Assembly (NCBI GenBank): GCA_020161405.1
Contig: JAIUOD010000002.1
Span: 434,001 to 498,000, forward strand
DNA length: 64,000 nt
Reading direction: 5' to 3'
From: Pseudomonadota bacterium
GTDB lineage: Bacteria > Pseudomonadota > Alphaproteobacteria > Caulobacterales > Aquidulcibacteraceae
Shown here: positions 1 through 64,000 of the stretch, piece by piece
Numbering within the stretch: position 1 is the first letter of the stretch
How the letters are laid out: each line of letters opens with the position of its first letter
Translations under genes and position numbers: made by a program
The notes under the pieces: model-generated
What the model was told of the DNA's origin: nothing
What the model saw: the letters and a program-made list of their open reading frames with translations, nothing else
Databases searched by the model: none

Positions 1-1387
1 ATTTGTGACTGTCGAAGGGGCAATAAACGCCAAACGCCAAAGGCCGCGCCCTGAATTTGATGCAACGCTTTTGCCGCTGCCTGAAATGCCAAGCCTTGAA
101 AAACCATATTCAATGATTTTCGCGGGTGTCGGTGGAACTGGTGTTACTACTGTATCGGCGATTATTGGCATGGCGGCGCATGTTGATGGTAAAAACTCAA
201 CTACATTGGATATGACCGGCCTTGCACAAAAGGGCGGTCAGGTTTTGGCCCATATTCGCATTGCCAAAGGTGATGTACCAATTCATTCGGGGCGTGTGCC
301 TGTTTCAATGGCAAATGCGGCAATTATTGGTGATTTGATTGTTGCCACTAATTTGGATGCGTTGAAATTGGTTTCAAAAGATGTTTCGGCGGCGGTTTGT
401 AATTCCGATATTGCCCCAACTTCTGAATTTATTTTTGATAGAAATCGCAAATATCAAAATGTTCCAAAAATCGAATTATTTGCCAAAGCAGTAAATTCAA
501 TCGCCACAATTAATGCCGAGGCGATTGCAAATGAATATCTTTATGATGCCATGTTCTCAAATATGGTTTTGATGGGCTTTGCATGGCAAAAAGGGCTTAT
601 TCCTGTGTCATTGCGCGGTATTTATCGTGCTATCAAAATGAATGGGGCGGCGGTTGTTGATAATATGCTTGCCTTTGACCTTGGGCGTATTGCGGCGCAT
701 GACCCTGCGCGTTTGATTGAATTAGTGCCGCCACGCAAAGTTCCCGATAAAAAGACTTTGCCTGATTTAATTAATCACCGCGCAAAATTCTTATTTGATT
801 ATCAGGATAAAAAACTTGCCGATAAATTCATCTCAATAATTGAAAGTGCGTCAAAAATTGAAAAAGAAAAAGTTGGAAGCGATGAATTATCATATGCAAT
901 CGCCGAAAATCTTTTCAAATTAATGGCCTATAAGGATGAATATGAGGTTGCGCGCCTTTATTCGCAAGATGAATATTGGAATGAACTTAGATCAACCCTT
1001 GGCGGTGATATAAAAATCAATCTTTGGCTTGCGCCGCCTTTATTTGCCAAGAAAGACCCAATCACTGGTGAAATGATTAAGCAAAAATATGGAAGTTCAA
1101 TGTTTGCATTCTTCAAAATTATGAAGAATTTCAAATTCCTTCGCGGCTCTGCGCTTGATATTTTTGGCTATAGTGAAGAACGTAAAACCGAACGCGCCTT
1201 AATTGCGCAATATATTGAAGATATTGATGTTTTAATGTCAGGATTAAATTCAAACAATTTTGCTTTAGCGCTTAAAATTGCCCAAATTCCACAAGAAATC
1301 CGTGGCTATGGGCATGTTAAGGAAAAATCCGTTATGAAAAGTGCAAAATTACGTGAAGAATTATTAAAGCAATATAAAGCTAAATAA
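1..1387 (+). CDS. Indolepyruvate ferredoxin oxidoreductase, C-terminal part (cut by the window edge)
   Basis: This is the 3' part of a large fused 2-oxoacid:ferredoxin oxidoreductase, which oxidatively decarboxylates arylpyruvates such as indolepyruvate to acyl-CoA with ferredoxin as electron acceptor. The reading frame is open to the left edge, and the GTG at 5 is only an internal codon. Visible here is the gamma (POR) catalytic domain with the FAGVGGTGV glycine-rich motif and the downstream MTGLAQKGGQV signature, followed by roughly 200 residues of the C-terminal region typical of the fused enzyme of about 1150 residues. The thiamine-diphosphate and iron-sulfur domains lie outside the window. 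The gene converges on the next one and overlaps its stop codon by 8 bp. The family assignment is firm. The exact substrate is inferred. Confidence 0.88.
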   Translation, partial: FVTVEGAINAKRQRPRPEFDATLLPLPEMPSLEKPYSMIFAGVGGTGVTTVSAIIGMAAHVDGKNSTTLDMTGLAQKGGQVLAHIRIAKGDVPIHSGRVPVSMANAAIIGDLIVATNLDALKLVSKDVSAAVCNSDIAPTSEFIFDRNRKYQNVPKIELFAKAVNSIATINAEAIANEYLYDAMFSNMVLMGFAWQKGLIPVSLRGIYRAIKMNGAAVVDNMLAFDLGRIAAHDPARLIELVPPRKVPDKKTLPDLINHRAKFLFDYQDKKLADKFISIIESASKIEKEKVGSDELSYAIAENLFKLMAYKDEYEVARLYSQDEYWNELRSTLGGDIKINLWLAPPLFAKKDPITGEMIKQKYGSSMFAFFKIMKNFKFLRGSALDIFGYSEERKTERALIAQYIEDIDVLMSGLNSNNFALALKIAQIPQEIRGYGHVKEKSVMKSAKLREELLKQYKAK

Positions 1388-2597
1388 TAATTGCATTTTG
1401 ACTTGTGGTCTTGCCTAAAACATTGGCGCCATTAAAACTGGCGTCATCCGTTTTAGCATTTGCAAAATTAGCCTCATGTAGAAATGCATTATCAAAACAT
1501 GCATAGCGAAGGTCAGCATTTGAAAAATCGGCTATCTTATTTTGATTGCCTATAATTAAGCTTCCAAGGTTTGAATGGCTAAAATTGGCTTTTATTAGAC
1601 GTGCATTTCTAAAATTGGCGCCGCGTAAATCTGCTTTTATGAATGATGCGCCGCGTAAATCTGCATTTTCAAAATTGGCGCCCTGTAGTTGCGATTCTAA
1701 GAATAGAATTCCTGCCGCAATACAGCCTTTTGCATTAAGCGCGGTAAGACATCTTTCTTTGAAATATTGCGAGATTCCCCTTAAATCTAAGTTTTCAAAT
1801 ATTGCAACATTGCCAGAATTGCCATTGGTTTCATACCAGGTTTGATGGTTAATTAGGGCTTGTATAAGATTGTTTTTATTTATATTTTCATCTTTGTTTA
1901 TGCTTAATAAAGCGCCGGTTAAATTATCCGATGCAGGAAGGTTCTGCCCGAAATTTGTTCCTGTTAATATTGCGTCATAGAAGATAGCGCCATCAATAAG
2001 TGCGCCCTTTAATGTTGCCCCCGCAAGGTTTGCACCACTAAAATCGCAATTCTTTAACAAGGCCCCAGCAAGGTTTGCACCATTTAATGTTGAAAATTGG
2101 AAGTTTGCGCCAAAGGCGGCGATATTTTCCATTTTTGAATTGCCAAGATTTGCACCCGTGAAATTTGCGTTTCGGGCATCTGTTGGCCTATCTATATTTT
2201 CAATTGTGCTAATTTGATTGTTTGTGTCGGCTTTTGGGATTTTGCCTTCGCGCAAATCCGCATCTTCTAAATTAGCCATAGCAAGGTCGGCACCACGAAG
2301 AATTGCACCACGTATATCAGCCTTTACCATTGAAACTGATTTCATTTTGGCGTTTGAAAAATTACAACCGCTTACTGAAGCACCATCAAAACAGCAATTC
2401 TCAAGATTTGTGCGCGAAAAATCGCAAGAAATAAAAATCGCTTCAGAAAAATCGAAATCATGGAAGTCTAAATTTGAAAAATCAGCAAATTTAATTATTA
2501 GCCTTTGACCATTGGCAACGCCATTTAAATAGTTTTTATGTAACTTTAACAATTCTTCTAAATTGTTAGGTAAAATACGTGCCAGATGTTGGTTCAT
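1380..2597 (-). CDS. Pentapeptide-repeat protein, paralog 1
   Basis: This is a protein of about 405 residues made mostly of A(D/N)LXX-type pentapeptide repeats, which fold into a right-handed quadrilateral beta-helix. The first 40 or so residues carry no repeats and contain an LEELLKLH helix. Three repeat blocks follow, and a non-repeat insert with an HQTWY motif precedes the last block. No signal peptide or membrane segment is seen. The start was set to the ATG at 2597 because TAAGGA lies seven bases upstream; a TTG six codons earlier would put that ribosome-binding site inside the gene. It is one of three paralogs here (3184-4383 and 4503-5723) sharing the same architecture. Function is unknown. 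Gyrase-inhibitor pentapeptide proteins (Qnr/MfpA) are shorter and uninterrupted. Confidence 0.9.
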   Translation of the reverse strand: MNQHLARILPNNLEELLKLHKNYLNGVANGQRLIIKFADFSNLDFHDFDFSEAIFISCDFSRTNLENCCFDGASVSGCNFSNAKMKSVSMVKADIRGAILRGADLAMANLEDADLREGKIPKADTNNQISTIENIDRPTDARNANFTGANLGNSKMENIAAFGANFQFSTLNGANLAGALLKNCDFSGANLAGATLKGALIDGAIFYDAILTGTNFGQNLPASDNLTGALLSINKDENINKNNLIQALINHQTWYETNGNSGNVAIFENLDLRGISQYFKERCLTALNAKGCIAAGILFLESQLQGANFENADLRGASFIKADLRGANFRNARLIKANFSHSNLGSLIIGNQNKIADFSNADLRYACFDNAFLHEANFANAKTDDASFNGANVLGKTTSQNAIII

Positions 2598-2787
2598 TTC
2601 TTTATCCTTAGGCAAATATCTTATATAAAACGGCTGAAAATAATACGAAGATGAATAATAAAATTTTATCTAAATGCTAATTTTATCCGTAGGCGTAATT
2701 CTGCACTAATTTTGATATCACTGATAAATATGCTGAATATGCTATTGCCGTTTTGATAAAGCTGCATTAGAGGAGCACATCCCAAGT
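2598..2787. other. Intergenic region between pentapeptide paralog 1 and the tRNA
   Basis: This AT-rich stretch must hold the promoter of the leftward pentapeptide gene and that of the rightward tRNA. No TTAA-N7-TTAA site is present, unlike upstream of the two rightward paralogs. I see no convincing hexamer pair. Confidence 0.4.
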
Positions 2788-2864
2788 GGCTGGGTAGCTC
2801 AGCTGGTTAGAGCGCGCGACTCATAATCGCGAGGTCGAGAGTTCAAGTCTCTCCCCCGCCACCA
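2788..2864 (+). tRNA. tRNA with CAU anticodon (elongator Met or Ile2)
   Basis: A 77-nt cloverleaf can be drawn. It has an acceptor stem GGCTGGG/CCCCGCC with one T:C mismatch at the fourth pair, a D-arm GCTC...GAGC, an anticodon stem CGCGA/TCGCG with loop CTCATAA (anticodon CAT at 2822-2824), a T-arm GAGAG/CTCTC, discriminator A and an encoded CCA. A G1:C72 pair and the absence of three G:C pairs in the anticodon stem exclude the initiator. CAU can belong to elongator tRNA-Met or to lysidine-modified tRNA-Ile2; elongator Met is the more likely reading. The mismatch may be genuine or a sequencing error. Confidence 0.9.
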
Positions 2865-3183
2865 TTTTCCCAAACATTACTAATTACTATGACAGGCCTT
2901 AATGTTTGCTGTGTCTTAATATCGCCTGTACATTTATATATTTTAAATACTAATTAAAGCCGTGTTTCATAATATAATAATAGTCATTGAAGTAAAAAAT
3001 ATAATCTGTAAAACAAATATATATTTAATTATTACTTATTTAAAGCAAAAAAATAGGCAATTTTAAAAAAATTATATGCAAATACTAATAAAATTCATTT
3101 TTCTATATAAAATTGAACTGTTACTTAAGGGAAATGTTAACCTATGGATGTAAACAAGTCGGCAAAACTTCGAAGAAGGTTTC
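2865..3183. promoter_or_regulatory. AT-rich upstream region of pentapeptide paralog 2 with a CtrA-type site
   Basis: This 319-bp gene-free stretch is very AT-rich. It contains a perfect TTAA-N7-TTAA sequence at 2943-2957, the consensus for the alphaproteobacterial cell-cycle regulator CtrA, about 230 bp ahead of the next start codon. Closer to the gene, TTAA-N8-TTAA occurs in the sequence TTAAGGGAAATGTTAA, with off-consensus spacing. Such short motifs are expected by chance a few times in AT-rich DNA, so binding is inferred. No ORF or RNA gene is evident. Confidence 0.35.
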
Positions 3184-4383
3184 ATGGCGGTTACATATTC
3201 AAAAATTGATAGAGAGATGCTTTCTGAGCTATTGAAGCAGCATTTGCTTTTTATTGCCCGTAAATCCGGCGGTAAATTGCTGCATCTAAGATTTGTTGAT
3301 CTAAGTAATTTAGATTTCGTCGGAATGGATTTCAGTGATGCTGAATTAGTTGGCGTAAATTTCGAAGGCAGTAATCTTAGCCGTACAAAGTTTGTACGTT
3401 GTAATATGAATGGTTCAAGCTTTAGAAAAGCAAATTTGCAGCATGCAAATCTTAGTAGAGCAAATTTACGCGGTGTTTTTCTTGCGGGCGCTGATTTATC
3501 CTTTGCAGATTTAACCGAGGCTGATTTTCGCGAAACTAATGTTGCCAAAACCACTACAAAAAATGGGTTTCATGTTTTGAAACATGAAAAACAATATGGT
3601 GAAGCGGATGGCGCGAATTTTACAGGTGCAACCCTTGATAGATCGCAATTTAACGGTGCAAGTGCAATTGGTGCAGTTTTTGCCGAATGTTCAATGCGCG
3701 GCGTTAAGCTTAATGGTGCACAATTAAAAAATTGTGATTTAAGTGGTGCCAACCTTGAAGGTGCGAATTTTTTTGGTGCCAAAATGGAAGGCGCATCTTT
3801 CAAAGATGCAATTCTTACCAATGCTAATTTTGGCGCTAATCCACCAAAGGCGGCTTTTTTAGAGGGGGCATTAATGTCACCTGATAATGCGGCAATGGAA
3901 GAGGCGCCATATTTACGCAGAGCAACAATAGGGCATCAAGATTGGTGGGAAAGTGGCGGTACTTCAGGCCAACACGCGGATTTAAGTGGTAAGGATTTAA
4001 GGCCACTAGCGGCATATTTCAAAAACCTAAGGCTTACTGCGCTTAAAGTTGAAGCTGCATGCGCTTGCGGTGTCGATTTTTCAGGTAGCCAGTTGCAAGG
4101 CGCAACATTTGAAGGTTCTGATTTAAGGGGTGCGATTTTTGTAAATTGCGATTTGCGTGGTGCCAATTTTGTCGATACCAAATTAACAAAGGCGGATTTT
4201 ACGGGCGCTAATCTTGATCCATTGCCGATTGCAAATGGTCAGGTAAAATTTTCTGATTTTACGAATGCTGTTTTGCGCTATGCTAAATTTAACAATACAA
4301 AGGCCCAAGAAGGGGTTTTTGTTAAAGCCGACATGCACGGAGCAACTTTTTTTGGTGCAAATCTTCGAGGCGCAAAAAGGTAG
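3184..4383 (+). CDS. Pentapeptide-repeat protein, paralog 2
   Basis: This 399-residue protein has the same layout as its neighbours. A non-repeat N-terminus contains LSELLKQHLLF and the RFVDLSNLDF transition; two pentapeptide blocks follow (about residues 45-125 and 145-230). A spacer contains HQDWWESGGTSG, and then comes the family's best conserved stretch (LTAL...ACACG...SQLQGA..DLRGA) leading into the last repeat block. No signal peptide or transmembrane helix is visible, so it is probably cytoplasmic. It lies 80 bp ahead of paralog 3 on the same strand, though each may have its own promoter. Function is unknown; the conserved non-repeat segments suggest a defined partner. Confidence 0.92.
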   Translation: MAVTYSKIDREMLSELLKQHLLFIARKSGGKLLHLRFVDLSNLDFVGMDFSDAELVGVNFEGSNLSRTKFVRCNMNGSSFRKANLQHANLSRANLRGVFLAGADLSFADLTEADFRETNVAKTTTKNGFHVLKHEKQYGEADGANFTGATLDRSQFNGASAIGAVFAECSMRGVKLNGAQLKNCDLSGANLEGANFFGAKMEGASFKDAILTNANFGANPPKAAFLEGALMSPDNAAMEEAPYLRRATIGHQDWWESGGTSGQHADLSGKDLRPLAAYFKNLRLTALKVEAACACGVDFSGSQLQGATFEGSDLRGAIFVNCDLRGANFVDTKLTKADFTGANLDPLPIANGQVKFSDFTNAVLRYAKFNNTKAQEGVFVKADMHGATFFGANLRGAKR

Positions 4384-4440
4384 GTTGAATAACAAATATT
4401 TAAATAACATGCTGATTTTTATGTAAAAAACAATTTATTG

Positions 4441-4455
4441 TTAATAGGTTGTTAA
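4441..4455 (+). promoter_or_regulatory. Candidate CtrA box upstream of pentapeptide paralog 3
   Basis: The sequence TTAATAGGTTGTTAA is a perfect TTAA-N7-TTAA match, 48 bp upstream of the chosen ATG at 4503, a plausible promoter distance. TTGTTAAT occurs three times here (4438-4445, 4449-4456, 4477-4484). A CckA-like kinase, the upstream kinase of the CtrA pathway, is encoded at 30929-32863. CtrA itself is not in the window. Confidence 0.4.
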
Positions 4456-4502
4456 TCGCATGAATGCAATGTCTGATTGTTAATGCTAATCATGGGGGCA
4501 TC

Positions 4503-5723
4503 ATGACTTATGCGCATGAAAAACTAGATAATGAGACCTTGCGCCAAATGATTATTTGCCACGAGAAGTTCGTCGCTTCTATGAGTGGCGGTAAACGACT
4601 TAGCTTGAAGATAGTAGATTTCAGAAATTTAAAACTCCCAAATAGAAAATTGCGCCAGTGTGAGCTTGTGGGCGCTGATTTTGAAAATGTTGATTTGACC
4701 GGCGTCGATTTTTCGGGCGCAATTTTGACGGGGGCAAATTTTAAGAATGCAAAACTTAATGGCGTAAACCTTACAGGGGCGGATGTAAGGGGGGCAATTT
4801 TTTGTGGTGCAGATTTAAGTAATGCCAATCTTAGTAAAGCTGATTTTCGTGATGCAGTAATAATGTATTATGACAAGCAAAATCAAATGAAAGAATTACG
4901 ATTTGATCGTAAGTCTCAATCAGAACGCATATCAGATTTTACAGGTGCAATGCTTGATAAAGCGGATATGTCATATTCAAAATTTAATGATGCATGTTTC
5001 AATGGCGCAATTTTAACTGATGCAAACCTTGAAGGTGCAGTTTTGACTAATTGCGACTTTGCCAATGCTAATTTAGAAAGTTCAAATTTAAAGAATGCAA
5101 ATGTAGAAGGTGCAAGTTTTGAAAATGCAAATCTTGCCAAAGTTGACCTGCGAAACGCAAATTTTACAAAAGAATTAATATCTAACGCAATCTTAAGTCC
5201 TTCTATCTTGAATGAAGAAAAAAACCAAGATATTTTGGAAATGTTGCAACAACATCAAGAATGGTGGCAATCCGGTGGAAAGCGCGGCAGGCTTGCAAAT
5301 ATTGTTGGGCTTGATTTGCGGCATTTCAAATCGCAATTACGTGGAATGCGACTAACTGGAATTAATGCAAAAGAAGCATGTGCTATTGGCGTTGTTTTTG
5401 CTGAGGCTCAATTACAGGGCGCAAATTTTAGCAATGCAGATTTGCGCGGCGCAGTATTTGTTTGCGCTGATTTAAGGGGCGTAAATTTTTCCGGTGCAAA
5501 TCTTGCCAAAGCTGACTTTAGAGGGGCCAATATTGGAACTTTGGGCGTTAGAGAAGATTTGCTAAGGGATGCATCATTCGTGAACGCACAATTAAGATTC
5601 TGTAGATTTGAAAAAACAGAGTTACAAAATGCTGATTTCACGGGTGCAGACATTGAAGGCGCAAATTTTTCAGGGGCAAGAATGCAGGGTATTAAGGCCG
5701 ATTTTATTTCTAAAGCATCGTAA
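4503..5723 (+). CDS. Pentapeptide-repeat protein, paralog 3
   Basis: This protein of about 406 residues has the same architecture as the two preceding paralogs: an N-terminal non-repeat cap with ETLRQMIICHEKF, repeats rich in ADLxx/ANFxx, the spacer HQEWWQSGG, then LTGINAKEACAIG and the QLQGANF...DLRGA block. The ATG at 4503 was preferred over one 39 bp upstream because GGGGG sits just ahead of it and because it aligns with the paralog's start. No secretion or membrane signals are seen. The role is unknown. Preservation of the cap and the HQxWW insert across three copies suggests selection on more than the helical scaffold. Confidence 0.92.
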   Translation: MTYAHEKLDNETLRQMIICHEKFVASMSGGKRLSLKIVDFRNLKLPNRKLRQCELVGADFENVDLTGVDFSGAILTGANFKNAKLNGVNLTGADVRGAIFCGADLSNANLSKADFRDAVIMYYDKQNQMKELRFDRKSQSERISDFTGAMLDKADMSYSKFNDACFNGAILTDANLEGAVLTNCDFANANLESSNLKNANVEGASFENANLAKVDLRNANFTKELISNAILSPSILNEEKNQDILEMLQQHQEWWQSGGKRGRLANIVGLDLRHFKSQLRGMRLTGINAKEACAIGVVFAEAQLQGANFSNADLRGAVFVCADLRGVNFSGANLAKADFRGANIGTLGVREDLLRDASFVNAQLRFCRFEKTELQNADFTGADIEGANFSGARMQGIKADFISKAS

Positions 5724-6028
5724 ACTAGTTTGCGACGTAAGGTAAACTGCTATTCTAATTACAAATATCACTTTATGGGCTGTTTTTTTAATTGACAAAA
5801 TTGTCGATTTAATAGCAATCTCCAAATAAAAACGCTTCAATGATAAGCGCTTTATAGTTTATGAAGTAGAGGAAAATAAAATTAATTAATCTCCAATAGA
5901 TTTGCGCCAATCAAGTTTTTTGTTGGGTGCATATCAAATGGTGATTTTGTCCGGAAAAATTTTTAAAATTTCACATATTTTACACTGGGGAAAACTATTG
6001 TAGAATGTGCGATACTTAGGGGGAAATA
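5724..6028 (+). promoter_or_regulatory. Gene-free region upstream of the TonB-dependent receptor
   Basis: This stretch of about 305 bp contains no ORF. At 5791-5808 is an operator-like dyad, ATTGACAAAATTGTCGAT, with arms GACAA/TTGTC. It also embeds a TTGACA that could serve as a -35 element. A GGGGG ribosome-binding site lies just before the start at 6029. Which regulator might bind is not evident; the dyad does not look like a classical Fur box. Confidence 0.35.
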
Positions 6029-8659
6029 ATGAAAATTTCTAAAGTAAAAGCTTCGGCTTATGCATTTGGTGCATCGTTTATAGCTTTAACGCTAGCAACA
6101 AATGTTTATGCTCAAGATAGTAAAAATAGTGAAACTATTGTCGTAACTGCAACTGGTCGTGCAAAAGCTTTGCAAGATGTTCCTGTTGCTGTGACTGCTG
6201 TGAGTGCTGCAACAATTCAATCAGCAGGCATCACGGATGTGCGTAACCTTCAACAAGTTACACCATCGTATAAAGTACAAACTGGCCAATCAAACGGCTC
6301 TTCTGCGCAAATTCAGGTTCGTGGTATCGGTACAGGTTCTGATAACCCAGGTTATGAAGGCGCGGTTGCAGTATTTGTTGATGGCGTTTATCGCAACCGT
6401 TCAGGTGCGGCATTAACTGATTTGCCTAAAGTTGAGCGTATTGAGATTTTGCGCGGTCCTCAAGGAACTTTGTTTGGTCGTAACACTTCTGCGGGTGCGG
6501 TTTCTATTACAACTGCTGCGCCTAAATTTGAACGCAACATTTATGGCAAATTAGAATTAGGCAATTATGGTTTAATGTCATCTTCATTGGGCTATACAAA
6601 TGGCCTTACTGAACATACTGCGGTTCGCCTTGAAGTTGGCGGCACTGCACGTGATGGCTTGCTATATGATGTGAACACTAAAAAAGATGTGAATAATCGC
6701 AATAGATATTATGTTCGCGCACAAACTTTGACCGATATCAATGATGATGCATCATTTCGCTTAATCGCAGATGTATCAAAAACTGATGAACTTTGCTGTT
6801 CTGCTGTTCGTGTAAAATCTGGCACTCTTGCGCCAGCAATTCAAGCGGTTGCAGCGATGCGCGGTCTTGTTGGTATTCCAGCAATCAATGAACGTGCAGC
6901 GCAAATCGCAAATACACCAGGCCGCGATCTTACTGAGCGCGTTGACGACAAGGGTATTTCAGGTGAATTAAATTGGAATACTTCAATTGGTAAATTCACT
7001 TCTGTAACTGCTTTCCGCAAATGGGATTTGTTACGTGGCCAAGACGTTGATTTCTCTGGTATCGATCGTGCTTACCGTGATGCATATAAATTGAAATTTG
7101 ACACATTCACTCAAGAATTCCGTTTGAATGGTAAAACTGGCAATTTAGATTGGTTGGTTGGTGCATTCTATATGAATGAAAAAACCAAATTTGATGATAG
7201 TGTTAGATATGGTGCAGATGCTGCGCGTTATGCAGATGCGGTTGCTTCTGGCGTTGTTGTTCCTTGGTCAACTTCAAATGGCCCTGCGAACCCATGTACT
7301 GGATCTACTGCTTATGCGGTTGCACCGGGTTCAACTATTTATGGTTCACTTGGCGGCACAAATAGTGTTCTTGCACAAGCTCTATGCCCAGGTTTGGTTG
7401 CACAAATGATGCAAATCCCTGGCATGACTTTGCCAACTGCAATTGCAAATGCACAAGCAATATCAACTGCTTATGGTAATGCAATACGTGCTTCTGCACC
7501 TGTTGCAGGCGAAGGTCAGCAAACTGAGCATTCAGATGTAACGGCAAAAAGCTGGTCATTCTTTACGCATGATATTTATGAATTAACTGCGAATGATAAA
7601 ATCACAGTTGGTCTTCGCTATAATCATGATGAAAAAGATGTTTCATCACAATTATTGGCAAACACCAAAACTTGCGCTGCTATGCAAAGCACAACTGTTT
7701 TGGCGCCAGGCGTAACTATGAAATCATTGACTGCTGGCTTGCAAACATCTGCTGCCGGTGCAATTATGTCATTATTGTGTAACCCAATTTTGAACACTCA
7801 AGCTAATGGTAATTACGCTGCAACTGATAGTGAAAATGCCGTAAATGGTACTTTCTCTTATGCACATAATTTCTCAAAAGACCTTATGGTTTATGGAACT
7901 TATGCACGTGGTTATAAATCAAGTGGTTTCAACTATGACCGTTCTGCTTTCAATATTAATCCTGCAGCTACAACAACTTTCTCAATCGAAGATTGGCGTG
8001 TTAAACCAGAATATACAGACAATTATGAATTGGGCTGGAAATGGACTGGCTTGCCAGGACGTACAACTATCAATGGCGCACTTTTCTATGAAATCGTAAC
8101 TGATTATCAAATGAATGCTTGGACAGGTTTCAACTTCCGCAGCTTCAACGTTGATAAAATGGTTTCAAAAGGTCTTGAGGTTGATGTAACTTCTCGTCCT
8201 GTAACTGGCCTAACATTAAATGGTGGCTTGTTATTGAATGACGCTTATTACGATACAGATGTAATCTTGCCAAACACAACTGCTATTGTAATCAAAAAAG
8301 GTCAACAATTGGCAACTGCGCCAAAACTTACTTTGACTGGTTCACTTAACTATCGCCGTCCAATTGAAGGCACAAGCCTTGCTTGGAATTTCTATCTTGA
8401 CGGTTTGTATAATACCAAAACTGATGTTCAAACATTATTTGGCGATGCAAGCACTAAGCAAAAAGAAATTGCAATCTTCAATACACGTTTTGGTATTGGC
8501 GGTGTTGATGGTTCTTGGTCGGTTGAAGGTTGGGTTAAAAACCTTGCTGATAAATTGTATCACCAATATGCATTGGGTATCCCAGAGCAAACTGGCGAGT
8601 TTGCAGTTTATAAAACTGACCCGCGCACTTATGGTGTAACCATACGCGCATCATTCTAA
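6029..8659 (+). CDS. TonB-dependent outer-membrane receptor
   Basis: This 876-residue receptor imports a large or scarce ligand across the outer membrane using TonB energy. A signal peptide ends at VYA-QD (about residue 28), followed by a TonB-box-like ETIVVTA and a plug domain (about 45-165) with the typical RGPQGTLFGRNTSAGAVSI signature. A 22-strand barrel then ends in the terminal phenylalanine of ASF. Long surface-loop segments rich in Ala/Gly/Thr occur around residues 390-520. It is of the FecA/BtuB-like class common in Caulobacterales. No transporter or sugar-degradation genes adjoin it, so the substrate cannot be named. A strong terminator follows. Confidence 0.93.
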   Translation: MKISKVKASAYAFGASFIALTLATNVYAQDSKNSETIVVTATGRAKALQDVPVAVTAVSAATIQSAGITDVRNLQQVTPSYKVQTGQSNGSSAQIQVRGIGTGSDNPGYEGAVAVFVDGVYRNRSGAALTDLPKVERIEILRGPQGTLFGRNTSAGAVSITTAAPKFERNIYGKLELGNYGLMSSSLGYTNGLTEHTAVRLEVGGTARDGLLYDVNTKKDVNNRNRYYVRAQTLTDINDDASFRLIADVSKTDELCCSAVRVKSGTLAPAIQAVAAMRGLVGIPAINERAAQIANTPGRDLTERVDDKGISGELNWNTSIGKFTSVTAFRKWDLLRGQDVDFSGIDRAYRDAYKLKFDTFTQEFRLNGKTGNLDWLVGAFYMNEKTKFDDSVRYGADAARYADAVASGVVVPWSTSNGPANPCTGSTAYAVAPGSTIYGSLGGTNSVLAQALCPGLVAQMMQIPGMTLPTAIANAQAISTAYGNAIRASAPVAGEGQQTEHSDVTAKSWSFFTHDIYELTANDKITVGLRYNHDEKDVSSQLLANTKTCAAMQSTTVLAPGVTMKSLTAGLQTSAAGAIMSLLCNPILNTQANGNYAATDSENAVNGTFSYAHNFSKDLMVYGTYARGYKSSGFNYDRSAFNINPAATTTFSIEDWRVKPEYTDNYELGWKWTGLPGRTTINGALFYEIVTDYQMNAWTGFNFRSFNVDKMVSKGLEVDVTSRPVTGLTLNGGLLLNDAYYDTDVILPNTTAIVIKKGQQLATAPKLTLTGSLNYRRPIEGTSLAWNFYLDGLYNTKTDVQTLFGDASTKQKEIAIFNTRFGIGGVDGSWSVEGWVKNLADKLYHQYALGIPEQTGEFAVYKTDPRTYGVTIRASF

Positions 8660-8684
8660 TTTAGAGTCTAGCGAAAAATATTTA

Positions 8685-8713
8685 GGGCTGTGGCAATGTC
8701 ACAGCCCTTTTTA
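8685..8713 (+). terminator. Rho-independent terminator after the TonB-dependent receptor
   Basis: A perfect 8-bp stem, GGGCTGTG/CACAGCCC, with a 7-nt loop is followed by a T-rich run. It separates the receptor from the queuosine operon. Confidence 0.9.
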
Positions 8714-8742
8714 TTTTATTATAGTTTTGCTAAAGCAGCGGC

Positions 8743-9450
8743 ATGAATAATAAAAATCAAAATAGCGCATTAGTTTTATTTTCTGGCGGTCAAGATTCTA
8801 CCGCCTGTCTTGCATGGGCACTTGATAGGTTTGAACGTGTAGAGACTATTGGCTTTGATTATGGTCAAAGGCATAGGATTGAACTTATACAGCGTAAAAT
8901 AATACTTGACGAAATTCGCAAAAATTTCCCCAAATGGGATGATAGACTTGGCGAAGATTATTTGCTTGATTTATCATTATTAGGGCAAATTTCCGATACT
9001 TCTTTAACCGAAGAAGCAGAGATTGCATTTAATGAAAATGGCCTTCCAAATACTTTTGTGCCTGCGCGTAACCTTTTATTTTTGAATTTTGCGGGTGCGG
9101 TGGGTTATAGACGCAATATTTTCAATATTGTGGGCGGGATGTGTGAAACCGATTTCTCTGGCTATCCAGATTGTCGGCGTAATACTTTAAATGCGGTTGA
9201 AAGCTCACTTTCCTTGGGTACAGACCAAGATTATACAATCCACACGCCTTTAATGTATATTGATAAGTCTCAAACTTGGGAATTGGCGCATTCTTTGGGC
9301 GGCGATAAATTGGTCGATATAACTATTGAAACCAGTCATACATGTTATGTTGGTGACCGCGAACATCGCCATGATTGGGGCTATGGCTGCGGGGTTTGCC
9401 CTGCTTGTGAATTGCGCGAAAAAGGCTTCCGTGAATGGAAATCTAAATGA
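8743..9450 (+). CDS. queC: 7-cyano-7-deazaguanine synthase QueC
   Basis: QueC converts 7-carboxy-7-deazaguanine to preQ0 with ATP and ammonia, in the cytoplasmic queuosine pathway. The 235-residue length is typical. The PP-loop motif SGGQDST is at residues 14-20, and the C-terminal zinc-binding cysteines are in HTCYVG and CGVCPAC. It is the first gene of an overlapping set: its TGA shares ATGA with the queE start at 9447. No queF, tgt or folE is in the window, so later steps are encoded elsewhere. Confidence 0.97.
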
Positions 9451-10079
9451 CCTATAGTGTTAAAGAATGCTTCTACACTTTGCAAGGTGAGGGCGCGCAT
9501 ACGGGGCGCGGCGCGGTATTTTTGCGCTTTGCAGGTTGTAATTTGTGGAATGGTCTTGAAAAAGATCGCCAGAATGCAATTTGTAAGTTTTGCGATACCG
9601 ATTTTATCGGAACTGATGGCGAAAATGGCGGTAAGTTTGAAAGTGCTGAAAATCTTGCCAATCATGCATTCAAAATATGGCAAGGGCAAAGTGGAAAACC
9701 CTATATCGTCTGTACGGGTGGTGAACCCTTATTACAATTAGATAGCGATTTAATTGACGCACTTCATAATGTTGGTTTTGAAATTGCCATTGAATCCAAT
9801 GGGACAATCAAAGCGCCAGAGGGGATTGACCATATATGTATAAGCCCCAAAATAGGCGCCGAATTGGTTCAAAAATCAGGACAGGAAATTAAATTAGTTT
9901 ACCCACAAATTAATGGTGACCCTGAACAATTTGCCGCATTGAACTTCGAAAATTTCTTTTTACAACCGCTTGATGATGCAAATTATCAGCAAAATCTGTT
10001 GAAATGCATTGATTATTGTAAAAATTTCCCCAAATGGCGGCTTTCGTTACAAACACATAAAATTATTGGAATTGCATGA
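9447..10079 (+). CDS. queE: 7-carboxy-7-deazaguanine synthase QueE
   Basis: QueE is a radical-SAM enzyme that rearranges 6-carboxytetrahydropterin to 7-carboxy-7-deazaguanine. The [4Fe-4S] loop is of the CX14CX2C type, beginning AGCNLW and ending CKFCDTDF; this expanded loop is a known variant of Que[14 protein letters not shown] at the N-terminus and the TGGEPLLQ glycine/glutamate motif fit the family. The protein is compact at 210 residues. It overlaps queC and queD by ATGA junctions at both ends, implying translational coupling. Confidence 0.97.
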
Positions 10080-10444
10080 CCCGTTGTATTCTTACCAAAA
10101 CCGTTTTCTTTGATGCCGCACATCATTTGTTTCAAGGGCCAGAAGACCATATATATCGTCGCCTTCATGGGCATTCGTTTCAACTTGATGTTTCAATAAT
10201 GGATGAACCAGGTAGCGATAGTAAATGGGTAAAAGATTTTGCCGAACTTGCCGCCGCAATTGAAGATGTGCGTAAGCTTTTGGACCATTCATATCTAAAC
10301 GAAATCGAAGGTCTAGAAGTTTCGACATTGGAAAATATCTGTGCATGGGTTGCGCAAAAACTATTGCCAAGGCTTCCAAATCTGAAAAAAGTCGCGGTTT
10401 CACGCCCAACATTGGGTGAACGCTGTGAAATGGAAGTATGTTAG
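10076..10444 (+). CDS. queD: 6-carboxytetrahydropterin synthase family protein (QueD)
   Basis: The expected role is conversion of dihydroneopterin triphosphate to 6-carboxytetrahydropterin, the step before QueE. The 122-residue size, zinc histidines in DAAHH and RLHGHSF, and the LDHSYLN Asp-His pair match the family. The catalytic cysteine, which in E. coli QueD lies in CGRLHGH, is replaced here by tyrosine (YRRLHGH); the only other cysteines are at residue 4 and at the extreme C-terminus. The operon context strongly supports the pathway assignment, so this may be a QueD variant with a displaced or different catalytic nucleophile. Confidence 0.9.
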   Translation: MTRCILTKTVFFDAAHHLFQGPEDHIYRRLHGHSFQLDVSIMDEPGSDSKWVKDFAELAAAIEDVRKLLDHSYLNEIEGLEVSTLENICAWVAQKLLPRLPNLKKVAVSRPTLGERCEMEVC

Positions 10445-10503
10445 GCTGGTATACGTTTGTGTATGGATGCAATGTGTAAATGTTGCGATTAATTCTTAAA
10501 TAG

Positions 10504-10518
10504 TGGCACTCGCCTTGC
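10504..10518 (+). promoter_or_regulatory. Sigma-54 (RpoN) -24/-12 promoter candidate
   Basis: TGGCAC-N5-TTGC matches the RpoN consensus. The invariant GG (10505-10506) and GC (10517-10518) have the required 10-nt separation. It points towards the acyltransferase whose ATG is 56 bp beyond the -12 element, predicting a start site near 10530. A short hairpin (TTGGGAAATTGTCCCAG, near 10543) would lie in the 5' UTR. An upstream enhancer-binding protein site was not identified. Confidence 0.6.
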
Positions 10519-10573
10519 GGGGATAATTCATAATTGGGAAATTGTCCCAGTTTGAAGCATGGTAGGGAAGACT

Positions 10574-11686
10574 ATGAATTATCCAAATGACATTAAGCCA
10601 TTAACGGGGCTGCGCTTCTTTGCAGCTTTTTGGTTATTGTGTTACTTTTTCTGGCAAAGAATTGATCTAAACTTAGGGATAAGACCAAACATAATTGCAA
10701 ATGGCAATTATGGGGTAGATTTATTTTTTATATTGTCAGGTTTCGTTTTGGCGCATGTATATGGTCCAAATGTTGAAAAAGACGATTTCACATTTCGCGG
10801 TTTCATGTGGGCACGCTTTGCGCGTGTTTACCCACTTCATATAATAACATTCGCGATTATGTTTGTAATTTGGTTTGTTGGAACAAAACTTGGGCAACCA
10901 ATTCAAGAAAAAGCCTTTGATACATCGCAAATTCCATTTCATTTGACCCTTACACATGCATGGGGCTATTTGAATTCAGATGGTTGGAATTTCCCTTCAT
11001 GGTCAATATCTGCCGAATGGTTTGCCTATCTTACATTCCCACTTACTTTTGCAATTGTTGACTGTTTTGGAAAGCGCCCTTTATTAGGTTTAGCGCTTGT
11101 TGTTGCAATGTTTTATTCTACCTCATTCTTTTTTGCATCTTATGGTGTTGAATATACTGATATGACATGGCAGGGCGGGGCACTTAGGATTATTCCATCA
11201 TTCATGGCGGGTATGATGTTATGGCAAATTGGGCGTAGTGGTATTTTTAACCCAAAACTTGCACGTCCTGCACTTGTTTTTGCGATTGTCGCTTTGCTAA
11301 TTGTTACAATTGATGGGGTTCATCCGCATTTCGTATGGCCTTTGTTACTTGCGATTGTATTCTTGCTTGCTGAAAGCTCAAAAACCAAAGGGCAAGAAAT
11401 TATATCGACCAAAACCTTTGTTTATTTAGGTGAAATTAGCTTTGCAATGTATATGATACATTTGCCCGTTGATATCGTAACAAGCCGTGTTGTTGGTTAT
11501 TTAGTTCCGCAATTAGACGCGCAATTTCATGGCTTTATAAGTTTTGGATTTGGCATGCTTGGCACTTTTGTTGGTGCGGCAATTTTGAATGCAATTGTTG
11601 AAAAACCAATGCGTGACTTTATGCGTGATAGAATTAAGTTTAAGGCAAAGCCGAAAAACATATATGCAAATGCAAAATTTGGATAA
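10574..11686 (+). CDS. Acyltransferase-3 (OafA/YrhL-like) membrane protein
   Basis: This integral membrane O-acyltransferase of about 370 residues has roughly ten hydrophobic segments. It opens with the family hallmark IKPLTGLRFFAAFWLL and carries GNYGVDLFFILSGF and RFARVYPLH; the R...H region is implicated in acyl transfer. Such enzymes acylate exopolysaccharide, lipopolysaccharide or other glycans at the inner membrane. The ATG at 10574 was chosen because AGGGA precedes it; an ATG five codons upstream lacks this. The gene is monocistronic, with an RpoN-type promoter ahead and a terminator hairpin behind. Its acceptor glycan is unknown. Confidence 0.9.
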   Translation: MNYPNDIKPLTGLRFFAAFWLLCYFFWQRIDLNLGIRPNIIANGNYGVDLFFILSGFVLAHVYGPNVEKDDFTFRGFMWARFARVYPLHIITFAIMFVIWFVGTKLGQPIQEKAFDTSQIPFHLTLTHAWGYLNSDGWNFPSWSISAEWFAYLTFPLTFAIVDCFGKRPLLGLALVVAMFYSTSFFFASYGVEYTDMTWQGGALRIIPSFMAGMMLWQIGRSGIFNPKLARPALVFAIVALLIVTIDGVHPHFVWPLLLAIVFLLAESSKTKGQEIISTKTFVYLGEISFAMYMIHLPVDIVTSRVVGYLVPQLDAQFHGFISFGFGMLGTFVGAAILNAIVEKPMRDFMRDRIKFKAKPKNIYANAKFG

Positions 11687-11688
11687 AT

Positions 11689-11720
11689 AAAATAGCGCCG
11701 TTTTAAAACGGCGCTATTTT
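11689..11720. terminator. Bidirectional terminator between convergent genes
   Basis: The 12-bp perfect stem AAAATAGCGCCG/CGGCGCTATTTT has A/T tracts on both sides, so it can terminate transcripts from both directions. It overlaps the last codons (KIAPF) and stop of the leftward TrmJ-like gene. Confidence 0.88.
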
Positions 11721-12692
11721 AATTTCATTATTAATATCAAGTGATAATGATTTGGTTTCATTATCTTTTATAAGAATACAAATTGCACGATTTTTTTCAA
11801 TTACCAAATCTTTGATTTGCCAGTCACTATAATTTTGATTGGCAAATTCAATGATTTTTTGACGTTTTTTCTCGTTTTCGGATTCAATAAAGCGTCGCCT
11901 TGGCCCTTCGGCTATTACGCGCATTGCCCCGCGAAATAGGTTGATTTCACTTTCTGAAAACCGTGCGCGAACCAATGAAGCGCGTAAATTTTCAATCATA
12001 TTTTCGCGCCTGTCAATCGGCCAAAAGAAGCCGCATTCATCAAGTTCGGCAATTAAAAAATCAAATAAATTGTCAAAATATTTGCGCGGTGCAACTTCTT
12101 GGGTTTCAATATCCCAACCATCGGGCATTTTATTGCCATCGCGTATCGCCCATAAATAGCAAAAAATCGCCACACTTTGCGCCAAATTCAAACTAGGGCA
12201 GCGAAAATCAGTTGGATAGGTAACAATATAGTCCGCAGATACCAAATCAATCTGATCAAGCCCTAAACGTTCATTGCCAAAAAGAACAATCGGTTTTTCA
12301 CCATTTGCCATTGCTTGCGCGATTAATTCCACTGCTTGTTGCGGGGAAATAAGGGGCTTATCCAATTGGCGTGGCGTTCCGGAGGTTGCAAAAACAATGG
12401 TTTTATCTGCCAATGCATCATTAGTTTTGGCGTGAATTTGCGCATTTTCAACCACCCATGTCGCACTTGCGGCAACCGCAGTCGCCTTTTCATTGGGCCA
12501 GCCATCACGCGGATTTACAATATGCAATTCCCCAAGCCCAAAATTCGCCATCGCCCGACAAGCCGCCCCAATATTCTCCCCCATCTGCGGCTTAATAAGC
12601 GCTATCGCAGGGGCGGGGGATGAAGCGGGTAAAGCCGCGCGGTCAGCGGCGGAGAGGATGGGTTTGTTGGTTTTTATAGCTATTTTATTCAT
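11703..12692 (-). CDS. TrmJ/SpoU-type RNA methyltransferase
   Basis: This 329-residue SPOUT-class S-adenosylmethionine-dependent 2'-O-methyltransferase is most like TrmJ, which methylates tRNA position 32. The knotted-fold motifs are clear: IALIKPQMGENIGAACRAM near the start, VLFGNERLGL in the middle and CPSLNLAQSV near the end of the catalytic domain. The remaining C-terminal region of about 130 residues (RRENMIENLRASLVRARFSE onwards) is the helical extension seen in TrmJ. No strong ribosome-binding site precedes the ATG. It is the left-hand housekeeping flank of the SIR2-STAND gene. Confidence 0.88.
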   Translation of the reverse strand: MNKIAIKTNKPILSAADRAALPASSPAPAIALIKPQMGENIGAACRAMANFGLGELHIVNPRDGWPNEKATAVAASATWVVENAQIHAKTNDALADKTIVFATSGTPRQLDKPLISPQQAVELIAQAMANGEKPIVLFGNERLGLDQIDLVSADYIVTYPTDFRCPSLNLAQSVAIFCYLWAIRDGNKMPDGWDIETQEVAPRKYFDNLFDFLIAELDECGFFWPIDRRENMIENLRASLVRARFSESEINLFRGAMRVIAEGPRRRFIESENEKKRQKIIEFANQNYSDWQIKDLVIEKNRAICILIKDNETKSLSLDINNEIKIAPF

Positions 12693-12910
12693 TTTTTGGA
12701 TAGTTACATAAAGTTTGAAAATAATCTGATGAGAAAGTTATTATTTCTAGGAAGGGGCAAATATTAATAGCAAGTGGTAGTATAAACATAGCTTGCTGAA
12801 ATTAAAGTAAAAAGTTAAAATTACAATTTCTTATTGTTGCATTTTAGTGTATTCTATTTATTTTAGATAGAATCTATAAAAATAAATAAGCGTTACCGGA
12901 GCATCAAAAT
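12693..12910. promoter_or_regulatory. Divergent promoter region of the SIR2-STAND gene
   Basis: This 218-bp AT-rich spacer separates leftward trmJ from the rightward SIR2-STAND gene. A perfect 7-bp inverted repeat, ATTCTAT (12851-12857) / ATAGAAT (12867-12873), lies 38-60 bp upstream of the start and could be an operator. GGAG at 12898-12901 is the ribosome-binding site. Confidence 0.4.
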
Positions 12911-15394
12911 ATGTCAATTGAAATCAACAAAGGCGATATAAATTTTGGGAATACTTCGACGGCCGTTTCGGCGAATGATATGAAAGAACTAATGGCTAGA
13001 ATTGCTTCTGGGGACACATTACTTTTCGCTGGTTCGGGGCTGACTGCTGAGTGCACTAATATTGATGGGGGTAAACTTCCAGATGCAAAAACTCTATCGA
13101 AAGATATATGTAAACTAGGTATGTTTGATGAAGATGAAGATTTAAGATTTGCGTCTGACTTCTTTTTAGAGAGAAATTCTCCTTCTGAATTAGTTGATTT
13201 TTTAACCAAAAAATTCACTGTAGTTAAAACCAGTGAAGCTTTAGATAGAATAATGAACATATCTTGGTTGAGAATTTATACCACAAACTACGATAATGGC
13301 ATAGAATTGTCAGCTAGAAATAATGGAAAAATCATTGAACCAATTACTATGGATGCAACTACAAAAGAACTCCTTCCAAAGAAAGACGTTTGCCTTCATA
13401 TAAATGGCTTTATCGAAAAGTTAAGCAAAGACACGCTTCAAAATAGTTTTAAATTAAGTCATTCTTCCTATATTTCTGCTGACTCATTTGTAAATTCAGA
13501 GTGGAACTATATTTTCAAAAGAGACTTGGAAAGGTGCAAGGGAATTGTATTCATCGGGTATTCTTTATACGATATTGAGATTCAAAAGATTTTGTTTGAA
13601 AATCCAGAATTTCACAATAAAACTTATTTTATAACAAGAGAAGATATAGACGAAAAGTCCGCTTATTTATTTTCCAAGTTTGGCAAAGCGATACGAATTG
13701 GACGTGATAATTTTGCTGAGCAATTGCAATTCAGCGTAATGCAAAATGACGACAAAAGGTATGCACTCAGTGCATTTCAACGATATACTGTTTCAAACGA
13801 TGAAAAAGAGATTAGAGATTTAGACATAGACCGAATGCTGATGTCTGGTCATGTTTCTCAAGAATATGTAGATACTGCAGTATTGGGCAATCCTAGTAAA
13901 CCAATATTAATTAAGCGGCATTGCCTAGACTCAATTCTGAGTTTTTCAAAATCCAATAGACACATTATTGTAATTTCGGAATTTGGTAATGGAAAGTCAA
14001 TAGTATTAAATGAAATAAAGCCAGTTCTGGAAACAAACGGAATTGAAGTATATGAAATTGCTGATTCAATGGGAGATTTTGTTTCAGATATAGATTTTAT
14101 TGTTAGTCAGAAAAAGAGGTCCGTAATAATTTTAGAAAATTACGACGAATACTTAGAGGTTTTGAGATATGTGAGCGATTTAAAGCCTGAAAACTTATGT
14201 CTAATTGTTTCGGCAAGAACTGGCTCTCATGAAAAACATAAGACAAAGCTCGAAGAATTGAATTTTATTGCGAACGAAATAAATGTTGACATAATGACAG
14301 ATGATGAAATTAGTTATTTCATTAGAATGGTTGATAATTTGGGGTTGTGGGGCGATCTCGCCAGTGAAGATAGTCGAAAAAAAATAGAAGTTGTTCGGAA
14401 TGACAACAAATCACAGGTTTCTCTTAACTTACTTGGGTTATTAAAATCTCCACAAATCAAAGAAAGAATCCGTAATGCTGTTGGCCCATTACTTGATAAA
14501 AGCGAGTTTAAGGATACGATTTTTGCTATTTGTTTTTTGACTTCATTAGGAATTATTCCTGATTGCAGTTTAGTGTCTGAAGTTGCGCAGAATAACGAAG
14601 TATTTTCAAATAATTTGAGAAATAATGACAATTTTAGGCAGCTTTTCAAGATGGAACGAAACAAAGTGCTATCCCGTTCAGCGCCTTTTTGTTTAACCCT
14701 ATTGCGTGAGCAGTTTTCCCCAATTTATATTATTACTCAACTTCAGAAAATCGCTAAGCTTTATTCTAATAGGACATTTAGGGATGTTAGACAAAATAAG
14801 ATTTTTAAGGCAACTCTTCGTTTTTCTTCGGTGGAGACCATTTTACCTAGTGAAAATAAGCGCAATTATCTCCAGAGACATTATGAAGAATTAAAAATTT
14901 CTGTGCCTTGGCTTATCCATGACCCCCATTATTGGCTTCAATATGGGATGTCACAAATAATTTTTCGCGATTATAACAAAGCACAGGTGTACTTTGACAA
15001 TGCGTATTCTTTTGCGCACAAGAAGCGGAGTTATCATACTAATAATATAGATACACAACAAGCTCGGCTGTTTTTTTTGCAGGCAATCGACTCAGTAGAA
15101 AATAATAAGATTTTCGATTTTTTTAAAAGCGGTCATAATTTGTTGCTCGGAATTTCAAATGATTTCTATAAGTTTAAACAGTTCGAATATTACTCTGATT
15201 TCTTTAAATCTAAATTTAATTCCCTTTCTAAGGGAAACAAGAAACATTTCAAAAACATGGTTTACGAGGCTAAAAAAGTAGTAGAGAGTTATATCAATCA
15301 AGGCGAGCCTACCTATGCAGAAAGCAGTTTGTTAGCACGCGCTGAAAATGATTTGATTGGAATTATGGATTCTATTGTCGCTAATCATGAATAA
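12911..15394 (+). CDS. SIR2-domain STAND-like NTPase, probable anti-phage defence protein
   Basis: This 827-residue protein has an N-terminal SIR2-like NADase domain (about residues 25-275) and a P-loop NTPase domain (about 335-500). SIR2 signatures are FAGSG (39-43), TTNYD (124-128), the histidine-containing LHINGF (162-167) and FIGYSLYD (214-221), so the NAD-binding and catalytic residues appear intact. The NTPase has Walker A SEFGNGKS (356-363), a Walker-B-like SVIILENYDEY (404-414) and SARTGS. The C-terminal 300 residues show no named motif and are the likely sensor. Known SIR2-STAND proteins oligomerise on sensing phage and deplete NAD; that role is inferred here. It stands alone between trmJ and icd, is visibly AT-rich and uses AGA arginine codons often, consistent with transfer. 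Confidence 0.85.
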   Translation: MSIEINKGDINFGNTSTAVSANDMKELMARIASGDTLLFAGSGLTAECTNIDGGKLPDAKTLSKDICKLGMFDEDEDLRFASDFFLERNSPSELVDFLTKKFTVVKTSEALDRIMNISWLRIYTTNYDNGIELSARNNGKIIEPITMDATTKELLPKKDVCLHINGFIEKLSKDTLQNSFKLSHSSYISADSFVNSEWNYIFKRDLERCKGIVFIGYSLYDIEIQKILFENPEFHNKTYFITREDIDEKSAYLFSKFGKAIRIGRDNFAEQLQFSVMQNDDKRYALSAFQRYTVSNDEKEIRDLDIDRMLMSGHVSQEYVDTAVLGNPSKPILIKRHCLDSILSFSKSNRHIIVISEFGNGKSIVLNEIKPVLETNGIEVYEIADSMGDFVSDIDFIVSQKKRSVIILENYDEYLEVLRYVSDLKPENLCLIVSARTGSHEKHKTKLEELNFIANEINVDIMTDDEISYFIRMVDNLGLWGDLASEDSRKKIEVVRNDNKSQVSLNLLGLLKSPQIKERIRNAVGPLLDKSEFKDTIFAICFLTSLGIIPDCSLVSEVAQNNEVFSNNLRNNDNFRQLFKMERNKVLSRSAPFCLTLLREQFSPIYIITQLQKIAKLYSNRTFRDVRQNKIFKATLRFSSVETILPSENKRNYLQRHYEELKISVPWLIHDPHYWLQYGMSQIIFRDYNKAQVYFDNAYSFAHKKRSYHTNNIDTQQARLFFLQAIDSVENNKIFDFFKSGHNLLLGISNDFYKFKQFEYYSDFFKSKFNSLSKGNKKHFKNMVYEAKKVVESYINQGEPTYAESSLLARAENDLIGIMDSIVANHE

Positions 15395-15579
15395 AGCGAT
15401 TTATATCGTTTCTACATTTGTAGGTGAGCATAGATTTCATTTATTTTTTTATATAGTTAGGCACGCGTATAATTTCATCATCCCAAAGTCGCACATAAAA
15501 AACCATAATTCCCCCTAGATTTTCCCACCATAATCGCTAAACAGGGGCAAATAGATTTTGGTTTAGGAAAGGCTTGAAA

Positions 15580-16794
15580 ATGGCTAAAATTAAAGTTGCA
15601 AATCCTGTTGTGGATCTTGATGGCGATGAAATGACACGCATCATCTGGAAGATGATTAAAGAATATTTGATTTTGCCATATTTAGATTTGGAAATCGAAT
15701 ATTATGACCTTTCGGTTGAAAACCGCGATGCAACCAATGACCAAGTGACAATTGATGCAGCACACGCAATTCAAAAGCACAATGTTGGTATCAAATGCGC
15801 AACTATCACACCTGATGAAGCGCGCGTTGAAGAATTCAAATTGAAAAAAATGTGGAAATCACCAAATGGCACAATTCGCAATATTTTGGGCGGTGTGGTT
15901 TTCCGTGAACCAATCATTTGCCAAAATGTACCGCGTTTGGTTCCTGGTTGGACTGCGCCAATCGTTGTTGGTCGTCATGCTTTTGGTGACCAATATAAAG
16001 CGACTGATTTCAAAGTTCCGTCTGCTGGTAAACTTACAATGAAATTCACCCCTGATGATGGCGGCGAAGAAATTGAATATGAAGTTTTCCAATATCCTGG
16101 CGCCGGTGTCGCAATGGGTATGTATAATCTTGATGAATCAATTCGCGAATTTGCGCGCGCATCAATGAATTATGGTCTATTACGTGGTTGGCCGGTTTAT
16201 TTATCAACTAAAAACACAATCCTAAAAGCCTATGATGGCCGCTTCAAAGACATCTTCCAAGAAGTTTATGACACAGAATTTAAAGCTGCATTTGCTGAAA
16301 AGAAAATTGTTTATGAACACCGCTTGATTGACGATTTGGTGGCATCTGCGCTTAAATGGTCGGGCAAATTTATCTGGGCGTGCAAAAACTATGATGGTGA
16401 TGTTCAATCAGACATGGTTGCACAGGGCTTTGGTTCTTTGGGCCTAATGACATCTGTTCTTATGACCCCAGATGGCAAAACCATCGAAGCAGAAGCGGCG
16501 CATGGCACAGTAACCCGCCACTATCGCCAACACCAAAAAGGCGAAAGCACTTCTACTAACTCAATCGCATCAATCTTTGCTTGGACCCGTGGTCTTGCGC
16601 ATCGTGCGAAATTGGATGGCAATGAAGAATTGGCGAAATTCTCTGCTACTTTGGAAAAAGTTGTGGTTGATACCGTTGAATCTGGCTTCATGACCAAAGA
16701 TTTGGCATTGCTTGTAGGTGACGAACAAGCATGGTTAACCACTGAAGGCTTCTTGAAAAAAGTTGCTGAAAACTTTGAAAAAGCGATGGCGTAA
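15580..16794 (+). CDS. icd: NADP-dependent isocitrate dehydrogenase
   Basis: This cytoplasmic TCA-cycle enzyme makes 2-oxoglutarate, CO2 and NADPH from isocitrate. The 404-residue sequence is of the eukaryote-like homodimeric class, with [12 protein letters not shown] near the N-terminus, [12 protein letters not shown] in the substrate loop, and the NADP-binding [12 protein letters not shown]. The ATG at 15580 follows AGGAAAGG; a TTG two codons earlier is less likely. A perfect TATAAT lies about 110 bp upstream at 15468-15473, but no good -35 element was found. A terminator follows directly. Confidence 0.97.
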
Positions 16795-16829
16795 AATTCG
16801 CGCTTTACAAGTCATAAATAAATAAATGA

Positions 16830-16857
16830 GGGCGCCCCTTTTTCGGCGCCCTTTTTT
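16830..16857 (+). terminator. Rho-independent terminator after icd
   Basis: The stem GGGCGCC/GGCGCCC with an 8-nt loop is followed by six T residues, 36 bp past the icd stop. Confidence 0.93.
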
Positions 16858-16938
16858 ATGCTCTTTTCGTAATTTAGACATAATTAGTCATAGATTTGCC
16901 GTTTTTAAAAACTATCAAAGCAATAGGAGATGGGGAAA

Positions 16939-17454
16939 ATGAAAATCAAAAATACATTATTAATTACATCAATAATCGGCTTGTTCATTTCAAATATTGC
17001 AATGGCGCAAACTTATGATGGTGCGCAAATTGCCTGTAAAACAGGAAATAAAAAGGCGTTTTTAGAGGCGATAAGCATTAATGAAGCAAGTTTCAATAAA
17101 TTTGTGCCAAAAATCCTTACAATGGGAACCAAAGATGTGGTCTCTGGCGCGGTCTATGAAATTGAGAATGAGAATTATGAATTATTATTCCCATTCAAAT
17201 CATACAATGATGGCACTTGGATTGAATATGGAACTGCCGATGATCTTCACCCAATTTATGCCGATGTAAGAATTCTTGAAAAAACTGGTGACGATATTGT
17301 TATTCGTTTTCAGCGCGGCGATTTTGAATATGTAAATGGCAAAAGAAGCGATGAAATGGTCATAAAATATGGCAGCGAAAAAGAAATGACTTTTAAGCGT
17401 GCCAATAAAAGCCAATGTTGGAAATTGGATTCAATTTTTAACTTGCAATATTAA
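16939..17454 (+). CDS. Small secreted protein of unknown function
   Basis: This protein of about 171 residues has a clear signal peptide (MKIKNTLLITSIIGLFISNI, cleavage near AMA-QT), so it is exported to the periplasm. I do not recognise a family. The mature part begins IACKTGNKKAFLEAI and ends with a CWKLDSI motif. A similar layout (AACNTSDAAGFINQL ... NCWELTEV) is seen in the lipoprotein at 18213-18896, so the two may be distant paralogs. The ATG at 16939 was chosen because AGGAGA lies about nine bases upstream. It is followed after nine bases by another secreted-protein gene. Confidence 0.8.
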   Translation: MKIKNTLLITSIIGLFISNIAMAQTYDGAQIACKTGNKKAFLEAISINEASFNKFVPKILTMGTKDVVSGAVYEIENENYELLFPFKSYNDGTWIEYGTADDLHPIYADVRILEKTGDDIVIRFQRGDFEYVNGKRSDEMVIKYGSEKEMTFKRANKSQCWKLDSIFNLQY

Positions 17455-17463
17455 GGTATAAAG

Positions 17464-18099
17464 ATGGAAAATAATAAAATATTCGCTTTAATTAGTATTG
17501 CGACCGCTGTTTTGTGTGGTTGTGGCAATGGTTCGATTAAGGATTCAATCAATAAAGAAGTGGCGCTTAATAAACGCACTTTTATTAGCTTCCCTGTTGA
17601 ATTTAAAATGCTTTCTATGGATGAGGCAAAATCAATCACTGATAAAAGCCATATTAAATTGAATAATGATTTATCCGATGTTTTCGCCGATTGGAAAACT
17701 GAAACCTGCCAACAGGTTGAGGATAAAGAAATCAAACTTAAATGTGAAAATAACGGATTTGATAATTCAAATATGTTTGTCGATTCAATTCAAGTTGGCA
17801 AAGTCGATTTAAACAAAGATGGCAAAAGTGATTTAATTTTATATTTGGGCGGTAAAACAGGGCGCGCAGGTTTAGGCGATTGTGGAATTGCCGAATATAG
17901 ATTTTACAAAAATACAGGCAAGGATTTCACTCCAATTGGCCGCGCGAACACAACGCAAAACGCCCAATTAAATATTTTAGACAATGCGCGCAAAAACCAA
18001 TTCACTTCGCTTATCTGGAAATCTGAAACAGATTGCGAAGGTAAGCCTTTCAAAGCTGAAAATCGTCAAGATTTTAATATATCAGGTAATTCATATTAG
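17464..18099 (+). CDS. Lipoprotein with a DxNxDG calcium-loop motif
   Basis: This protein of 211 residues has a lipoprotein signal (AVLCGCG, lipidated cysteine around residue 20), so it is membrane anchored. Near the middle lies DLNKDGKSD (residues 115-123), a DxNxDGxxD loop like those of FG-GAP and dockerin-type calcium sites. It is followed by a GDCGIAEYRFYKNTG motif. The same pairing occurs in the secreted protein at 20198-20812. Nine bases separate it from the preceding gene, and the two are probably co-transcribed. Function is unknown. Confidence 0.8.
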   Translation: MENNKIFALISIATAVLCGCGNGSIKDSINKEVALNKRTFISFPVEFKMLSMDEAKSITDKSHIKLNNDLSDVFADWKTETCQQVEDKEIKLKCENNGFDNSNMFVDSIQVGKVDLNKDGKSDLILYLGGKTGRAGLGDCGIAEYRFYKNTGKDFTPIGRANTTQNAQLNILDNARKNQFTSLIWKSETDCEGKPFKAENRQDFNISGNSY

Positions 18100-18212
18100 A
18101 TTTGGTGAAACTTGCCTTTAAATTGGCATATTTAAGATTATAAGTGCAATTATACATTTTAAATATATAATTATGTGTTTAAATTCCACATGATGATTTT
18201 GGAGTTGATTTT

Positions 18213-18896
18213 ATGAGAATAATAAAAAATTCGCTTGCAACAATAGTATGTTTTAGCTTTGCAACCTTAATAATCGGTTGTGGCGGTAAATCTTCCAATG
18301 CAGCAGAGGCAAGTAGCGCACAGCCATTACAGGTGTCGCAAAAGCAAGAGCAACCTGTTGATAACCAAAATTCCGAAATTTCAAATGCAAATAATAATTT
18401 GAAAATGGCGAATGTTGAAACTGTTGCAAAGCATGAAATAGATTCTAATTTATTGAAATCAACCAAAGCTGCTTGCAATACTAGTGATGCGGCGGGATTT
18501 ATTAATCAACTTGGTTATTCACGTGAGCTTGCGGCAAAATATTTTGCCAAAGAAATCACAATCGCCGAATATACAAAGGGAAGTAAAGGCGAACCAAAAA
18601 TTCGCAAAATAAAAGCGGCAAATTATATTTTCCCAATTTCACTATTGGATTTTATGTGGGTTCAAACTGGAAGTTTTGAACGCGGCAATACAAAATATCT
18701 AGCGATTGAAATTAATCAAAGTGGTAATAATCAAATTTCTGTTGACTACCAAACCCTACCAAAAGCCCCGTCTGAAGATGGCGATGGCGATACAAGTGCC
18801 CGCAGCGCAATTGATTATGAATTACCATATTCAACAATTTTATTCCAACCAAAGGGCAATTGTTGGGAACTTACAGAAGTTGATGTTCATAATTAA
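18213..18896 (+). CDS. Lipoprotein of unknown function
   Basis: This 227-residue protein has a lipobox LIIGC (cysteine 23) followed by a Ser/Ala/Gln-rich linker typical of a surface or periplasmic tether (about residues 24-75). The globular C-terminal part begins AACNTSDAAGF and ends NCWELTEV, resembling the secreted protein at 16939-17454. No enzyme motif is visible. It is separated from the upstream gene by about 110 bp of AT-rich DNA and may have its own promoter. Confidence 0.78.
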   Translation: MRIIKNSLATIVCFSFATLIIGCGGKSSNAAEASSAQPLQVSQKQEQPVDNQNSEISNANNNLKMANVETVAKHEIDSNLLKSTKAACNTSDAAGFINQLGYSRELAAKYFAKEITIAEYTKGSKGEPKIRKIKAANYIFPISLLDFMWVQTGSFERGNTKYLAIEINQSGNNQISVDYQTLPKAPSEDGDGDTSARSAIDYELPYSTILFQPKGNCWELTEVDVHN

Positions 18897-18949
18897 AGAA
18901 TTTAAATTATTCATATAAGGTTCATAGCGCAAAACTAATTATAAAAGCC

Positions 18950-18989
18950 AAGTATAATATTTGTTTCTTTTGACACGAATATTATACTT
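18950..18989. promoter_or_regulatory. 12-bp perfect inverted repeat ahead of the LuxR-type gene
   Basis: AAGTATAATATT (18950-18961) and AATATTATACTT (18978-18989) are perfect inverted copies separated by 16 bp. The dyad ends 30 bp upstream of the regulator's ATG at 19020. The left arm contains TATAAT. It could be an operator for autoregulation, or less likely a weak AT-rich hairpin; no T-run follows. Confidence 0.55.
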
Positions 18990-19019
18990 TGTTATTAATT
19001 ATACGTGTGGAGTTTGGAC

Positions 19020-20120
19020 ATGCTCAATGCGTCGGTTATGAATCGCGAAAGTTATAGCGATAGCAAATTTATAAATGCGGCAATGGGCATTGATACATGG
19101 TGCAATGCCCTAAATGAATTTGCAAACCACACACATTCATCACGCGCGCAATTGGTTGGTATAGATAAGAATAAAAATTTGGTTTTTCATTCGGTAACTG
19201 AATTACCAATGCAGGCGCGCGTTAATTTTACCCAAATTGACGGCAATAACCCAAAAATTAACACCCGCCTTATGGCGTCAAAAAAATATGCGCCAATGCA
19301 AGTTGTTGGCGACTTTGAATATGAAGAAATAAAGCAAACCCAAATCAACCAAGATTATCATGAATATTGCGAACGTTGGGAAATGCAATATGGTTGCCAA
19401 ACTAATCTAATCAAGGATAGTGAATTTACCTTTCTTCTTATGGCATTGCGTAACCGAAGGGATGGCATGTCAACACCTGAAACCTACGCAAGCTTTCAAG
19501 AAATGGCAAATGAAGTAAGAATTGCTGTAAATATGGCGCGCCAACTTGAAAATCAGGGGCACATGCTTTTGGCAAATTCACTTGATACAATGTCTATAAG
19601 TGCCTTTATTTGTAACTCAAATGGGGAGGTTTGTGCAAAAACTAAAAGCGCAGAAAATGCAATTCTTGAAAACCAAATTATTGATGTCAAAAATGGTCGT
19701 TTAATTGCAAAATCAAAAGAAGACCAAAAAAAACTTGATGACGCAATTGCAAAGGCGATTAAATTTGGCTCGCAAAGTTCAATTTGCCTTAAAGGTGATA
19801 ATATTGGCAATTTACTATTATTAGAGATAAATTTGCTTCCTGCTTTGGGGTGGAATTTTAATTTCTTCCCAAAAATCATCATAAAAATTCGTGATAAATA
19901 TAATAAAAATATATTATCTCTTTTACAAAGCGCCTTTGATTTAACCCACGCAGAGGCGCAGGTGGCAATAATGTTTGCCAATGGAAACACGCGCGAATTC
20001 ATCGCTAATGAGCGTAATTCAAGCCTACAAACTGTTCGAACACAATTAAAGCGCATCTTTGATAAAATGGATATTCACCGCGAAGCCGAACTTGCCGCAA
20101 AGCTTGCAATTTTCATGTAA
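19020..20120 (+). CDS. LuxR-family transcriptional regulator
   Basis: This DNA-binding regulator has about 366 residues. The C-terminal 60 residues form a LuxR/GerE helix-turn-helix (LTHAEAQVAIMFANG then NSSLQTVRTQLKRIFDKM). The N-terminal 300 residues show no known sensor signature and no membrane segment. The ATG at 19020 is preferred because GGAG lies seven bases upstream; an upstream in-frame GTG would place that site inside the gene. The 12-bp inverted repeat just upstream is a plausible binding site. Neighbouring secreted-protein genes are natural candidate targets, but this is inference. Confidence 0.88.
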   Translation: MLNASVMNRESYSDSKFINAAMGIDTWCNALNEFANHTHSSRAQLVGIDKNKNLVFHSVTELPMQARVNFTQIDGNNPKINTRLMASKKYAPMQVVGDFEYEEIKQTQINQDYHEYCERWEMQYGCQTNLIKDSEFTFLLMALRNRRDGMSTPETYASFQEMANEVRIAVNMARQLENQGHMLLANSLDTMSISAFICNSNGEVCAKTKSAENAILENQIIDVKNGRLIAKSKEDQKKLDDAIAKAIKFGSQSSICLKGDNIGNLLLLEINLLPALGWNFNFFPKIIIKIRDKYNKNILSLLQSAFDLTHAEAQVAIMFANGNTREFIANERNSSLQTVRTQLKRIFDKMDIHREAELAAKLAIFM

Positions 20121-20197
20121 ATATATTTATAACTTAAATTAAGCGCCCAATATTTGCCGCAATCAATTGCAATATATCAATAATGGTAGGGGATAAT

Positions 20198-20812
20198 ATG
20201 CGAAAATTTTATTTTATTGCGGGAATGATTGCGGCTCAGTTGTTTATACAAAATAGCGCATTTGCAAAGCCAGCCAAATATCCAATGGCTTTAATCTGGG
20301 ACAATCTCGCACCCAAAGAAGACCGAATAAAACTAATTGCAAATCCTATAATCAAAAAAGATTTGCAAGTTGCCTATTATGGTTATGTTGAATCAAATTG
20401 CTATGGCACTGATGATTATAAAAAATGCCTTGAAAACCCGCCAAAGCCACCTTTTGAAGAGGTTTTTGACGCAATATCAATTGCCACACCTGATTTAAAC
20501 AATGATGGAAGGCGCGATTTGATTTTATCTATGGGGCCACAAACTGGGCTTTCTGGTAATGGGCGTTGTGGAATTGATGAATATTGGTTCTATGAAAATA
20601 TCGGTAATGATTACCGCAATATTGGCAAAACACAATTTCTTCGTTCTGAAAAATTCTTTCTTGGCGCTCCAAAGAAAATGGGTGAGTTTCGCGATATCAT
20701 AACCAAAGAATTTGATGGTTTTTGCTCGGGCACTGAAAAGCCGCAATTTAATCATTCCAAATATGATATAAAAAAACGCGCATATTTTGACTTAGAAATT
20801 GACGCGCATTAA
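20198..20812 (+). CDS. Secreted protein with a DxNxDG calcium-loop motif
   Basis: This protein of about 204 residues has a signal peptide ending near AFA-KP. DLNNDGRRD (residues 99-107) is followed by GRCGIDEYWFYENIG, matching the arrangement DLNKDGKSD...GDCGIAEYRFYKNTG of the lipoprotein at 17464-18099, so the two are probably paralogs. The ATG at 20198 follows GGGGATAAT; an ATG five codons earlier lacks a site. The role is unknown; a calcium-dependent fold is inferred from the loop only. Confidence 0.78.
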   Translation: MRKFYFIAGMIAAQLFIQNSAFAKPAKYPMALIWDNLAPKEDRIKLIANPIIKKDLQVAYYGYVESNCYGTDDYKKCLENPPKPPFEEVFDAISIATPDLNNDGRRDLILSMGPQTGLSGNGRCGIDEYWFYENIGNDYRNIGKTQFLRSEKFFLGAPKKMGEFRDIITKEFDGFCSGTEKPQFNHSKYDIKKRAYFDLEIDAH

Positions 20813-20863
20813 TGTTCTTGATTTGTTCTTAATTATATGCTCTTATAAGGCGGGAGAATCAAA

Positions 20864-21259
20864 ATGATAAATTATGCAACAATTGGAACTGATAATATTG
20901 CCGCCTCAACAATTTTTTGGGAAGCTGTCCTTGCACCTCTAGGGTATAAAAAATTCTGGGAAGCCGAAGGATATGGGGCAGGGCTTGCCATTGATGGCAA
21001 TAAAGATAATTTCGGTAATATTTGGATTATGCGCCCATATAATGGTGAAAAACATGTTCCCGCTAATGGAACAATGATTGGTTTTAATGCGCAAACCACT
21101 GAGGCGATTGATAAATTCCACTCTGCCGCCCTTGCAAATGGTGGAACATGTGAAGGCGCGCCGGGGTTTCGTGAACAATATGGGCCAAATATTTATGTTG
21201 CCTATATACGCGATCCATTTGGCAATAAAGTAAGCGCAATTTGCCTTAAAAGTGAATGA
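20864..21259 (+). CDS. VOC-superfamily (glyoxalase/bleomycin-resistance-like) protein
   Basis: This small 131-residue protein has the paired beta-alpha-beta-beta-beta fold pattern. It opens with INYATIGTDNIAASTIFWEAVLAPLGY, and the second module contains FHSAALANGGTCEG and the characteristic ending YIRDPFGNKVSAIC. VOC proteins include metal-dependent lyases, dioxygenases and binding proteins, so no reaction can be named. It may be co-transcribed with the SGNH gene 10 bp downstream. Confidence 0.87.
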   Translation: MINYATIGTDNIAASTIFWEAVLAPLGYKKFWEAEGYGAGLAIDGNKDNFGNIWIMRPYNGEKHVPANGTMIGFNAQTTEAIDKFHSAALANGGTCEGAPGFREQYGPNIYVAYIRDPFGNKVSAICLKSE

Positions 21260-21269
21260 AGTGATGTGA

Positions 21270-22364
21270 ATGCCCCTTAGAAATTGGTTCATAGCATTTA
21301 TTTTTGCATCTTTTTTTGCAATTAATTTTGCCAATGCGCAAAATATTGTGCCGATTAAAGATAATGAATTACCATCATTTAAGTTGAACGCGTCAATTAG
21401 TGGCACGGTTAAAACCAATAATGAATATAGCGAATATCAATGGCCTGGTATTTATTTTGTTTCCAAATTTAGGGGTACAGAAATTGGTTTTAAATTTGAT
21501 GATAAACGCAATAAATTCAAAATTTCCATCGATAATAAGGAAATTGGGCAAATTGTTACCACTGGCGCAAATTCATTTAAAGTAATTGGACTTTCGAACA
21601 CTAATCATCAAATTAGGATTGATAAAATATCCGAATCTTTGGGGCATTCTGGCCGTTTTTATGGCTTTTTTTCTGGATATAATTTTGCTTCTAAACCGCT
21701 TTCTAAAAAGCGAAAAATTGAAATAATTGGCGATTCCTATAGCGTTGGCTATGGGAATCTTTCTTTGTCACATAAATGTAGCCGTGAACAATTGTTTGAT
21801 CTTACAGATAATTCAAAATCTTATGGGGTTTTGATGGCAAATGCGTTTGATGCTGATTATCAAATCAATGCCTATTCTGGAATTGGGATTGTTCGCAATT
21901 ATAATAATGCAATGTTCGGTAAACCTATAGGCTATTTTTATGGCAAAAGTATTTTTGATGCCAAAAAAAATATAGAAGAAAATGATTTCCATCCTAATAT
22001 TATAAATCTCCTTTTGGGAACAAATGATTTTTCAACCAAAATCAAACCCGACGAAAAATGGAAAAATATCGATGAATTAAAGGTTGATTATGTAAAAACT
22101 TATGCTGAATTCATAAACGAATTGCGTCGTAATAATCATAATGCTTTGATTTTAATCAGTATAAATATTGATGCCAATAAAAACCATATGGCGGCATATA
22201 AGGATTTGGAAAAATTATTTTCAAATCGCGATAAAAAAATAAAATTTGTAATATTACCTGCCACAAAAAAATCGGGCTGCGATTGGCACCCCGATTTATA
22301 TGACCATGCCGCAATGGCACAGATTTTGATTTCCACGGTAAAAGACTTAGGTTTCAAATTCTAA
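21270..22364 (+). CDS. Secreted SGNH/GDSL hydrolase, CE2-like esterase
   Basis: This is an exported esterase of 364 residues. A signal peptide ends near ANA-QN. The N-terminal module (about 30-145) looks like the beta-jelly-roll of carbohydrate esterase family 2, and the catalytic module starts EIIGDSYSVGYG with the nucleophile Ser156. GTND and the late DWHPD supply the remaining conserved positions, including the catalytic His/Asp. CE2 enzymes remove acetyl groups from polysaccharides; the actual substrate here is unknown. Confidence 0.85.
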   Translation: MPLRNWFIAFIFASFFAINFANAQNIVPIKDNELPSFKLNASISGTVKTNNEYSEYQWPGIYFVSKFRGTEIGFKFDDKRNKFKISIDNKEIGQIVTTGANSFKVIGLSNTNHQIRIDKISESLGHSGRFYGFFSGYNFASKPLSKKRKIEIIGDSYSVGYGNLSLSHKCSREQLFDLTDNSKSYGVLMANAFDADYQINAYSGIGIVRNYNNAMFGKPIGYFYGKSIFDAKKNIEENDFHPNIINLLLGTNDFSTKIKPDEKWKNIDELKVDYVKTYAEFINELRRNNHNALILISINIDANKNHMAAYKDLEKLFSNRDKKIKFVILPATKKSGCDWHPDLYDHAAMAQILISTVKDLGFKF

Positions 22365-22367
22365 ATT

Positions 22368-24041
22368 TTATTTGCGCACATCCTCACTTTTATCGCGTGC
22401 GGCTTTGAATTCTGAATTTGGTTTCCATTTTGGCCATTTTTTAGAATTTGCCAAATCATATCCCATTTTGAAATTAATCATCAAATCTTCGATTGCGCCA
22501 GTATAATTCCAATTAGGTGACCATTCATCAGACGGTTGGTGATAATGATCTTTAACATAGGCTTCGTTTGCAGCTTTACCCGCCGCAATGCCGCCCTTGC
22601 GCAAATCAACGCCAGAACCTGCCGCAAGCATTGGCACACCGCGCTTTACAAGTGGGAAATGATCCGAACGGAAGAAATGCCCAGCTTCTGGCGTGTCTTC
22701 TGGTGAAATATAGCGCCCTTGAGCTTTTGCATATTTTGCTAAATCATCTTCAAGGCTTGATTGACCAATGCCAGTAACTTCAATATTTTTAGTGCGCCCA
22801 ATTAAATTAATGCCATCAATATTAAAGCCCGCCACAGTTTTTTCCAACGGAACAACAGGATTTGTCGCATAATATTCAGATCCCAAAAGCCCGCTTTCTT
22901 CGGCGGTAAAACCAACAAAAATCACAGATCTTTGCGGCGCAGGTGCAGTTTTATATATACGCGCCAACTCAATAATCGAGGCCACGCCCGTTGCATTATC
23001 AAGCGCACCATTGAAAATATTATCACCCGTTTTGTCTGGAATGCCAATTCCCAAATGATCCCAATGCGCCGAATATAAAACATATTCATCAGGGCGGGTT
23101 TTGCCCTTAATCATGCCCACCACATTATGGCTTGTGATGGTTTCGGTTTGCATTGCAAAGCCGCCATTTAAATTGATATTTTTCAATTCTATTGCGTGAA
23201 AATCCTTGCCTTGGGCTGATTTCTTTTGGGCATCTAAATCAAGCCCTGCTGCTTTGAAAATATCTTGTGCCAAAGAATATGAAATCCAAGATTCAAGTTT
23301 TGGGCTTGATTTTAATGGATCATCACGAACAATATCCAATTTATTGCCATTGTTCGAATTTTTCACAGTTTCCCAACCATAGCTAGCGGGTCCGGTTTCG
23401 TGAATTATCAAACAGCCCAATGCACCGCGTCGCGCCGCTTCCTCATATTTATAAGTCCATCGGCCATAATATGTCATGGCTTTGCCGCCAAAAGTGTTAT
23501 TTTGCGGAGTGTAATAATCGGCATCATTGATTAAAACGACAATGATTTTGCCTTTAACATCAATCTCTTTGCCATTTTCATCTTTAAAATCATTCCAACC
23601 ACGCTCTGGTGCCGAAATGCCATAGCCAACAAAAACCAATGGCGCATTATTAAACGAAACATCATTAAGCGCGCTGCGCGAAGAAACAGTAATATCTTCG
23701 CCAACTTTTAAATCGCGATTTGTACCATTAAGGTTGATTGAAACCTTGGGGTCAATAACTTTAAACCTGCGAAGCAATACATCCTGCGTCCAGCTTCCGT
23801 TTGGGCCGCCTGGTTGTAAACCTGCTTTTTTCATGCCGTTTGAAATAAATTCTATGGTTTTGGTTTCGGCACGTGTGCCAACGCCGCGACCTTCATATGC
23901 ATCGCTTGAAACTTCTTTAATATCATTTGAAAGGCGCGATGCACTAAATTTTGGTTCAAATGGTTTGGCATTTACTATGTTTGCCGAAAAGAAAGCGATT
24001 GATGCGATTGATGTGATTAATAAAGTTTTGTTTTTAATCAT
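22368..24041 (-). CDS. Secreted M28-family zinc peptidase with PA domain
   Basis: This exported aminopeptidase-type enzyme has about 557 residues. A signal peptide (MIKNKTLLITSIASIAFFSA, cleavage near VNA-KP) is followed by a PA-like insert (about 125-300). The M28 metal ligands are visible as SAHWDHLG (His326, Asp328), the bridging Asp348 in GALDN, the Glu pair EES (381-382) and Asp409, and FRSDHFPL. The ATG at 24041 was chosen over an upstream in-frame ATG because GAGGGA and the signal peptide begin there, which also leaves an 82-bp divergent promoter gap to the next gene. Likely role: trimming peptides in the periplasm. Confidence 0.92.
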   Translation of the reverse strand: MIKNKTLLITSIASIAFFSANIVNAKPFEPKFSASRLSNDIKEVSSDAYEGRGVGTRAETKTIEFISNGMKKAGLQPGGPNGSWTQDVLLRRFKVIDPKVSINLNGTNRDLKVGEDITVSSRSALNDVSFNNAPLVFVGYGISAPERGWNDFKDENGKEIDVKGKIIVVLINDADYYTPQNNTFGGKAMTYYGRWTYKYEEAARRGALGCLIIHETGPASYGWETVKNSNNGNKLDIVRDDPLKSSPKLESWISYSLAQDIFKAAGLDLDAQKKSAQGKDFHAIELKNINLNGGFAMQTETITSHNVVGMIKGKTRPDEYVLYSAHWDHLGIGIPDKTGDNIFNGALDNATGVASIIELARIYKTAPAPQRSVIFVGFTAEESGLLGSEYYATNPVVPLEKTVAGFNIDGINLIGRTKNIEVTGIGQSSLEDDLAKYAKAQGRYISPEDTPEAGHFFRSDHFPLVKRGVPMLAAGSGVDLRKGGIAAGKAANEAYVKDHYHQPSDEWSPNWNYTGAIEDLMINFKMGYDLANSKKWPKWKPNSEFKAARDKSEDVRK

Positions 24042-24123
24042 TTTTCCCTCACGGCGATAAAAACTATCACCCCATAAGGTGAATAGTATTTTGAATTTTT
24101 TGAAAATGCAAATATAGTGAATC

Positions 24124-24738
24124 ATGTTTTTTACATTCAAAATTTTTCCGAAAAAAGCCATCACGCCAATTGCGGCCCTTTTATCATTGAGCGCGTGCGG
24201 GCAGGGGGCGATAAATACGCCGTTTCAGATAAGCCATAAGGAATTATTGGCAAATTTTGATAATTTCGCCAGCGCATGTTTTGCGCCGCAATTTATTGAT
24301 AGAACAATAAAATGCGCGAAAATTGCAACCTTTGCCCATTACACTCTAACCTTCACCGAATTTCGCCAAAGTGCAAATCTCAAAATCCAATATAAAGCGC
24401 GCTTTGACGAAAAAAATGGCCTTTCATGCATTGATTATTCAAGCATGAAACCCGATGGCGTAAAAATCTATCAAAGCAAAGACAATAAAACTGCCATAAG
24501 CGATAATGACATCCAAATCCAAAACACGCCCCAAGCCGCCGCAATCACTAATGAAATAATCGCCCGCGAAAGCAAAAAGGGCCAAATCTGCGCCAAATAT
24601 TATCTAACCCAAACCGGCAATCCACAAATGAATTATAAATTTAATTTTGTGGAAAATGTCGGCGGAAAGGATATTCCCGCCGCAGCAGGCACAAATGAAT
24701 TTGCTTTTTTTAGTGCTGGTTCGGATTTGATTTTCTAA
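24124..24738 (+). CDS. Hypothetical lipoprotein
   Basis: This 204-residue protein has a lipoprotein signal peptide (LSLSACGQG, cysteine 25). No domain is recognised. The mature part has four further cysteines that may form disulfides and ends in a short SDLIF tail. It is divergent from the M28 peptidase gene. A complex palindromic repeat begins only a few bases after its stop. Confidence 0.7.
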   Translation: MFFTFKIFPKKAITPIAALLSLSACGQGAINTPFQISHKELLANFDNFASACFAPQFIDRTIKCAKIATFAHYTLTFTEFRQSANLKIQYKARFDEKNGLSCIDYSSMKPDGVKIYQSKDNKTAISDNDIQIQNTPQAAAITNEIIARESKKGQICAKYYLTQTGNPQMNYKFNFVENVGGKDIPAAAGTNEFAFFSAGSDLIF

Positions 24739-24742
24739 CATT

Positions 24743-24899
24743 CTCCTCCCTTGCAAATCAAAGATTTGCGGGGGAGGTGGCTCGCAACGCGAGACGGTGG
24801 GGGCGCGAGTGTAACGAGCGTGCAAACTTAAGATGCCCCCTCCGTCACCCTTTGGGTGACACCTCCCCCGTGAAACTTCGTTTAACGGGGGAGGAGAGG
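24743..24899. repeat. Mosaic palindromic repeat element, copy 1
   Basis: This element of about 157 bp is built of nested inverted repeats. CTCCTCCC...GGGAGG flanks a GCAAATC/GATTTGC hairpin; next come CTCGC/GCGAG, a long-range ACGGTGGGGGC/GCCCCCTCCGT pair, a CACCC/GGGTG hairpin and finally CACCTCCCCC...GGGGGAGGAG. It has no coding content and is far more GC-rich than its surroundings. It abuts the 3' end of alaS. A second copy of the same architecture is at 30758-30928. Confidence 0.85.
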
Positions 24900-24909
24900 T
24901 TTTACTAAA

Positions 24910-27546
24910 TTAAATCCCCGCCTTAACCGCCGCTAGACCTGCCTCGCAATTTTCATCACTTGGCGCACCGCCTTGGGCGAAGTCGGGTTTGCCGCCGCCG
25001 CCTTGGCCGCCCATTGCGGCAACTGCGGCTTTGACTAAATCAACCGCATTTGTCGCAACGCCAACGCATGAAATTGCGATTGCCGCTTTGCCGTCTGCCT
25101 TTGCAATATAGGCCACCACGCCATTGCCAAGTTTTTGCATAGCCTCTGTTACCATTGGGCGTAAATCTTTGGCGCCAATGCCGTCCAAAATTCTTGCATC
25201 AACTTTTATACCATTGATTTCCTCAATCGCGCTTGCTGCGCCGCCGCCGCCAAGGGCAAGTTTTTGCTTGGTTTCGGCAAGTTCTTTTTCAAGGCGTTTT
25301 TTATCATTCAAAAGGCTTGCAACTTTTTGCGGCAATTCGGCAATTGGCGCTTTTAATGGTTCGGCGGCAATGCGCGCGATATTGGCCTGTGACTTTAGAT
25401 ATTCGATTGCCGCATTGCCCGTCATGCCTTCGATACGGCGAATACCCGCCGCAACCGCGCCTTCGGAAACAATTACAAAAGTCCCAATATCGCCAGTACG
25501 CGATACATGCGTTCCGCCGCAAAGTTCAACAGAATAGGCTTTGGATGGGTTTTCCAAATCTTTGCCCATTGCCAAAACCCGCACTTCGGCGCCATATTTT
25601 TCGCCAAATAATGCCATTGCACCCTCTTCGATTGCATCTTCGGGTGTCATAATTTTGGTTGAAACTTCGGTGTTTTGGCGAATTACTTGATTCACCAAAC
25701 TATCAACGCGGTCGATTTCTTCGCGCGACATTGACGCGCCATGCGCAAAGTCAAAACGCAATCTATCCGACGATACCATCGAACCTTTTTGCGCCACATG
25801 CGCACCCAAAACTTGGTGTAATGCCTTATGCAAAAGGTGGGTCGCGCTGTGATTGGCGCGAATTTCATTGCGGCGTACGGTGTCGATTTTTAAAGTTGCC
25901 GAATTGCCAATTGCGATTTCACCCGATTTTAATTCACCGGCATGACAGAAAAGACCGCCCGCGCGTTTTTGCGTATCGCTTACTTCAAAAATTGCGCCAT
26001 TTTCGAATGTGATTGTGCCACTATCGCCAACTTGCCCACCTGATTCACCATAGAATGGGGTTTGGTTGAATATTAATTCGCCTTTTTGACCCGCACCCAA
26101 TTTATCGGTTTTTGCGCCATTGGCGACAATTGCGTTTAGGTTCGCGCTTGCTTCGTTGGTGCTATAGCCCAAAAATTCGCTTGAACCCAATTGATCATTG
26201 AGTTCGAACCATATTGTTTCGGTTGCCGCTTGCCCTGAACCTGCCCAATTTTTGCGGGCTTCTTCTTTTTGGCGCGCCATTGATGCATCAAAACCCGCCA
26301 TATCAACTGAAATACCGCGCCCGCGCAAAATATCTTGGGTTAAATCAACAGGGAAGCCATATGTATCATAAAGATTGAATGCGGTTTCGCCTTTTAAACT
26401 ATCACCTTTAACCAAAGTTTTTGAGGCATCATCCAAAAGCGCAAGGCCGCGACCCAATGTGCGTTTAAATCTTGTTTCTTCTTGTTCCAATGTTGCGGTA
26501 ATAAAGGCTTCGGCGCGTTTTAATTCTGGGTATGCAGCGCCCATTTCGGACACCAAAGTTGGTACAAGGCGGTGAAGTAATGGCTCTTTTGCGCCCAAAA
26601 TATGGGCATGGCGCATTGCGCGGCGCATAATACGGCGCAAAACATAGCCGCGGCCTTCATTCGATGGTGTTACGCCATCGGCAATAAGGAAGGAGCTTGC
26701 ACGTAAATGGTCGGCAATTACGCGGTGACTTGGGGTTTTTTCGCCCTCTGCCTTTGTGTGGGTAAGGTTTTCCGATGCATTGATAAGGGTTTTGAATAAA
26801 TCGATATCATAATTATCATGCACACCCTGAAGAACCGCCGAAATACGCTCCAAACCCATGCCAGTATCGATTGATGGTTTTGGAAGGCTGGTTTGGCTTC
26901 CATCTGCGTGTTTTTCAAATTGCATGAAAACAAGGTTCCAGATTTCGATAAACCTATCGCCATCTTCCTCTGCTGATCCTGGTGGGCCGCCCCAAATATG
27001 TTCGCCATGATCATAGAAAATTTCCGAACATGGGCCGCATGGACCAGTATCACCCATTGACCAGAAATTATCAGAAGTTGGGATGCGAATTATTCTATCA
27101 TCATTAAAGCCCGCAATCTTTTTCCAAAGCGAAGCGGCTTCATCATCTGTATGATAGACGGTTACAAGAAGTTTGGCAGGGTTTAGTCCATATTCTTTGG
27201 TGATTAAATCCCATGCATATTTGATTGCATCTTCTTTGAAATAATCGCCGAATGAAAAATTGCCCAACATTTCGAAAAACGTGTGGTGGCGCGCAGTATA
27301 GCCAACATTATCCAAATCATTATGTTTACCGCCCGCACGAACGCATTTTTGACTTGAAGTGGCGCGTGGTGGATTTGGCGCGGCCTCTTGACCAGTGAAA
27401 ACATTTTTAAATGGAACCATACCCGCATTAGTAAACATCAAGGTCGGGTCATTTTGCGGAACAAGCGGCGAGGAGGCAGTAATATTATGCCCGTTTTTGC
27501 CAAAAAATTCCAAAAAAGTTTTTCTTATGTCGTTAACACTAGCCAT
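24910..27546 (-). CDS. alaS: Alanyl-tRNA synthetase
   Basis: AlaS charges tRNA-Ala and edits mischarged Ser/Gly. The 878-residue length is normal. The class II catalytic core begins [16 protein letters not shown] with the motif [17 protein letters not shown]. The editing-domain zinc motif [11 protein letters not shown] plus [17 protein letters not shown] is intact, and a Gly/Ala-rich C-Ala domain follows. The ATG at 27546 with GGGA upstream was preferred to a GTG four codons earlier. It lies downstream of recA on the same strand, a common alphaproteobacterial pairing, but recA has its own terminator. Confidence 0.98.
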
Positions 27547-27674
27547 TTTTATTCCCACTGCGATTTAAATGCGCATTTAACCTATTAATTACCCAAATTT
27601 CTAAGACAAGATGGTGAATAAAAGTTTCACAGTAAATGCGCATATATATTCAATATTTTTGTAGTTTTTCGCCT

Positions 27675-27717
27675 TAAAAAGCAATCACCCCGCATCAGGG
27701 GCAATTGATGCGGGGTG
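27675..27717 (-). terminator. Terminator of recA
   Basis: A perfect 12-bp stem, CACCCCGCATCA/TGATGCGGGGTG, with an 8-nt loop is followed on the minus strand by a T-rich tract offset by about four bases. It lies 25 bp past the recA stop. Confidence 0.85.
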
Positions 27718-27741
27718 AAAGCCAAAACAAGTTTTTAAAAA

Positions 27742-28815
27742 TTATTCTGCGTCGTCTTCGAAATCGCCCTTATCACCCGCCAAAGCATCGGCAATAAGGC
27801 CAGAGTTTTTGCGAATCTTATCCTCGATTTCATTTGCTAAATCAGGATTTGCTTTAAGGAATTGGCGCGCATTTTCACGGCCTTGACCAATTCTTTGGCT
27901 ATCATAAGAATACCAAGAGCCTGATTTTTCAACGATTCCTGCTTTTACGCCCAAATCAATTAATTCACCAACTTTTGAAATACCTTCGCCATAAAGAATA
28001 TCAAATTCAACTTGTTTGAATGGTGGGGCAACTTTGTTTTTAACAACTTTAACGCGGGTTTGGTTGCCAACAACATCTTCTTTCTCTTTGATTGCGCCAA
28101 TGCGGCGAATATCAAGGCGAACGGATGCATAGAATTTCAACGCATTACCGCCAGTTGTAGTTTCAGGTGAACCAAACATAACGCCAATTTTCATACGAAT
28201 TTGGTTGATGAAAATCACCAAAGTATTAGAGCGCGAAATAGAAGCGGTTAATTTACGCAAAGCCTGTGACATAAGGCGCGCTTGAAGGCCAGGTAAGCTA
28301 TCGCCCATATCGCCTTCAATCTCTGCCTTTGGTGTTAAAGCGGCAACCGAATCGACCACCAAAACATCAACCGCACCAGAGCGAACCAAAGTATCGGTGA
28401 TTTCCAATGCTTGCTCACCTGTATCTGGTTGTGAAATCAATAAATCACCCAAATCAACACCCAATTTACGTGCATAAACAGGGTCAAGCGCATGTTCGGC
28501 ATCAACAAAGGCGCAAACGCCACCATTTTTTTGCGCCTCAGCAATACAATGCAAAGCTAAAGTGGTTTTACCAGAGCTTTCAGGACCATAAATCTCGATG
28601 ATGCGGCCGCGTGGCAAGCCGCCAATTCCCAATGCAATATCCAATGAAAGGGAGCCTGTTGAAACCGATTCAATCTCCACAACAGGGGCATTTTCACCCA
28701 TGCGCATGATAGAGCCTTTGCCAAAGGCGCGTTCGATTTGCGCCAATGCCGATTCAAGAGCTTTTTCTTTATCCATTTCGCTTTTGTCCACTAATTTAAG
28801 GCTCGTTTGAGACAT
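27742..28815 (-). CDS. recA: Recombinase RecA
   Basis: RecA is the ATP-dependent strand-exchange protein and SOS co-protease. The protein has 357 residues, with Walker A GPESSGKT at 77-84, the conserved [10 protein letters not shown] and [15 protein letters not shown] loop-2 segments, and an acidic C-terminus (DFEDDAE). The start is the ATG at 28815, preceded by GGGG; upstream in-frame codons do not match family starts. A GAAC-N7-GAAC SOS box lies about 100 bp upstream, predicting LexA repression and induction by DNA damage. Confidence 0.99.
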
Positions 28816-28916
28816 GATATTTACCCCTTCTGTCACGATTCCGCTTTGGTGAAGAATATTTTTCACAAAGCCAAAGAATTAACTTCGATGGGTAAGATGT
28901 ATATCATTTGTTCTTA

Positions 28917-28931
28917 GAACGCAAGGGGAAC
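28917..28931 (-). promoter_or_regulatory. Alphaproteobacterial SOS box (LexA site) of recA
   Basis: GAACGCAAGGGGAAC on the plus strand reads GTTC-N7-GTTC on the recA strand, the published alphaproteobacterial LexA-binding consensus. It partly overlaps a GTTC-TTA-GAAC palindrome at 28910-28920. It sits about 100 bp upstream of the recA ATG. Confidence 0.85.
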
Positions 28932-29036
28932 ATTTATTGCATGCGACCGAAAGTGGCGTGATGAACGTCAAAAATTATATGGTAAAATTAAAGAACAAAA
29001 TAAAAACAAAGTATTATGTTTTTAAAATTTTTGCAG

Positions 29037-29900
29037 TTATTGGCTTTTGTTCGCTAAAATTGTTTCTTGGGCAACTTTTTGAAGCGCGATTGCATCATCA
29101 CTAGATATGCCAAGTTCGAATGCCGCGCGCTCTTTTTTGCCAAATTGGGTGACATCATAGCCAGTAATAGTGCCAAAATCGACCAATGCATGTAGGTAAT
29201 AACCGTAATTAGAGGCATGATATTGATCCCAACCCCAAAGGTTTATTTTGCCAAAATCAACGCCATCATAGGGGTTTTTGTCGGCAATCCCAACTTCAAA
29301 TGCCCTGTTCCAAGCAAGGCCAACGGGAATCACATTTTTAATTTCGCCATTATTTGCAATAAGGGCGGCCTTATAGCCATCAAAAACGTCATTTCCCATT
29401 TGTTCAATCGGTTTTCCATACCAAAAACCACTTGGTTTATAGGTTTGATCTGCGCGCGACCATGTGGCGGTTAGATAAAGTTCGGCTTTTTTGTTTTTTG
29501 CCTTGAATGTTTGCGCAAGTTTTTGCGAATATTCGATTAATTTGGCGGGATTATTTGGGTTTTTGGCATCCAAAGTGGAATATGATTGCATAATTACAAT
29601 ATCCCACTTTCTATCAATTAATTTAAGTTTTTTATCAAAATGCGTATCAAGCCCCGAACCCGGAATGGTTTCAAGCGATATATCAAAATCCATATTCGCC
29701 TGTTTTGCCAAAGTCTTAAAAATAGACGGAACCCCGCCAATCCCTTCTTGGTTCAAATCACGCACATTTTCCGGATGATAAAACTGCGCCGAACCAGTCG
29801 CGCCATAGGTGAAAGAATTACCGATAAATAAAACCTTTTTGCTGTCTGCAAGGGCAGGGGTGAAAAGGAGGGTGAGGATAAGGGGGATAAAGCGATACAT
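29037..29900 (-). CDS. Secreted SGNH-hydrolase-fold protein
   Basis: This exported protein of about 287 residues has a signal peptide (LILTLLFTPALA-DS). The block-I motif is KVLFIGNSFTYG, where GNS replaces GDS but keeps the serine, as in some SGNH subfamilies. DIVIMQSYS occupies the position of block III, and DQYHASNYGYYL supplies the catalytic Asp/His region. The start at 29900 is preferred over a TTG five codons upstream. The substrate is unknown; polysaccharide or peptidoglycan esters are typical for the fold. Confidence 0.8.
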   Translation of the reverse strand: MYRFIPLILTLLFTPALADSKKVLFIGNSFTYGATGSAQFYHPENVRDLNQEGIGGVPSIFKTLAKQANMDFDISLETIPGSGLDTHFDKKLKLIDRKWDIVIMQSYSTLDAKNPNNPAKLIEYSQKLAQTFKAKNKKAELYLTATWSRADQTYKPSGFWYGKPIEQMGNDVFDGYKAALIANNGEIKNVIPVGLAWNRAFEVGIADKNPYDGVDFGKINLWGWDQYHASNYGYYLHALVDFGTITGYDVTQFGKKERAAFELGISSDDAIALQKVAQETILANKSQ

Positions 29901-29940
29901 GATAATGCAATACAAGAGATTGCTGGTTTTGCAAAATTAA

Positions 29941-29970
29941 AAATAAAAGCCCCAATCTTTAGATTGGGGC
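29941..29970 (-). terminator. Strong terminator of the sRNA candidate/toxin transcript
   Basis: GCCCCAATCT (29949-29958) and AGATTGGGGC (29961-29970) form a 10-bp complementary hairpin. On the minus strand it is followed by TTTTATTT. The hairpin could also work weakly in the plus direction. Confidence 0.85.
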
Positions 29971-30075
29971 TTGGTATTTTCTTAGGCTACCATATGCTTG
30001 TAATCGCATGGCTGATAGCCTGCCTGATTAACATTAAATGCAATCTAGGTCTTAATGCCCGATAACCGGGATACA
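29941..30075 (-). ncRNA. Candidate structured small RNA with its own promoter and terminator
   Basis: On the minus strand, a promoter TTGTAA-N17-TATACG (30081-30109) precedes a gene-free stretch of about 135 nt that ends in a strong terminator. Between them are a CCCG/CGGG hairpin (30058-30070), a CATTAA/TTAATG stem (30032-30057) and a GGCTA/TAGCC stem (29985-30020). No ORF is present. It does not match 6S, tmRNA, SRP RNA or RNase P features that I know. It could instead be the 3' UTR of the toxin gene immediately upstream. Confidence 0.45.
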
Positions 30076-30112
30076 GCTTCCGTATATCAGAAGTTGGTGC
30101 AAATTACAAGGA

Positions 30113-30496
30113 TTAAAATCCAAGACCATGTAGAACACCTTGGCGAACTGATTTTAAATCATCTTCCGTTAGGGTGGGATAAATATACTTTCTTCGCCCA
30201 ATTTTAATTGCATTAAGGCGATTTTTTGAAATATTCATAATCATATCACATTTTGCCCACACATCTAAATTTACTGGCGAATTTGGCATATAATTTTTTG
30301 ATAATTTTACAACGAAGGGTAAATTATGCTTTGGCGCCGTAGTCGAAAGCGGAATGATAGTAACTATTTCAGAACGATTAGGCAATTTTGGCGAAATAAT
30401 AACAACAGGCCGAACTTTGACCATTTCAGGGGGCTGAAAACCTTTAAAATCTGCAATGTATATGCTCCCTGCACGCGGATAATAATTTAATGCCAT
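30113..30496 (-). CDS. PemK/MazF-family toxin without a visible antitoxin
   Basis: This 127-residue protein has the PemK/MazF fold pattern: PRAGSIYIADF at the N-terminus, EMVKVRPVVIISP around residue 25 (the conserved Arg-Pro), then IVTIIPLSTTAPKHN. Family members are ribosome-independent or ribosome-dependent mRNA endonucleases that inhibit growth. An antitoxin gene normally sits directly upstream, but here the upstream 430 bp is a gene-free G-rich and repeat region, and only the sRNA candidate lies downstream. It may be a solitary, possibly non-toxic member; alphaproteobacteria carry such long single versions. Confidence 0.85.
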   Translation of the reverse strand: MALNYYPRAGSIYIADFKGFQPPEMVKVRPVVIISPKLPNRSEIVTIIPLSTTAPKHNLPFVVKLSKNYMPNSPVNLDVWAKCDMIMNISKNRLNAIKIGRRKYIYPTLTEDDLKSVRQGVLHGLGF

Positions 30497-30757
30497 TAGT
30501 TACTCTTACGTCTTCATTTTCAGCCTTAAATATTATTTTGAAGGCTAGTTCTTAGTATTGATAGATTTGATTGGAAATTAAAGCCCTTTCCACAATTTAA
30601 TAAGTATTCCCAAAAAATCAAATCATAATCACAAAATCTATCCGCGTTTTTTTGTTTGGGTTTATAATATTGGGTGGGGGGGTATTGGGTTTGTTTAGTG
30701 GGGTTTTTGGGGGTTGGATTGCTAACAAATCCTAACATTATTGAGGGGGTGGAAAAT
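30497..30757. other. Gene-free region with a G-quadruplex-like tract
   Basis: No credible gene lies between the toxin and the repeat element; an ORF across it merely reads through the palindromic repeat. At 30672-30713 the plus strand has five G-tracts of three or more (GGGTGGGGGGGTATTGGG, then GGGG and GGGGG), striking in this AT-rich genome. The promoter for the leftward toxin gene must lie near 30500-30560. Confidence 0.5.
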
Positions 30758-30928
30758 TCTCCTTCCCTATTATTGGGAAGGTGGCTCGCGCAGCGAGACG
30801 GAAGGGTAAGCGGTTTTGTGAAAAACCGCTTTGCCGTAAGGCAAAACAAGAAGATTGCTATTTGCTGAACCGTTTTACCCCTCAGTCACCTTCGGTGACA
30901 GCTCCCCAATAATTGGGGAGCAGAGCGG
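30758..30928. repeat. Mosaic palindromic repeat element, copy 2
   Basis: It shares the plan of the element at 24743-24899. CCTTCCC/GGGAAGG flanks a short loop, then TGGCTCGC-GCA-GCGAGACGG. A central part has two extra hairpins (AAGCGGTTTT/AAAAACCGCTT and TTTGCC/GGCAAA); CAGTCACC/GGTGAC and CTCCCC-AATAATT-GGGGAG follow. It again abuts the 3' end of a minus-strand gene, here the CckA-like gene. The non-coding inner part differs between copies while the framework is kept. Confidence 0.85.
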
Positions 30929-32863
30929 TTAGCCCGCAAGAACAGATTTCACTTTTTCCGCCAATTGGGTAAGTTCGAAAGGTTTTGGTAGGAAGGAGAT
31001 GTTCATATCGGCCTCTAATACTTTGCCGAAATCTTGTTCGGCATAGCCAGACATGAAGATTATATTGGTTTCGGTTAGGAAATCTTTGGCTTCGCGCAAC
31101 ATGGTTGGGCCGTCCATGATTGGCATTACCACGTCGGAGATTAGAAGGTCGAAAGAATTTGGACGCTCGGTCAAAATCTCAAGGGCTTCTTCGCCATCGC
31201 CCGCCTCGGTAACGTCATAGCCACGTTGGCGTAAAAGAAGGGCGGTAATTTCGCGTAATCTATCTTCATCTTCAACAAGCAGGATTTTGCCTTGGCCTGA
31301 AAGGTTTTTGGCGCGTTTTGGTGGATCGTTTGGCGCGGCAACTGGCGCGGCAATTTCGGCGATTTCAGTGGTGGCAGGAAGGAAAACACTAAAACTCGTG
31401 CCTTTGCCGACTGCGGTGTCAATTGTGATATAGCCGCCCGATTGTTTGACAATGCCATAAACGCTTGCCATTCCAATGCCTGTGCCTTTGCCACTATCCT
31501 TGGTGGTGAAGAATGGTTCGAATATGTTTTTGGCGACCTCCTCACTCATGCCTGTGCCATTATCTTTGACGGAAATTTGGCAATATTTGCAATCGGGAAT
31601 ATCAACCAAACGCTCATCCTTAAGGGCGGCGATAATATCATCCTTGGTGGCGATTTCAGTTTTAACTGAAACATTACCGCCATTCGGATTATGGGTTAAT
31701 ACCGCATCACGCGCATTTGTGATAAGGTTCATAAAGACGGTTTCAAGTTGTTGTTTATCAGCCAAAACAGGTGGTAAATCGCGGCCGTGGCGAATATCAA
31801 GTTTGATACGTTCGTCCAAAACCTGATTAAGAAGGAATTCAAAATCGGATAAAACCGCGCCAATATCCAAAACCTCACGGCGAATGGTTTGCTTTCTTGA
31901 GAAGGCAAGCAGGGTGTGAACAAGGCTTGCGCCGCGTAAAGATGTGTTGCGAACGTTTTGAAGCTCTTGATATGATGGGTCGCCAACTGTGTGACGCATT
32001 AATAAAACATCGGTGTTTAAAAGGATAATTGAAAGTATATTATTTAATTCATGCGCCATATCGGCGGCGATTTTGCCGATAACTTCCATTTTATTGGCTT
32101 GATTAAGGCGACCTTCCATTTCGCGCCTATCGGATATATCAATTAACAGAAGCGCTGAGCCTTTTTCACCATCTTCAAGCAACCAGCCTTCGCAAATAGT
32201 TTGCGGGTTGTTTTTCATTATTAGGTCGATTGGGGCTTGATTGCCGATTTTAAGTTTTGAAAAGGCTTCAAAATCTTTTTCGTCAATAATATCTTTGATA
32301 TTTGCACCCGATTTTAGGCCAGATATACGTTCAAAAGCGGGGTTGGTGCCGATGATTTGGGCATCTTTAATATCGCGCTTTGAAAGCCTTGCAAGGCCAA
32401 GGGGGGCGCCTTTTATAAGATCATTAAGGTTGGCACTTGAAATGCGTGGCACTTCGGCGATTTTTTCGATTTCAATATCTTTAACTTCGATATTTGGGGT
32501 AATTAATTCTTTTGGTTTTTCTTCGGTGATTTCTTTTTTAGGTGGTGTATCAAGGGCAAGGCAGCGCACAAGAACATCATTGCCAAGTGGTGAAATTTGC
32601 ATAACAAAATCATCGGTTTTTTCTGTGATGGCTTTGTTTTTGCGCATTGATTTTTGAAGACGATAAAGCACGTCTTTGGGTGCACTTTGTTCAAAAATAT
32701 CGCCAAAATTGCCATCTTTCAGCGAAATTCGCCATTCAGGATTGGCAAATTGCAAATCACCATTACGCAAAAAAATTGCCGCAGGTTCGTGAAAAGAACT
32801 AAGAAGCTGCACCGCAAATTTTGCGTTTATTGGTTCTGCTTTGAGAAAGGGTAATAATGACAT
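30929..32863 (-). CDS. cckA: CckA-like hybrid histidine kinase
   Basis: This 644-residue hybrid kinase probably phosphorylates the CtrA pathway through ChpT. Two PAS-like regions (about 15-105 and 145-245) precede the H-box AHELNNIL (His271), the N-box NLITNARDA (379-387), the G-boxes DNGTGM and GKGTGIGM, and a C-terminal receiver (525-644) with VEDED and the phospho-acceptor Asp577 in LLISDVVMP. Unlike Caulobacter CckA, no transmembrane helices are visible at the N-terminus. The identification rests on domain order and on its position directly after fliQ-fliR-flhB, two bases from the flhB stop. ChpT and CtrA are not in the window. Confidence 0.85.
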   Translation of the reverse strand: MSLLPFLKAEPINAKFAVQLLSSFHEPAAIFLRNGDLQFANPEWRISLKDGNFGDIFEQSAPKDVLYRLQKSMRKNKAITEKTDDFVMQISPLGNDVLVRCLALDTPPKKEITEEKPKELITPNIEVKDIEIEKIAEVPRISSANLNDLIKGAPLGLARLSKRDIKDAQIIGTNPAFERISGLKSGANIKDIIDEKDFEAFSKLKIGNQAPIDLIMKNNPQTICEGWLLEDGEKGSALLLIDISDRREMEGRLNQANKMEVIGKIAADMAHELNNILSIILLNTDVLLMRHTVGDPSYQELQNVRNTSLRGASLVHTLLAFSRKQTIRREVLDIGAVLSDFEFLLNQVLDERIKLDIRHGRDLPPVLADKQQLETVFMNLITNARDAVLTHNPNGGNVSVKTEIATKDDIIAALKDERLVDIPDCKYCQISVKDNGTGMSEEVAKNIFEPFFTTKDSGKGTGIGMASVYGIVKQSGGYITIDTAVGKGTSFSVFLPATTEIAEIAAPVAAPNDPPKRAKNLSGQGKILLVEDEDRLREITALLLRQRGYDVTEAGDGEEALEILTERPNSFDLLISDVVMPIMDGPTMLREAKDFLTETNIIFMSGYAEQDFGKVLEADMNISFLPKPFELTQLAEKVKSVLAG

Positions 32864-32865
32864 TT

Positions 32866-33954
32866 CTAACCTATTGGAATAGTTTGGGTTGATTTCTTGC
32901 GATTGGCAATACTTAAGATTGTGCCAATGATTTTTGCTACTGCTTCATAATGTTCAGCAGGAATGGTTTCTTCGATATCGACGCTTGCGAAAAGGGCGCG
33001 GGCAAGGGGGCGATCTTCGATGATTGGAATATTGTGCTCTTTTGCGACTTCACGAATTTGCAATGCAACCCTATCAATACCTTTTGCAAGACAAATCGGC
33101 GCCAAATCTTCCCCTGGTACGTATTTTAACGCCACCGCAAAGTGGGTTGGGTTGGTTATAACAACTGTAGCCTTGGGCACGTTTTGCATCATGCGTTGGC
33201 GTGCTTTTTTTGCACGGATTTGCTTTAATTTACCCTTTATAAGTGGGTCACCTTCGGTGTTTTTATATTCTTCCTTCATCTCATGTTTCGACATTTTATT
33301 GCGCTTCATGAAGCTTTGACGTTGAAAGAAATAATCGGCCCCCGCAAAAACACCCAAAACAATAAGCAATTTCATCAAAAGTTCTTTTAAAACCGCACCT
33401 ATGAATTTTCCCAATTCAGTGGGTTCAAGACTTATAATGTTTTCGGTTGCCCCAAGTTTTGGCTTAATAACATTATAGGCAACAATGCCCAAAACCATAA
33501 CTTTAAACAAGGTTTTTAAAAATTGTACCAATGCATCCTTGCCAAAAAGGCGTTTAAACCCTGCAATCGGGCTTATTTTATCTGGCTTTGGCATAAGTTT
33601 TTCGGCATTGAACATAAGGCCAGTTTGCCCCGTATGCCCCGCAATAGCCGCAATTGACATTGCACCCATCAAAACTGCAAGTGCAATTCCAACATGATAC
33701 ATAATATCAAACATTAGACGTTGAAGGGATCCACCACTTATTTCAATTTGTTCAGGGCGTTCAATGAAATTGCGGCAATAAGCCATAATTTCGCCCGATA
33801 TACGCCCACCCATATTGATTAAAATCATTGCGCCAACTGCAAGTATCAAAAGCGCACTTACATCTTGGGATTTTATTACATCGCCTTTTTCGCGCGCCTG
33901 TTGCAGCTTTCGCGGGGTGGGGTCAAAGGTTTTTTCGCTTTCGTCCTCTTCCAT
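32866..33954 (-). CDS. flhB: Flagellar export protein FlhB
   Basis: FlhB is the inner-membrane export-gate component that switches substrate specificity of the flagellar type III apparatus. The 362-residue protein has the N-terminal signature EKTFDPTPRKLQQAREKGDV, four membrane segments, and the self-cleaving NPTH motif (ITNPTHFAVAL) in the cytoplasmic domain. It is third in the fliQ-fliR-flhB-cckA operon, eight bases behind fliR. The absence of a type III secretion effector context supports flagellar FlhB over its injectisome relatives. Confidence 0.97.
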   Translation of the reverse strand: MEEDESEKTFDPTPRKLQQAREKGDVIKSQDVSALLILAVGAMILINMGGRISGEIMAYCRNFIERPEQIEISGGSLQRLMFDIMYHVGIALAVLMGAMSIAAIAGHTGQTGLMFNAEKLMPKPDKISPIAGFKRLFGKDALVQFLKTLFKVMVLGIVAYNVIKPKLGATENIISLEPTELGKFIGAVLKELLMKLLIVLGVFAGADYFFQRQSFMKRNKMSKHEMKEEYKNTEGDPLIKGKLKQIRAKKARQRMMQNVPKATVVITNPTHFAVALKYVPGEDLAPICLAKGIDRVALQIREVAKEHNIPIIEDRPLARALFASVDIEETIPAEHYEAVAKIIGTILSIANRKKSTQTIPIG

Positions 33955-33962
33955 AATGCCCC

Positions 33963-34712
33963 CTATTGCAGCGATTGCGCAGCGCGCATCATCGCATTAA
34001 GCCAAAGCATTATGCCGCCGCCGATAGAAAGCATAAAAATGAAGATACCAAACAAAACCTGTGCTGGTTGTGTTATGAAAAACACCTGAATGGATGGCGC
34101 GGCACGGTTAATTAATCCAAGTGCAACGTTATAAATAATCGAAAACACAATCAAAGGGGCTGCCATTTGAAATGCGATTTGAAAACTTTGTGAAAAACTT
34201 TCAATTATCCATTGTGCGCCAATATTTGATGGAAAATGACCATTTGGAGCAAAATTATTATATGAATTAAGCGCACCAAGAATGAACCAATGATGCACAT
34301 TACTTTCAAGAAGAACAACAACGCCAACAATTCCTAAAAAGCTTGAGAAAATACTATCTTGCGTGCTCTGGGCGGGGTCAATTGTCATGGCAAAGGCAAG
34401 GCCAGTTTGAAAACCAATAATTGTACCCGCTATTGCCAAAGCCGCATATAAAATTCGTGTTGAAAAACCAATTGCAAGGCCGATTAAAACTTCGACAAAA
34501 ATCATTGCGAACATTCCCGAATTATCAACGGGAAGGGGCGGTAATTTTGCTGAAACCAATGGTGCAATTATTGCGGCAATAAAAAGTGCAAGTGCAAGGC
34601 GAAAACGCGGCGGAACACTGCTGTCACCAATTCCAGGGGCAAGCATCAAAAACGCCCCAATTCGTGCAAATACAAGGCCGATTGCCCATATTTGTGTGGG
34701 GATAAATTCCAT
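33963..34712 (-). CDS. fliR: Flagellar export protein FliR
   Basis: FliR is an integral membrane subunit of the flagellar export gate that assembles with FliP and FliQ. The 249-residue sequence has about six hydrophobic segments and the usual opening of the family (FARIGAFLMLAPGIGDSSVPPR). Its ATG overlaps the fliQ stop as TAATG, implying translational coupling. It is essential for export of rod, hook and filament proteins in studied bacteria. Confidence 0.96.
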   Translation of the reverse strand: MEFIPTQIWAIGLVFARIGAFLMLAPGIGDSSVPPRFRLALALFIAAIIAPLVSAKLPPLPVDNSGMFAMIFVEVLIGLAIGFSTRILYAALAIAGTIIGFQTGLAFAMTIDPAQSTQDSIFSSFLGIVGVVVLLESNVHHWFILGALNSYNNFAPNGHFPSNIGAQWIIESFSQSFQIAFQMAAPLIVFSIIYNVALGLINRAAPSIQVFFITQPAQVLFGIFIFMLSIGGGIMLWLNAMMRAAQSLQ

Positions 34713-34987
34713 TATCCACCTTGCCCAAAGGATGCGATACGCGCCATTGTTTCAACAAAAAAATCGTTTAATAATGCGCCCATTAATGGCAAAAAAATCA
34801 AAAGCGCGGCAAAAACCGCCAAAATTTTGGGAACGAAAACAAGTGTCATTTCTTGAACTTGTGTCAAAGCTTGAAGAAGGCCAATAACAACGCCAACCAC
34901 AAGGCCAACAAGCATAACAGGTGCGCTCATGGCGATTATTAACCAGACCGAGCTTCGGGCAACATCTAAAACTTGATTTGGTTCCAT
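34712..34987 (-). CDS. fliQ: Flagellar export protein FliQ
   Basis: FliQ is a 91-residue two-helix membrane protein of the export gate. The sequence has two hydrophobic hairpins (SSVWLIIAMSAPVMLVGLVVG and KILAVFAALLIFLPLMG) around the conserved ALTQVQEMTL loop. It is the first gene of the operon that continues through fliR, flhB and the CckA-like kinase. A TTAACCAT octamer lies 61-68 bp upstream. Confidence 0.95.
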   Translation of the reverse strand: MEPNQVLDVARSSVWLIIAMSAPVMLVGLVVGVVIGLLQALTQVQEMTLVFVPKILAVFAALLIFLPLMGALLNDFFVETMARIASFGQGG

Positions 34988-35047
34988 AATTTAGTCCACA
35001 TTCTGTTGATTTTATGCAATTCTTGCTGGTGCGATTGTAGTAAAAAT

Positions 35048-35055
35048 ATGGTTAA
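35048..35055 (-). promoter_or_regulatory. CtrA half-site upstream of fliQ
   Basis: The octamer TTAACCAT, read towards fliQ, equals the Caulobacter CtrA half-site consensus. It lies 61-68 bp upstream of the fliQ ATG. The Caulobacter fliQ operon is a known CtrA target, which raises confidence, but no second TTAA at the right spacing is present. Confidence 0.4.
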
Positions 35056-35180
35056 TTTTTGGTGTATTTTGGTGATGTAATAACTAAAGTTTTTCAATTT
35101 GCCTTATTGTTATAAATGTTTAAAACTTGGGGTGCAAAAGGCATTATTCCTTCCCGATAAAAGGCAAAAAAGAGATACAA

Positions 35181-37214
35181 ATGAAATCAAATATTTTTCA
35201 AGAAGTTTTAAATATCAATCTTAATCGCCGTAGTGTTTTGGGGGCAATGGCGGCAATACCGGCACTAAACCTAATTGGAACACAGGCGGCGGCGCAAGTT
35301 GCATCATTTAAATCTGTTCCAGAAAATAATTTTGATACCGTTACTGTTCCTGAAGGTTATGAATGGAATAAATTGATTTCATGGGGCGATGCGCTTTTTG
35401 AAGATATTGATGATCCAAAAGTTCAACCAGGTGCACCATTTGTTTTTAACCGTACTGAGCAAGAAAAGCGTATGGGAACTTGTAATGATATGATGGCAAT
35501 TTTCCCAAAAAAATATCAATATCCATGGCCTGATAATGGCACAGATTGGATTTTCTGCTCCAATAATGAATATGTTTCGCCTTATTTGACGCTTACTTCT
35601 GAAGATGGAAAATTAAATGCAAGTGCACAAGAAGTCGAAGCTTTATATGCGGCGCAAGGTGTAACAATTTATGAAGTAAGACACGAAAATCGTAATTGGA
35701 ATGTTATTAAAAACCCAAGTCTTGGCAAAGGCTTAAATAGAAGAATTACACCATTTACTGAAGTTATTTATGATGGCCCTGCCAAAAATCATCCTTGGAT
35801 AAAGCGTGCATCTGAAGTTGTAAATCAAAGTGAAAAATACTTGGGAAATCTTCCGAAAAATAAGGATGGTGTCCTATCTGGCACAATGCAGAATTGCGCT
35901 GGCGGTTATACGCCATGGGGAACATATCTAACTTGCGAAGAAAATATTGATAATATGTTTTTCAATAGTGATTACCAAAGCCAAAATCTAAACGATGCGC
36001 GCAAAGAAGCAGGGTTTGAATTTGATGAATCAAGTTTCGGTCTTGGCAATAATTGGAAACTCGGCGGCCCAATGCAATTTGACCTTGCAAGAAATCCGTA
36101 TGGTGCGTCACTTTATGGCTGGATTGTTGAAATCGACCCATATGACCCAAATTGGACGCCGCGCAAACATACGGCATTAGGGCGCAAGAAAAATGAAGCC
36201 GCGACAACTGTTATTACAAAATCGGGTCAAATTGCGGTTTATACTGGTGATGATCAGGCCAATGAATTTGTTTATAAATTTGTTACCACTGGTAAGTTTG
36301 ACGCCAAAAACCGTATTAAAAACCGTGATTTATTATCAAGTGGCAAATTATATGCCGCACGTTTTGAAGCTGATGGCACTGGGCGTTGGATTGAAATCAA
36401 TTTAAAGGCCGCAAATGCCGCGCCGCGCACTATGTTTGAAGCCCCATTCAAGGATGAAGGCGATTTAATGGTTCGCGCACGCGAGGCTGCGCGCCGCCTT
36501 GGCGCCACCCAAATGGACAGGCCAGAAGATGTCGAAAGCCCTGTTGACGGAACATTCATCGGCAAGGGCGCGGTCTATTTAGTTTGCACTGGCAATCAAA
36601 CTTCTGAAGGCATTAATGGTAATGTCGCCAACCCGCGCCGTAAAAATGAAGCGGGGGCAACTGAAAAAAACTTTACGGGGCAAATAATTCGCATCAACGA
36701 AGAAAATGGCGACCATGCAAAAACAAAGTTTACATGGGAAGTTTTTGTAATGGGCGGCGACCATTCAGCAGAGTTTGCGCCAAATAAGCGTAATGATGGC
36801 GAAACCTATAATCTTTCATCATGGAAAGATGGTAAACCAACCACATTAGGTGATAGGTTTGCAATGCCTGATAATATTACTTTTGATAAAAAAGGCTTTG
36901 CATTTTTCACAACCGATGGAACACCCGATAATTTCCCATGCAATGACGGAATTTACGTGGTTTCAACGACTGCCCCTGCACCGCGCGTAGTTAAGCGCTT
37001 TTTGACTGGGCCAATTGGTTGCGAAATTACTGGACCATTATTGTCACGCGATAATAAAACCTTCTTTTGCGGCCTTCAACACATTGGCGATGAAGACCCA
37101 AAAGGCAATCGCTATCGCGGCAAAGAAGACAAATCACATTCAACCTTCCCAAACCAAGTCTGGCCACGTGATACGATTGTATATGTGACTAGGAAAGATG
37201 GTGGGGTTATTTAA
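35181..37214 (+). CDS. PhoX-family (DUF839) protein, probable secreted phosphatase
   Basis: This exported protein has about 677 residues. The N-terminus carries a twin-arginine signal (NRRSVLGAMAAIPALNL, cleavage near AAA-QV), consistent with folding and cofactor loading before export. The body has PhoX-type blocks, including WIFCSNNEYVSP, YLTCEENIDNMFF and NPYGASLYGWIVEIDP, plus TPDNFPCNDGIYV near the C-terminus. PhoX enzymes are calcium/iron-dependent alkaline phosphatases that release phosphate from organic esters. No clear Pho box was seen upstream, so phosphate control is unproven. The ATG at 35181 was chosen over a TTG 18 codons earlier. Confidence 0.88.
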   Translation: MKSNIFQEVLNINLNRRSVLGAMAAIPALNLIGTQAAAQVASFKSVPENNFDTVTVPEGYEWNKLISWGDALFEDIDDPKVQPGAPFVFNRTEQEKRMGTCNDMMAIFPKKYQYPWPDNGTDWIFCSNNEYVSPYLTLTSEDGKLNASAQEVEALYAAQGVTIYEVRHENRNWNVIKNPSLGKGLNRRITPFTEVIYDGPAKNHPWIKRASEVVNQSEKYLGNLPKNKDGVLSGTMQNCAGGYTPWGTYLTCEENIDNMFFNSDYQSQNLNDARKEAGFEFDESSFGLGNNWKLGGPMQFDLARNPYGASLYGWIVEIDPYDPNWTPRKHTALGRKKNEAATTVITKSGQIAVYTGDDQANEFVYKFVTTGKFDAKNRIKNRDLLSSGKLYAARFEADGTGRWIEINLKAANAAPRTMFEAPFKDEGDLMVRAREAARRLGATQMDRPEDVESPVDGTFIGKGAVYLVCTGNQTSEGINGNVANPRRKNEAGATEKNFTGQIIRINEENGDHAKTKFTWEVFVMGGDHSAEFAPNKRNDGETYNLSSWKDGKPTTLGDRFAMPDNITFDKKGFAFFTTDGTPDNFPCNDGIYVVSTTAPAPRVVKRFLTGPIGCEITGPLLSRDNKTFFCGLQHIGDEDPKGNRYRGKEDKSHSTFPNQVWPRDTIVYVTRKDGGVI

Positions 37215-37287
37215 TTGCGATGAGCCCCAAAATTTTGGCGAATTTTGGACAAGGCGAAGAGCAGGAAATAATTACGAATTAGAGAAA

Positions 37288-37322
37288 ATTCATGCTCCCC
37301 CGCTTCGCAGGCGAGCATGAAT
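37288..37322. terminator. Hairpin between convergent genes
   Basis: Perfect 10-bp arms ATTCATGCTC/GAGCATGAAT enclose a 15-nt loop (CCCCGCTTCGCAGGC). An A-rich tract precedes it and an AT-rich tract follows it, so it may terminate both the PhoX and the aminopeptidase transcripts. Confidence 0.6.
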
Positions 37323-37351
37323 ATATTTAAAATTAATAATTGTAATTAAAA

Positions 37352-39193
37352 CTAAACTTCCTTCGTCGCCGCCTTTAGCCAATCGCGGTCTTTGTCGTTT
37401 AGATGGGGGCCGATTTCGCGGAAGACGCGGTTGTGATATTCGTTTAACCATTGAATTTCTTCACGTGTCATAAGTGCGAAATTGATTGCGCGTGTATCGA
37501 TTGGCGCAAGGGTTAGGGTTTGGAAGCGGTGCATTGGGCGCTCCCCACCTTCTGGGATTTCGGCTTTGGTTACATATTGAAGGTTTTCAATGCGAATTCC
37601 ATATGCACCGGCTTTGTAAAAACCGGGTTCATTTGAAACCACCATGCCTTCAATAAGTGGCACATTGGCAAGAACTTTGGCAATTCTTTGCGGGCCTTCA
37701 TGAACACCCAAATATGCTCCAACACCATGTCCAGTACCATGATCATAATCAAAACCACCATCCCATAATGAAGCCCGCGCCAACGTATCAAGCATACATC
37801 CAGGGGTGTTAGCAGGGAATTTAATGCGCGATAATGCAATATGACCTTTTAAAACCCGTGTGAAACGATCCTTCATTTCATCGGATATTTCGCCAACGCT
37901 TATGGTACGCGTAATATCGGTTGTGCCGCAATCATACTGCCCACCACTATCAATAAGGAATAGGGAGCCGTTTAAAATTGGCGCATTTGTTTCAACATTA
38001 ACGCGATAATGTGGCAAAGCCCCATGTTCACCCGCCCCAGAAATTGAATCAAAAGATAAATCTTTTAATTCAGGTGCAAGTTTGCGGAATTCTTCAAGTT
38101 TTTGACATGCATCAATCTCGGTCAATTTGCCAGATGGTGCATTCTCATCAAACCATGCCAAAAAGCGCGCCATTGCAATGCCATCAATATTATGGGCTTT
38201 TTGCATACCATCAATTTCAGTTGGATTTTTCGCCGCGCGTGGCAAAATTGTTGGATCTTGCCCTTTAACAATTGTGGCGCCAGCATTATCAAGCAATGTG
38301 AAATAATATGCGGCGGTGGTTTTATTATCTACTAAAACCTTTTTGCCATTTAATGATTTAAGGTCAGGTTCGAATTCTTCTTCGGTTTTGATTGTAACGC
38401 CATTGCCAAGATGTTGGCGAACTTCGGGCGTAACTTTTTGTGGGGCAACATATAGGGATGAAGTGCCATCCTTATTGATAATTGCTGAACCAAGGGTAAG
38501 GGGGGTGCGCGAAACATCGCCGCCACGAATATTAAATACCCATGCCAATGCCATTGGCGCGGTTAAAACAGCACAATCATTTTGCCCATTGCTTAAATCC
38601 TCGGCGATGCGTGCAATTTTTGACGCAGAATTTTCACCCGCAAATTGGGTTGAATGCGGCTTCATTAGCGCGGAAGGGAAGGCAGGGCGGTCTTTCCAAA
38701 TCAAATCAATTGGGTTTTTATCAAGTGCAATAAGTTCTACACCACTATTTTTTGCCGCTATTTCAAATGAATTAATTGCATCAGGTGTAAATAGGCGTGG
38801 GTCATAACCAATTTTTGCGCCTTTACTTACATTATTTTCCAGCCATGCATATGGCGGCTCATCAATTAATGAATGAATCTTAAAAATATTTGCATCAGTT
38901 TGAACAATTACTTGTTCTGTATATCTTCCATCAACAAAAATATGCGCGCTTTCTTGCATAATTATTGCAAAGCCCGCAGAGCCAGAAAACCCAGATGCAA
39001 TCATCAATCTGTCATGCGAAGATGGTAAATATTCATTCTGCCACTCGTCTTCATGTGGAATTAAAAGCCCGTCTAATAAGGCTTTTTTAAGCTCACCGCG
39101 AATAAGTGGAACATTTTTTGTTCCATATTGCGGGCCACCGCAAATATCGAAATTTTGCAAATTTTCAGACGTTTTGGCTTTATCTTCGAACAT
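37352..39193 (-). CDS. Aminopeptidase P family (M24B) metallopeptidase
   Basis: This cytoplasmic enzyme of 613 residues removes the N-terminal residue before a proline. It has two creatinase-like N-terminal domains and a C-terminal pita-bread domain. The dimetal site is visible in LIDSGGQYDCGTTDITRTI, DYDHGTGHGVGAYLGVHEGP and NEPGFY, with the final Glu in GIRIENL. The size matches the large alphaproteobacterial/eukaryotic Xaa-Pro aminopeptidase type. It is a single gene with no clear operon partner. Confidence 0.93.
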   Translation of the reverse strand: MFEDKAKTSENLQNFDICGGPQYGTKNVPLIRGELKKALLDGLLIPHEDEWQNEYLPSSHDRLMIASGFSGSAGFAIIMQESAHIFVDGRYTEQVIVQTDANIFKIHSLIDEPPYAWLENNVSKGAKIGYDPRLFTPDAINSFEIAAKNSGVELIALDKNPIDLIWKDRPAFPSALMKPHSTQFAGENSASKIARIAEDLSNGQNDCAVLTAPMALAWVFNIRGGDVSRTPLTLGSAIINKDGTSSLYVAPQKVTPEVRQHLGNGVTIKTEEEFEPDLKSLNGKKVLVDNKTTAAYYFTLLDNAGATIVKGQDPTILPRAAKNPTEIDGMQKAHNIDGIAMARFLAWFDENAPSGKLTEIDACQKLEEFRKLAPELKDLSFDSISGAGEHGALPHYRVNVETNAPILNGSLFLIDSGGQYDCGTTDITRTISVGEISDEMKDRFTRVLKGHIALSRIKFPANTPGCMLDTLARASLWDGGFDYDHGTGHGVGAYLGVHEGPQRIAKVLANVPLIEGMVVSNEPGFYKAGAYGIRIENLQYVTKAEIPEGGERPMHRFQTLTLAPIDTRAINFALMTREEIQWLNEYHNRVFREIGPHLNDKDRDWLKAATKEV

Positions 39194-39291
39194 ATTTTAT
39201 CCCTGTGCTACTTAGCAGTAAATAAATTTCGCATTTTAACGAGTTTTTATTTGATTGCCTTTATATAGCAATTAATAGCGGAGAAAACAGT

Positions 39292-40395
39292 GTGAAAAGT
39301 GTTCGAAGTTTAGAAATGTTACACAAACATGGCTCCACTAGCCGTGTTCTAAACCTCCTGCGCGTTTATGAGCAACACGGAACTTCTAGCGATTATCAGC
39401 AAAAACCTATGTTTCTTACGCCAAAACTTAATCGCGCAATAATAGTAAAACACAAATTACGCCGCGATGAAGATTATTTGATGCAAACCAAAAAAAAGGT
39501 TGTAACCAAAGTTATTTTCCCTTTAGTTGCAGATTCATTAAGTTTTGGTGGTCATTCATTTTTTGTTGGTCAAACCAATTTTGCACGTGTTTTTTACGAA
39601 GCCCTTGGCGGTGAAACCGAAGAAGCAAGACGCGATTTAGAGGTTTTGTCATATTTAGATAATATTCCATCGCTTGATCCGTTTTTGGTTCGTGAATATT
39701 TGCGCCGTCATAATGTTTATGCCGATGATTGTTATTTCGATCTTGCCCCTGTTGATTTAGAGGCAATAAAGAATTTCGCTGCTGATGAAGTTCGTCGTCT
39801 TGTAAGTATTGCTTTTGGCGGCGGCGATGAAAGCAATCAAAAAGAGCTTGTCGATAAAATGGTAAGGCTTATTCTTTCGAATGAGGCCGATGATAGATTG
39901 CAACCAATGCGCGTTGCACTTGGTTTGACGGGTAATGACTTTAAGGAAGGCGTCTTTGCATGGCGTGGCTTCTTATATTTCAAATGGCAATTGGCTGGTT
40001 GCCTTGATAGTTTAGGCGAAATCATACGCAGCTTTGACAATGTTCAACTTGTTAATTGTACAAGTTTTGACACAAAACGAAACGTAAAAGCACTTTCGCA
40101 ACAAATTAAAATTGATTTGGTAAAAGTTGTAAAATTATGTGAAGCAACGGTAAATCTATATGACCGCGCCTTTAGCGATTTGGTTGACCGCGCAAAAGCA
40201 CAGGCATTTCGCGAATTTCTTCTTGCAGGACCAGATTTATTCATCGACTTGGGCCGCATGATGGGCGGTATAAATCATATTGTCACATTCTGGAATTATC
40301 GTTTCCCGCAAGGTAAACGTAAACAATCTGATGCCAATGATTATGAGGCTTTGCTTTTAGATTTTGCATCTTGCCTAAGTATGCAGGTGGTTTAG
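39292..40395 (+). CDS. Conserved-looking protein of unknown function
   Basis: This is a soluble 367-residue protein with no signal peptide, membrane segment or catalytic motif that I recognise. It is charged, apparently mainly alpha-helical in its second half (LVDKMVRLIL, QQIKIDLVKVVKLCEATVNLYDRA), and has a hydrophobic MGGINHIVTFWNYRFP near the end. A GTG start at 39292 is supported by GGAG eight bases upstream. It is convergent with prmA, their stops overlapping. Full-length intact coding and ordinary codon use argue that it is real. Confidence 0.78.
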   Translation: MKSVRSLEMLHKHGSTSRVLNLLRVYEQHGTSSDYQQKPMFLTPKLNRAIIVKHKLRRDEDYLMQTKKKVVTKVIFPLVADSLSFGGHSFFVGQTNFARVFYEALGGETEEARRDLEVLSYLDNIPSLDPFLVREYLRRHNVYADDCYFDLAPVDLEAIKNFAADEVRRLVSIAFGGGDESNQKELVDKMVRLILSNEADDRLQPMRVALGLTGNDFKEGVFAWRGFLYFKWQLAGCLDSLGEIIRSFDNVQLVNCTSFDTKRNVKALSQQIKIDLVKVVKLCEATVNLYDRAFSDLVDRAKAQAFREFLLAGPDLFIDLGRMMGGINHIVTFWNYRFPQGKRKQSDANDYEALLLDFASCLSMQVV

Positions 40396-41249
40396 TTTTT
40401 CACTCTTTTATATGTAAGGGTTGACCAAACATCTTGGTGATAAGTATTTACCAAAACCAAGCCTTGTTGTGAAAATGCGCGCTTAATCGCTGGTTCTTGG
40501 GTTGTTAAAAGCCCCGATAAAACCAAATGCCCGCCAAATGCCACTGATTGGCTTAAATCGCGCGATAATTTGATTAATGGCTTCATCAGAATATTTGCAA
40601 ATACCAAATCATATCCGGCATCTTTGCGAATTGTGGTTCGCCTTATGCCATTTGCAACATAGATTTTTACATTTGGGTTTACTTTATTAACATGAAGATT
40701 TTCGCGTGCAACTTCTGCGGCGCGGGCATCAATTTCAGTCCCAATACATTTTGCACCCATTTTAGCGGCTGCAATTGCTAAAACCCCAGAGCCAGTTCCA
40801 ACATCAAGCACATTTTTTGGGGTTTTTCCATTACGAATTAAGCGCTCGAGCGCAAGCAAACAGCCGCGCGTTGTTCCATGATGCCCAGTTCCAAAAGCTT
40901 CACCCGCATCAATGATAATTTCAATTTTGCCTTTTTTGATTTTTGATTTGTCGTGACTGCCAAGAATTCTAAAGCGACCTGCATCAACAGGTGGCAGACC
41001 TTCTAATGACATTTTTATCCAATCACTTTGCGGCAAAAGTGCATATTTCGTTGCAAGTTCAGGCATCATTAGTGCAAGTGCGGCGACGCCAGATTGCATC
41101 ACATCTTCATCTTCGCCATAGGCTTCAAGGCGAAATTGACGGCGCTCGGTCTCAAACCAGGCGATTGCACCAAAACCACCCAAATTTTCCAAAATTTGGG
41201 CTGCTTCTTCGATAGGGCCTTTAAGGCCATTGGCATCAAGCATAAACAT
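40392..41249 (-). CDS. prmA: Ribosomal protein L11 methyltransferase-like protein PrmA
   Basis: PrmA is an S-adenosylmethionine-dependent enzyme that trimethylates ribosomal protein L11. The 285-residue protein has a degenerate N-terminal substrate-recognition half and a class I methyltransferase core with motif I VLDVGTGSGVLAIAAAKMG, acidic GTEIDARA and YDLVFANILMKPL (the NPP-like block N-I-L). AFGTGHHGTTRGCL upstream of motif I is diagnostic for PrmA. It diverges from rsmE across 70 bp. Confidence 0.92.
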   Translation of the reverse strand: MFMLDANGLKGPIEEAAQILENLGGFGAIAWFETERRQFRLEAYGEDEDVMQSGVAALALMMPELATKYALLPQSDWIKMSLEGLPPVDAGRFRILGSHDKSKIKKGKIEIIIDAGEAFGTGHHGTTRGCLLALERLIRNGKTPKNVLDVGTGSGVLAIAAAKMGAKCIGTEIDARAAEVARENLHVNKVNPNVKIYVANGIRRTTIRKDAGYDLVFANILMKPLIKLSRDLSQSVAFGGHLVLSGLLTTQEPAIKRAFSQQGLVLVNTYHQDVWSTLTYKRVKN

Positions 41250-41319
41250 GCGCCTGCCATAATAAAAGAATGCGTAAAAGTCACTTCTATTTCTGTAATT
41301 TTTATGTCAAAGGGCAATT

Positions 41320-42042
41320 ATGCGCGATAAACCAAGATTATTCATAGATATTGATTTGGCAATTGGCCAAGAAATCACCCTTTCAAAAGAGCAAAGCCAT
41401 TATATTGCCAATGTAATGCGTAAGAATATTGGTGATGAAATTTGTGTTTTTGACGGCAAAAATGGTGAATTTGACGCAAAAATTACCCAAGCATCTAAAA
41501 AAAGCGTTGCGATTGAATGCATAAATCAAACGCGTGAACAAGATAATTTACCAAATATAACTTTATTTTTTGCGCCTATTAAAGGCCATCGCAATGATAA
41601 TATAATCGAAAAAGCCACTGAAATTGGTGTTAAAAATATAATGCCAATCATAAGCGAGCGCACAATAGTTCGAAAACCAAATATCGAAAAATATCGCCTA
41701 ACTGCAATCGAAGCAGTTGAACAATGTGAAAGCCTTACAATTCCGAATTTTTCACAAGAGAAAAACCTAATAGATGCCATAAATTCCTTTGAAGGCGATA
41801 GAATTTTCTTTGCCGATGAGGCGGGCGGCGGTAATTATATAAAAGATGCGGTGTCACAAAATGATAAATCCATTGCTTTATTAATTGGCCCAGAAGGTGG
41901 CTTTAGTGAAAGTGAAAGAAAAAGAATTCTTGAAAACAAAAAAGTAAGCGCAATTTCCCTTGGAAAAAGGATATTGCGTGCCGATACTGCGGTAATAAGT
42001 GGTCTTGCTTTATTACAATCTAACTGGGGCGATTGGCAGTGA
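41320..42042 (+). CDS. rsmE: 16S rRNA m3U1498 methyltransferase RsmE
   Basis: RsmE methylates U1498 of 16S rRNA in the 30S subunit. The 240-residue SPOUT enzyme has an N-terminal PUA-like domain (HYIANVMRKNIGDEICVFDG) and the knotted C-terminal signature LLIGPEGGFSESE and LGKRILRADTAVI. It is followed after about 90 bp by gshA, an arrangement seen in other alphaproteobacteria. Confidence 0.96.
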   Translation: MRDKPRLFIDIDLAIGQEITLSKEQSHYIANVMRKNIGDEICVFDGKNGEFDAKITQASKKSVAIECINQTREQDNLPNITLFFAPIKGHRNDNIIEKATEIGVKNIMPIISERTIVRKPNIEKYRLTAIEAVEQCESLTIPNFSQEKNLIDAINSFEGDRIFFADEAGGGNYIKDAVSQNDKSIALLIGPEGGFSESERKRILENKKVSAISLGKRILRADTAVISGLALLQSNWGDWQ

Positions 42043-42129
42043 TGGAAGCAATGCTACTTGAAATAAAAAAAATATTGCTTATTTCGATAAAATCGAACAA
42101 TAATATTTGAAACGTTCTGAAAGATAAAA

Positions 42130-43488
42130 ATGGCTTCTAATAATTCCCCAATTATCGAAAAATTTGACGATTTACTTTTGACTTTCCAAAAAGGAATGAA
42201 GCCTAAAGCAGATTGGCGTATTGGTACCGAACATGAAAAGTTTGGTTTTTACCACGGAACTAATGATACTGTTCCTTATGGCGGTGAAAATGGCATTCGT
42301 GCACTTTTAGAAGGTGTGCAAAAAGGCAATAATTGGGCGCCAATTATGGAAGGTGATAATATTATTGGCCTTAAAGATGGCATGGCTTCAATCACTTTAG
42401 AGCCAGGTGGCCAATTTGAATTATCAGGCGCACCACTAAATTCAATTCACGAAACCTGCAAAGAAATTGCGTCGCATTTAAAGGTGGTTCGTGCCGCAGC
42501 CGACCCTTTAAATATCGGCTTTTTGGGGCTTGGTTTTCAACCTAAAACCGCACTTGAAGATGTCCCAATGATGCCAAAAGGGCGTTATAATATTATGAAA
42601 GCCTATATGCAGAAGGTTGGTCGTTTGGGTCGTCAAATGATGTTTCGTTCGTGCACCGTGCAAGTGAATTTGGATTATTCATCTGAATTTGATATGGCGC
42701 AAAAATTTAAGGCATCCCTTGCATTGCAACCAATTGCCACCGCATTATTTGCAAATTCACCTTTTGCAGAAGGTCGTTTAAATGGCTATCAATCATATCG
42801 CGCGCATGTATGGTCTGATACTGACCCTGATAGAACAGGTGTTCCAAAATTCATTTTCAACAAAGATTTTGGCTTTGCCGATTACGCAAATTATGCCCTT
42901 GATGTGCCAATGTATTTTGTTTATCGCGACGGCATTTATCACGATGTTTCAGGGCTTTCATTCCGTGATTTTATGGCGGGCAAATTAAAAGGCTTTGAAG
43001 GCCAATTGCCAACACAAAAAGATTGGGAAGATCATTTAACTACACTTTTCCCAGAGGTTCGCCTTAAATCATATCTTGAGATGCGTGGTGCTGATTCTGG
43101 CCCTTGGTCGCGCCTTTGTGCTTTACCTGCTTTATTTGTAGGCATGCTTTATGATGATGCATCACTAAAAGCGTGTTTGGAAATTATCAAAGATTGGGAT
43201 TATGAAGATATTGAAGGGCTTCGCCGTTCTGTTCCAATGCTTGGTCTAGATGCCAAAATCGCAGGCAGAAGGGCGCAAGATATAGCCAAAGAAGTCCTTG
43301 AAATTTCGCGCGCAGGATTGAATGCACGCGCCCAATTAAACGCCGCAGGTGATAATGAAACAGGTTTCCTAAGTGAACTTGATGAAATCGCGTCAAGTGG
43401 TAAAAATAGCGCCCAAAAACTTATTGAAAAATTCAAAAACGAATGGGGCAGGGACATAAACCGCGTTTACGAAGAATGCGCTTATTAA
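42130..43488 (+). CDS. gshA: Glutamate-cysteine ligase (alphaproteobacterial/plant type)
   Basis: This enzyme makes gamma-glutamylcysteine, the first step of glutathione synthesis. The 452-residue sequence is of the plant/alphaproteobacterial class rather than the E. coli class: WRIGTEHEKFGF near the N-terminus, SITLEPGGQFELSGAPL in the active-site region, and SCTVQVNLDYSSE. gshB is not in the window. A weak ribosome-binding site (GAAAGA) precedes the ATG. Confidence 0.96.
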   Translation: MASNNSPIIEKFDDLLLTFQKGMKPKADWRIGTEHEKFGFYHGTNDTVPYGGENGIRALLEGVQKGNNWAPIMEGDNIIGLKDGMASITLEPGGQFELSGAPLNSIHETCKEIASHLKVVRAAADPLNIGFLGLGFQPKTALEDVPMMPKGRYNIMKAYMQKVGRLGRQMMFRSCTVQVNLDYSSEFDMAQKFKASLALQPIATALFANSPFAEGRLNGYQSYRAHVWSDTDPDRTGVPKFIFNKDFGFADYANYALDVPMYFVYRDGIYHDVSGLSFRDFMAGKLKGFEGQLPTQKDWEDHLTTLFPEVRLKSYLEMRGADSGPWSRLCALPALFVGMLYDDASLKACLEIIKDWDYEDIEGLRRSVPMLGLDAKIAGRRAQDIAKEVLEISRAGLNARAQLNAAGDNETGFLSELDEIASSGKNSAQKLIEKFKNEWGRDINRVYEECAY

Positions 43489-43518
43489 TTTAAGAGGCTA
43501 AATCTGCATATAAAACAA

Positions 43519-44478
43519 TTGCCTGATTATAAAATCGAAATTCAACTTTACCCAATTAGCAATATTGGGGAAGGAGGATGGGTTTGCGCATTTCCTATGC
43601 AGAATGGTAGTTTTTTAATTGTAAAGGATGGATTGGTTTATGACGAATTCCTAAAGCCAATAATATTTTATGAATATAAGACTGCCCATAAAATCCAACC
43701 CAATTATGTGCAAAGATTCTCAAATGGCGATTATTTATTGGTTGAAGCACGGGAAACTAAAAAGCATCCAAATGCCTTTATTTGCGACAAAAATGGCAAA
43801 TTTTTGAGAGCCTTCAAAATTGGCGATGCTATTAATAAATTGATTGTTGATTCAAAAGATAGAATTTGGGTTGGTTATTTTGACGAAGGTGTTTTTGGCA
43901 AAAGTGAAATATCACAATATGGCCTTAATCGCTTTGATGAAAATGGCAGACTTGAATATTCTTTTATGTGCGATGGGCTTAATATTGATGATTGCTATAA
44001 TTTGAATATTGATGGCCGCAATAACGCAATAATTGCGCCATATTCAAAGCCTAAAATTGCGATTATTGATGACCAAAATGCCAAGGTTATATGTGAAAAC
44101 ACAATTGGCGACGTGCCATTTGGACTTTTTATTAATGATGAATATATAGCGAAAATTGGCGCAGGTTTCGACAAAAATGACCCTGAAGGTAAAATAGAAG
44201 AATTAGATTTTTTGACATATGATTTGACCAATAATGCCATAATTACTGGTCCAATGTTTGATAATTTAGATGAAAATCGCTTTGAAACTTACGATAGCTG
44301 TATCACAATCATAAATCGACAAAATGAAAATGTGAAATTGGTTCAGGTCTTTGATGAAGAGAATAAAATTTTGTCATTACGCAATTGTAACTGCTATCAA
44401 GACCGCGCATTAATTTGTTCAAATGGAAAAATTTATTCGCTCGAGTTCCAAAAAATTATCGATGCAATTAGCATATAG
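43519..44478 (+). CDS. Beta-propeller-like protein of unknown function
   Basis: This protein of about 319 residues has repeated short beta-strand motifs (NGDYLLVEARE, SKDRIWVGYFDEGVFG, DGRNNAIIAPY) resembling blades of a WD- or NHL-type propeller. No signal peptide is present. The start is uncertain: TTG at 43519 is the annotated start, but AAGAGG at 43492-43497 fits a CTG at 43504 (LHIKQLPDYK) better, or a shorter form. It sits 30 bp after gshA and is probably co-transcribed. Function is unknown. Confidence 0.7.
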   Translation: MPDYKIEIQLYPISNIGEGGWVCAFPMQNGSFLIVKDGLVYDEFLKPIIFYEYKTAHKIQPNYVQRFSNGDYLLVEARETKKHPNAFICDKNGKFLRAFKIGDAINKLIVDSKDRIWVGYFDEGVFGKSEISQYGLNRFDENGRLEYSFMCDGLNIDDCYNLNIDGRNNAIIAPYSKPKIAIIDDQNAKVICENTIGDVPFGLFINDEYIAKIGAGFDKNDPEGKIEELDFLTYDLTNNAIITGPMFDNLDENRFETYDSCITIINRQNENVKLVQVFDEENKILSLRNCNCYQDRALICSNGKIYSLEFQKIIDAISI

Positions 44479-44635
44479 TATTTGAAACATAAACAATTGC
44501 ACTAAAAAATTGCCGATTTAGAAGAGTTCTTAGTTAATAATGCGTAAAGCACTTGCCCAATTAGCAAAATAATGTTGATTTAGGCCAAAATCATGGGCGC
44601 ACTCAAAGAGGTGCGCACGGGGAGCTTTTGGCACT

Positions 44636-46516
44636 ATGGATATTATTCTTTTAATTGGCGTATTGGTTACGGTCGGAACAATTATTCCGGTTATAACGCA
44701 AATGAAAAACCACCCACGTGGTCTAATCATCTGTTTCTTTGCAGAAATGTGGGAGCGTTTTTCATATTATGGTATGCGCGCCCTTTTAATTTATTATGTA
44801 ACTTCACATTTCTTATTCCAAGATGAGCGTGCAAGTCATCAATATGGTTCTTACACAACTTTGGTTTATTTGCTTCCACTTGTTGGCGGTATAGTTGCTG
44901 ATAGATGGCTTGGAACACGTAAGGCGATAGTTTTTGGTGGTCTTTTATTGGTTGCTGGCCATTTTGGTATGGCATTTGAAGGCAAGCCAAATCAACAAAC
45001 CTTGATTTACCAAGGTAATACGTATGAATTTGTTGATTCAAAAGCCAAAAAAGAAGGCGCTAAAAAAGAATTAGTTTTGAAAGTTGGCGATCAAACTTAT
45101 CAATATGGCCCGAATAAAGAGGGCGGTCTTGAGGTTCAGGGGCTTCCAAAAGATGCACCAATTCCATCAATTATGCCAAAAGGCACCTATGAATTAAGTG
45201 TAAAAAGCGAAACACCTTGGGCAGAAAAAGCATTCTTCCTTTCAATATCGCTTATCATTATGGGGGTTGGTTTCTTAAAACCAAATATTTCTACAATTGT
45301 TGGTCAATTATATCCTGATAAAGATCCGCGCCGTGACGCAGGTTTCCAACTTTATTATTATGGCATCAACTTAGGTGCATTCTGGGCAGCAATTCTATGC
45401 GGCTTATTGGGGCAAAAAGTAGGTTGGTGGGCTGGTTTCGGTCTTGCTGGTTTCGGCATGTTACTTGGCCTTGTATTATTCATGGGTGGTAAAAAACATC
45501 TCGAAGGTAAAGGTGAGCCACCTGCTCCTACGGCTTTGAAGGAAAAAGTTGGCGGAATTATTTCACGCGAAAACCTAATTTATGCTTGTGGCCTATTGGG
45601 TGTTACATTGGTATTTTTCATTGTTCAACGCAATGAATTAGTGGGCCGCGCATTGGCGGCAGGTTCAATTGCGGTTTTGGCCTATGTTTTTTATTCGATG
45701 CGTAACCTTACTAAACAGGAAAATTTCCGCCTTTTGCTTGCATTACTTCTAACCCTTGGTTCAGTAGTATTTTTCACCTTATTCGAACAGGCAGGTTCAT
45801 CATTAAGCCTTTTTGCAGAACGTAATTCAAGCATGAATATTCTTCCTGCGCCATTTGCGATTGAAATGTTTGGTAAACAATTTGCCTTTGCATCTTCTGA
45901 ACAATTGGCATTATTGAAAAATCTCCGCCCTGACCATATTTTGGTGAATATGGGCATTGCACCTGCACAGACTCAATCATTCAATGCGGGCTTTATTTTG
46001 ATTTTCGCACCAATCTTCTCAGCGATTTTCACATATTTGGGTCGCAAGCAAATTGACCCAGATCCAGTTAAAAAATTCGCATTTGGTATGGTTTGTGTTG
46101 GCCTTGGCTTTTTAATTCTTGTTTGGGGCAAGGGCGCTGCTGATAGCGCGTTCCGTTTGCCACTTATCTTCTTGTTTTTAACTTATTTGTTCCATACATG
46201 GGGTGAATTGGCATTGTCACCTGTTGGCTTGTCGCAACAAACCAAATTATCACCGCCATTCTTGGCATCAACGATGATGGCGATTTGGTTCCTTGGTTCG
46301 GCTGCTGCGCAATTTGTTGGCGGCATTATCGCGGGTCATGCATCAACTGAAACAGTTGGTGGCGTGGTTCTTGATAATCAGGATGCGCTTGAAACCTCAT
46401 TAAAAACCTTCCAGACAATTGGTATGTGGGGAATTTATATAGGCATTGGCTTCTTTATACTTTCGTTCTTTGTGTCTAAATGGGCATATGGCGCGAATGA
46501 TACTAATGCCGAATAA
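44636..46516 (+). CDS. Proton-dependent oligopeptide transporter (POT/PTR2 family)
   Basis: This 626-residue major-facilitator transporter imports di- and tripeptides with protons. The family motifs EMWERFSYYGMRALL, PLVGGIVADRWLGTRK and GINLGAFWAAILCGL are present, with 12-14 hydrophobic segments. A hydrophilic insert of about 90 residues (roughly 120-205) lies between early helices. A GCGCAC/GTGCGC hairpin occurs in the 5' leader (44597-44616), 20 bp upstream of the start. The acetyltransferase follows after two bases. Confidence 0.92.
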   Translation: MDIILLIGVLVTVGTIIPVITQMKNHPRGLIICFFAEMWERFSYYGMRALLIYYVTSHFLFQDERASHQYGSYTTLVYLLPLVGGIVADRWLGTRKAIVFGGLLLVAGHFGMAFEGKPNQQTLIYQGNTYEFVDSKAKKEGAKKELVLKVGDQTYQYGPNKEGGLEVQGLPKDAPIPSIMPKGTYELSVKSETPWAEKAFFLSISLIIMGVGFLKPNISTIVGQLYPDKDPRRDAGFQLYYYGINLGAFWAAILCGLLGQKVGWWAGFGLAGFGMLLGLVLFMGGKKHLEGKGEPPAPTALKEKVGGIISRENLIYACGLLGVTLVFFIVQRNELVGRALAAGSIAVLAYVFYSMRNLTKQENFRLLLALLLTLGSVVFFTLFEQAGSSLSLFAERNSSMNILPAPFAIEMFGKQFAFASSEQLALLKNLRPDHILVNMGIAPAQTQSFNAGFILIFAPIFSAIFTYLGRKQIDPDPVKKFAFGMVCVGLGFLILVWGKGAADSAFRLPLIFLFLTYLFHTWGELALSPVGLSQQTKLSPPFLASTMMAIWFLGSAAAQFVGGIIAGHASTETVGGVVLDNQDALETSLKTFQTIGMWGIYIGIGFFILSFFVSKWAYGANDTNAE

Positions 46517-46518
46517 TC

Positions 46519-46971
46519 ATGCAAATTATTGACGATTACGCCGCCATTGATGAGATTGTAGATCTTTGGCGGCGTTGCAATCTTTTAAGACCGTGGAATG
46601 ACCCAATAAATGACATAAAACTTGCCCGCGCCGAAAATGGCGCGGTTTTGTGTGTTTTGTTAGATGAAAAATTAGTTGGCGCAACTATGGTTGGCCATGA
46701 TGGGCATCGTGGTGCAATTTACTACCTTGGCGTTGATCCAGAATATCAAAAATCAGGTATTGGTAACGCGCTTGTGACTGCATGCGAAGATTGGGTGAGG
46801 GCACGTAATATCCCCAAAATCAACCTATTAGTTCGCAAGGAAAACCAAGGTGTTATGGATTTTTATCAAAAACTTGGATTTGAAGACACAAATTCAATTT
46901 GCCTGTATAAGAATCTTGATCCCAAACAGGCAAAAATTGAAAAAGAACAAAAAACTAATTGGGAAAAATAA
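46519..46971 (+). CDS. GNAT-family N-acetyltransferase (YpeA-like)
   Basis: This 150-residue acetyl-CoA-dependent acyltransferase resembles E. coli YpeA. Motif A is YLGVDPEYQKSGIGNALVTACE with the pyrophosphate-binding Q/RxxGxG/A pattern, and the C-terminal DFYQKLGFED is typical. The acceptor is unknown. It is two bases downstream of the peptide transporter and likely co-translated. Confidence 0.9.
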   Translation: MQIIDDYAAIDEIVDLWRRCNLLRPWNDPINDIKLARAENGAVLCVLLDEKLVGATMVGHDGHRGAIYYLGVDPEYQKSGIGNALVTACEDWVRARNIPKINLLVRKENQGVMDFYQKLGFEDTNSICLYKNLDPKQAKIEKEQKTNWEK

Positions 46972-46976
46972 TTATA

Positions 46977-49022
46977 TTAAAGACCTTTTTTAAGTCTAAT
47001 CATTAAATATGGGCTGTTATTTGTTGTATCGAAAGTTGTGCTTTCGATATTGCCGAAGTTTACTAAGTTATTGTAATGATTATTAATTGTGTAATTGTTT
47101 GAATTAATAACACCATTAATTGATGTAGAAATGTCAATGCCGTTCTTATATGGCACATCAAAATAAAGCCCTAATTCGGTTCTTTGTGGGTATTTATAAG
47201 TATCTTTGAAATCATTGATTTCGTATGATGCATTGGCACGCATATATGTGCCCCATGCCATGCCATTTTTTGCATCTTTTTTTATGTTTAGATAAACACT
47301 TTGCAGTGGTTGCGAATTTTTATAATTTGCAAGTTGCGGAATTTGGGATTTTGAAATCTGATATTGGCTGTCAATAATAAGGCCCTTGGAAATTTTATCT
47401 AATTGCCATTTTAATTTAGCCTGAAAAGTTTTTTGATTTGCATAATCAACATTGGAAACACGTGTTCCAACAAAATTACCATTTTCAATTATTGGAAGGC
47501 TTGCAATTTTATTATTTATATTTTGATTTTCAATCTGAAGCGATAAATTGGCATCATGGGATAGATTATGATCAATACGCACTTTTGTGCTAAAATTACT
47601 TGGTGTCTTAAGCCATTTATTTTTATCTTGGGTCTCAATTATTTGCGAAGCGAACCTTATGCCGTCAACTTCAAAATCATTGGTTCGTTTGGCTGCTTCT
47701 ATCCAAATACGGCTTTTTTCATCTAAACTATATGCAAGCTCAACTTTTGGGCTAGTTATAAAACCGCTTTCAGATTTTGAATATGGGCCATTTTGAACAA
47801 AATCATATAATTTTGCTTCTATACTTGGGTTTAAAGATAGTTTTTTTGATAATTTAATATTGGTTTTAAAATATGTATTCAAGCTACCTTGCGAAATTGC
47901 AATTTCACTTTTTTGATTTTCGTAATTTTCAGAAAAATAAAGGCTTGAAAGCGCAAGCTCATCTTGCTTTAGGCTTATCCCGAAATTGTATAAAGGGTTT
48001 TTTAAATTCGCACTAAGTCCATAAGATGCGCCTTGATTTATGCTTTGTGCTTGTGTTTGAAAATTACCATGCGTCTGGCGTAGGAAATTATAACCATTTG
48101 CGCTTTCGTGCTGAATTTGATTTTCAAGTTTAATATTAAGCGCATTATTAAGAAAAGCGGTATCGATTTGCGCTAATAATGCGGCACGTAGATTTTGATT
48201 ATAATTCAAATTCTCGACTAATTGGGATTTTCCGCTTTGGGGCTTTATTTGCTTGCGGCTATCTGTGTAAAAACTGTCAGAGTTTTCAAAACTTGCAACA
48301 AATGCAAGGTTTAGGTTTTCTTTTTGCGCCCTAAATTCACCTTTTGCATTGAAATTATCCTGTGAATATTCACTTGTGGATTTTTGCGCATCAAGAATAT
48401 TGCCATTAATATCGTGTTTTTCGCGTGATTGTGCATTTGAAAATTGCTTTTCAACATTTCGCGAAAAATTAGATTTTAATTGATTGGCAGAATAAATAGG
48501 TTTTTGGGTTTGATTTATTTTTGGGGCATTTTTAACATCATCAAAACTTATTTGATTATCAAAATCTGCGCTTAATTTTTCTTTATTATCTTTTTCAACT
48601 GCATCAATAAGTTTTACAATACGATTTGATTGTAAAGTATTTGCGCCATCTTCGCCTTCAAAAATTTGTGCGAAAGCATAGTCATTTGCATCTGCTTGCT
48701 TAAGTAATTCTATATCTTCCGCATTATCACTTTCATAAATTTCATCATCAATTAAAAGTGAGATTTTGGCATCTTTTATACCAATTTTATTACGAATTGC
48801 GTCAATAATATCAACAAGATTTGCATTATCAGGAAGGGTTAAATTACTTAAATTCAAATTTATGAATGGTAATAATTCGTCATCATTACCAATAGTTTTT
48901 TGGATTTGGGTGATTAATTCTGGTGTTGTTGAATTTTCAAATGCATAAGCATCACAAGTGCCAAAGGTTGATAAACCAATTGCGAAAACACCAAAACTAA
49001 TAATTTTTTCAAATCGTTGCAT
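46977..49022 (-). CDS. Predicted outer-membrane beta-barrel protein
   Basis: This protein of about 681 residues has a signal peptide (IISFGVFAIGLSTFGTCDAYA, cleavage near residue 27). The N-terminal 200 residues include LVDIIDAIRNKIGIKD, weakly reminiscent of the STN/secretin-type short domain of TonB-linked proteins. The rest shows many alternating amphipathic strands typical of a barrel, but no TonB-dependent plug signature. The sequence ends in leucine rather than the usual aromatic. It is very rich in Asn and Lys. The ATG at 49022 is the start with the signal peptide. It may be a divergent receptor or a novel barrel; the ligand is unknown. Confidence 0.65.
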   Translation of the reverse strand: MQRFEKIISFGVFAIGLSTFGTCDAYAFENSTTPELITQIQKTIGNDDELLPFINLNLSNLTLPDNANLVDIIDAIRNKIGIKDAKISLLIDDEIYESDNAEDIELLKQADANDYAFAQIFEGEDGANTLQSNRIVKLIDAVEKDNKEKLSADFDNQISFDDVKNAPKINQTQKPIYSANQLKSNFSRNVEKQFSNAQSREKHDINGNILDAQKSTSEYSQDNFNAKGEFRAQKENLNLAFVASFENSDSFYTDSRKQIKPQSGKSQLVENLNYNQNLRAALLAQIDTAFLNNALNIKLENQIQHESANGYNFLRQTHGNFQTQAQSINQGASYGLSANLKNPLYNFGISLKQDELALSSLYFSENYENQKSEIAISQGSLNTYFKTNIKLSKKLSLNPSIEAKLYDFVQNGPYSKSESGFITSPKVELAYSLDEKSRIWIEAAKRTNDFEVDGIRFASQIIETQDKNKWLKTPSNFSTKVRIDHNLSHDANLSLQIENQNINNKIASLPIIENGNFVGTRVSNVDYANQKTFQAKLKWQLDKISKGLIIDSQYQISKSQIPQLANYKNSQPLQSVYLNIKKDAKNGMAWGTYMRANASYEINDFKDTYKYPQRTELGLYFDVPYKNGIDISTSINGVINSNNYTINNHYNNLVNFGNIESTTFDTTNNSPYLMIRLKKGL

Positions 49023-49195
49023 AAAATTTTTAATAAATATAATTACGCCAAATTTGTGACCCAATTTGTGCTCTAATAGCGGTTTAAGTTTAAAATGGCA
49101 TTACTTTTTTTGATATATTTGCTGATATTTCATAAAAATGTTCAAAAAACACTTGTGGCTGTTTGGAATTTTAGCAAATCTTTGTAAAAGAAACT

Positions 49196-50524
49196 ATGCG
49201 ATTGTCAAAAAACATTATTGTTGGTCTTGGGTTGGTTTTTTTAGGCTTTACGCCAATTGCCCATGCACAAAATATACAAAACCCAAATTATCTAAATGCC
49301 AAAACTGGTTTTGCACCACTTGCAAAAAAACTTTTGCCAAGTGTGGTGGGCGTAAGTTCATATAATCCAACTAGAATTAATACCTCGCGCTTTGTGACTA
49401 ATAAAAATGCGCCTATTTCTACGGGCTCTGGTTTTATTTATAATGCGTCTGGATTTATTATTACCAATAATCATGTTGTTGAAAGTGGAACAAGTTTCAC
49501 AATTACATTGCAAAATGGCCAAACCTATCCTGCAAATATTATTGGGCGCGACGAAGAAACTGATTTGGCGGTTTTAAAAATAAATCAAACCAATGGCCTT
49601 GTTCCTTTGCCAATTGGCAATAGTGATTTGATGGAAATTGGCGATTGGGCAATTGCCATCGGAAGCCCATACGGCCTTGGCAATTCATTTTCAGTAGGCG
49701 TGATTTCAGGGCGCAATCGGGATTTGCAATCTGGGCGATTTGATGATTTTTTACAAACTGATGCGGCAATAAATTCTGGAAATTCGGGCGGGCCATTATT
49801 GAATGAGAAGGGGGAATTAATTGGGGTTAATACCGCAATTGTTGCCAATTCACGTGGTGGCGGTTCTGTTGGTATTGGTTTTGCTATTCCGTCAAACTTG
49901 GTTCGTAAAGTTGCCAATGACATTATTAAAAATGGCTATGTAGTTCGTGGCTATGCGGGGTTTCGTGCACGCGCATGTGCGCCAAATGAATGTAATGGCG
50001 TTGTAATAAGTGCAATTTCCGATAATGGCCCCGCCGCAAAAGCGGGAATGCGCGTTAATGATACTTATTTTCAAGCAGGAACAGTTAATATTACAGATCC
50101 AAGGCATTTGGCACGTATCGTTTCAAATTCGCCAATTGGTTCACGCCTACGCATTGATGGGTTTCGCGGTAAAAAACGTATTTTTGCCAATTTGGAAATT
50201 GCAAAACCGCCATCTTTAAACGCAAGCTTACCAAATGTTGGAATTGAAAGCGTGAAAGTTGCAGGGCTTAATTTACGCCCTCTTAACGCACAAGAAATTG
50301 CAAAATTTGGCAATGATGGCAAAGTTATAATCGCCGGGGTTGATGAATATTCAAATGCTAATGGAATTTTCAAATCTGGTGACATTATATTGGAAATTGC
50401 AGGTATGAATATCAATAACCCGCAACAAGCACGAAACATAATTGAAACCCAAAAAAAAGCGCGTGGCTTTGTATTTTTGCGCATAAAACGTAATAATATT
50501 GCCCAAACAAAAATGTTAAGATGA
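49196..50524 (+). CDS. DegP/HtrA-like periplasmic serine protease
   Basis: This envelope quality-control protease has 442 residues. A signal peptide ends near AHA-QN. The trypsin-like domain has the triad His93 (NNHVV), Asp123 (ETDLAVLKI) and Ser197 (NSGNSGGPL). Two PDZ domains follow (about 230-330 and 340-442), the first with GFRARACAPNECNGVVI carrying an unusual cysteine pair. DegP-type proteins degrade or refold misfolded envelope proteins. It diverges from the outer-membrane barrel gene across about 170 bp, and a functional link through envelope stress is only suggestive. Confidence 0.94.
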   Translation: MRLSKNIIVGLGLVFLGFTPIAHAQNIQNPNYLNAKTGFAPLAKKLLPSVVGVSSYNPTRINTSRFVTNKNAPISTGSGFIYNASGFIITNNHVVESGTSFTITLQNGQTYPANIIGRDEETDLAVLKINQTNGLVPLPIGNSDLMEIGDWAIAIGSPYGLGNSFSVGVISGRNRDLQSGRFDDFLQTDAAINSGNSGGPLLNEKGELIGVNTAIVANSRGGGSVGIGFAIPSNLVRKVANDIIKNGYVVRGYAGFRARACAPNECNGVVISAISDNGPAAKAGMRVNDTYFQAGTVNITDPRHLARIVSNSPIGSRLRIDGFRGKKRIFANLEIAKPPSLNASLPNVGIESVKVAGLNLRPLNAQEIAKFGNDGKVIIAGVDEYSNANGIFKSGDIILEIAGMNINNPQQARNIIETQKKARGFVFLRIKRNNIAQTKMLR

Positions 50525-50587
50525 ATTGCAATTTGCACGATAGATTGCCAATAGTATGACAAAACCAAACCAAATTAGAGAATCAAA

Positions 50588-52252
50588 ATGGCTGATGATA
50601 ATTCCTTTTCTAACCAACCAAAGAAAGACTGGAAGTCGGCAATGGATGATGAAAATGAATTAGGCAAGAAAAAGCCACGCAGGAAAACTGGGCGTCTTGG
50701 CTTTTTAGGTTGGTCAATGGTTTTTATGGGTGCAGTTATTATTGGCGGTATTGCAGCGCTTTTATATCTTATTTGGTCATTCCAAATTGAATCAGGGGCA
50801 AAAGCTGCTGAAGATGCGGGCCTTGTTCCTGTTACTGCCGATTTTGCACCGGGGCGCCCAAAAAGCGCGGATGTTTTGTTTCGCATTGCAGGCGGTAAAC
50901 GCGAAGGCGCAAAACTTTTCCCTGAGCTTGCAAATTCATGGATGCGCGCCCGTGGCTATACTTCGGTTACAACAAGTACTGAACGCGATACGATAACTGT
51001 ATCTGGCAATAAAGACGGTAAGTCAAAACGTATTTTAATTGCCAAAAGCTCTGCCAAAGGTGGTTTTGAAGGCATGATACAAGGCCGTGTTGAAGGTGTA
51101 TTCTCATCGCGCCCCATCGAAAGCGGGGAGGCCGATCGTCTTTCAGCCTATGGCGATATGTTTGGGCCGCAAAATGAAAAAGTTATAGGCCACGATATAT
51201 CTTTTGTTTATGTGAATTCTTCAAATCCAATCACCAATATGAATGGTGAAACTTTGGGGCGTATTTTATCGGGTGAAATTACCGACTGGTCGGAAATTTC
51301 CGATAAAAAAGACGGCGAAATCACAATCAAAGTTGAAAACCTTGGTGTTGATAAAAACCTTGGTATTTTGGCAAAAATCCTTGGCGAGCGTGAGATGGTG
51401 GAAACCTCTAAATCGCTTGAAACACCTGATGATGTTTTGGGGGCGGTGGCCCGCGATTCAAACGCAATTGGCTTTTCGCACAAGCCATCATCATTTGGGG
51501 GCGTTAAAAATATCGCCCTAAATGAGCGTAATGCAGGAACATTCGACCCTAATGATTTCAATATTTCAACCGAAGCATATCCATTCACAGAACGTTTGTA
51601 TCTTTATATAGGGTCGAGTAATGCTGCGCCTGAGCTTGCTGATTTTGCTGATTTTGCGCTTTCACCTGCGGGGCAAGAGATTGTAAAAAAACTTGGCTTT
51701 GGTGCGCAACAAGTTGCCGCAAGCTCAATAAAAGCGCCAGTTGATGCGCCAAATGATTATGCAGATTTTTCAAAAAACTCGCAGCGTATGAATTTTGATA
51801 TTCGCTTTTTACAAGGTGCGAACGAACTTGATAATAAAGCAAAGGCCGATTTAATTCGCTTCCAAGCCTTTGTTCAAAAACAAGCAATTGATCCAAAACG
51901 TATTGCAATTTTTGGCTTTGCCGACAATGTTGGTGCACAAGCAACCAATCTTGGCCTTGGTCAATCGCGTGCAGAGGCGGTTTCAAAGAAACTATCCGAA
52001 ATCGGTTTAGCGCCTGCGCTTATTCGTTCTTATGGCGATGCAATGGCGGTTGGCGCGAATGCCTATGAAGCGGGGCGTATTAAAAACCGCCGTGTGGAAG
52101 TTTGGATTTGCCCGCCACCTGCGTGCCCTTTAATGAATGTTGTGGTGGATAATTCAAAACCAGTTAATTTGCCAAATAATAATGATATTCCATCTGGCGT
52201 CCATTTTGGTCGCCCGCCTTCAAATGATGGTGCGGATGCGCCAAAGGGGTAA
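50588..52252 (+). CDS. Membrane-anchored PstS-like binding domain fused to OmpA domain
   Basis: This 554-residue protein has a short basic cytoplasmic tail and one transmembrane helix (GWSMVFMGAVIIGGIAALLY, about 41-60). A type-II periplasmic phosphate-binding-protein-like domain (about 80-390; IGFSHKPSSFGGVKNIAL) follows, and the protein ends in an OmpA-like peptidoglycan-binding domain (about 425-540) with IFGFADNVGAQATNLGLGQS and the KNRRVEVWI ending. It would sit in the inner membrane and reach the cell wall. The combination is a known alphaproteobacterial family of unclear role; it is not a typical transport component. Confidence 0.88.
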   Translation: MADDNSFSNQPKKDWKSAMDDENELGKKKPRRKTGRLGFLGWSMVFMGAVIIGGIAALLYLIWSFQIESGAKAAEDAGLVPVTADFAPGRPKSADVLFRIAGGKREGAKLFPELANSWMRARGYTSVTTSTERDTITVSGNKDGKSKRILIAKSSAKGGFEGMIQGRVEGVFSSRPIESGEADRLSAYGDMFGPQNEKVIGHDISFVYVNSSNPITNMNGETLGRILSGEITDWSEISDKKDGEITIKVENLGVDKNLGILAKILGEREMVETSKSLETPDDVLGAVARDSNAIGFSHKPSSFGGVKNIALNERNAGTFDPNDFNISTEAYPFTERLYLYIGSSNAAPELADFADFALSPAGQEIVKKLGFGAQQVAASSIKAPVDAPNDYADFSKNSQRMNFDIRFLQGANELDNKAKADLIRFQAFVQKQAIDPKRIAIFGFADNVGAQATNLGLGQSRAEAVSKKLSEIGLAPALIRSYGDAMAVGANAYEAGRIKNRRVEVWICPPPACPLMNVVVDNSKPVNLPNNNDIPSGVHFGRPPSNDGADAPKG

Positions 52253-52255
52253 TTT

Positions 52256-52669
52256 ATGGCTGAATTAAAAATTGGTGAAAAATTAAGCGCAAATCTTGAA
52301 ATAACGCCAAAATATACTGTCCCCTTTAATGCCGATAAATTCCCTGCATTTGGCGATATGCCGGCAGTTTTTGCAACGGCAATGATGGTTGGGTTTATTG
52401 AAGAAACAGCAATTAAATTGCTTATGCCATTTTATGAAAATGGGCAGCAATCGGTTGGTACTTTGGTTAATTTTACCCATCTTGCGGCAACCCCCATCGG
52501 CCTTAATGTTCGCGCCGAAGTTGAAGTGACGGCAATCGAAAAGCGTAAAATCACATTCGCGGTTAAATGCTATGATGATTTTGATTTAATCGGTGAGGGG
52601 GTGCATGAACGCGCCCTTATTGATGAAACCCGCTTCATGGAAAAACTTGCCACAAAAGTGCCTAAATGA
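52256..52669 (+). CDS. Hotdog-fold thioesterase, fluoroacetyl-CoA-thioesterase-like
   Basis: This 137-residue hotdog protein has the FlK-like motifs VGTLVNFTHLAATPIG and GEGVHERALID, with the Thr/His/Glu positions expected in such acyl-CoA hydrolases. The natural substrate is unlikely to be fluoroacetyl-CoA and is unknown. It follows the PBP-OmpA gene after three bases with AAGGGG upstream, so it is in the same transcription unit. Confidence 0.82.
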   Translation: MAELKIGEKLSANLEITPKYTVPFNADKFPAFGDMPAVFATAMMVGFIEETAIKLLMPFYENGQQSVGTLVNFTHLAATPIGLNVRAEVEVTAIEKRKITFAVKCYDDFDLIGEGVHERALIDETRFMEKLATKVPK

Positions 52670-52686
52670 ATGTGCAAAGGGGCTAG

Positions 52687-53544
52687 ATGACACATCCACT
52701 TGCCCCGTTTTTGCAACCTGCGCGTAAAGCAATTTATGATTTTATGGAAAAATTGCCGCGCCCTTTGGCCGAGTTTTTGTTGTTCGGGTTTAAAATGGCA
52801 TGGGCGTGTTTATTTGCAGCCAGCTTCTTAAGCCTTTTAATTGCCACCCATTTTTTATGGGTAAAAAATCCATATATTTCGCGTTATGATTTTTTGTTTG
52901 TAATGGCAATTATTATTCAATGCCTTATGCTTTGGACCAAATTGGAAAGTTTTGAAGAATTAAAAGTAATCATGGCCTATCATATTATTGGCACGATTAT
53001 GGAAATTTTCAAAACCCATGTTGGTTCGTGGGAATATCCTGAAAGCTCTTTAATTCGTATTGGCGGCGTACCATTATTTACGGGCTTTATGTATGGCACG
53101 GTTGGTTCATTCATGGCGCGGGCAATTCGTATTTTTGAGATGCAATTTGAAAATTACCCCAAAACTTGGGCAACAATCGCCATTGCAATTGCCATATATA
53201 TAAATTTCTTTAGCCATCATTACATGCTTGATTTACGCATTGGGATTTTTGCCATAATTGCAATCACATATTGGAAAACCCAAATCCATTTTCGCCCAAT
53301 GCAAAGATTTTTCAAAATGCCACTTTTACTTGCGGCATTCTTAAGCGCGTTTTTCATGTGGCTTGCTGAAAATATCGGAACATTCACCAAAACATGGATT
53401 TACCCACAAATGCATGATGGATGGCATCTGGTATCAATCCAAAAAATGGGCGCATGGTTTTTGCTTTTATTTATAAGTTTCACGATTGTTATGGTGGTTT
53501 TGAGGCCGGATAATCAAAAAAATATTTCTAATAATTTGCTGTAA
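52687..53544 (+). CDS. DUF817 family integral membrane protein
   Basis: This 285-residue polytopic membrane protein has about eight hydrophobic segments. The conserved stretch HIIGTIMEIFKTHVGSWEYP and NFFSHHYMLDLR are characteristic of DUF817. Function is unknown. The start has GGGG six bases upstream and lies 17 bp after the thioesterase gene, consistent with a shared operon. Confidence 0.88.
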   Translation: MTHPLAPFLQPARKAIYDFMEKLPRPLAEFLLFGFKMAWACLFAASFLSLLIATHFLWVKNPYISRYDFLFVMAIIIQCLMLWTKLESFEELKVIMAYHIIGTIMEIFKTHVGSWEYPESSLIRIGGVPLFTGFMYGTVGSFMARAIRIFEMQFENYPKTWATIAIAIAIYINFFSHHYMLDLRIGIFAIIAITYWKTQIHFRPMQRFFKMPLLLAAFLSAFFMWLAENIGTFTKTWIYPQMHDGWHLVSIQKMGAWFLLLFISFTIVMVVLRPDNQKNISNNLL

Positions 53545-53622
53545 ATTATATATATAACATTCAAAATTATTTGTTGAAAAACCAGTCAATATTGTTTTAA
53601 CATATCAAATATAGAGGTTTAA

Positions 53623-53937
53623 ATGTATAGATTTCAAGATGCTTTGAAGGCTCTTAAAAAATGGCAATTAGTGAAAAATTGGACACCCACAAAAGGTTAC
53701 TACGGTGATGATTTTTGGATTAATTCAATAAATTCTGATTTTATAGAAATTAACATTAAAAAGAAGAACTATCCAAGGGTTTATCAAAAAGACTTTGAAG
53801 AAATTTCTAGCATTTGGAGTGGCATACGTAGTGGAGAAGTCCAAAGGAGCGAATACGCCAATCACATATTCACTTCAAAATATATTTTAAGCATATTGTA
53901 TTATTTGGATTTAGAAAATGGTCTTGCTGATGACTGA
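53623..53937 (+). CDS. Small hypothetical protein
   Basis: This 104-residue protein has no recognised domain, signal or membrane segment. It is rich in Lys, Tyr, Ile and Asp and very AT-rich at the DNA level. AGAGG precedes the ATG by six bases, which makes it a credible gene. It converges on serB with a two-base gap. It may be part of the accessory gene content. Confidence 0.6.
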   Translation: MYRFQDALKALKKWQLVKNWTPTKGYYGDDFWINSINSDFIEINIKKKNYPRVYQKDFEEISSIWSGIRSGEVQRSEYANHIFTSKYILSILYYLDLENGLADD

Positions 53938-53939
53938 CC

Positions 53940-54797
53940 CTAACCAATCCCGCAAAACAACAGCACACTCTCCAAATTACCTGAATTAATCCTTGCGGGT
54001 GCTTTCGCTGCAACAATTGGTTTTGCCATATAGGCGATGCCCAAACCTGCTGCCTCAATCATCATTAAATCATTTGCGCCATCGCCAATTGCGATACAAT
54101 CTTCAAGTGCGATATCTTTTTCTTTGCATAGGTTTTGAAGGCGTTCTAATTTTGCTTCTTTGCCTAAAATTGGCATTTTAACTTTGCCGCTTAATTCATC
54201 TTTTGAATAGATGAATTCATTTGAATTATCTTCATTAAAGCCAACAAGTTGGCGAATTTTTGAAGTGAAAAACTTAAAGCCACCAGAAACAAGGGCACAA
54301 TAAGCGCCATTTTCTTTAAGCCCTGAAATCATTTCAATCGCACCAGCATTAAGTTTCACTCGCTCATCATAGCATTTTTGCATCGCAGATTTTGAAAGCC
54401 CTTTAAGCATCATTACACGCTCTTTTAATGCGCCTTCAAAATCTAGTTCCCCTGCCATTGCGCGTTCGGTTATTGCCGAAACTTGTTCTTTAACCCCAGC
54501 AAAATCGGCAAGTTCATCAAGGCATTCACAATTGATAATGGTTGAATCCATATCGGCAATAAGCAGTTTTTTGGCCTTTGGTTCAATGTTTGAATAATCA
54601 AGTTTCAAACTATCAAATTTTTCAAATAATGCAGTTTTCGCGCCATCGCCTAATTCGTGAATAATGTGCAAGGCTTTATTGCGCGCGATTTCACGCACCA
54701 CGCAAGCAGGGTCAAGTTTCTTAACAAGATCCAAAGCGATTCCAAGGGTTTCAGCGCCGCAATGGGAGGCGATTACAAGATGTTTTTTATTTGGCAT
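53940..54797 (-). CDS. serB: Phosphoserine phosphatase SerB
   Basis: SerB catalyses the last step of serine synthesis. The 285-residue protein has an N-terminal small domain (about 1-75) and a HAD-type catalytic domain with DMDSTIIN (nucleophile Asp82), SGGFKFFTSKI and IGDGANDLMMIEAAG. It is divergent from miaA across a gap of about 70 bp. Confidence 0.95.
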   Translation of the reverse strand: MPNKKHLVIASHCGAETLGIALDLVKKLDPACVVREIARNKALHIIHELGDGAKTALFEKFDSLKLDYSNIEPKAKKLLIADMDSTIINCECLDELADFAGVKEQVSAITERAMAGELDFEGALKERVMMLKGLSKSAMQKCYDERVKLNAGAIEMISGLKENGAYCALVSGGFKFFTSKIRQLVGFNEDNSNEFIYSKDELSGKVKMPILGKEAKLERLQNLCKEKDIALEDCIAIGDGANDLMMIEAAGLGIAYMAKPIVAAKAPARINSGNLESVLLFCGIG

Positions 54798-54866
54798 TTT
54801 TATTGTGAGTTATTCTACTGTCTATTCATTTTGGATTTAACGTATTATTTGCTACAAGCAAGTCAA

Positions 54867-55760
54867 ATGTTAAGCACAATCATAATTTTAGGCCCTACGG
54901 CATCAGGAAAATCCGCATTAGCAGTTGATATTGCTAGTAAAATCAATGCTGAAATAATCAATATGGATTCAATGCAGGTTTATAAAGACCTGCCTATACT
55001 TTCGGCCGCCCCCACTTTGCAAGAGCAAAAGGACATAAAGCATCATTTGTTTTTGCACATTGATGCGGCCCATGCCTATTCCACTGGGCAATATATCCAA
55101 GAAGCCAAGGCGAAAATTGATGAAATCAATGTACGCGGAAAACAGGCGGTTTTAGTTGGTGGCACTGGGCTTTATGCCCATGCGCTGACCAAAGGTATGG
55201 TTGAAACCCCACCTGTGCCCTCCGAAATTCGCGCTTCAACGCGTAAATTGGTGGAAACTGATAGGTTTGGTCAATATAATCGCCTTAAAAAAGTCGATAA
55301 AGAAGCCGCCGCGCGCATTGAAGGTAATGATATTGTTCGTATTGCCCGCGCTTTGGAGGTTTATGATGCAACAGGGCGCACGCTTTCAGATTGGCATAAA
55401 GAAGAACAACCGCCAATTCTTAAAGAAGGCACGTGGCAAGGTTTCGGCCTCATGCCACCACGCGAAGCGGTTTATGCCAAGATTGAGGCAAGGTTTAATG
55501 CAATGGTCACAAATGGCGGCCTTGATGAAATTCGCGCACTTTATGCGCGTAATTTGCCCGATGACTTACCTGCTATGAAAGCTCTTGGCGTTCCAAACCT
55601 AATTGAATTTTTCGAACACAAAATTTCCCGTGACGGTGCAATCGCCCGCGCAATAACCCAAACCCGCCAATACGCCAAACGCCAATATACATGGCTTAAT
55701 AATCGGGCAGGGGATTGGGATAAGTTTGAGGTTGCAAAGGATATTTTGAAATTATTCTAG
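54867..55760 (+). CDS. miaA: tRNA dimethylallyltransferase MiaA
   Basis: MiaA transfers a dimethylallyl group to A37 of tRNAs reading UNN codons. The 297-residue protein has Walker A GPTASGKSA (residues 9-17), the conserved MDSMQVYKDLPILSAAP and VGGTGLYAHAL, and the C-terminal TRQYAKRQYTWL. The ATG at 54867 begins the conserved domain; a longer ORF upstream reads through serB in antisense. Its stop overlaps the convergent Sel1-repeat gene by four bases. Confidence 0.95.
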   Translation: MLSTIIILGPTASGKSALAVDIASKINAEIINMDSMQVYKDLPILSAAPTLQEQKDIKHHLFLHIDAAHAYSTGQYIQEAKAKIDEINVRGKQAVLVGGTGLYAHALTKGMVETPPVPSEIRASTRKLVETDRFGQYNRLKKVDKEAAARIEGNDIVRIARALEVYDATGRTLSDWHKEEQPPILKEGTWQGFGLMPPREAVYAKIEARFNAMVTNGGLDEIRALYARNLPDDLPAMKALGVPNLIEFFEHKISRDGAIARAITQTRQYAKRQYTWLNNRAGDWDKFEVAKDILKLF

Positions 55761-56956
55761 TTGCTAATTTGGTAAATTTTAAAAGCATTCAAAATTGTGG
55801 CATCATTTGGTTTTAAGCTTAAAGCTTTTACCAATAGTTGCCTCCCTTGTTTTATGTTATCTTCACTTTTGCTGTTTAGATAAATGACGCCAAGATTTAA
55901 GCAGGCATATGCAAAATCTTTATCGCAAGACATTTGGTAATCTCTTGCGGCTTTTTCATAATTCACGGATGTGCCTTTGCCATCTTGGTACATTGCACCC
56001 CGATTAAAGCAACCAATAGGTTCATCATTATCACAAGCATTTGAGTATAAGTTAAGTGCTTTTGCAAAGTTTTTAGTTACCCCAGTACCATTTAGGTAAA
56101 AATTCCCAAGGTTATTACAGCCAGTGTAATATCCAAGATTGCAGCTTTTTTCATAAAAAACTTTCATTTGCGTATAATCAGTTTTTATTGGGTTTATTGT
56201 GGGTATAATTAAGCCAGCCATATAGCAGGACTCTGCTGAATTTAAATTGCAGCCCTTTTTAAAGTATTCAAAGGCTTTAGGGTGGTTTACATTTGTCCCT
56301 TTTCCAGAATGAAGAGCGACACCCAAGTTTAAACATCCAATTCCAGTTTCTAAGTGGCAAGATTTTTCATAAAGCTCAATCGCAAGTTTATCATCAATTG
56401 TGACACCATAACCTTTGGCGAAAATTACGCCAAGATTATTACAGGCTAATCCAATATTATTTTCGCATAATTTTTGCGACATCTCTTTTGCTTTTTCATA
56501 ATCTTTTTTTCCGATATAACCATTCAGATAAAAACGGCTTAGGTTGTAGCAGCCTAACAAATAATTCCCGGCGCAAGATTTTTCTAAATAATTGAATGCA
56601 ATTTGTTTGCTTTCGTCTGAGGGCTCAGACTCAGTGATGTAATTACCAATCTCGCTACAAGATTCGAAACTACCGTAATTACATGCAAGGTCTAGATATT
56701 TTTTTACATCTTTTGACGAAAGATGTGCATTATCATTTTGGGCTATTAATGTCGCAACTTTTAGGCAACTATTCGCATCTTTGCTATCACAATTTTTTTT
56801 CAATAGTTCAATATTATTTTGTTCTTGTGTCTTTTGATTTACAATAGCTTTTTTGATTGGCTTTGCATGCATAGCATTTGCCGAAACTGAAATAAATGAA
56901 ATAGATAGAAGTAAACCAATAAGTATTATTGCAAAACTAAAAATTTTATTTTTCAT
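55757..56956 (-). CDS. Sel1-repeat, cysteine-rich secreted protein
   Basis: This protein of about 399 residues has a signal peptide (FAIILIGLLLSISFISVSA-NA). About nine Sel1/TPR-like repeats of about 36 residues follow (C-x-NLG-x-Y-x-G-x-GV pattern), each with a pair of cysteines, as in the Helicobacter Hcp family, where they form disulfides within each repeat. Such proteins are extracytoplasmic adaptors. The start at 56956 has GGGA ten bases upstream; an alternative ATG is ten codons earlier. It is divergent from the ilvB leader. Confidence 0.85.
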   Translation of the reverse strand: MKNKIFSFAIILIGLLLSISFISVSANAMHAKPIKKAIVNQKTQEQNNIELLKKNCDSKDANSCLKVATLIAQNDNAHLSSKDVKKYLDLACNYGSFESCSEIGNYITESEPSDESKQIAFNYLEKSCAGNYLLGCYNLSRFYLNGYIGKKDYEKAKEMSQKLCENNIGLACNNLGVIFAKGYGVTIDDKLAIELYEKSCHLETGIGCLNLGVALHSGKGTNVNHPKAFEYFKKGCNLNSAESCYMAGLIIPTINPIKTDYTQMKVFYEKSCNLGYYTGCNNLGNFYLNGTGVTKNFAKALNLYSNACDNDEPIGCFNRGAMYQDGKGTSVNYEKAARDYQMSCDKDFAYACLNLGVIYLNSKSEDNIKQGRQLLVKALSLKPNDATILNAFKIYQISN

Positions 56957-56990
56957 AACTACAAATTCCCAAGTAAATCTATTCATTTTT

Positions 56991-57026
56991 ATTAATTAGG
57001 TTGATTTCTAAATCAAGCTAATTAAT
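56991..57026. repeat. 36-bp near-perfect inverted repeat in the sel1-ilvB divergent region
   Basis: ATTAATTAG-G-TTGATTT and AAATCAA-G-CTAATTAAT are inverted copies around a two-base centre, with a single G/G mismatch per arm. It lies about 35 bp upstream of the leftward Sel1 gene start and about 100 bp upstream of the ilvB promoter. No T-run follows, so an operator or cruciform is likelier than a terminator. Confidence 0.6.
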
Positions 57027-57124
57027 CAGGGTGGCCTTTTTAAGTAAAAGTTGGTTTTTGAAAATTATGCGGCATTTTTTTTGAAAATATGTGAAAATAG
57101 GTGAATTTTACCCAAAATAAGCAC

Positions 57125-57153
57125 TTGACGCATGGCGCGCGCAAATATATTGC
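57125..57153 (+). promoter_or_regulatory. Promoter of the ilvB leader
   Basis: TTGACG (57125-57130) and TATTGC (57148-57153) are separated by 17 bp. The expected start site falls at 57160-57161, coincident with the leader peptide's ATG, so the transcript may be leaderless. Confidence 0.55.
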
Positions 57154-57160
57154 TTTTGTC

Positions 57161-57211
57161 ATGAAAAATTCTTTGAATAATATTGTGGTCGTGCTTTGCA
57201 CATATCCTTGA
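57161..57211 (+). CDS. ilvB leader peptide (branched-chain attenuator)
   Basis: This 16-residue ORF encodes MKNSLNNIVVVLCTYP with consecutive Ile-Val-Val-Val-Leu codons. The same region forms a long hairpin and then a terminator just ahead of ilvB, the hallmark of transcription attenuation. When branched-chain aminoacyl-tRNAs are scarce, a ribosome would stall at these codons and favour read-through. No Shine-Dalgarno sequence is visible; a leaderless start is possible. Too short for ordinary gene callers. Confidence 0.72.
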   Translation: MKNSLNNIVVVLCTYP

Positions 57212-57268
57212 AAATAGGTTTTCAAGGATGTGCGGGACATTGGGGGCTTTTAACAGGCCCCTTTTTTA
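57198..57268 (+). promoter_or_regulatory. Attenuator hairpins of ilvB
   Basis: Hairpin 1 pairs GCAC plus ATCCTTGAAAA (57198-57214, two-base bulge) with TTTTCAAGGAT plus GTGC (57219-57233), overlapping the end of the leader ORF. Hairpin 2, GGGGGC...GGCCCC (57242-57261, one mismatch), is followed by six T residues and is the terminator. An alternative antiterminator pairing is expected but I could not resolve it by eye. Confidence 0.72.
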
Positions 57269-57318
57269 TTAATCACAATAACTAAATTCGAATATAAAGC
57301 GTAAATAAAGAGGATATT

Positions 57319-59106
57319 ATGTCAAAAGCGAAAGATAAAACCGAACATTTGATTGGCAATGAAATGTCGGGTGCGGAAATTCTTGTAAATGCTTTGAAGG
57401 CCGAAGGTGTGGATACTATTTTCGGTTATCCTGGTGGCGCGGTGCTGCCGATTTATGATGCGCTTTATGGTCAAAATGACATTGAACATGTTTTGGTTCG
57501 CCACGAACAAGGGGCAAGCCATATGGCAGAAGGTTATGCACGCTCAACTGGTAAATGCGGCGTGGTTTTGGTTACTTCGGGGCCGGGGGCAACCAATGCG
57601 GTAACTGGTATTGTTGATGCATTGCTTGATTCAATTCCAATGGTTTGCTTCACTGGACAAGTGCCAACCCATTTAATCGGCACAGATGCATTCCAAGAAT
57701 GCGATACAACGGGTATTACACGCTCTGCGGCGAAACATAATTATCTTGTAAAATCGGTTGAAGAATTAGAAGGCATTATTCACGAGGCATTCCATATTGC
57801 AACATCGGGGCGCCCTGGGCCGGTTGTTATTGACGTTCCAAAAGATATTCAATTCAAAAAAACCACTTATAAAGGTTATGAAGCGCATTTGCCATTTGAT
57901 TATAACCCGCAAACCGAACCATTCATGCCCGCAATTGAAATGGCAATTGATTTATTGGCAAATGCCAAAAAACCAATAATTTATACTGGTGGCGGTATTA
58001 TTAATGCGGGTGTTAAGGCATCTGAATATTTGCGCGAATTTGTAAAAGAGACCAATTTCCCGATTACTTCGACATTAATGGGGCTTGGCGCATATCCTGC
58101 AAGTGGTGATAATTGGCTTGGAATGCTTGGAATGCATGGCTCTTATGAGGCTAATTTGGCAATGCATGATTGCGATGTAATGCTTTGTATTGGGGCGCGT
58201 TTTGATGACCGCGTAACTGGGCGTCTTGATGCATTTTCACCAAATTCAAAGAAAATTCATATTGATATTGAACCATCATCAATCAATAAAAATGTTCGCG
58301 TTGATATTGGCATTGTTGCCGATGCGGGCATTGCCACCAAGGCATTGTTAAAAGCATGGTCAAAAAACAAATCAAAACGCCCAAAACTTGATGATTGGTG
58401 GAAGCAAATCAATGTTTGGCGCGAACGCAAATCATTCGGATATCGCAATCAAGATGATTTAATTATCCCACAATATGCCATCGAGCGTTTGTATGAACTA
58501 ACAAAAGACAAAAAAACCTATATCACCACCGAAGTTGGTCTTCACCAAATGTGGGCGGCACAGCATTATCATTTTGAAGAGCCACACCGCTGGATGACAT
58601 CGGGTGGTTTGGGAACAATGGGTTATGGCCTTCCTGCGGCAATTGGCGTGCAAATGGCACACAAAGATGCATTGGTTATTGATATTGCGGGTGATGCAAG
58701 CGTTCAAATGACGATGCAGGAAATGTCATGCGCGGTTCAATATAATCTACCAGTGAAAATCTTTATCCTAAATAATGAATGGATGGGCATGGTGCGTCAA
58801 TGGCAACAATTATTGCATGGCGAACGTTATTCACATTCATATAGCCATTCATTACCAGATTTCGTAAAAATGGCCGAAGCCTTTGGCTGTTTGGGCTTAC
58901 GCTGCGATAAACCAAGCGAATTGGACGAAACAATCCAAAAAATGATTGATTATAACGGCCCAGTTTTAGTTGATTGCCGCGTTTCCAAAATCGAAAACTG
59001 CTTCCCAATGATCCCATCAGGCGCCGCACATAATGAAATGCTACTTGGCGATGATGGCAGGGATTTGGGAACGGCGATTGATGATAAGGGGAAACAATTA
59101 GTGTAA
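57319..59106 (+). CDS. ilvB: Acetohydroxyacid synthase large subunit IlvB
   Basis: This is the thiamine-diphosphate-dependent first common enzyme of isoleucine, valine and leucine synthesis. The 595-residue catalytic subunit has the catalytic Glu63 in RHEQGASHMAEGYARSTG, an FAD-binding middle domain, and the C-terminal thiamine motif GDASVQM...LNNEWMG. It is preceded by an attenuator about 50 bp upstream. The regulatory subunit gene ilvN lies 1.3 kb downstream rather than adjacent. Confidence 0.98.
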   Translation: MSKAKDKTEHLIGNEMSGAEILVNALKAEGVDTIFGYPGGAVLPIYDALYGQNDIEHVLVRHEQGASHMAEGYARSTGKCGVVLVTSGPGATNAVTGIVDALLDSIPMVCFTGQVPTHLIGTDAFQECDTTGITRSAAKHNYLVKSVEELEGIIHEAFHIATSGRPGPVVIDVPKDIQFKKTTYKGYEAHLPFDYNPQTEPFMPAIEMAIDLLANAKKPIIYTGGGIINAGVKASEYLREFVKETNFPITSTLMGLGAYPASGDNWLGMLGMHGSYEANLAMHDCDVMLCIGARFDDRVTGRLDAFSPNSKKIHIDIEPSSINKNVRVDIGIVADAGIATKALLKAWSKNKSKRPKLDDWWKQINVWRERKSFGYRNQDDLIIPQYAIERLYELTKDKKTYITTEVGLHQMWAAQHYHFEEPHRWMTSGGLGTMGYGLPAAIGVQMAHKDALVIDIAGDASVQMTMQEMSCAVQYNLPVKIFILNNEWMGMVRQWQQLLHGERYSHSYSHSLPDFVKMAEAFGCLGLRCDKPSELDETIQKMIDYNGPVLVDCRVSKIENCFPMIPSGAAHNEMLLGDDGRDLGTAIDDKGKQLV

Positions 59107-59107
59107 T

Positions 59108-59200
59108 CAACTTGCCACCCTCGCGGCTTCGCCGCTCACTCGGCAAGTTGGGTTTAAGCGGAAAAGAAAAATCAAAAAGCGTGGTTTTTGATTTTTCTTT
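59108..59200. repeat. Palindromic hairpin pair after ilvB
   Basis: Immediately after the ilvB stop, CAACTTGCC (59108-59116) and GGCAAGTTG (59142-59150) enclose a GCGGC-TTC-GCCGC hairpin. A second perfect 13-bp stem, GAAAAATCAAAAA/TTTTTGATTTTTC (59166-59197), follows and ends in TTT. The second could act as a partial terminator ahead of the interposed genes. Confidence 0.65.
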
Positions 59201-59227
59201 GCAATTTTGGTTTTTTGGGTGTTTGGC

Positions 59228-59851
59228 ATGAATCTTGATAACAATTTCCTCTCACTCCTTGCGCTTATCGTTTCGGTAATTGCTATTATCGCATCAATTT
59301 TGGTTGCTATGCGGCAGGAGGTGATTTCAAAGGCGGCGATTAAACTTCAGCGGGATACGGATTTGTTGAAATGGGGCGCTGATTGTGTGCGCATTTTGCA
59401 GGAGATGATTGAATATACGTTTCGTATCAAAATCGAAACCCCTGAAGAATTGGAAAATCGCCGTATAGATTTATTATCCGAAGTTTCGATTTTAATCGAT
59501 ATTGGGCGTTGGTATATTCCTAATTATAAAACTGGCTCGGAAGATCAAAGTATCCCCGCCGCTTATCGTGGTTTTCGACCTGTGGCGATTGATGCGCTTT
59601 TATATTCCTATCGCACTTTTAAAAGTTTTGATTTATCGGAACATGACAAGACCGAAGATTTGCGCCAGTTTTTGGTAAATGCAAAACGTGAATTAGTTTC
59701 CCAAATCGCCCAAAAAGTTGACCCCGAACGCCTTATGCAGGCAACGGGCGAAAAGCCATCCTATCCCAAATGGATGCACCCAAAAGAATTACTACCAAAA
59801 CGCTATCAAAATGATGACGGTACTGATATTATTAAACAGGAGTTGTCATGA
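59228..59851 (+). CDS. Membrane-anchored protein of unknown function
   Basis: This protein of about 207 residues has one N-terminal transmembrane helix (SLLALIVSVIAIIASILVAM) followed by a soluble, mostly helical domain rich in charged residues (VRILQEMIEYTFRIKIE). No known family is recognised. The ATG at 59228 was chosen over a TTG seven codons earlier. Its TGA overlaps the next ATG (ATGA), so the two interposed genes are coupled. It lies within the ilv region, but nothing in its sequence links it to amino-acid synthesis. Confidence 0.75.
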   Translation: MNLDNNFLSLLALIVSVIAIIASILVAMRQEVISKAAIKLQRDTDLLKWGADCVRILQEMIEYTFRIKIETPEELENRRIDLLSEVSILIDIGRWYIPNYKTGSEDQSIPAAYRGFRPVAIDALLYSYRTFKSFDLSEHDKTEDLRQFLVNAKRELVSQIAQKVDPERLMQATGEKPSYPKWMHPKELLPKRYQNDDGTDIIKQELS

Positions 59852-60435
59852 TAGAAAATAGAAAGCATTTTAAGAGTTTGATTTATGGTGCTTTGATAGT
59901 CTTGCTTTCAAATAGTGCGGCTATTTCTGATGATTTGTTACTTGATGAAGTACATTTAAATGTTGCTAAAAAATTTTTGAACCAATTAAATATACCAATG
60001 CTTTCTGTGAATGCTAAGGCAGACGATGCATTCATATTTATAGTGGCACATGAAACCCTTTCAAAGGGGCGCGCGACTTTTATTGAATATGGGCAAAAGC
60101 CTAAATCAATTTCTATAAAAAAATATTTTGACACTGATAATTTAAATAAAATAACGTCAATAGAGCCACCAAAAAATTTAATAGATGAAAATAAATCCCT
60201 TATTGACGAAATAAAGAAGGCATCGGCATACAAACCTTTGCGGCCTGAAGATGCCAAAACGCAAAGCGATAAGAACAAAGTGCCAATTTGTTTTCACCCA
60301 CCATTTGCGTATGCTTTTATCCGCGAAAAAGGAAATATAGCCTCTTATTCAATTAACACATGCGGAAATGAAGTATTTTATGAACTTCGATGTAAAATAG
60401 AATATGGCATGTCTTGTAATCAATTAAAAAAATAG
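59848..60435 (+). CDS. Secreted protein of unknown function
   Basis: This 195-residue protein has an N-terminal signal (SLIYGALIVLLSNSAAIS-DD). The C-terminal half has four cysteines (ICFHPPFAYAFIREKG, NTCGNEV, LRCKIEYGMSC), suggesting two disulfides in the periplasm. The family is not recognised. It overlaps the preceding membrane-protein gene by four bases and is followed by ilvN after 27 bp. Confidence 0.75.
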   Translation: MIENRKHFKSLIYGALIVLLSNSAAISDDLLLDEVHLNVAKKFLNQLNIPMLSVNAKADDAFIFIVAHETLSKGRATFIEYGQKPKSISIKKYFDTDNLNKITSIEPPKNLIDENKSLIDEIKKASAYKPLRPEDAKTQSDKNKVPICFHPPFAYAFIREKGNIASYSINTCGNEVFYELRCKIEYGMSCNQLKK

Positions 60436-60462
60436 ATTTTATAATAATTCTGGAGTCAAATT

Positions 60463-61005
60463 ATGTCCCAACCAAATTCAGCATATTTTATACCCGACAC
60501 AACCGAAGCCATAAAACGCACCACTTTGGCGGTGGTTGTTAAAAACGAACCTGGGGTTCTTGGGCGCGTTGTTGGCCTATTTAGCGCGCGCGGCTATAAT
60601 ATAGAAAGCCTAACTGTTGCCGAAACCGACCACGAGGCGCATACTTCGCGTATCACAATTGTAACATCGGGCACACAGGCAACTTTGGATCAAATCAAGG
60701 CGCAAATCGCACGTATTGTTCCTGTTAAACGCGTGAATGATTTTAATGGCGATGAAGATGTGGTTTCGCGCGAACTTGCCCTTATAAAAGTTGCAGGGAA
60801 GGGCGATGATCGCGTCGAATCACTTCGCCTTGCCGATGCCTTCAAAGCAAAAATTATGGATGCGGGGCTTGATAGTTTTACATTTGAACTAACTGGAAGT
60901 TCAAAAAAGCTTGATGATTTCATAAAATTAATGAAACCATTAGGCTTGGTTGAAGTATCAAGAACAGGTGTAGCGGCCATTAGGCGTGGAAACGAAAAGG
61001 TATAA
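60463..61005 (+). CDS. ilvN: Acetohydroxyacid synthase small (regulatory) subunit IlvN
   Basis: This valine-binding regulatory subunit of acetohydroxyacid synthase has 180 residues. An N-terminal ACT domain (TLAVVVKNEPGVLGRVVGLFSARGYNIESL) and a second ACT-like domain (about 90-175) are present. It pairs with IlvB encoded at 57319-59106; the two genes are separated by two coupled small genes. TCTGGAG lies about seven bases before the ATG. Confidence 0.97.
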   Translation: MSQPNSAYFIPDTTEAIKRTTLAVVVKNEPGVLGRVVGLFSARGYNIESLTVAETDHEAHTSRITIVTSGTQATLDQIKAQIARIVPVKRVNDFNGDEDVVSRELALIKVAGKGDDRVESLRLADAFKAKIMDAGLDSFTFELTGSSKKLDDFIKLMKPLGLVEVSRTGVAAIRRGNEKV

Positions 61006-61006
61006 A

Positions 61007-61666
61007 ATGAATTTAAGGCTTAAAATCATTACTGGAATTTTGCTGGCAATTGCCGCAATCATAGGTGTTTTACGCTTTATGCCGCACAAAGCAGGTGATG
61101 GGCGTGCATACTTCCTTGGCGTTGATGGCGACCCAAGAATGAAGGCGTGCAATAGTGTCAAAGATGCCGAAAATGCCACTCAACCAGTAATTGACGCCTT
61201 GAAAATTGGTGCGCCATTATCAATTGGTGCGCAAAATGGTGCTGATTATCGGGTTTCAGTATTTCATGCAGGTGGCGGTAAAGCCATAAGCATTCATTTA
61301 GCAACACCAAAAAAGGGCGTTCCCGCAATTGCCGATGTTGGCGTTTATGAAAATGGAATTGCCAAATTTGAAACCCAAAATTTGATTTATGAACAGGCCA
61401 AGGCCCTTATAAACTCATTTGAGGCTGCAAAAATTTGGGGGCCAATGAAAACCACATTCGAACCACGCAAAAACACTGGCCCTGCAAGTGTGGTTATCGA
61501 AATTCAAGCGCCAAATTCAAAACGCTGCATCACCACAAGATATGATGATGAACGCATAACAGGATTATTGAATGAATTTGCGAACCGCATTAAGTCGGTT
61601 GTGAAAGAGGTTGATATTTCAGGTTTTGAAGCACCTAAAAAGACCTTTGGTAAATCGGGGCAATAA
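61007..61666 (+). CDS. Membrane-anchored hypothetical protein
   Basis: This protein of about 219 residues has an N-terminal membrane anchor (KIITGILLAIAAIIGVLRF) followed by a periplasmic domain with no named motif. The start at 61007 lies right after the ilvN stop with AAGG upstream. Its stop codon overlaps the next start as TAATG, so it is coupled to the following secreted-protein gene. Function is unknown. Confidence 0.78.
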   Translation: MNLRLKIITGILLAIAAIIGVLRFMPHKAGDGRAYFLGVDGDPRMKACNSVKDAENATQPVIDALKIGAPLSIGAQNGADYRVSVFHAGGGKAISIHLATPKKGVPAIADVGVYENGIAKFETQNLIYEQAKALINSFEAAKIWGPMKTTFEPRKNTGPASVVIEIQAPNSKRCITTRYDDERITGLLNEFANRIKSVVKEVDISGFEAPKKTFGKSGQ

Positions 61667-62415
61667 TGAAGCGTTTTGCAGGTAATATTGTTATTTTTGG
61701 TTTGGTTGCCATGCCTTTGTTTGCTTATGCGCAAGCGCCAGATTGGGTTGTGCCATCAAAACCAAAAGCTACAACACCTGCGAAACCTGCGCCTAAACCA
61801 AATGTGCAAAAATGGACGCCGCCGCCAAAACCTGCGCCAAAGCCGATTGTTGAAAAGCCAAAACCACAAACTTATAGCGCCCCTAAGCCTAATCCTGCGC
61901 CTGTTATCACGCAAAATACTGGAACAGATCAAAGTCAGCAATTATTGGATTTTGACAAAGGCTTTGCCCAAGATATTGCAAATTCTGGCCCATTATTGGC
62001 TTATAAAAACGTGCTTTCTGATTTTGGGGTTTTGTATGATGCCGCAAGTGAATCACCAAGTGGTCAAAGCGCAGCCGAGGAAAGATTTGCCCAATTTCCT
62101 GCGGTTTTAACTTTAAATAGAATGCCAACAAGTGCGGTATCTTATGGCGGTGCGGGTTCTTCATGGGGGCTTTATCAAGTAAAGAAAGATGATGCAATCC
62201 TTGCCGAAGGCCATTATACAAGTGTTTGGCGTATAGAGCGCGGCAAATGGAAACTTATAAGTGAGCTTGCGGCGGGCGTTGATAAAAATGTGGCGCCAAC
62301 ATTACCAAATAAACCCAATAGCCCAAAAGTTGACAAAAAAGCCCCATCCGCAAGCCTATTTCGCGCCGATGGAACCCTAAATGACGCCCTAGGGCGGGAG
62401 GTGAAAGGTAATTAG
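61666..62415 (+). CDS. Secreted proline-rich protein with NTF2-like domain
   Basis: This 249-residue protein has a signal peptide (VIFGLVAMPLFAYA-QA). A Pro/Lys-rich stretch of about 60 residues (PKPNVQKWTPPPKPAPKP) follows that could span the periplasm or bind peptidoglycan. The C-terminal region (about 95-210) ends in HYTSVWRIERGKWKLISEL, typical of SnoaL/DUF4440-like NTF2 folds. It is coupled to the preceding gene. No catalytic role can be assigned. Confidence 0.82.
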   Translation: MKRFAGNIVIFGLVAMPLFAYAQAPDWVVPSKPKATTPAKPAPKPNVQKWTPPPKPAPKPIVEKPKPQTYSAPKPNPAPVITQNTGTDQSQQLLDFDKGFAQDIANSGPLLAYKNVLSDFGVLYDAASESPSGQSAAEERFAQFPAVLTLNRMPTSAVSYGGAGSSWGLYQVKKDDAILAEGHYTSVWRIERGKWKLISELAAGVDKNVAPTLPNKPNSPKVDKKAPSASLFRADGTLNDALGREVKGN

Positions 62416-62469
62416 CCGAAAGTTTGCGTAATTTTAGTGAAAAAATTGCCCAAAAGCCTTGACCTTTGA

Positions 62470-63597
<1,128 letters not shown>

Positions 63598-63623
63598 TTA
63601 CGAATTTTGTTTCATATAGTTTT

Positions 63624-63649
63624 AAGGCGGCTTAATTGCCGCCTTTTTA
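63624..63649 (+). terminator. Rho-independent terminator after ilvC
   Basis: AAGGCGGC (63624-63631) and GCCGCCTT (63638-63645) form a perfect 8-bp stem with a six-base loop, ending in a run of five T residues (63644-63648). Confidence 0.93.
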
Positions 63650-63784
63650 TTTTTTAAATGTATTAATTTATTATATTTGCAATAATGTGAAGGTATTAAT
63701 TATTACGAGTAAACGCGTGTAATAATGATTGATAAAATCTTGGATAAGTAATATTCAGTATTAGTTTATTTTTTTGAGGGTTAG

Positions 63785-64000
63785 ATGTCTTTTTTTGGTT
63801 TTAATTATAATATTGCAAATTTTTTTCAGAAACTAAAAGGATTGGATGAAAAAAATCGTACAGAACTTTTGGTAGGGAGCGTTTTTGAAAAAATTGGTGA
63901 AATTGAAAAAAAACTACTTGAAGAATTTGGCCTTTCACAAGATAGTTTTATTGTAGATATTGGTTGTGGCGGTGGGCGCCTTGGTGTTCGTTTAAAAGAA
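63785..64000 (+). CDS. Partial SAM-dependent methyltransferase
   Basis: The gene begins at an ATG preceded by GAGGG and runs off the right edge. The first 70 or so residues contain a helical N-terminus (FFQKLKGLDEKNRTELLVGS) followed by class I methyltransferase motif I (IVDIGCGGGRLGVRL). The acceptor cannot be told from this fragment. An 8-bp dyad ATTATTAC/GTAATAAT (63699-63726) lies in its upstream region. Confidence 0.75.
   Translation, partial: MSFFGFNYNIANFFQKLKGLDEKNRTELLVGSVFEKIGEIEKKLLEEFGLSQDSFIVDIGCGGGRLGVRLKE

Follow-up and report, generated by a model that had tools for sequence, protein, structure and literature searches.

Avs5 proteins protect bacteria against phages and hydrolyse NAD+, and members of three Avs5 clades are triggered by the phage protein JADA (excerpt of PMC12931631; the account is repeated in an excerpt of the review PMC13282480). 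In the excerpt of the former paper, PaAvs5-1 needs N110, D112, its Walker A motif and its C-terminus, immunity is abolished when its last helices are removed, nSTAND3 (PF20720) is reported for the Avs5 proteins, the C-terminus is poorly conserved across the Avs5 set, and EfAvs5 is assigned to clade 3 (PMC12931631). Avs5 filaments are stacked homodimers that are induced by phage infection and are apparently a prerequisite for activity (excerpt of PMC12700824). Among the proteins considered here, filaments have been solved only for two homologues, 9nc9 and 9jap, the latter entitled ‘Helical structure of EfAvs5(SIR2-STAND)’.

The gene analysed here lies in a 64,000-nucleotide stretch of an alphaproteobacterial contig (the window). 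It is likely, with a probability of about 85%, that its product (the window protein) is a full-length homologue of EfAvs5 (AVAST type 5, Escherichia fergusonii, PDB 9jap) that protects against phages by hydrolysing NAD+ after the predicted binding of a phage protein to its C-terminal domain. The observations behind this explanation are the domain order, the intact motifs, the full-length homology, the predicted fold and the patchy occurrence of the gene, which is consistent with horizontal acquisition. The role in phage defence is itself suggested by homology, and an earlier note on this DNA, which had proposed a single-gene SIR2-STAND defence protein, gave what is still the best reading. The features of the locus are as follows.

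11703..12692, minus strand: left flank, TrmJ/YjtD-type RNA methyltransferase (PF00588; best NCBIfam match TIGR00050 at 123.4 bits, under its 167.15 cut-off)
12674..15481, no strand: variable spot, stretch in which the DNA does not match that of the closest congener, G003 (blastn; junction alignment with L018)
12898..12901, plus strand: possible ribosome binding site GGAG, 9 nt 5' of the ATG, spotted by eye
12911..15394, plus strand: avs5-type gene (SIR2-STAND), ATG start, 827 codons plus stop (ORF list; 9jap match)
12971..13765, plus strand: SIR2 NADase-like domain, residues 21–285 (PF13289; conservation over 97 homologues; model)
within 12971..13765, plus strand: SIR2 residues G41xG43, T124-T125-N126, D128, N165-G166, G216-Y217-S218 and D221 (alignment)
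13766..13915, plus strand: linker, residues 286–335 (model, alignment)
13916..14305, plus strand: STAND P-loop NTPase core, residues 336–465 (weak PF25199; conservation; model)
within 13916..14305, plus strand: Walker A FGNGKS 358–363, Walker B-like VIILE409 and R436
14408..15391, plus strand: C-terminal helical domain (predicted sensor), residues 500–827, homologous to EfAvs5 507–845
14873..15070, plus strand: best-conserved C-terminal stretch, residues 655–720 (DPHYWLQYGM ... YHTNNIDTQQAR), mean homologue identity 56%
15574..16794, plus strand: right flank, icd, NADP-isocitrate dehydrogenase (765 bits, cut-off 335)

The 827-residue reading frame is intact, of family length and has no internal stops, and the 192 homologues that a protein search retrieved at E <= 0.001 exclude a chance reading frame. 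The database copy of the protein, P0001 (804 aa), starts 23 residues downstream (window 12911–12980), and residues 1–17 have low confidence in the structure model. The upstream ATG with its preceding GGAG fits the length of the homologues better than the P0001 start.

The N-terminal effector domain is recognised by its fold matches and by Pfam SIR2_2 (PF13289, 39 bits, above the cut-off of 24.5). Conservation was scored over 97 of the 192 homologues, drawn from the 120 matches listed, with P0001 (the window's own copy) and most near-identical E. coli copies excluded. The residues expected of an Avs5 SIR2 domain (GxGxx, TTNxD, and HG or NG; requirements taken from the excerpt of PMC12931631) are present as G41 and G43, T124-T125-N126 with D128, and N165-G166, within the quoted motifs FAGSG (39–43), TTNYD (124–128) and LHINGF (162–167), all of which, like GYSLYD (216–221), were found in the translation. 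N126 and D128 are kept in 96/97 homologues, as is N165-G166, and GYS and D221 are kept in all 97; in the glycine loop the window protein departs from the family at S42, shared by 25/97 homologues, and at T45, shared by 2/97. In LHINGF, NG takes the place of the sirtuin motif HG; among Avs5 homologues the two forms are about equally frequent, and PaAvs5-1 also has NG (excerpt of PMC12931631). The earlier claim of an apparently intact SIR2-like NADase is supported; a mutated NAD pocket, named there as grounds for rejection, was looked for, and nothing in the sequence indicates a dead one.

The central region is recognised less readily by profile, since nSTAND_NTPase5 (PF25199) scores 17.5 bits, below its cut-off of 34, and nSTAND3 has no match in the window protein in a Pfam scan. 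The P-loop NTPase that had been read from SEFGNGKS (356–363) and SVIILENYDEY (404–414) is nonetheless borne out by conservation: the Walker A lysine K362 is kept in 96/97 homologues, and G361 and R436 are kept in 97/97. The Walker A motif, Walker B acid and conserved arginine of the Avs5 STAND P-loop are thus represented by FGNGKS, E409 and R436. The Walker B acid is Glu409 in the window protein versus Asp in 96/97 homologues; it is likewise Glu in PaAvs5-1 (IIFIE; excerpt of PMC12931631).

The relationship to EfAvs5 extends from end to end. In a search of PDB sequences, chain 9jap_A matches residues 17–785 of the window protein (E 4.9e-130), and a profile built from the 98-sequence family finds 9jap with E 7.7e-251. 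The nine further solved sequences that it finds at E <= 1.2e-8 are KomC, NADases related to it, and ThsA, and each of these aligns through the SIR2 part only. As a stand-in for EfAvs5 we used L088, an E. coli plasmid protein nearly identical to 9jap across all its 849 residues, to which the window protein is identical at 272 of 821 aligned residues (33%). The two proteins share full-length homology, domain order, the NG motif, Walker A and R436; they differ in that identity is only 33%, in the Asp that EfAvs5 has in place of E409, and in host lineage. When the whole model was compared with 9jap by Foldseek, a TM score of 0.39 and an rmsd of 22.6 A were obtained, so the domain arrangement in the model differs from that in the filament.

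Superposed separately, the C-terminal domains of the window protein and EfAvs5 agree to 2.2 A over 325 residues, and the C-terminus, which the earlier note had left without assignment, is the C-terminal helical domain of EfAvs5. On average, homologues are 43% identical to the window protein in the SIR2 domain, 33% in both linker and NTPase, and 42% in residues 601–790; residues 655–720 have the highest value compared and the last 37 residues the lowest (16%), with 9/37 of the latter identical between the window protein and EfAvs5. Within the EfAvs5 branch, conservation of the C-terminal core roughly equals that of the enzyme part. Judged from this sequence variation, phage specificity may be seated in the last helices.

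Other described systems resemble the window protein less. The AVAST5 filament 9nc9, of another Avs5 lineage, has ~14–16% identity to it and was unmatched in a phmmer search at E <= 1, and PaAvs5-1, also of another lineage, was compared with it through its description in the excerpt of PMC12931631. PADLOC reports mainly ThsA-type SIR2 similarity over residues 24–229, plus three weaker matches (E 0.005–0.008), and NCBIfam gives no family at E <= 0.1; six homologues show the same PADLOC picture and no NCBIfam match above any cut-off, so these libraries do not name the EfAvs5 branch. The Thoeris protein ThsA combines a SIR2 domain with a SLOG C-terminus and acts with a ThsB partner. Only its SIR2 part matches the window protein, which has no SLOG-type C-terminus, and membership in Thoeris was rejected because the PADLOC ThsA models match only up to residue 229, residues 500–827 match EfAvs5 and no ThsB match was found among 10 neighbouring ORFs. 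DSR2 is not known to have a STAND P-loop. No DSR2 chain is matched by the 98-sequence profile at E <= 0.1, although DSR2 is present in the PDB, and among the structure matches listed most of those to DSR2 cover ~245–250 SIR2 residues and the longer ones have an rmsd of at least 15 A. Both results argue against the full-length relationship by which a DSR2 would be recognised; of the Avs and DSR types invoked earlier, Avs stands, as the EfAvs5 branch of Avs5, and DSR does not. Identity to human SAMD9 is 10%, too low to claim a shared function.

By homology, the window protein would work as Avs5 proteins do. At rest, the C-terminal domain, packed on the NTPase, would hold the protein off, as Avs5 models suggest (excerpt of PMC12931631), until some phage protein binds this domain. 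Nucleotide binding at the P-loop could then lead to filaments that unite the SIR2 domains, as suggested by the EfAvs5 helix (9jap) and by the 9nc9 filament of AVAST5, and the SIR2 domains would hydrolyse NAD+ through N126, D128 and N165-G166, as expected from Avs5 mutants (excerpt of PMC12931631), so that infection stalls.

The distribution of the gene is patchy. Among 61 close relatives searched at E <= 0.001, a match was found in its own genome and in 0 of the other 60; in the 60 family genomes the full match is again confined to its own, with one 22% match to the SIR2 domain in G065 among the other 59; and in 299 genomes of the order, searched at E <= 1e-20, two others have distant relatives (23–25% identity). 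Conserved vertical inheritance, the other ground for rejection named earlier, is therefore not what was seen. Absence from the other 60 relatives is also unlike a housekeeping gene, and together with NG in place of the sirtuin HG in 96/97 homologues and the EfAvs5 match over the full length it makes it hardly credible that this is a non-immune housekeeping or regulatory NAD-dependent enzyme, such as a deacylase-like sirtuin with an NTPase switch. No match was found by tblastn against phage records, and no stretch of the viral contigs fitted the patterns searched.

A quick tree with SH-aLRT support, in which the placement of long rows, L087 and L085 among them, is unsure, was built from the window protein and 61 loci (56 of 64 genome loci, 4 plasmid loci and the G065 locus), 8 genome loci being left out for want of a frame of 700 aa. 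The window protein joins proteins of Alteromonadaceae, Stutzerimonas, Marinobacter, Pseudoalteromonas and Vibrio (support 94), and this join sits within a 37-row group (support 100) that also contains the EfAvs5 stand-in, in a tree that holds no reference sequences of Avs5 clades 1, 2 and 4. The alphaproteobacterial rows from Sphingomonas, Brevundimonas, Devosia, Paracoccus, Ruegeria, Methylopila and a Rhodobacteraceae fall outside that group.

The gene stands alone between the trmJ-type gene and icd, as the earlier note had it, and a PADLOC scan of 10 neighbouring ORFs gave no apparent partner gene, ThsB included. The sole PADLOC match in these ORFs is a weak CARF match (E 1.5e-4, residues 312–362) in a LuxR-type regulator at 19005–20120, which covers the same part as the Pfam GerE helix-turn-helix, so this gene is probably not a defence gene. 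DNA of G003 aligns with the window up to 12673 and resumes at 15482. In 4/5 genomes of the genus trmJ and icd are adjacent (in G001 they are on separate contigs), no empty site was seen among the genus genomes compared, and the congeners carry other cargo at this spot:

L018 1449–2349 (G003): an unrelated, unassigned 220-aa gene
L019 1723–4652 (G004): three ~200-aa ORFs, two with sub-cut-off DUF4234 matches, and a terminase-small-like gene
L020 1958–3502 (G002): one DUF4234-like ORF, one terminase-small-like ORF and possibly one more small ORF

The DUF4234-like and terminase-small-like ORFs of G002 and G004 indicate that these two genomes have related cargo in common. A search for a target-site duplication found only an 11-bp direct repeat, AGGGGCAAATA, which flanks the gene at 12753–12763 and 15543–15553, away from the boundaries, and whose right copy is kept upstream of icd in G003. 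At 15456–15462, shortly before the right boundary, there is a lone integron core-like GTTAGGC, which lacks both a partner site and a hairpin (z −0.29). The arrangement fits a horizontal insertion at a variable trmJ-icd spot. The gene is AT-rich and AGA-rich as described before, with 33.6% GC versus 41.5% pooled over 19 other window ORFs of our choosing, and with AGA or AGG for 23/40 arginine codons versus 70/430 in the same ORFs. One comparison ORF (21270–22364) has an even lower GC of 31.7%, and in two others (3184–4383 and 4464–5723) AGA or AGG makes up about half of the arginine codons, so composition by itself is no proof of foreign origin.

Family members whose gene is spread across two frames or broken into several pieces were seen at L043, L049 and L078 and in plasmid hits H7, H10 and H13. 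Such broken copies, the status of the window gene as the lone copy in its genus, and the deviation of E409 and T45 from the family would suit a silent or decaying relic of an acquired avs5 gene. We consider this very improbable, given an intact frame of family length, the retention of catalytic, P-loop and C-terminal residues, and the Glu that also serves PaAvs5-1 as Walker B acid (excerpt of PMC12931631).

Homologues of the EfAvs5-type receptor are found in mobile settings. Matches occur in 22 plasmid records, 17 of which cover at least 80% of the protein, and the four plasmid regions examined have transposases, toxin-antitoxin genes and integrases close by in a varying mix. Around 22 chromosomal loci of our choosing, the 118 neighbouring proteins include at least 7 phage-type integrases, a count made without a control set, as was that of PADLOC matches at E <= 1e-10, which among those listed comprise single GajB, reverse-transcriptase and PDC-S matches and three to mad3 (families listed were 25 of 95 for PADLOC and 25 of 113 for Pfam). 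Since homologues sit on conjugative plasmids and close to integrases or transposases, they meet other mobile elements often; with no known trigger for the window protein, this could suggest a SIR2-STAND receptor that depletes NAD+ in the same way but is aimed mainly at plasmids or further kinds of incoming mobile DNA. Such a main target is improbable, as the relatives characterised best (EfAvs5 and PaAvs5-1, -2 and -3) act on phages (excerpt of PMC12931631).

Some homologous genes lie beside integron features. An integron integrase above the NCBIfam cut-off lies within 5 kb at L024 (Marinobacter), L046 (Sulfurimonas) and L055 (Shewanella), and none was matched among the neighbour proteins compared at L026 and L028, in a survey that did not extend to L023 and L060. 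Inverted repeats resembling attC sites (TAACAA...[AG]CGTTA) flank 7/61 loci, on nine flanks, all in gene orientation:

L023: from 983
L024: from 9878 and from 12464
L026: from 12441
L028: from 12494
L046: from 9847 and from 12440
L055: from 12497
L060: from 9825

The background for this pattern is 4/10000 strand-windows, taken from loci without a flank hit, and the pattern had been tuned on known cases (a stricter first scan gave two loci and was widened, then fixed); at a score of at least 20 the widened scan gave 5/124 family flanks versus 9/3660 windows drawn at random from all loci, those with integrons among them. The L055 site has a strong single-stranded DNA fold (z −4.7), that of L024 is weaker (z −2.3, equalled by 8/200 shuffles), the stretch folded for L046, which stopped short of the right half of its site, has no hairpin, and Rfam gave 0 hits at gathering score on these three loci. 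L028 (Marinomonas) and L055 (Shewanella) encode near-identical proteins, with end branches of 0.03 and 0.04, in hosts of different families, and 3 of the five rows in the sister group of the window protein (L023, L024 and L026) belong to the seven flanked loci. Integron cassettes appear to be a vehicle for avs5-type receptors. The window gene as a present-day cassette was rejected: its flanks have no attC-like site, the lone GTTAGGC at 15456 forms no hairpin, and its genome has no integron integrase above cut-off, weaker hits being found equally in all 14 control genomes. That EfAvs5-branch genes move between distant bacteria as integron cassettes, and that the window gene descends from this cassette-borne lineage and has settled at its chromosomal spot, is a tentative and somewhat doubtful proposal. 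Defence genes in integrons are the subject of published papers, and none linking Avs5 with integrons was found in the literature searched, which does not prove novelty.

A horizontally acquired EfAvs5-type receptor is mostly an ordinary result, and its C-terminal domain now has an assignment. The protein is intact and related end to end to a solved structure, and with it the EfAvs5 branch reaches a new host lineage. If the integron observation is true, it would account for receptors that cross bacterial orders. In addition, the conserved C-terminal core set against the barely conserved last 37 residues offers a concrete place to seek phage specificity.
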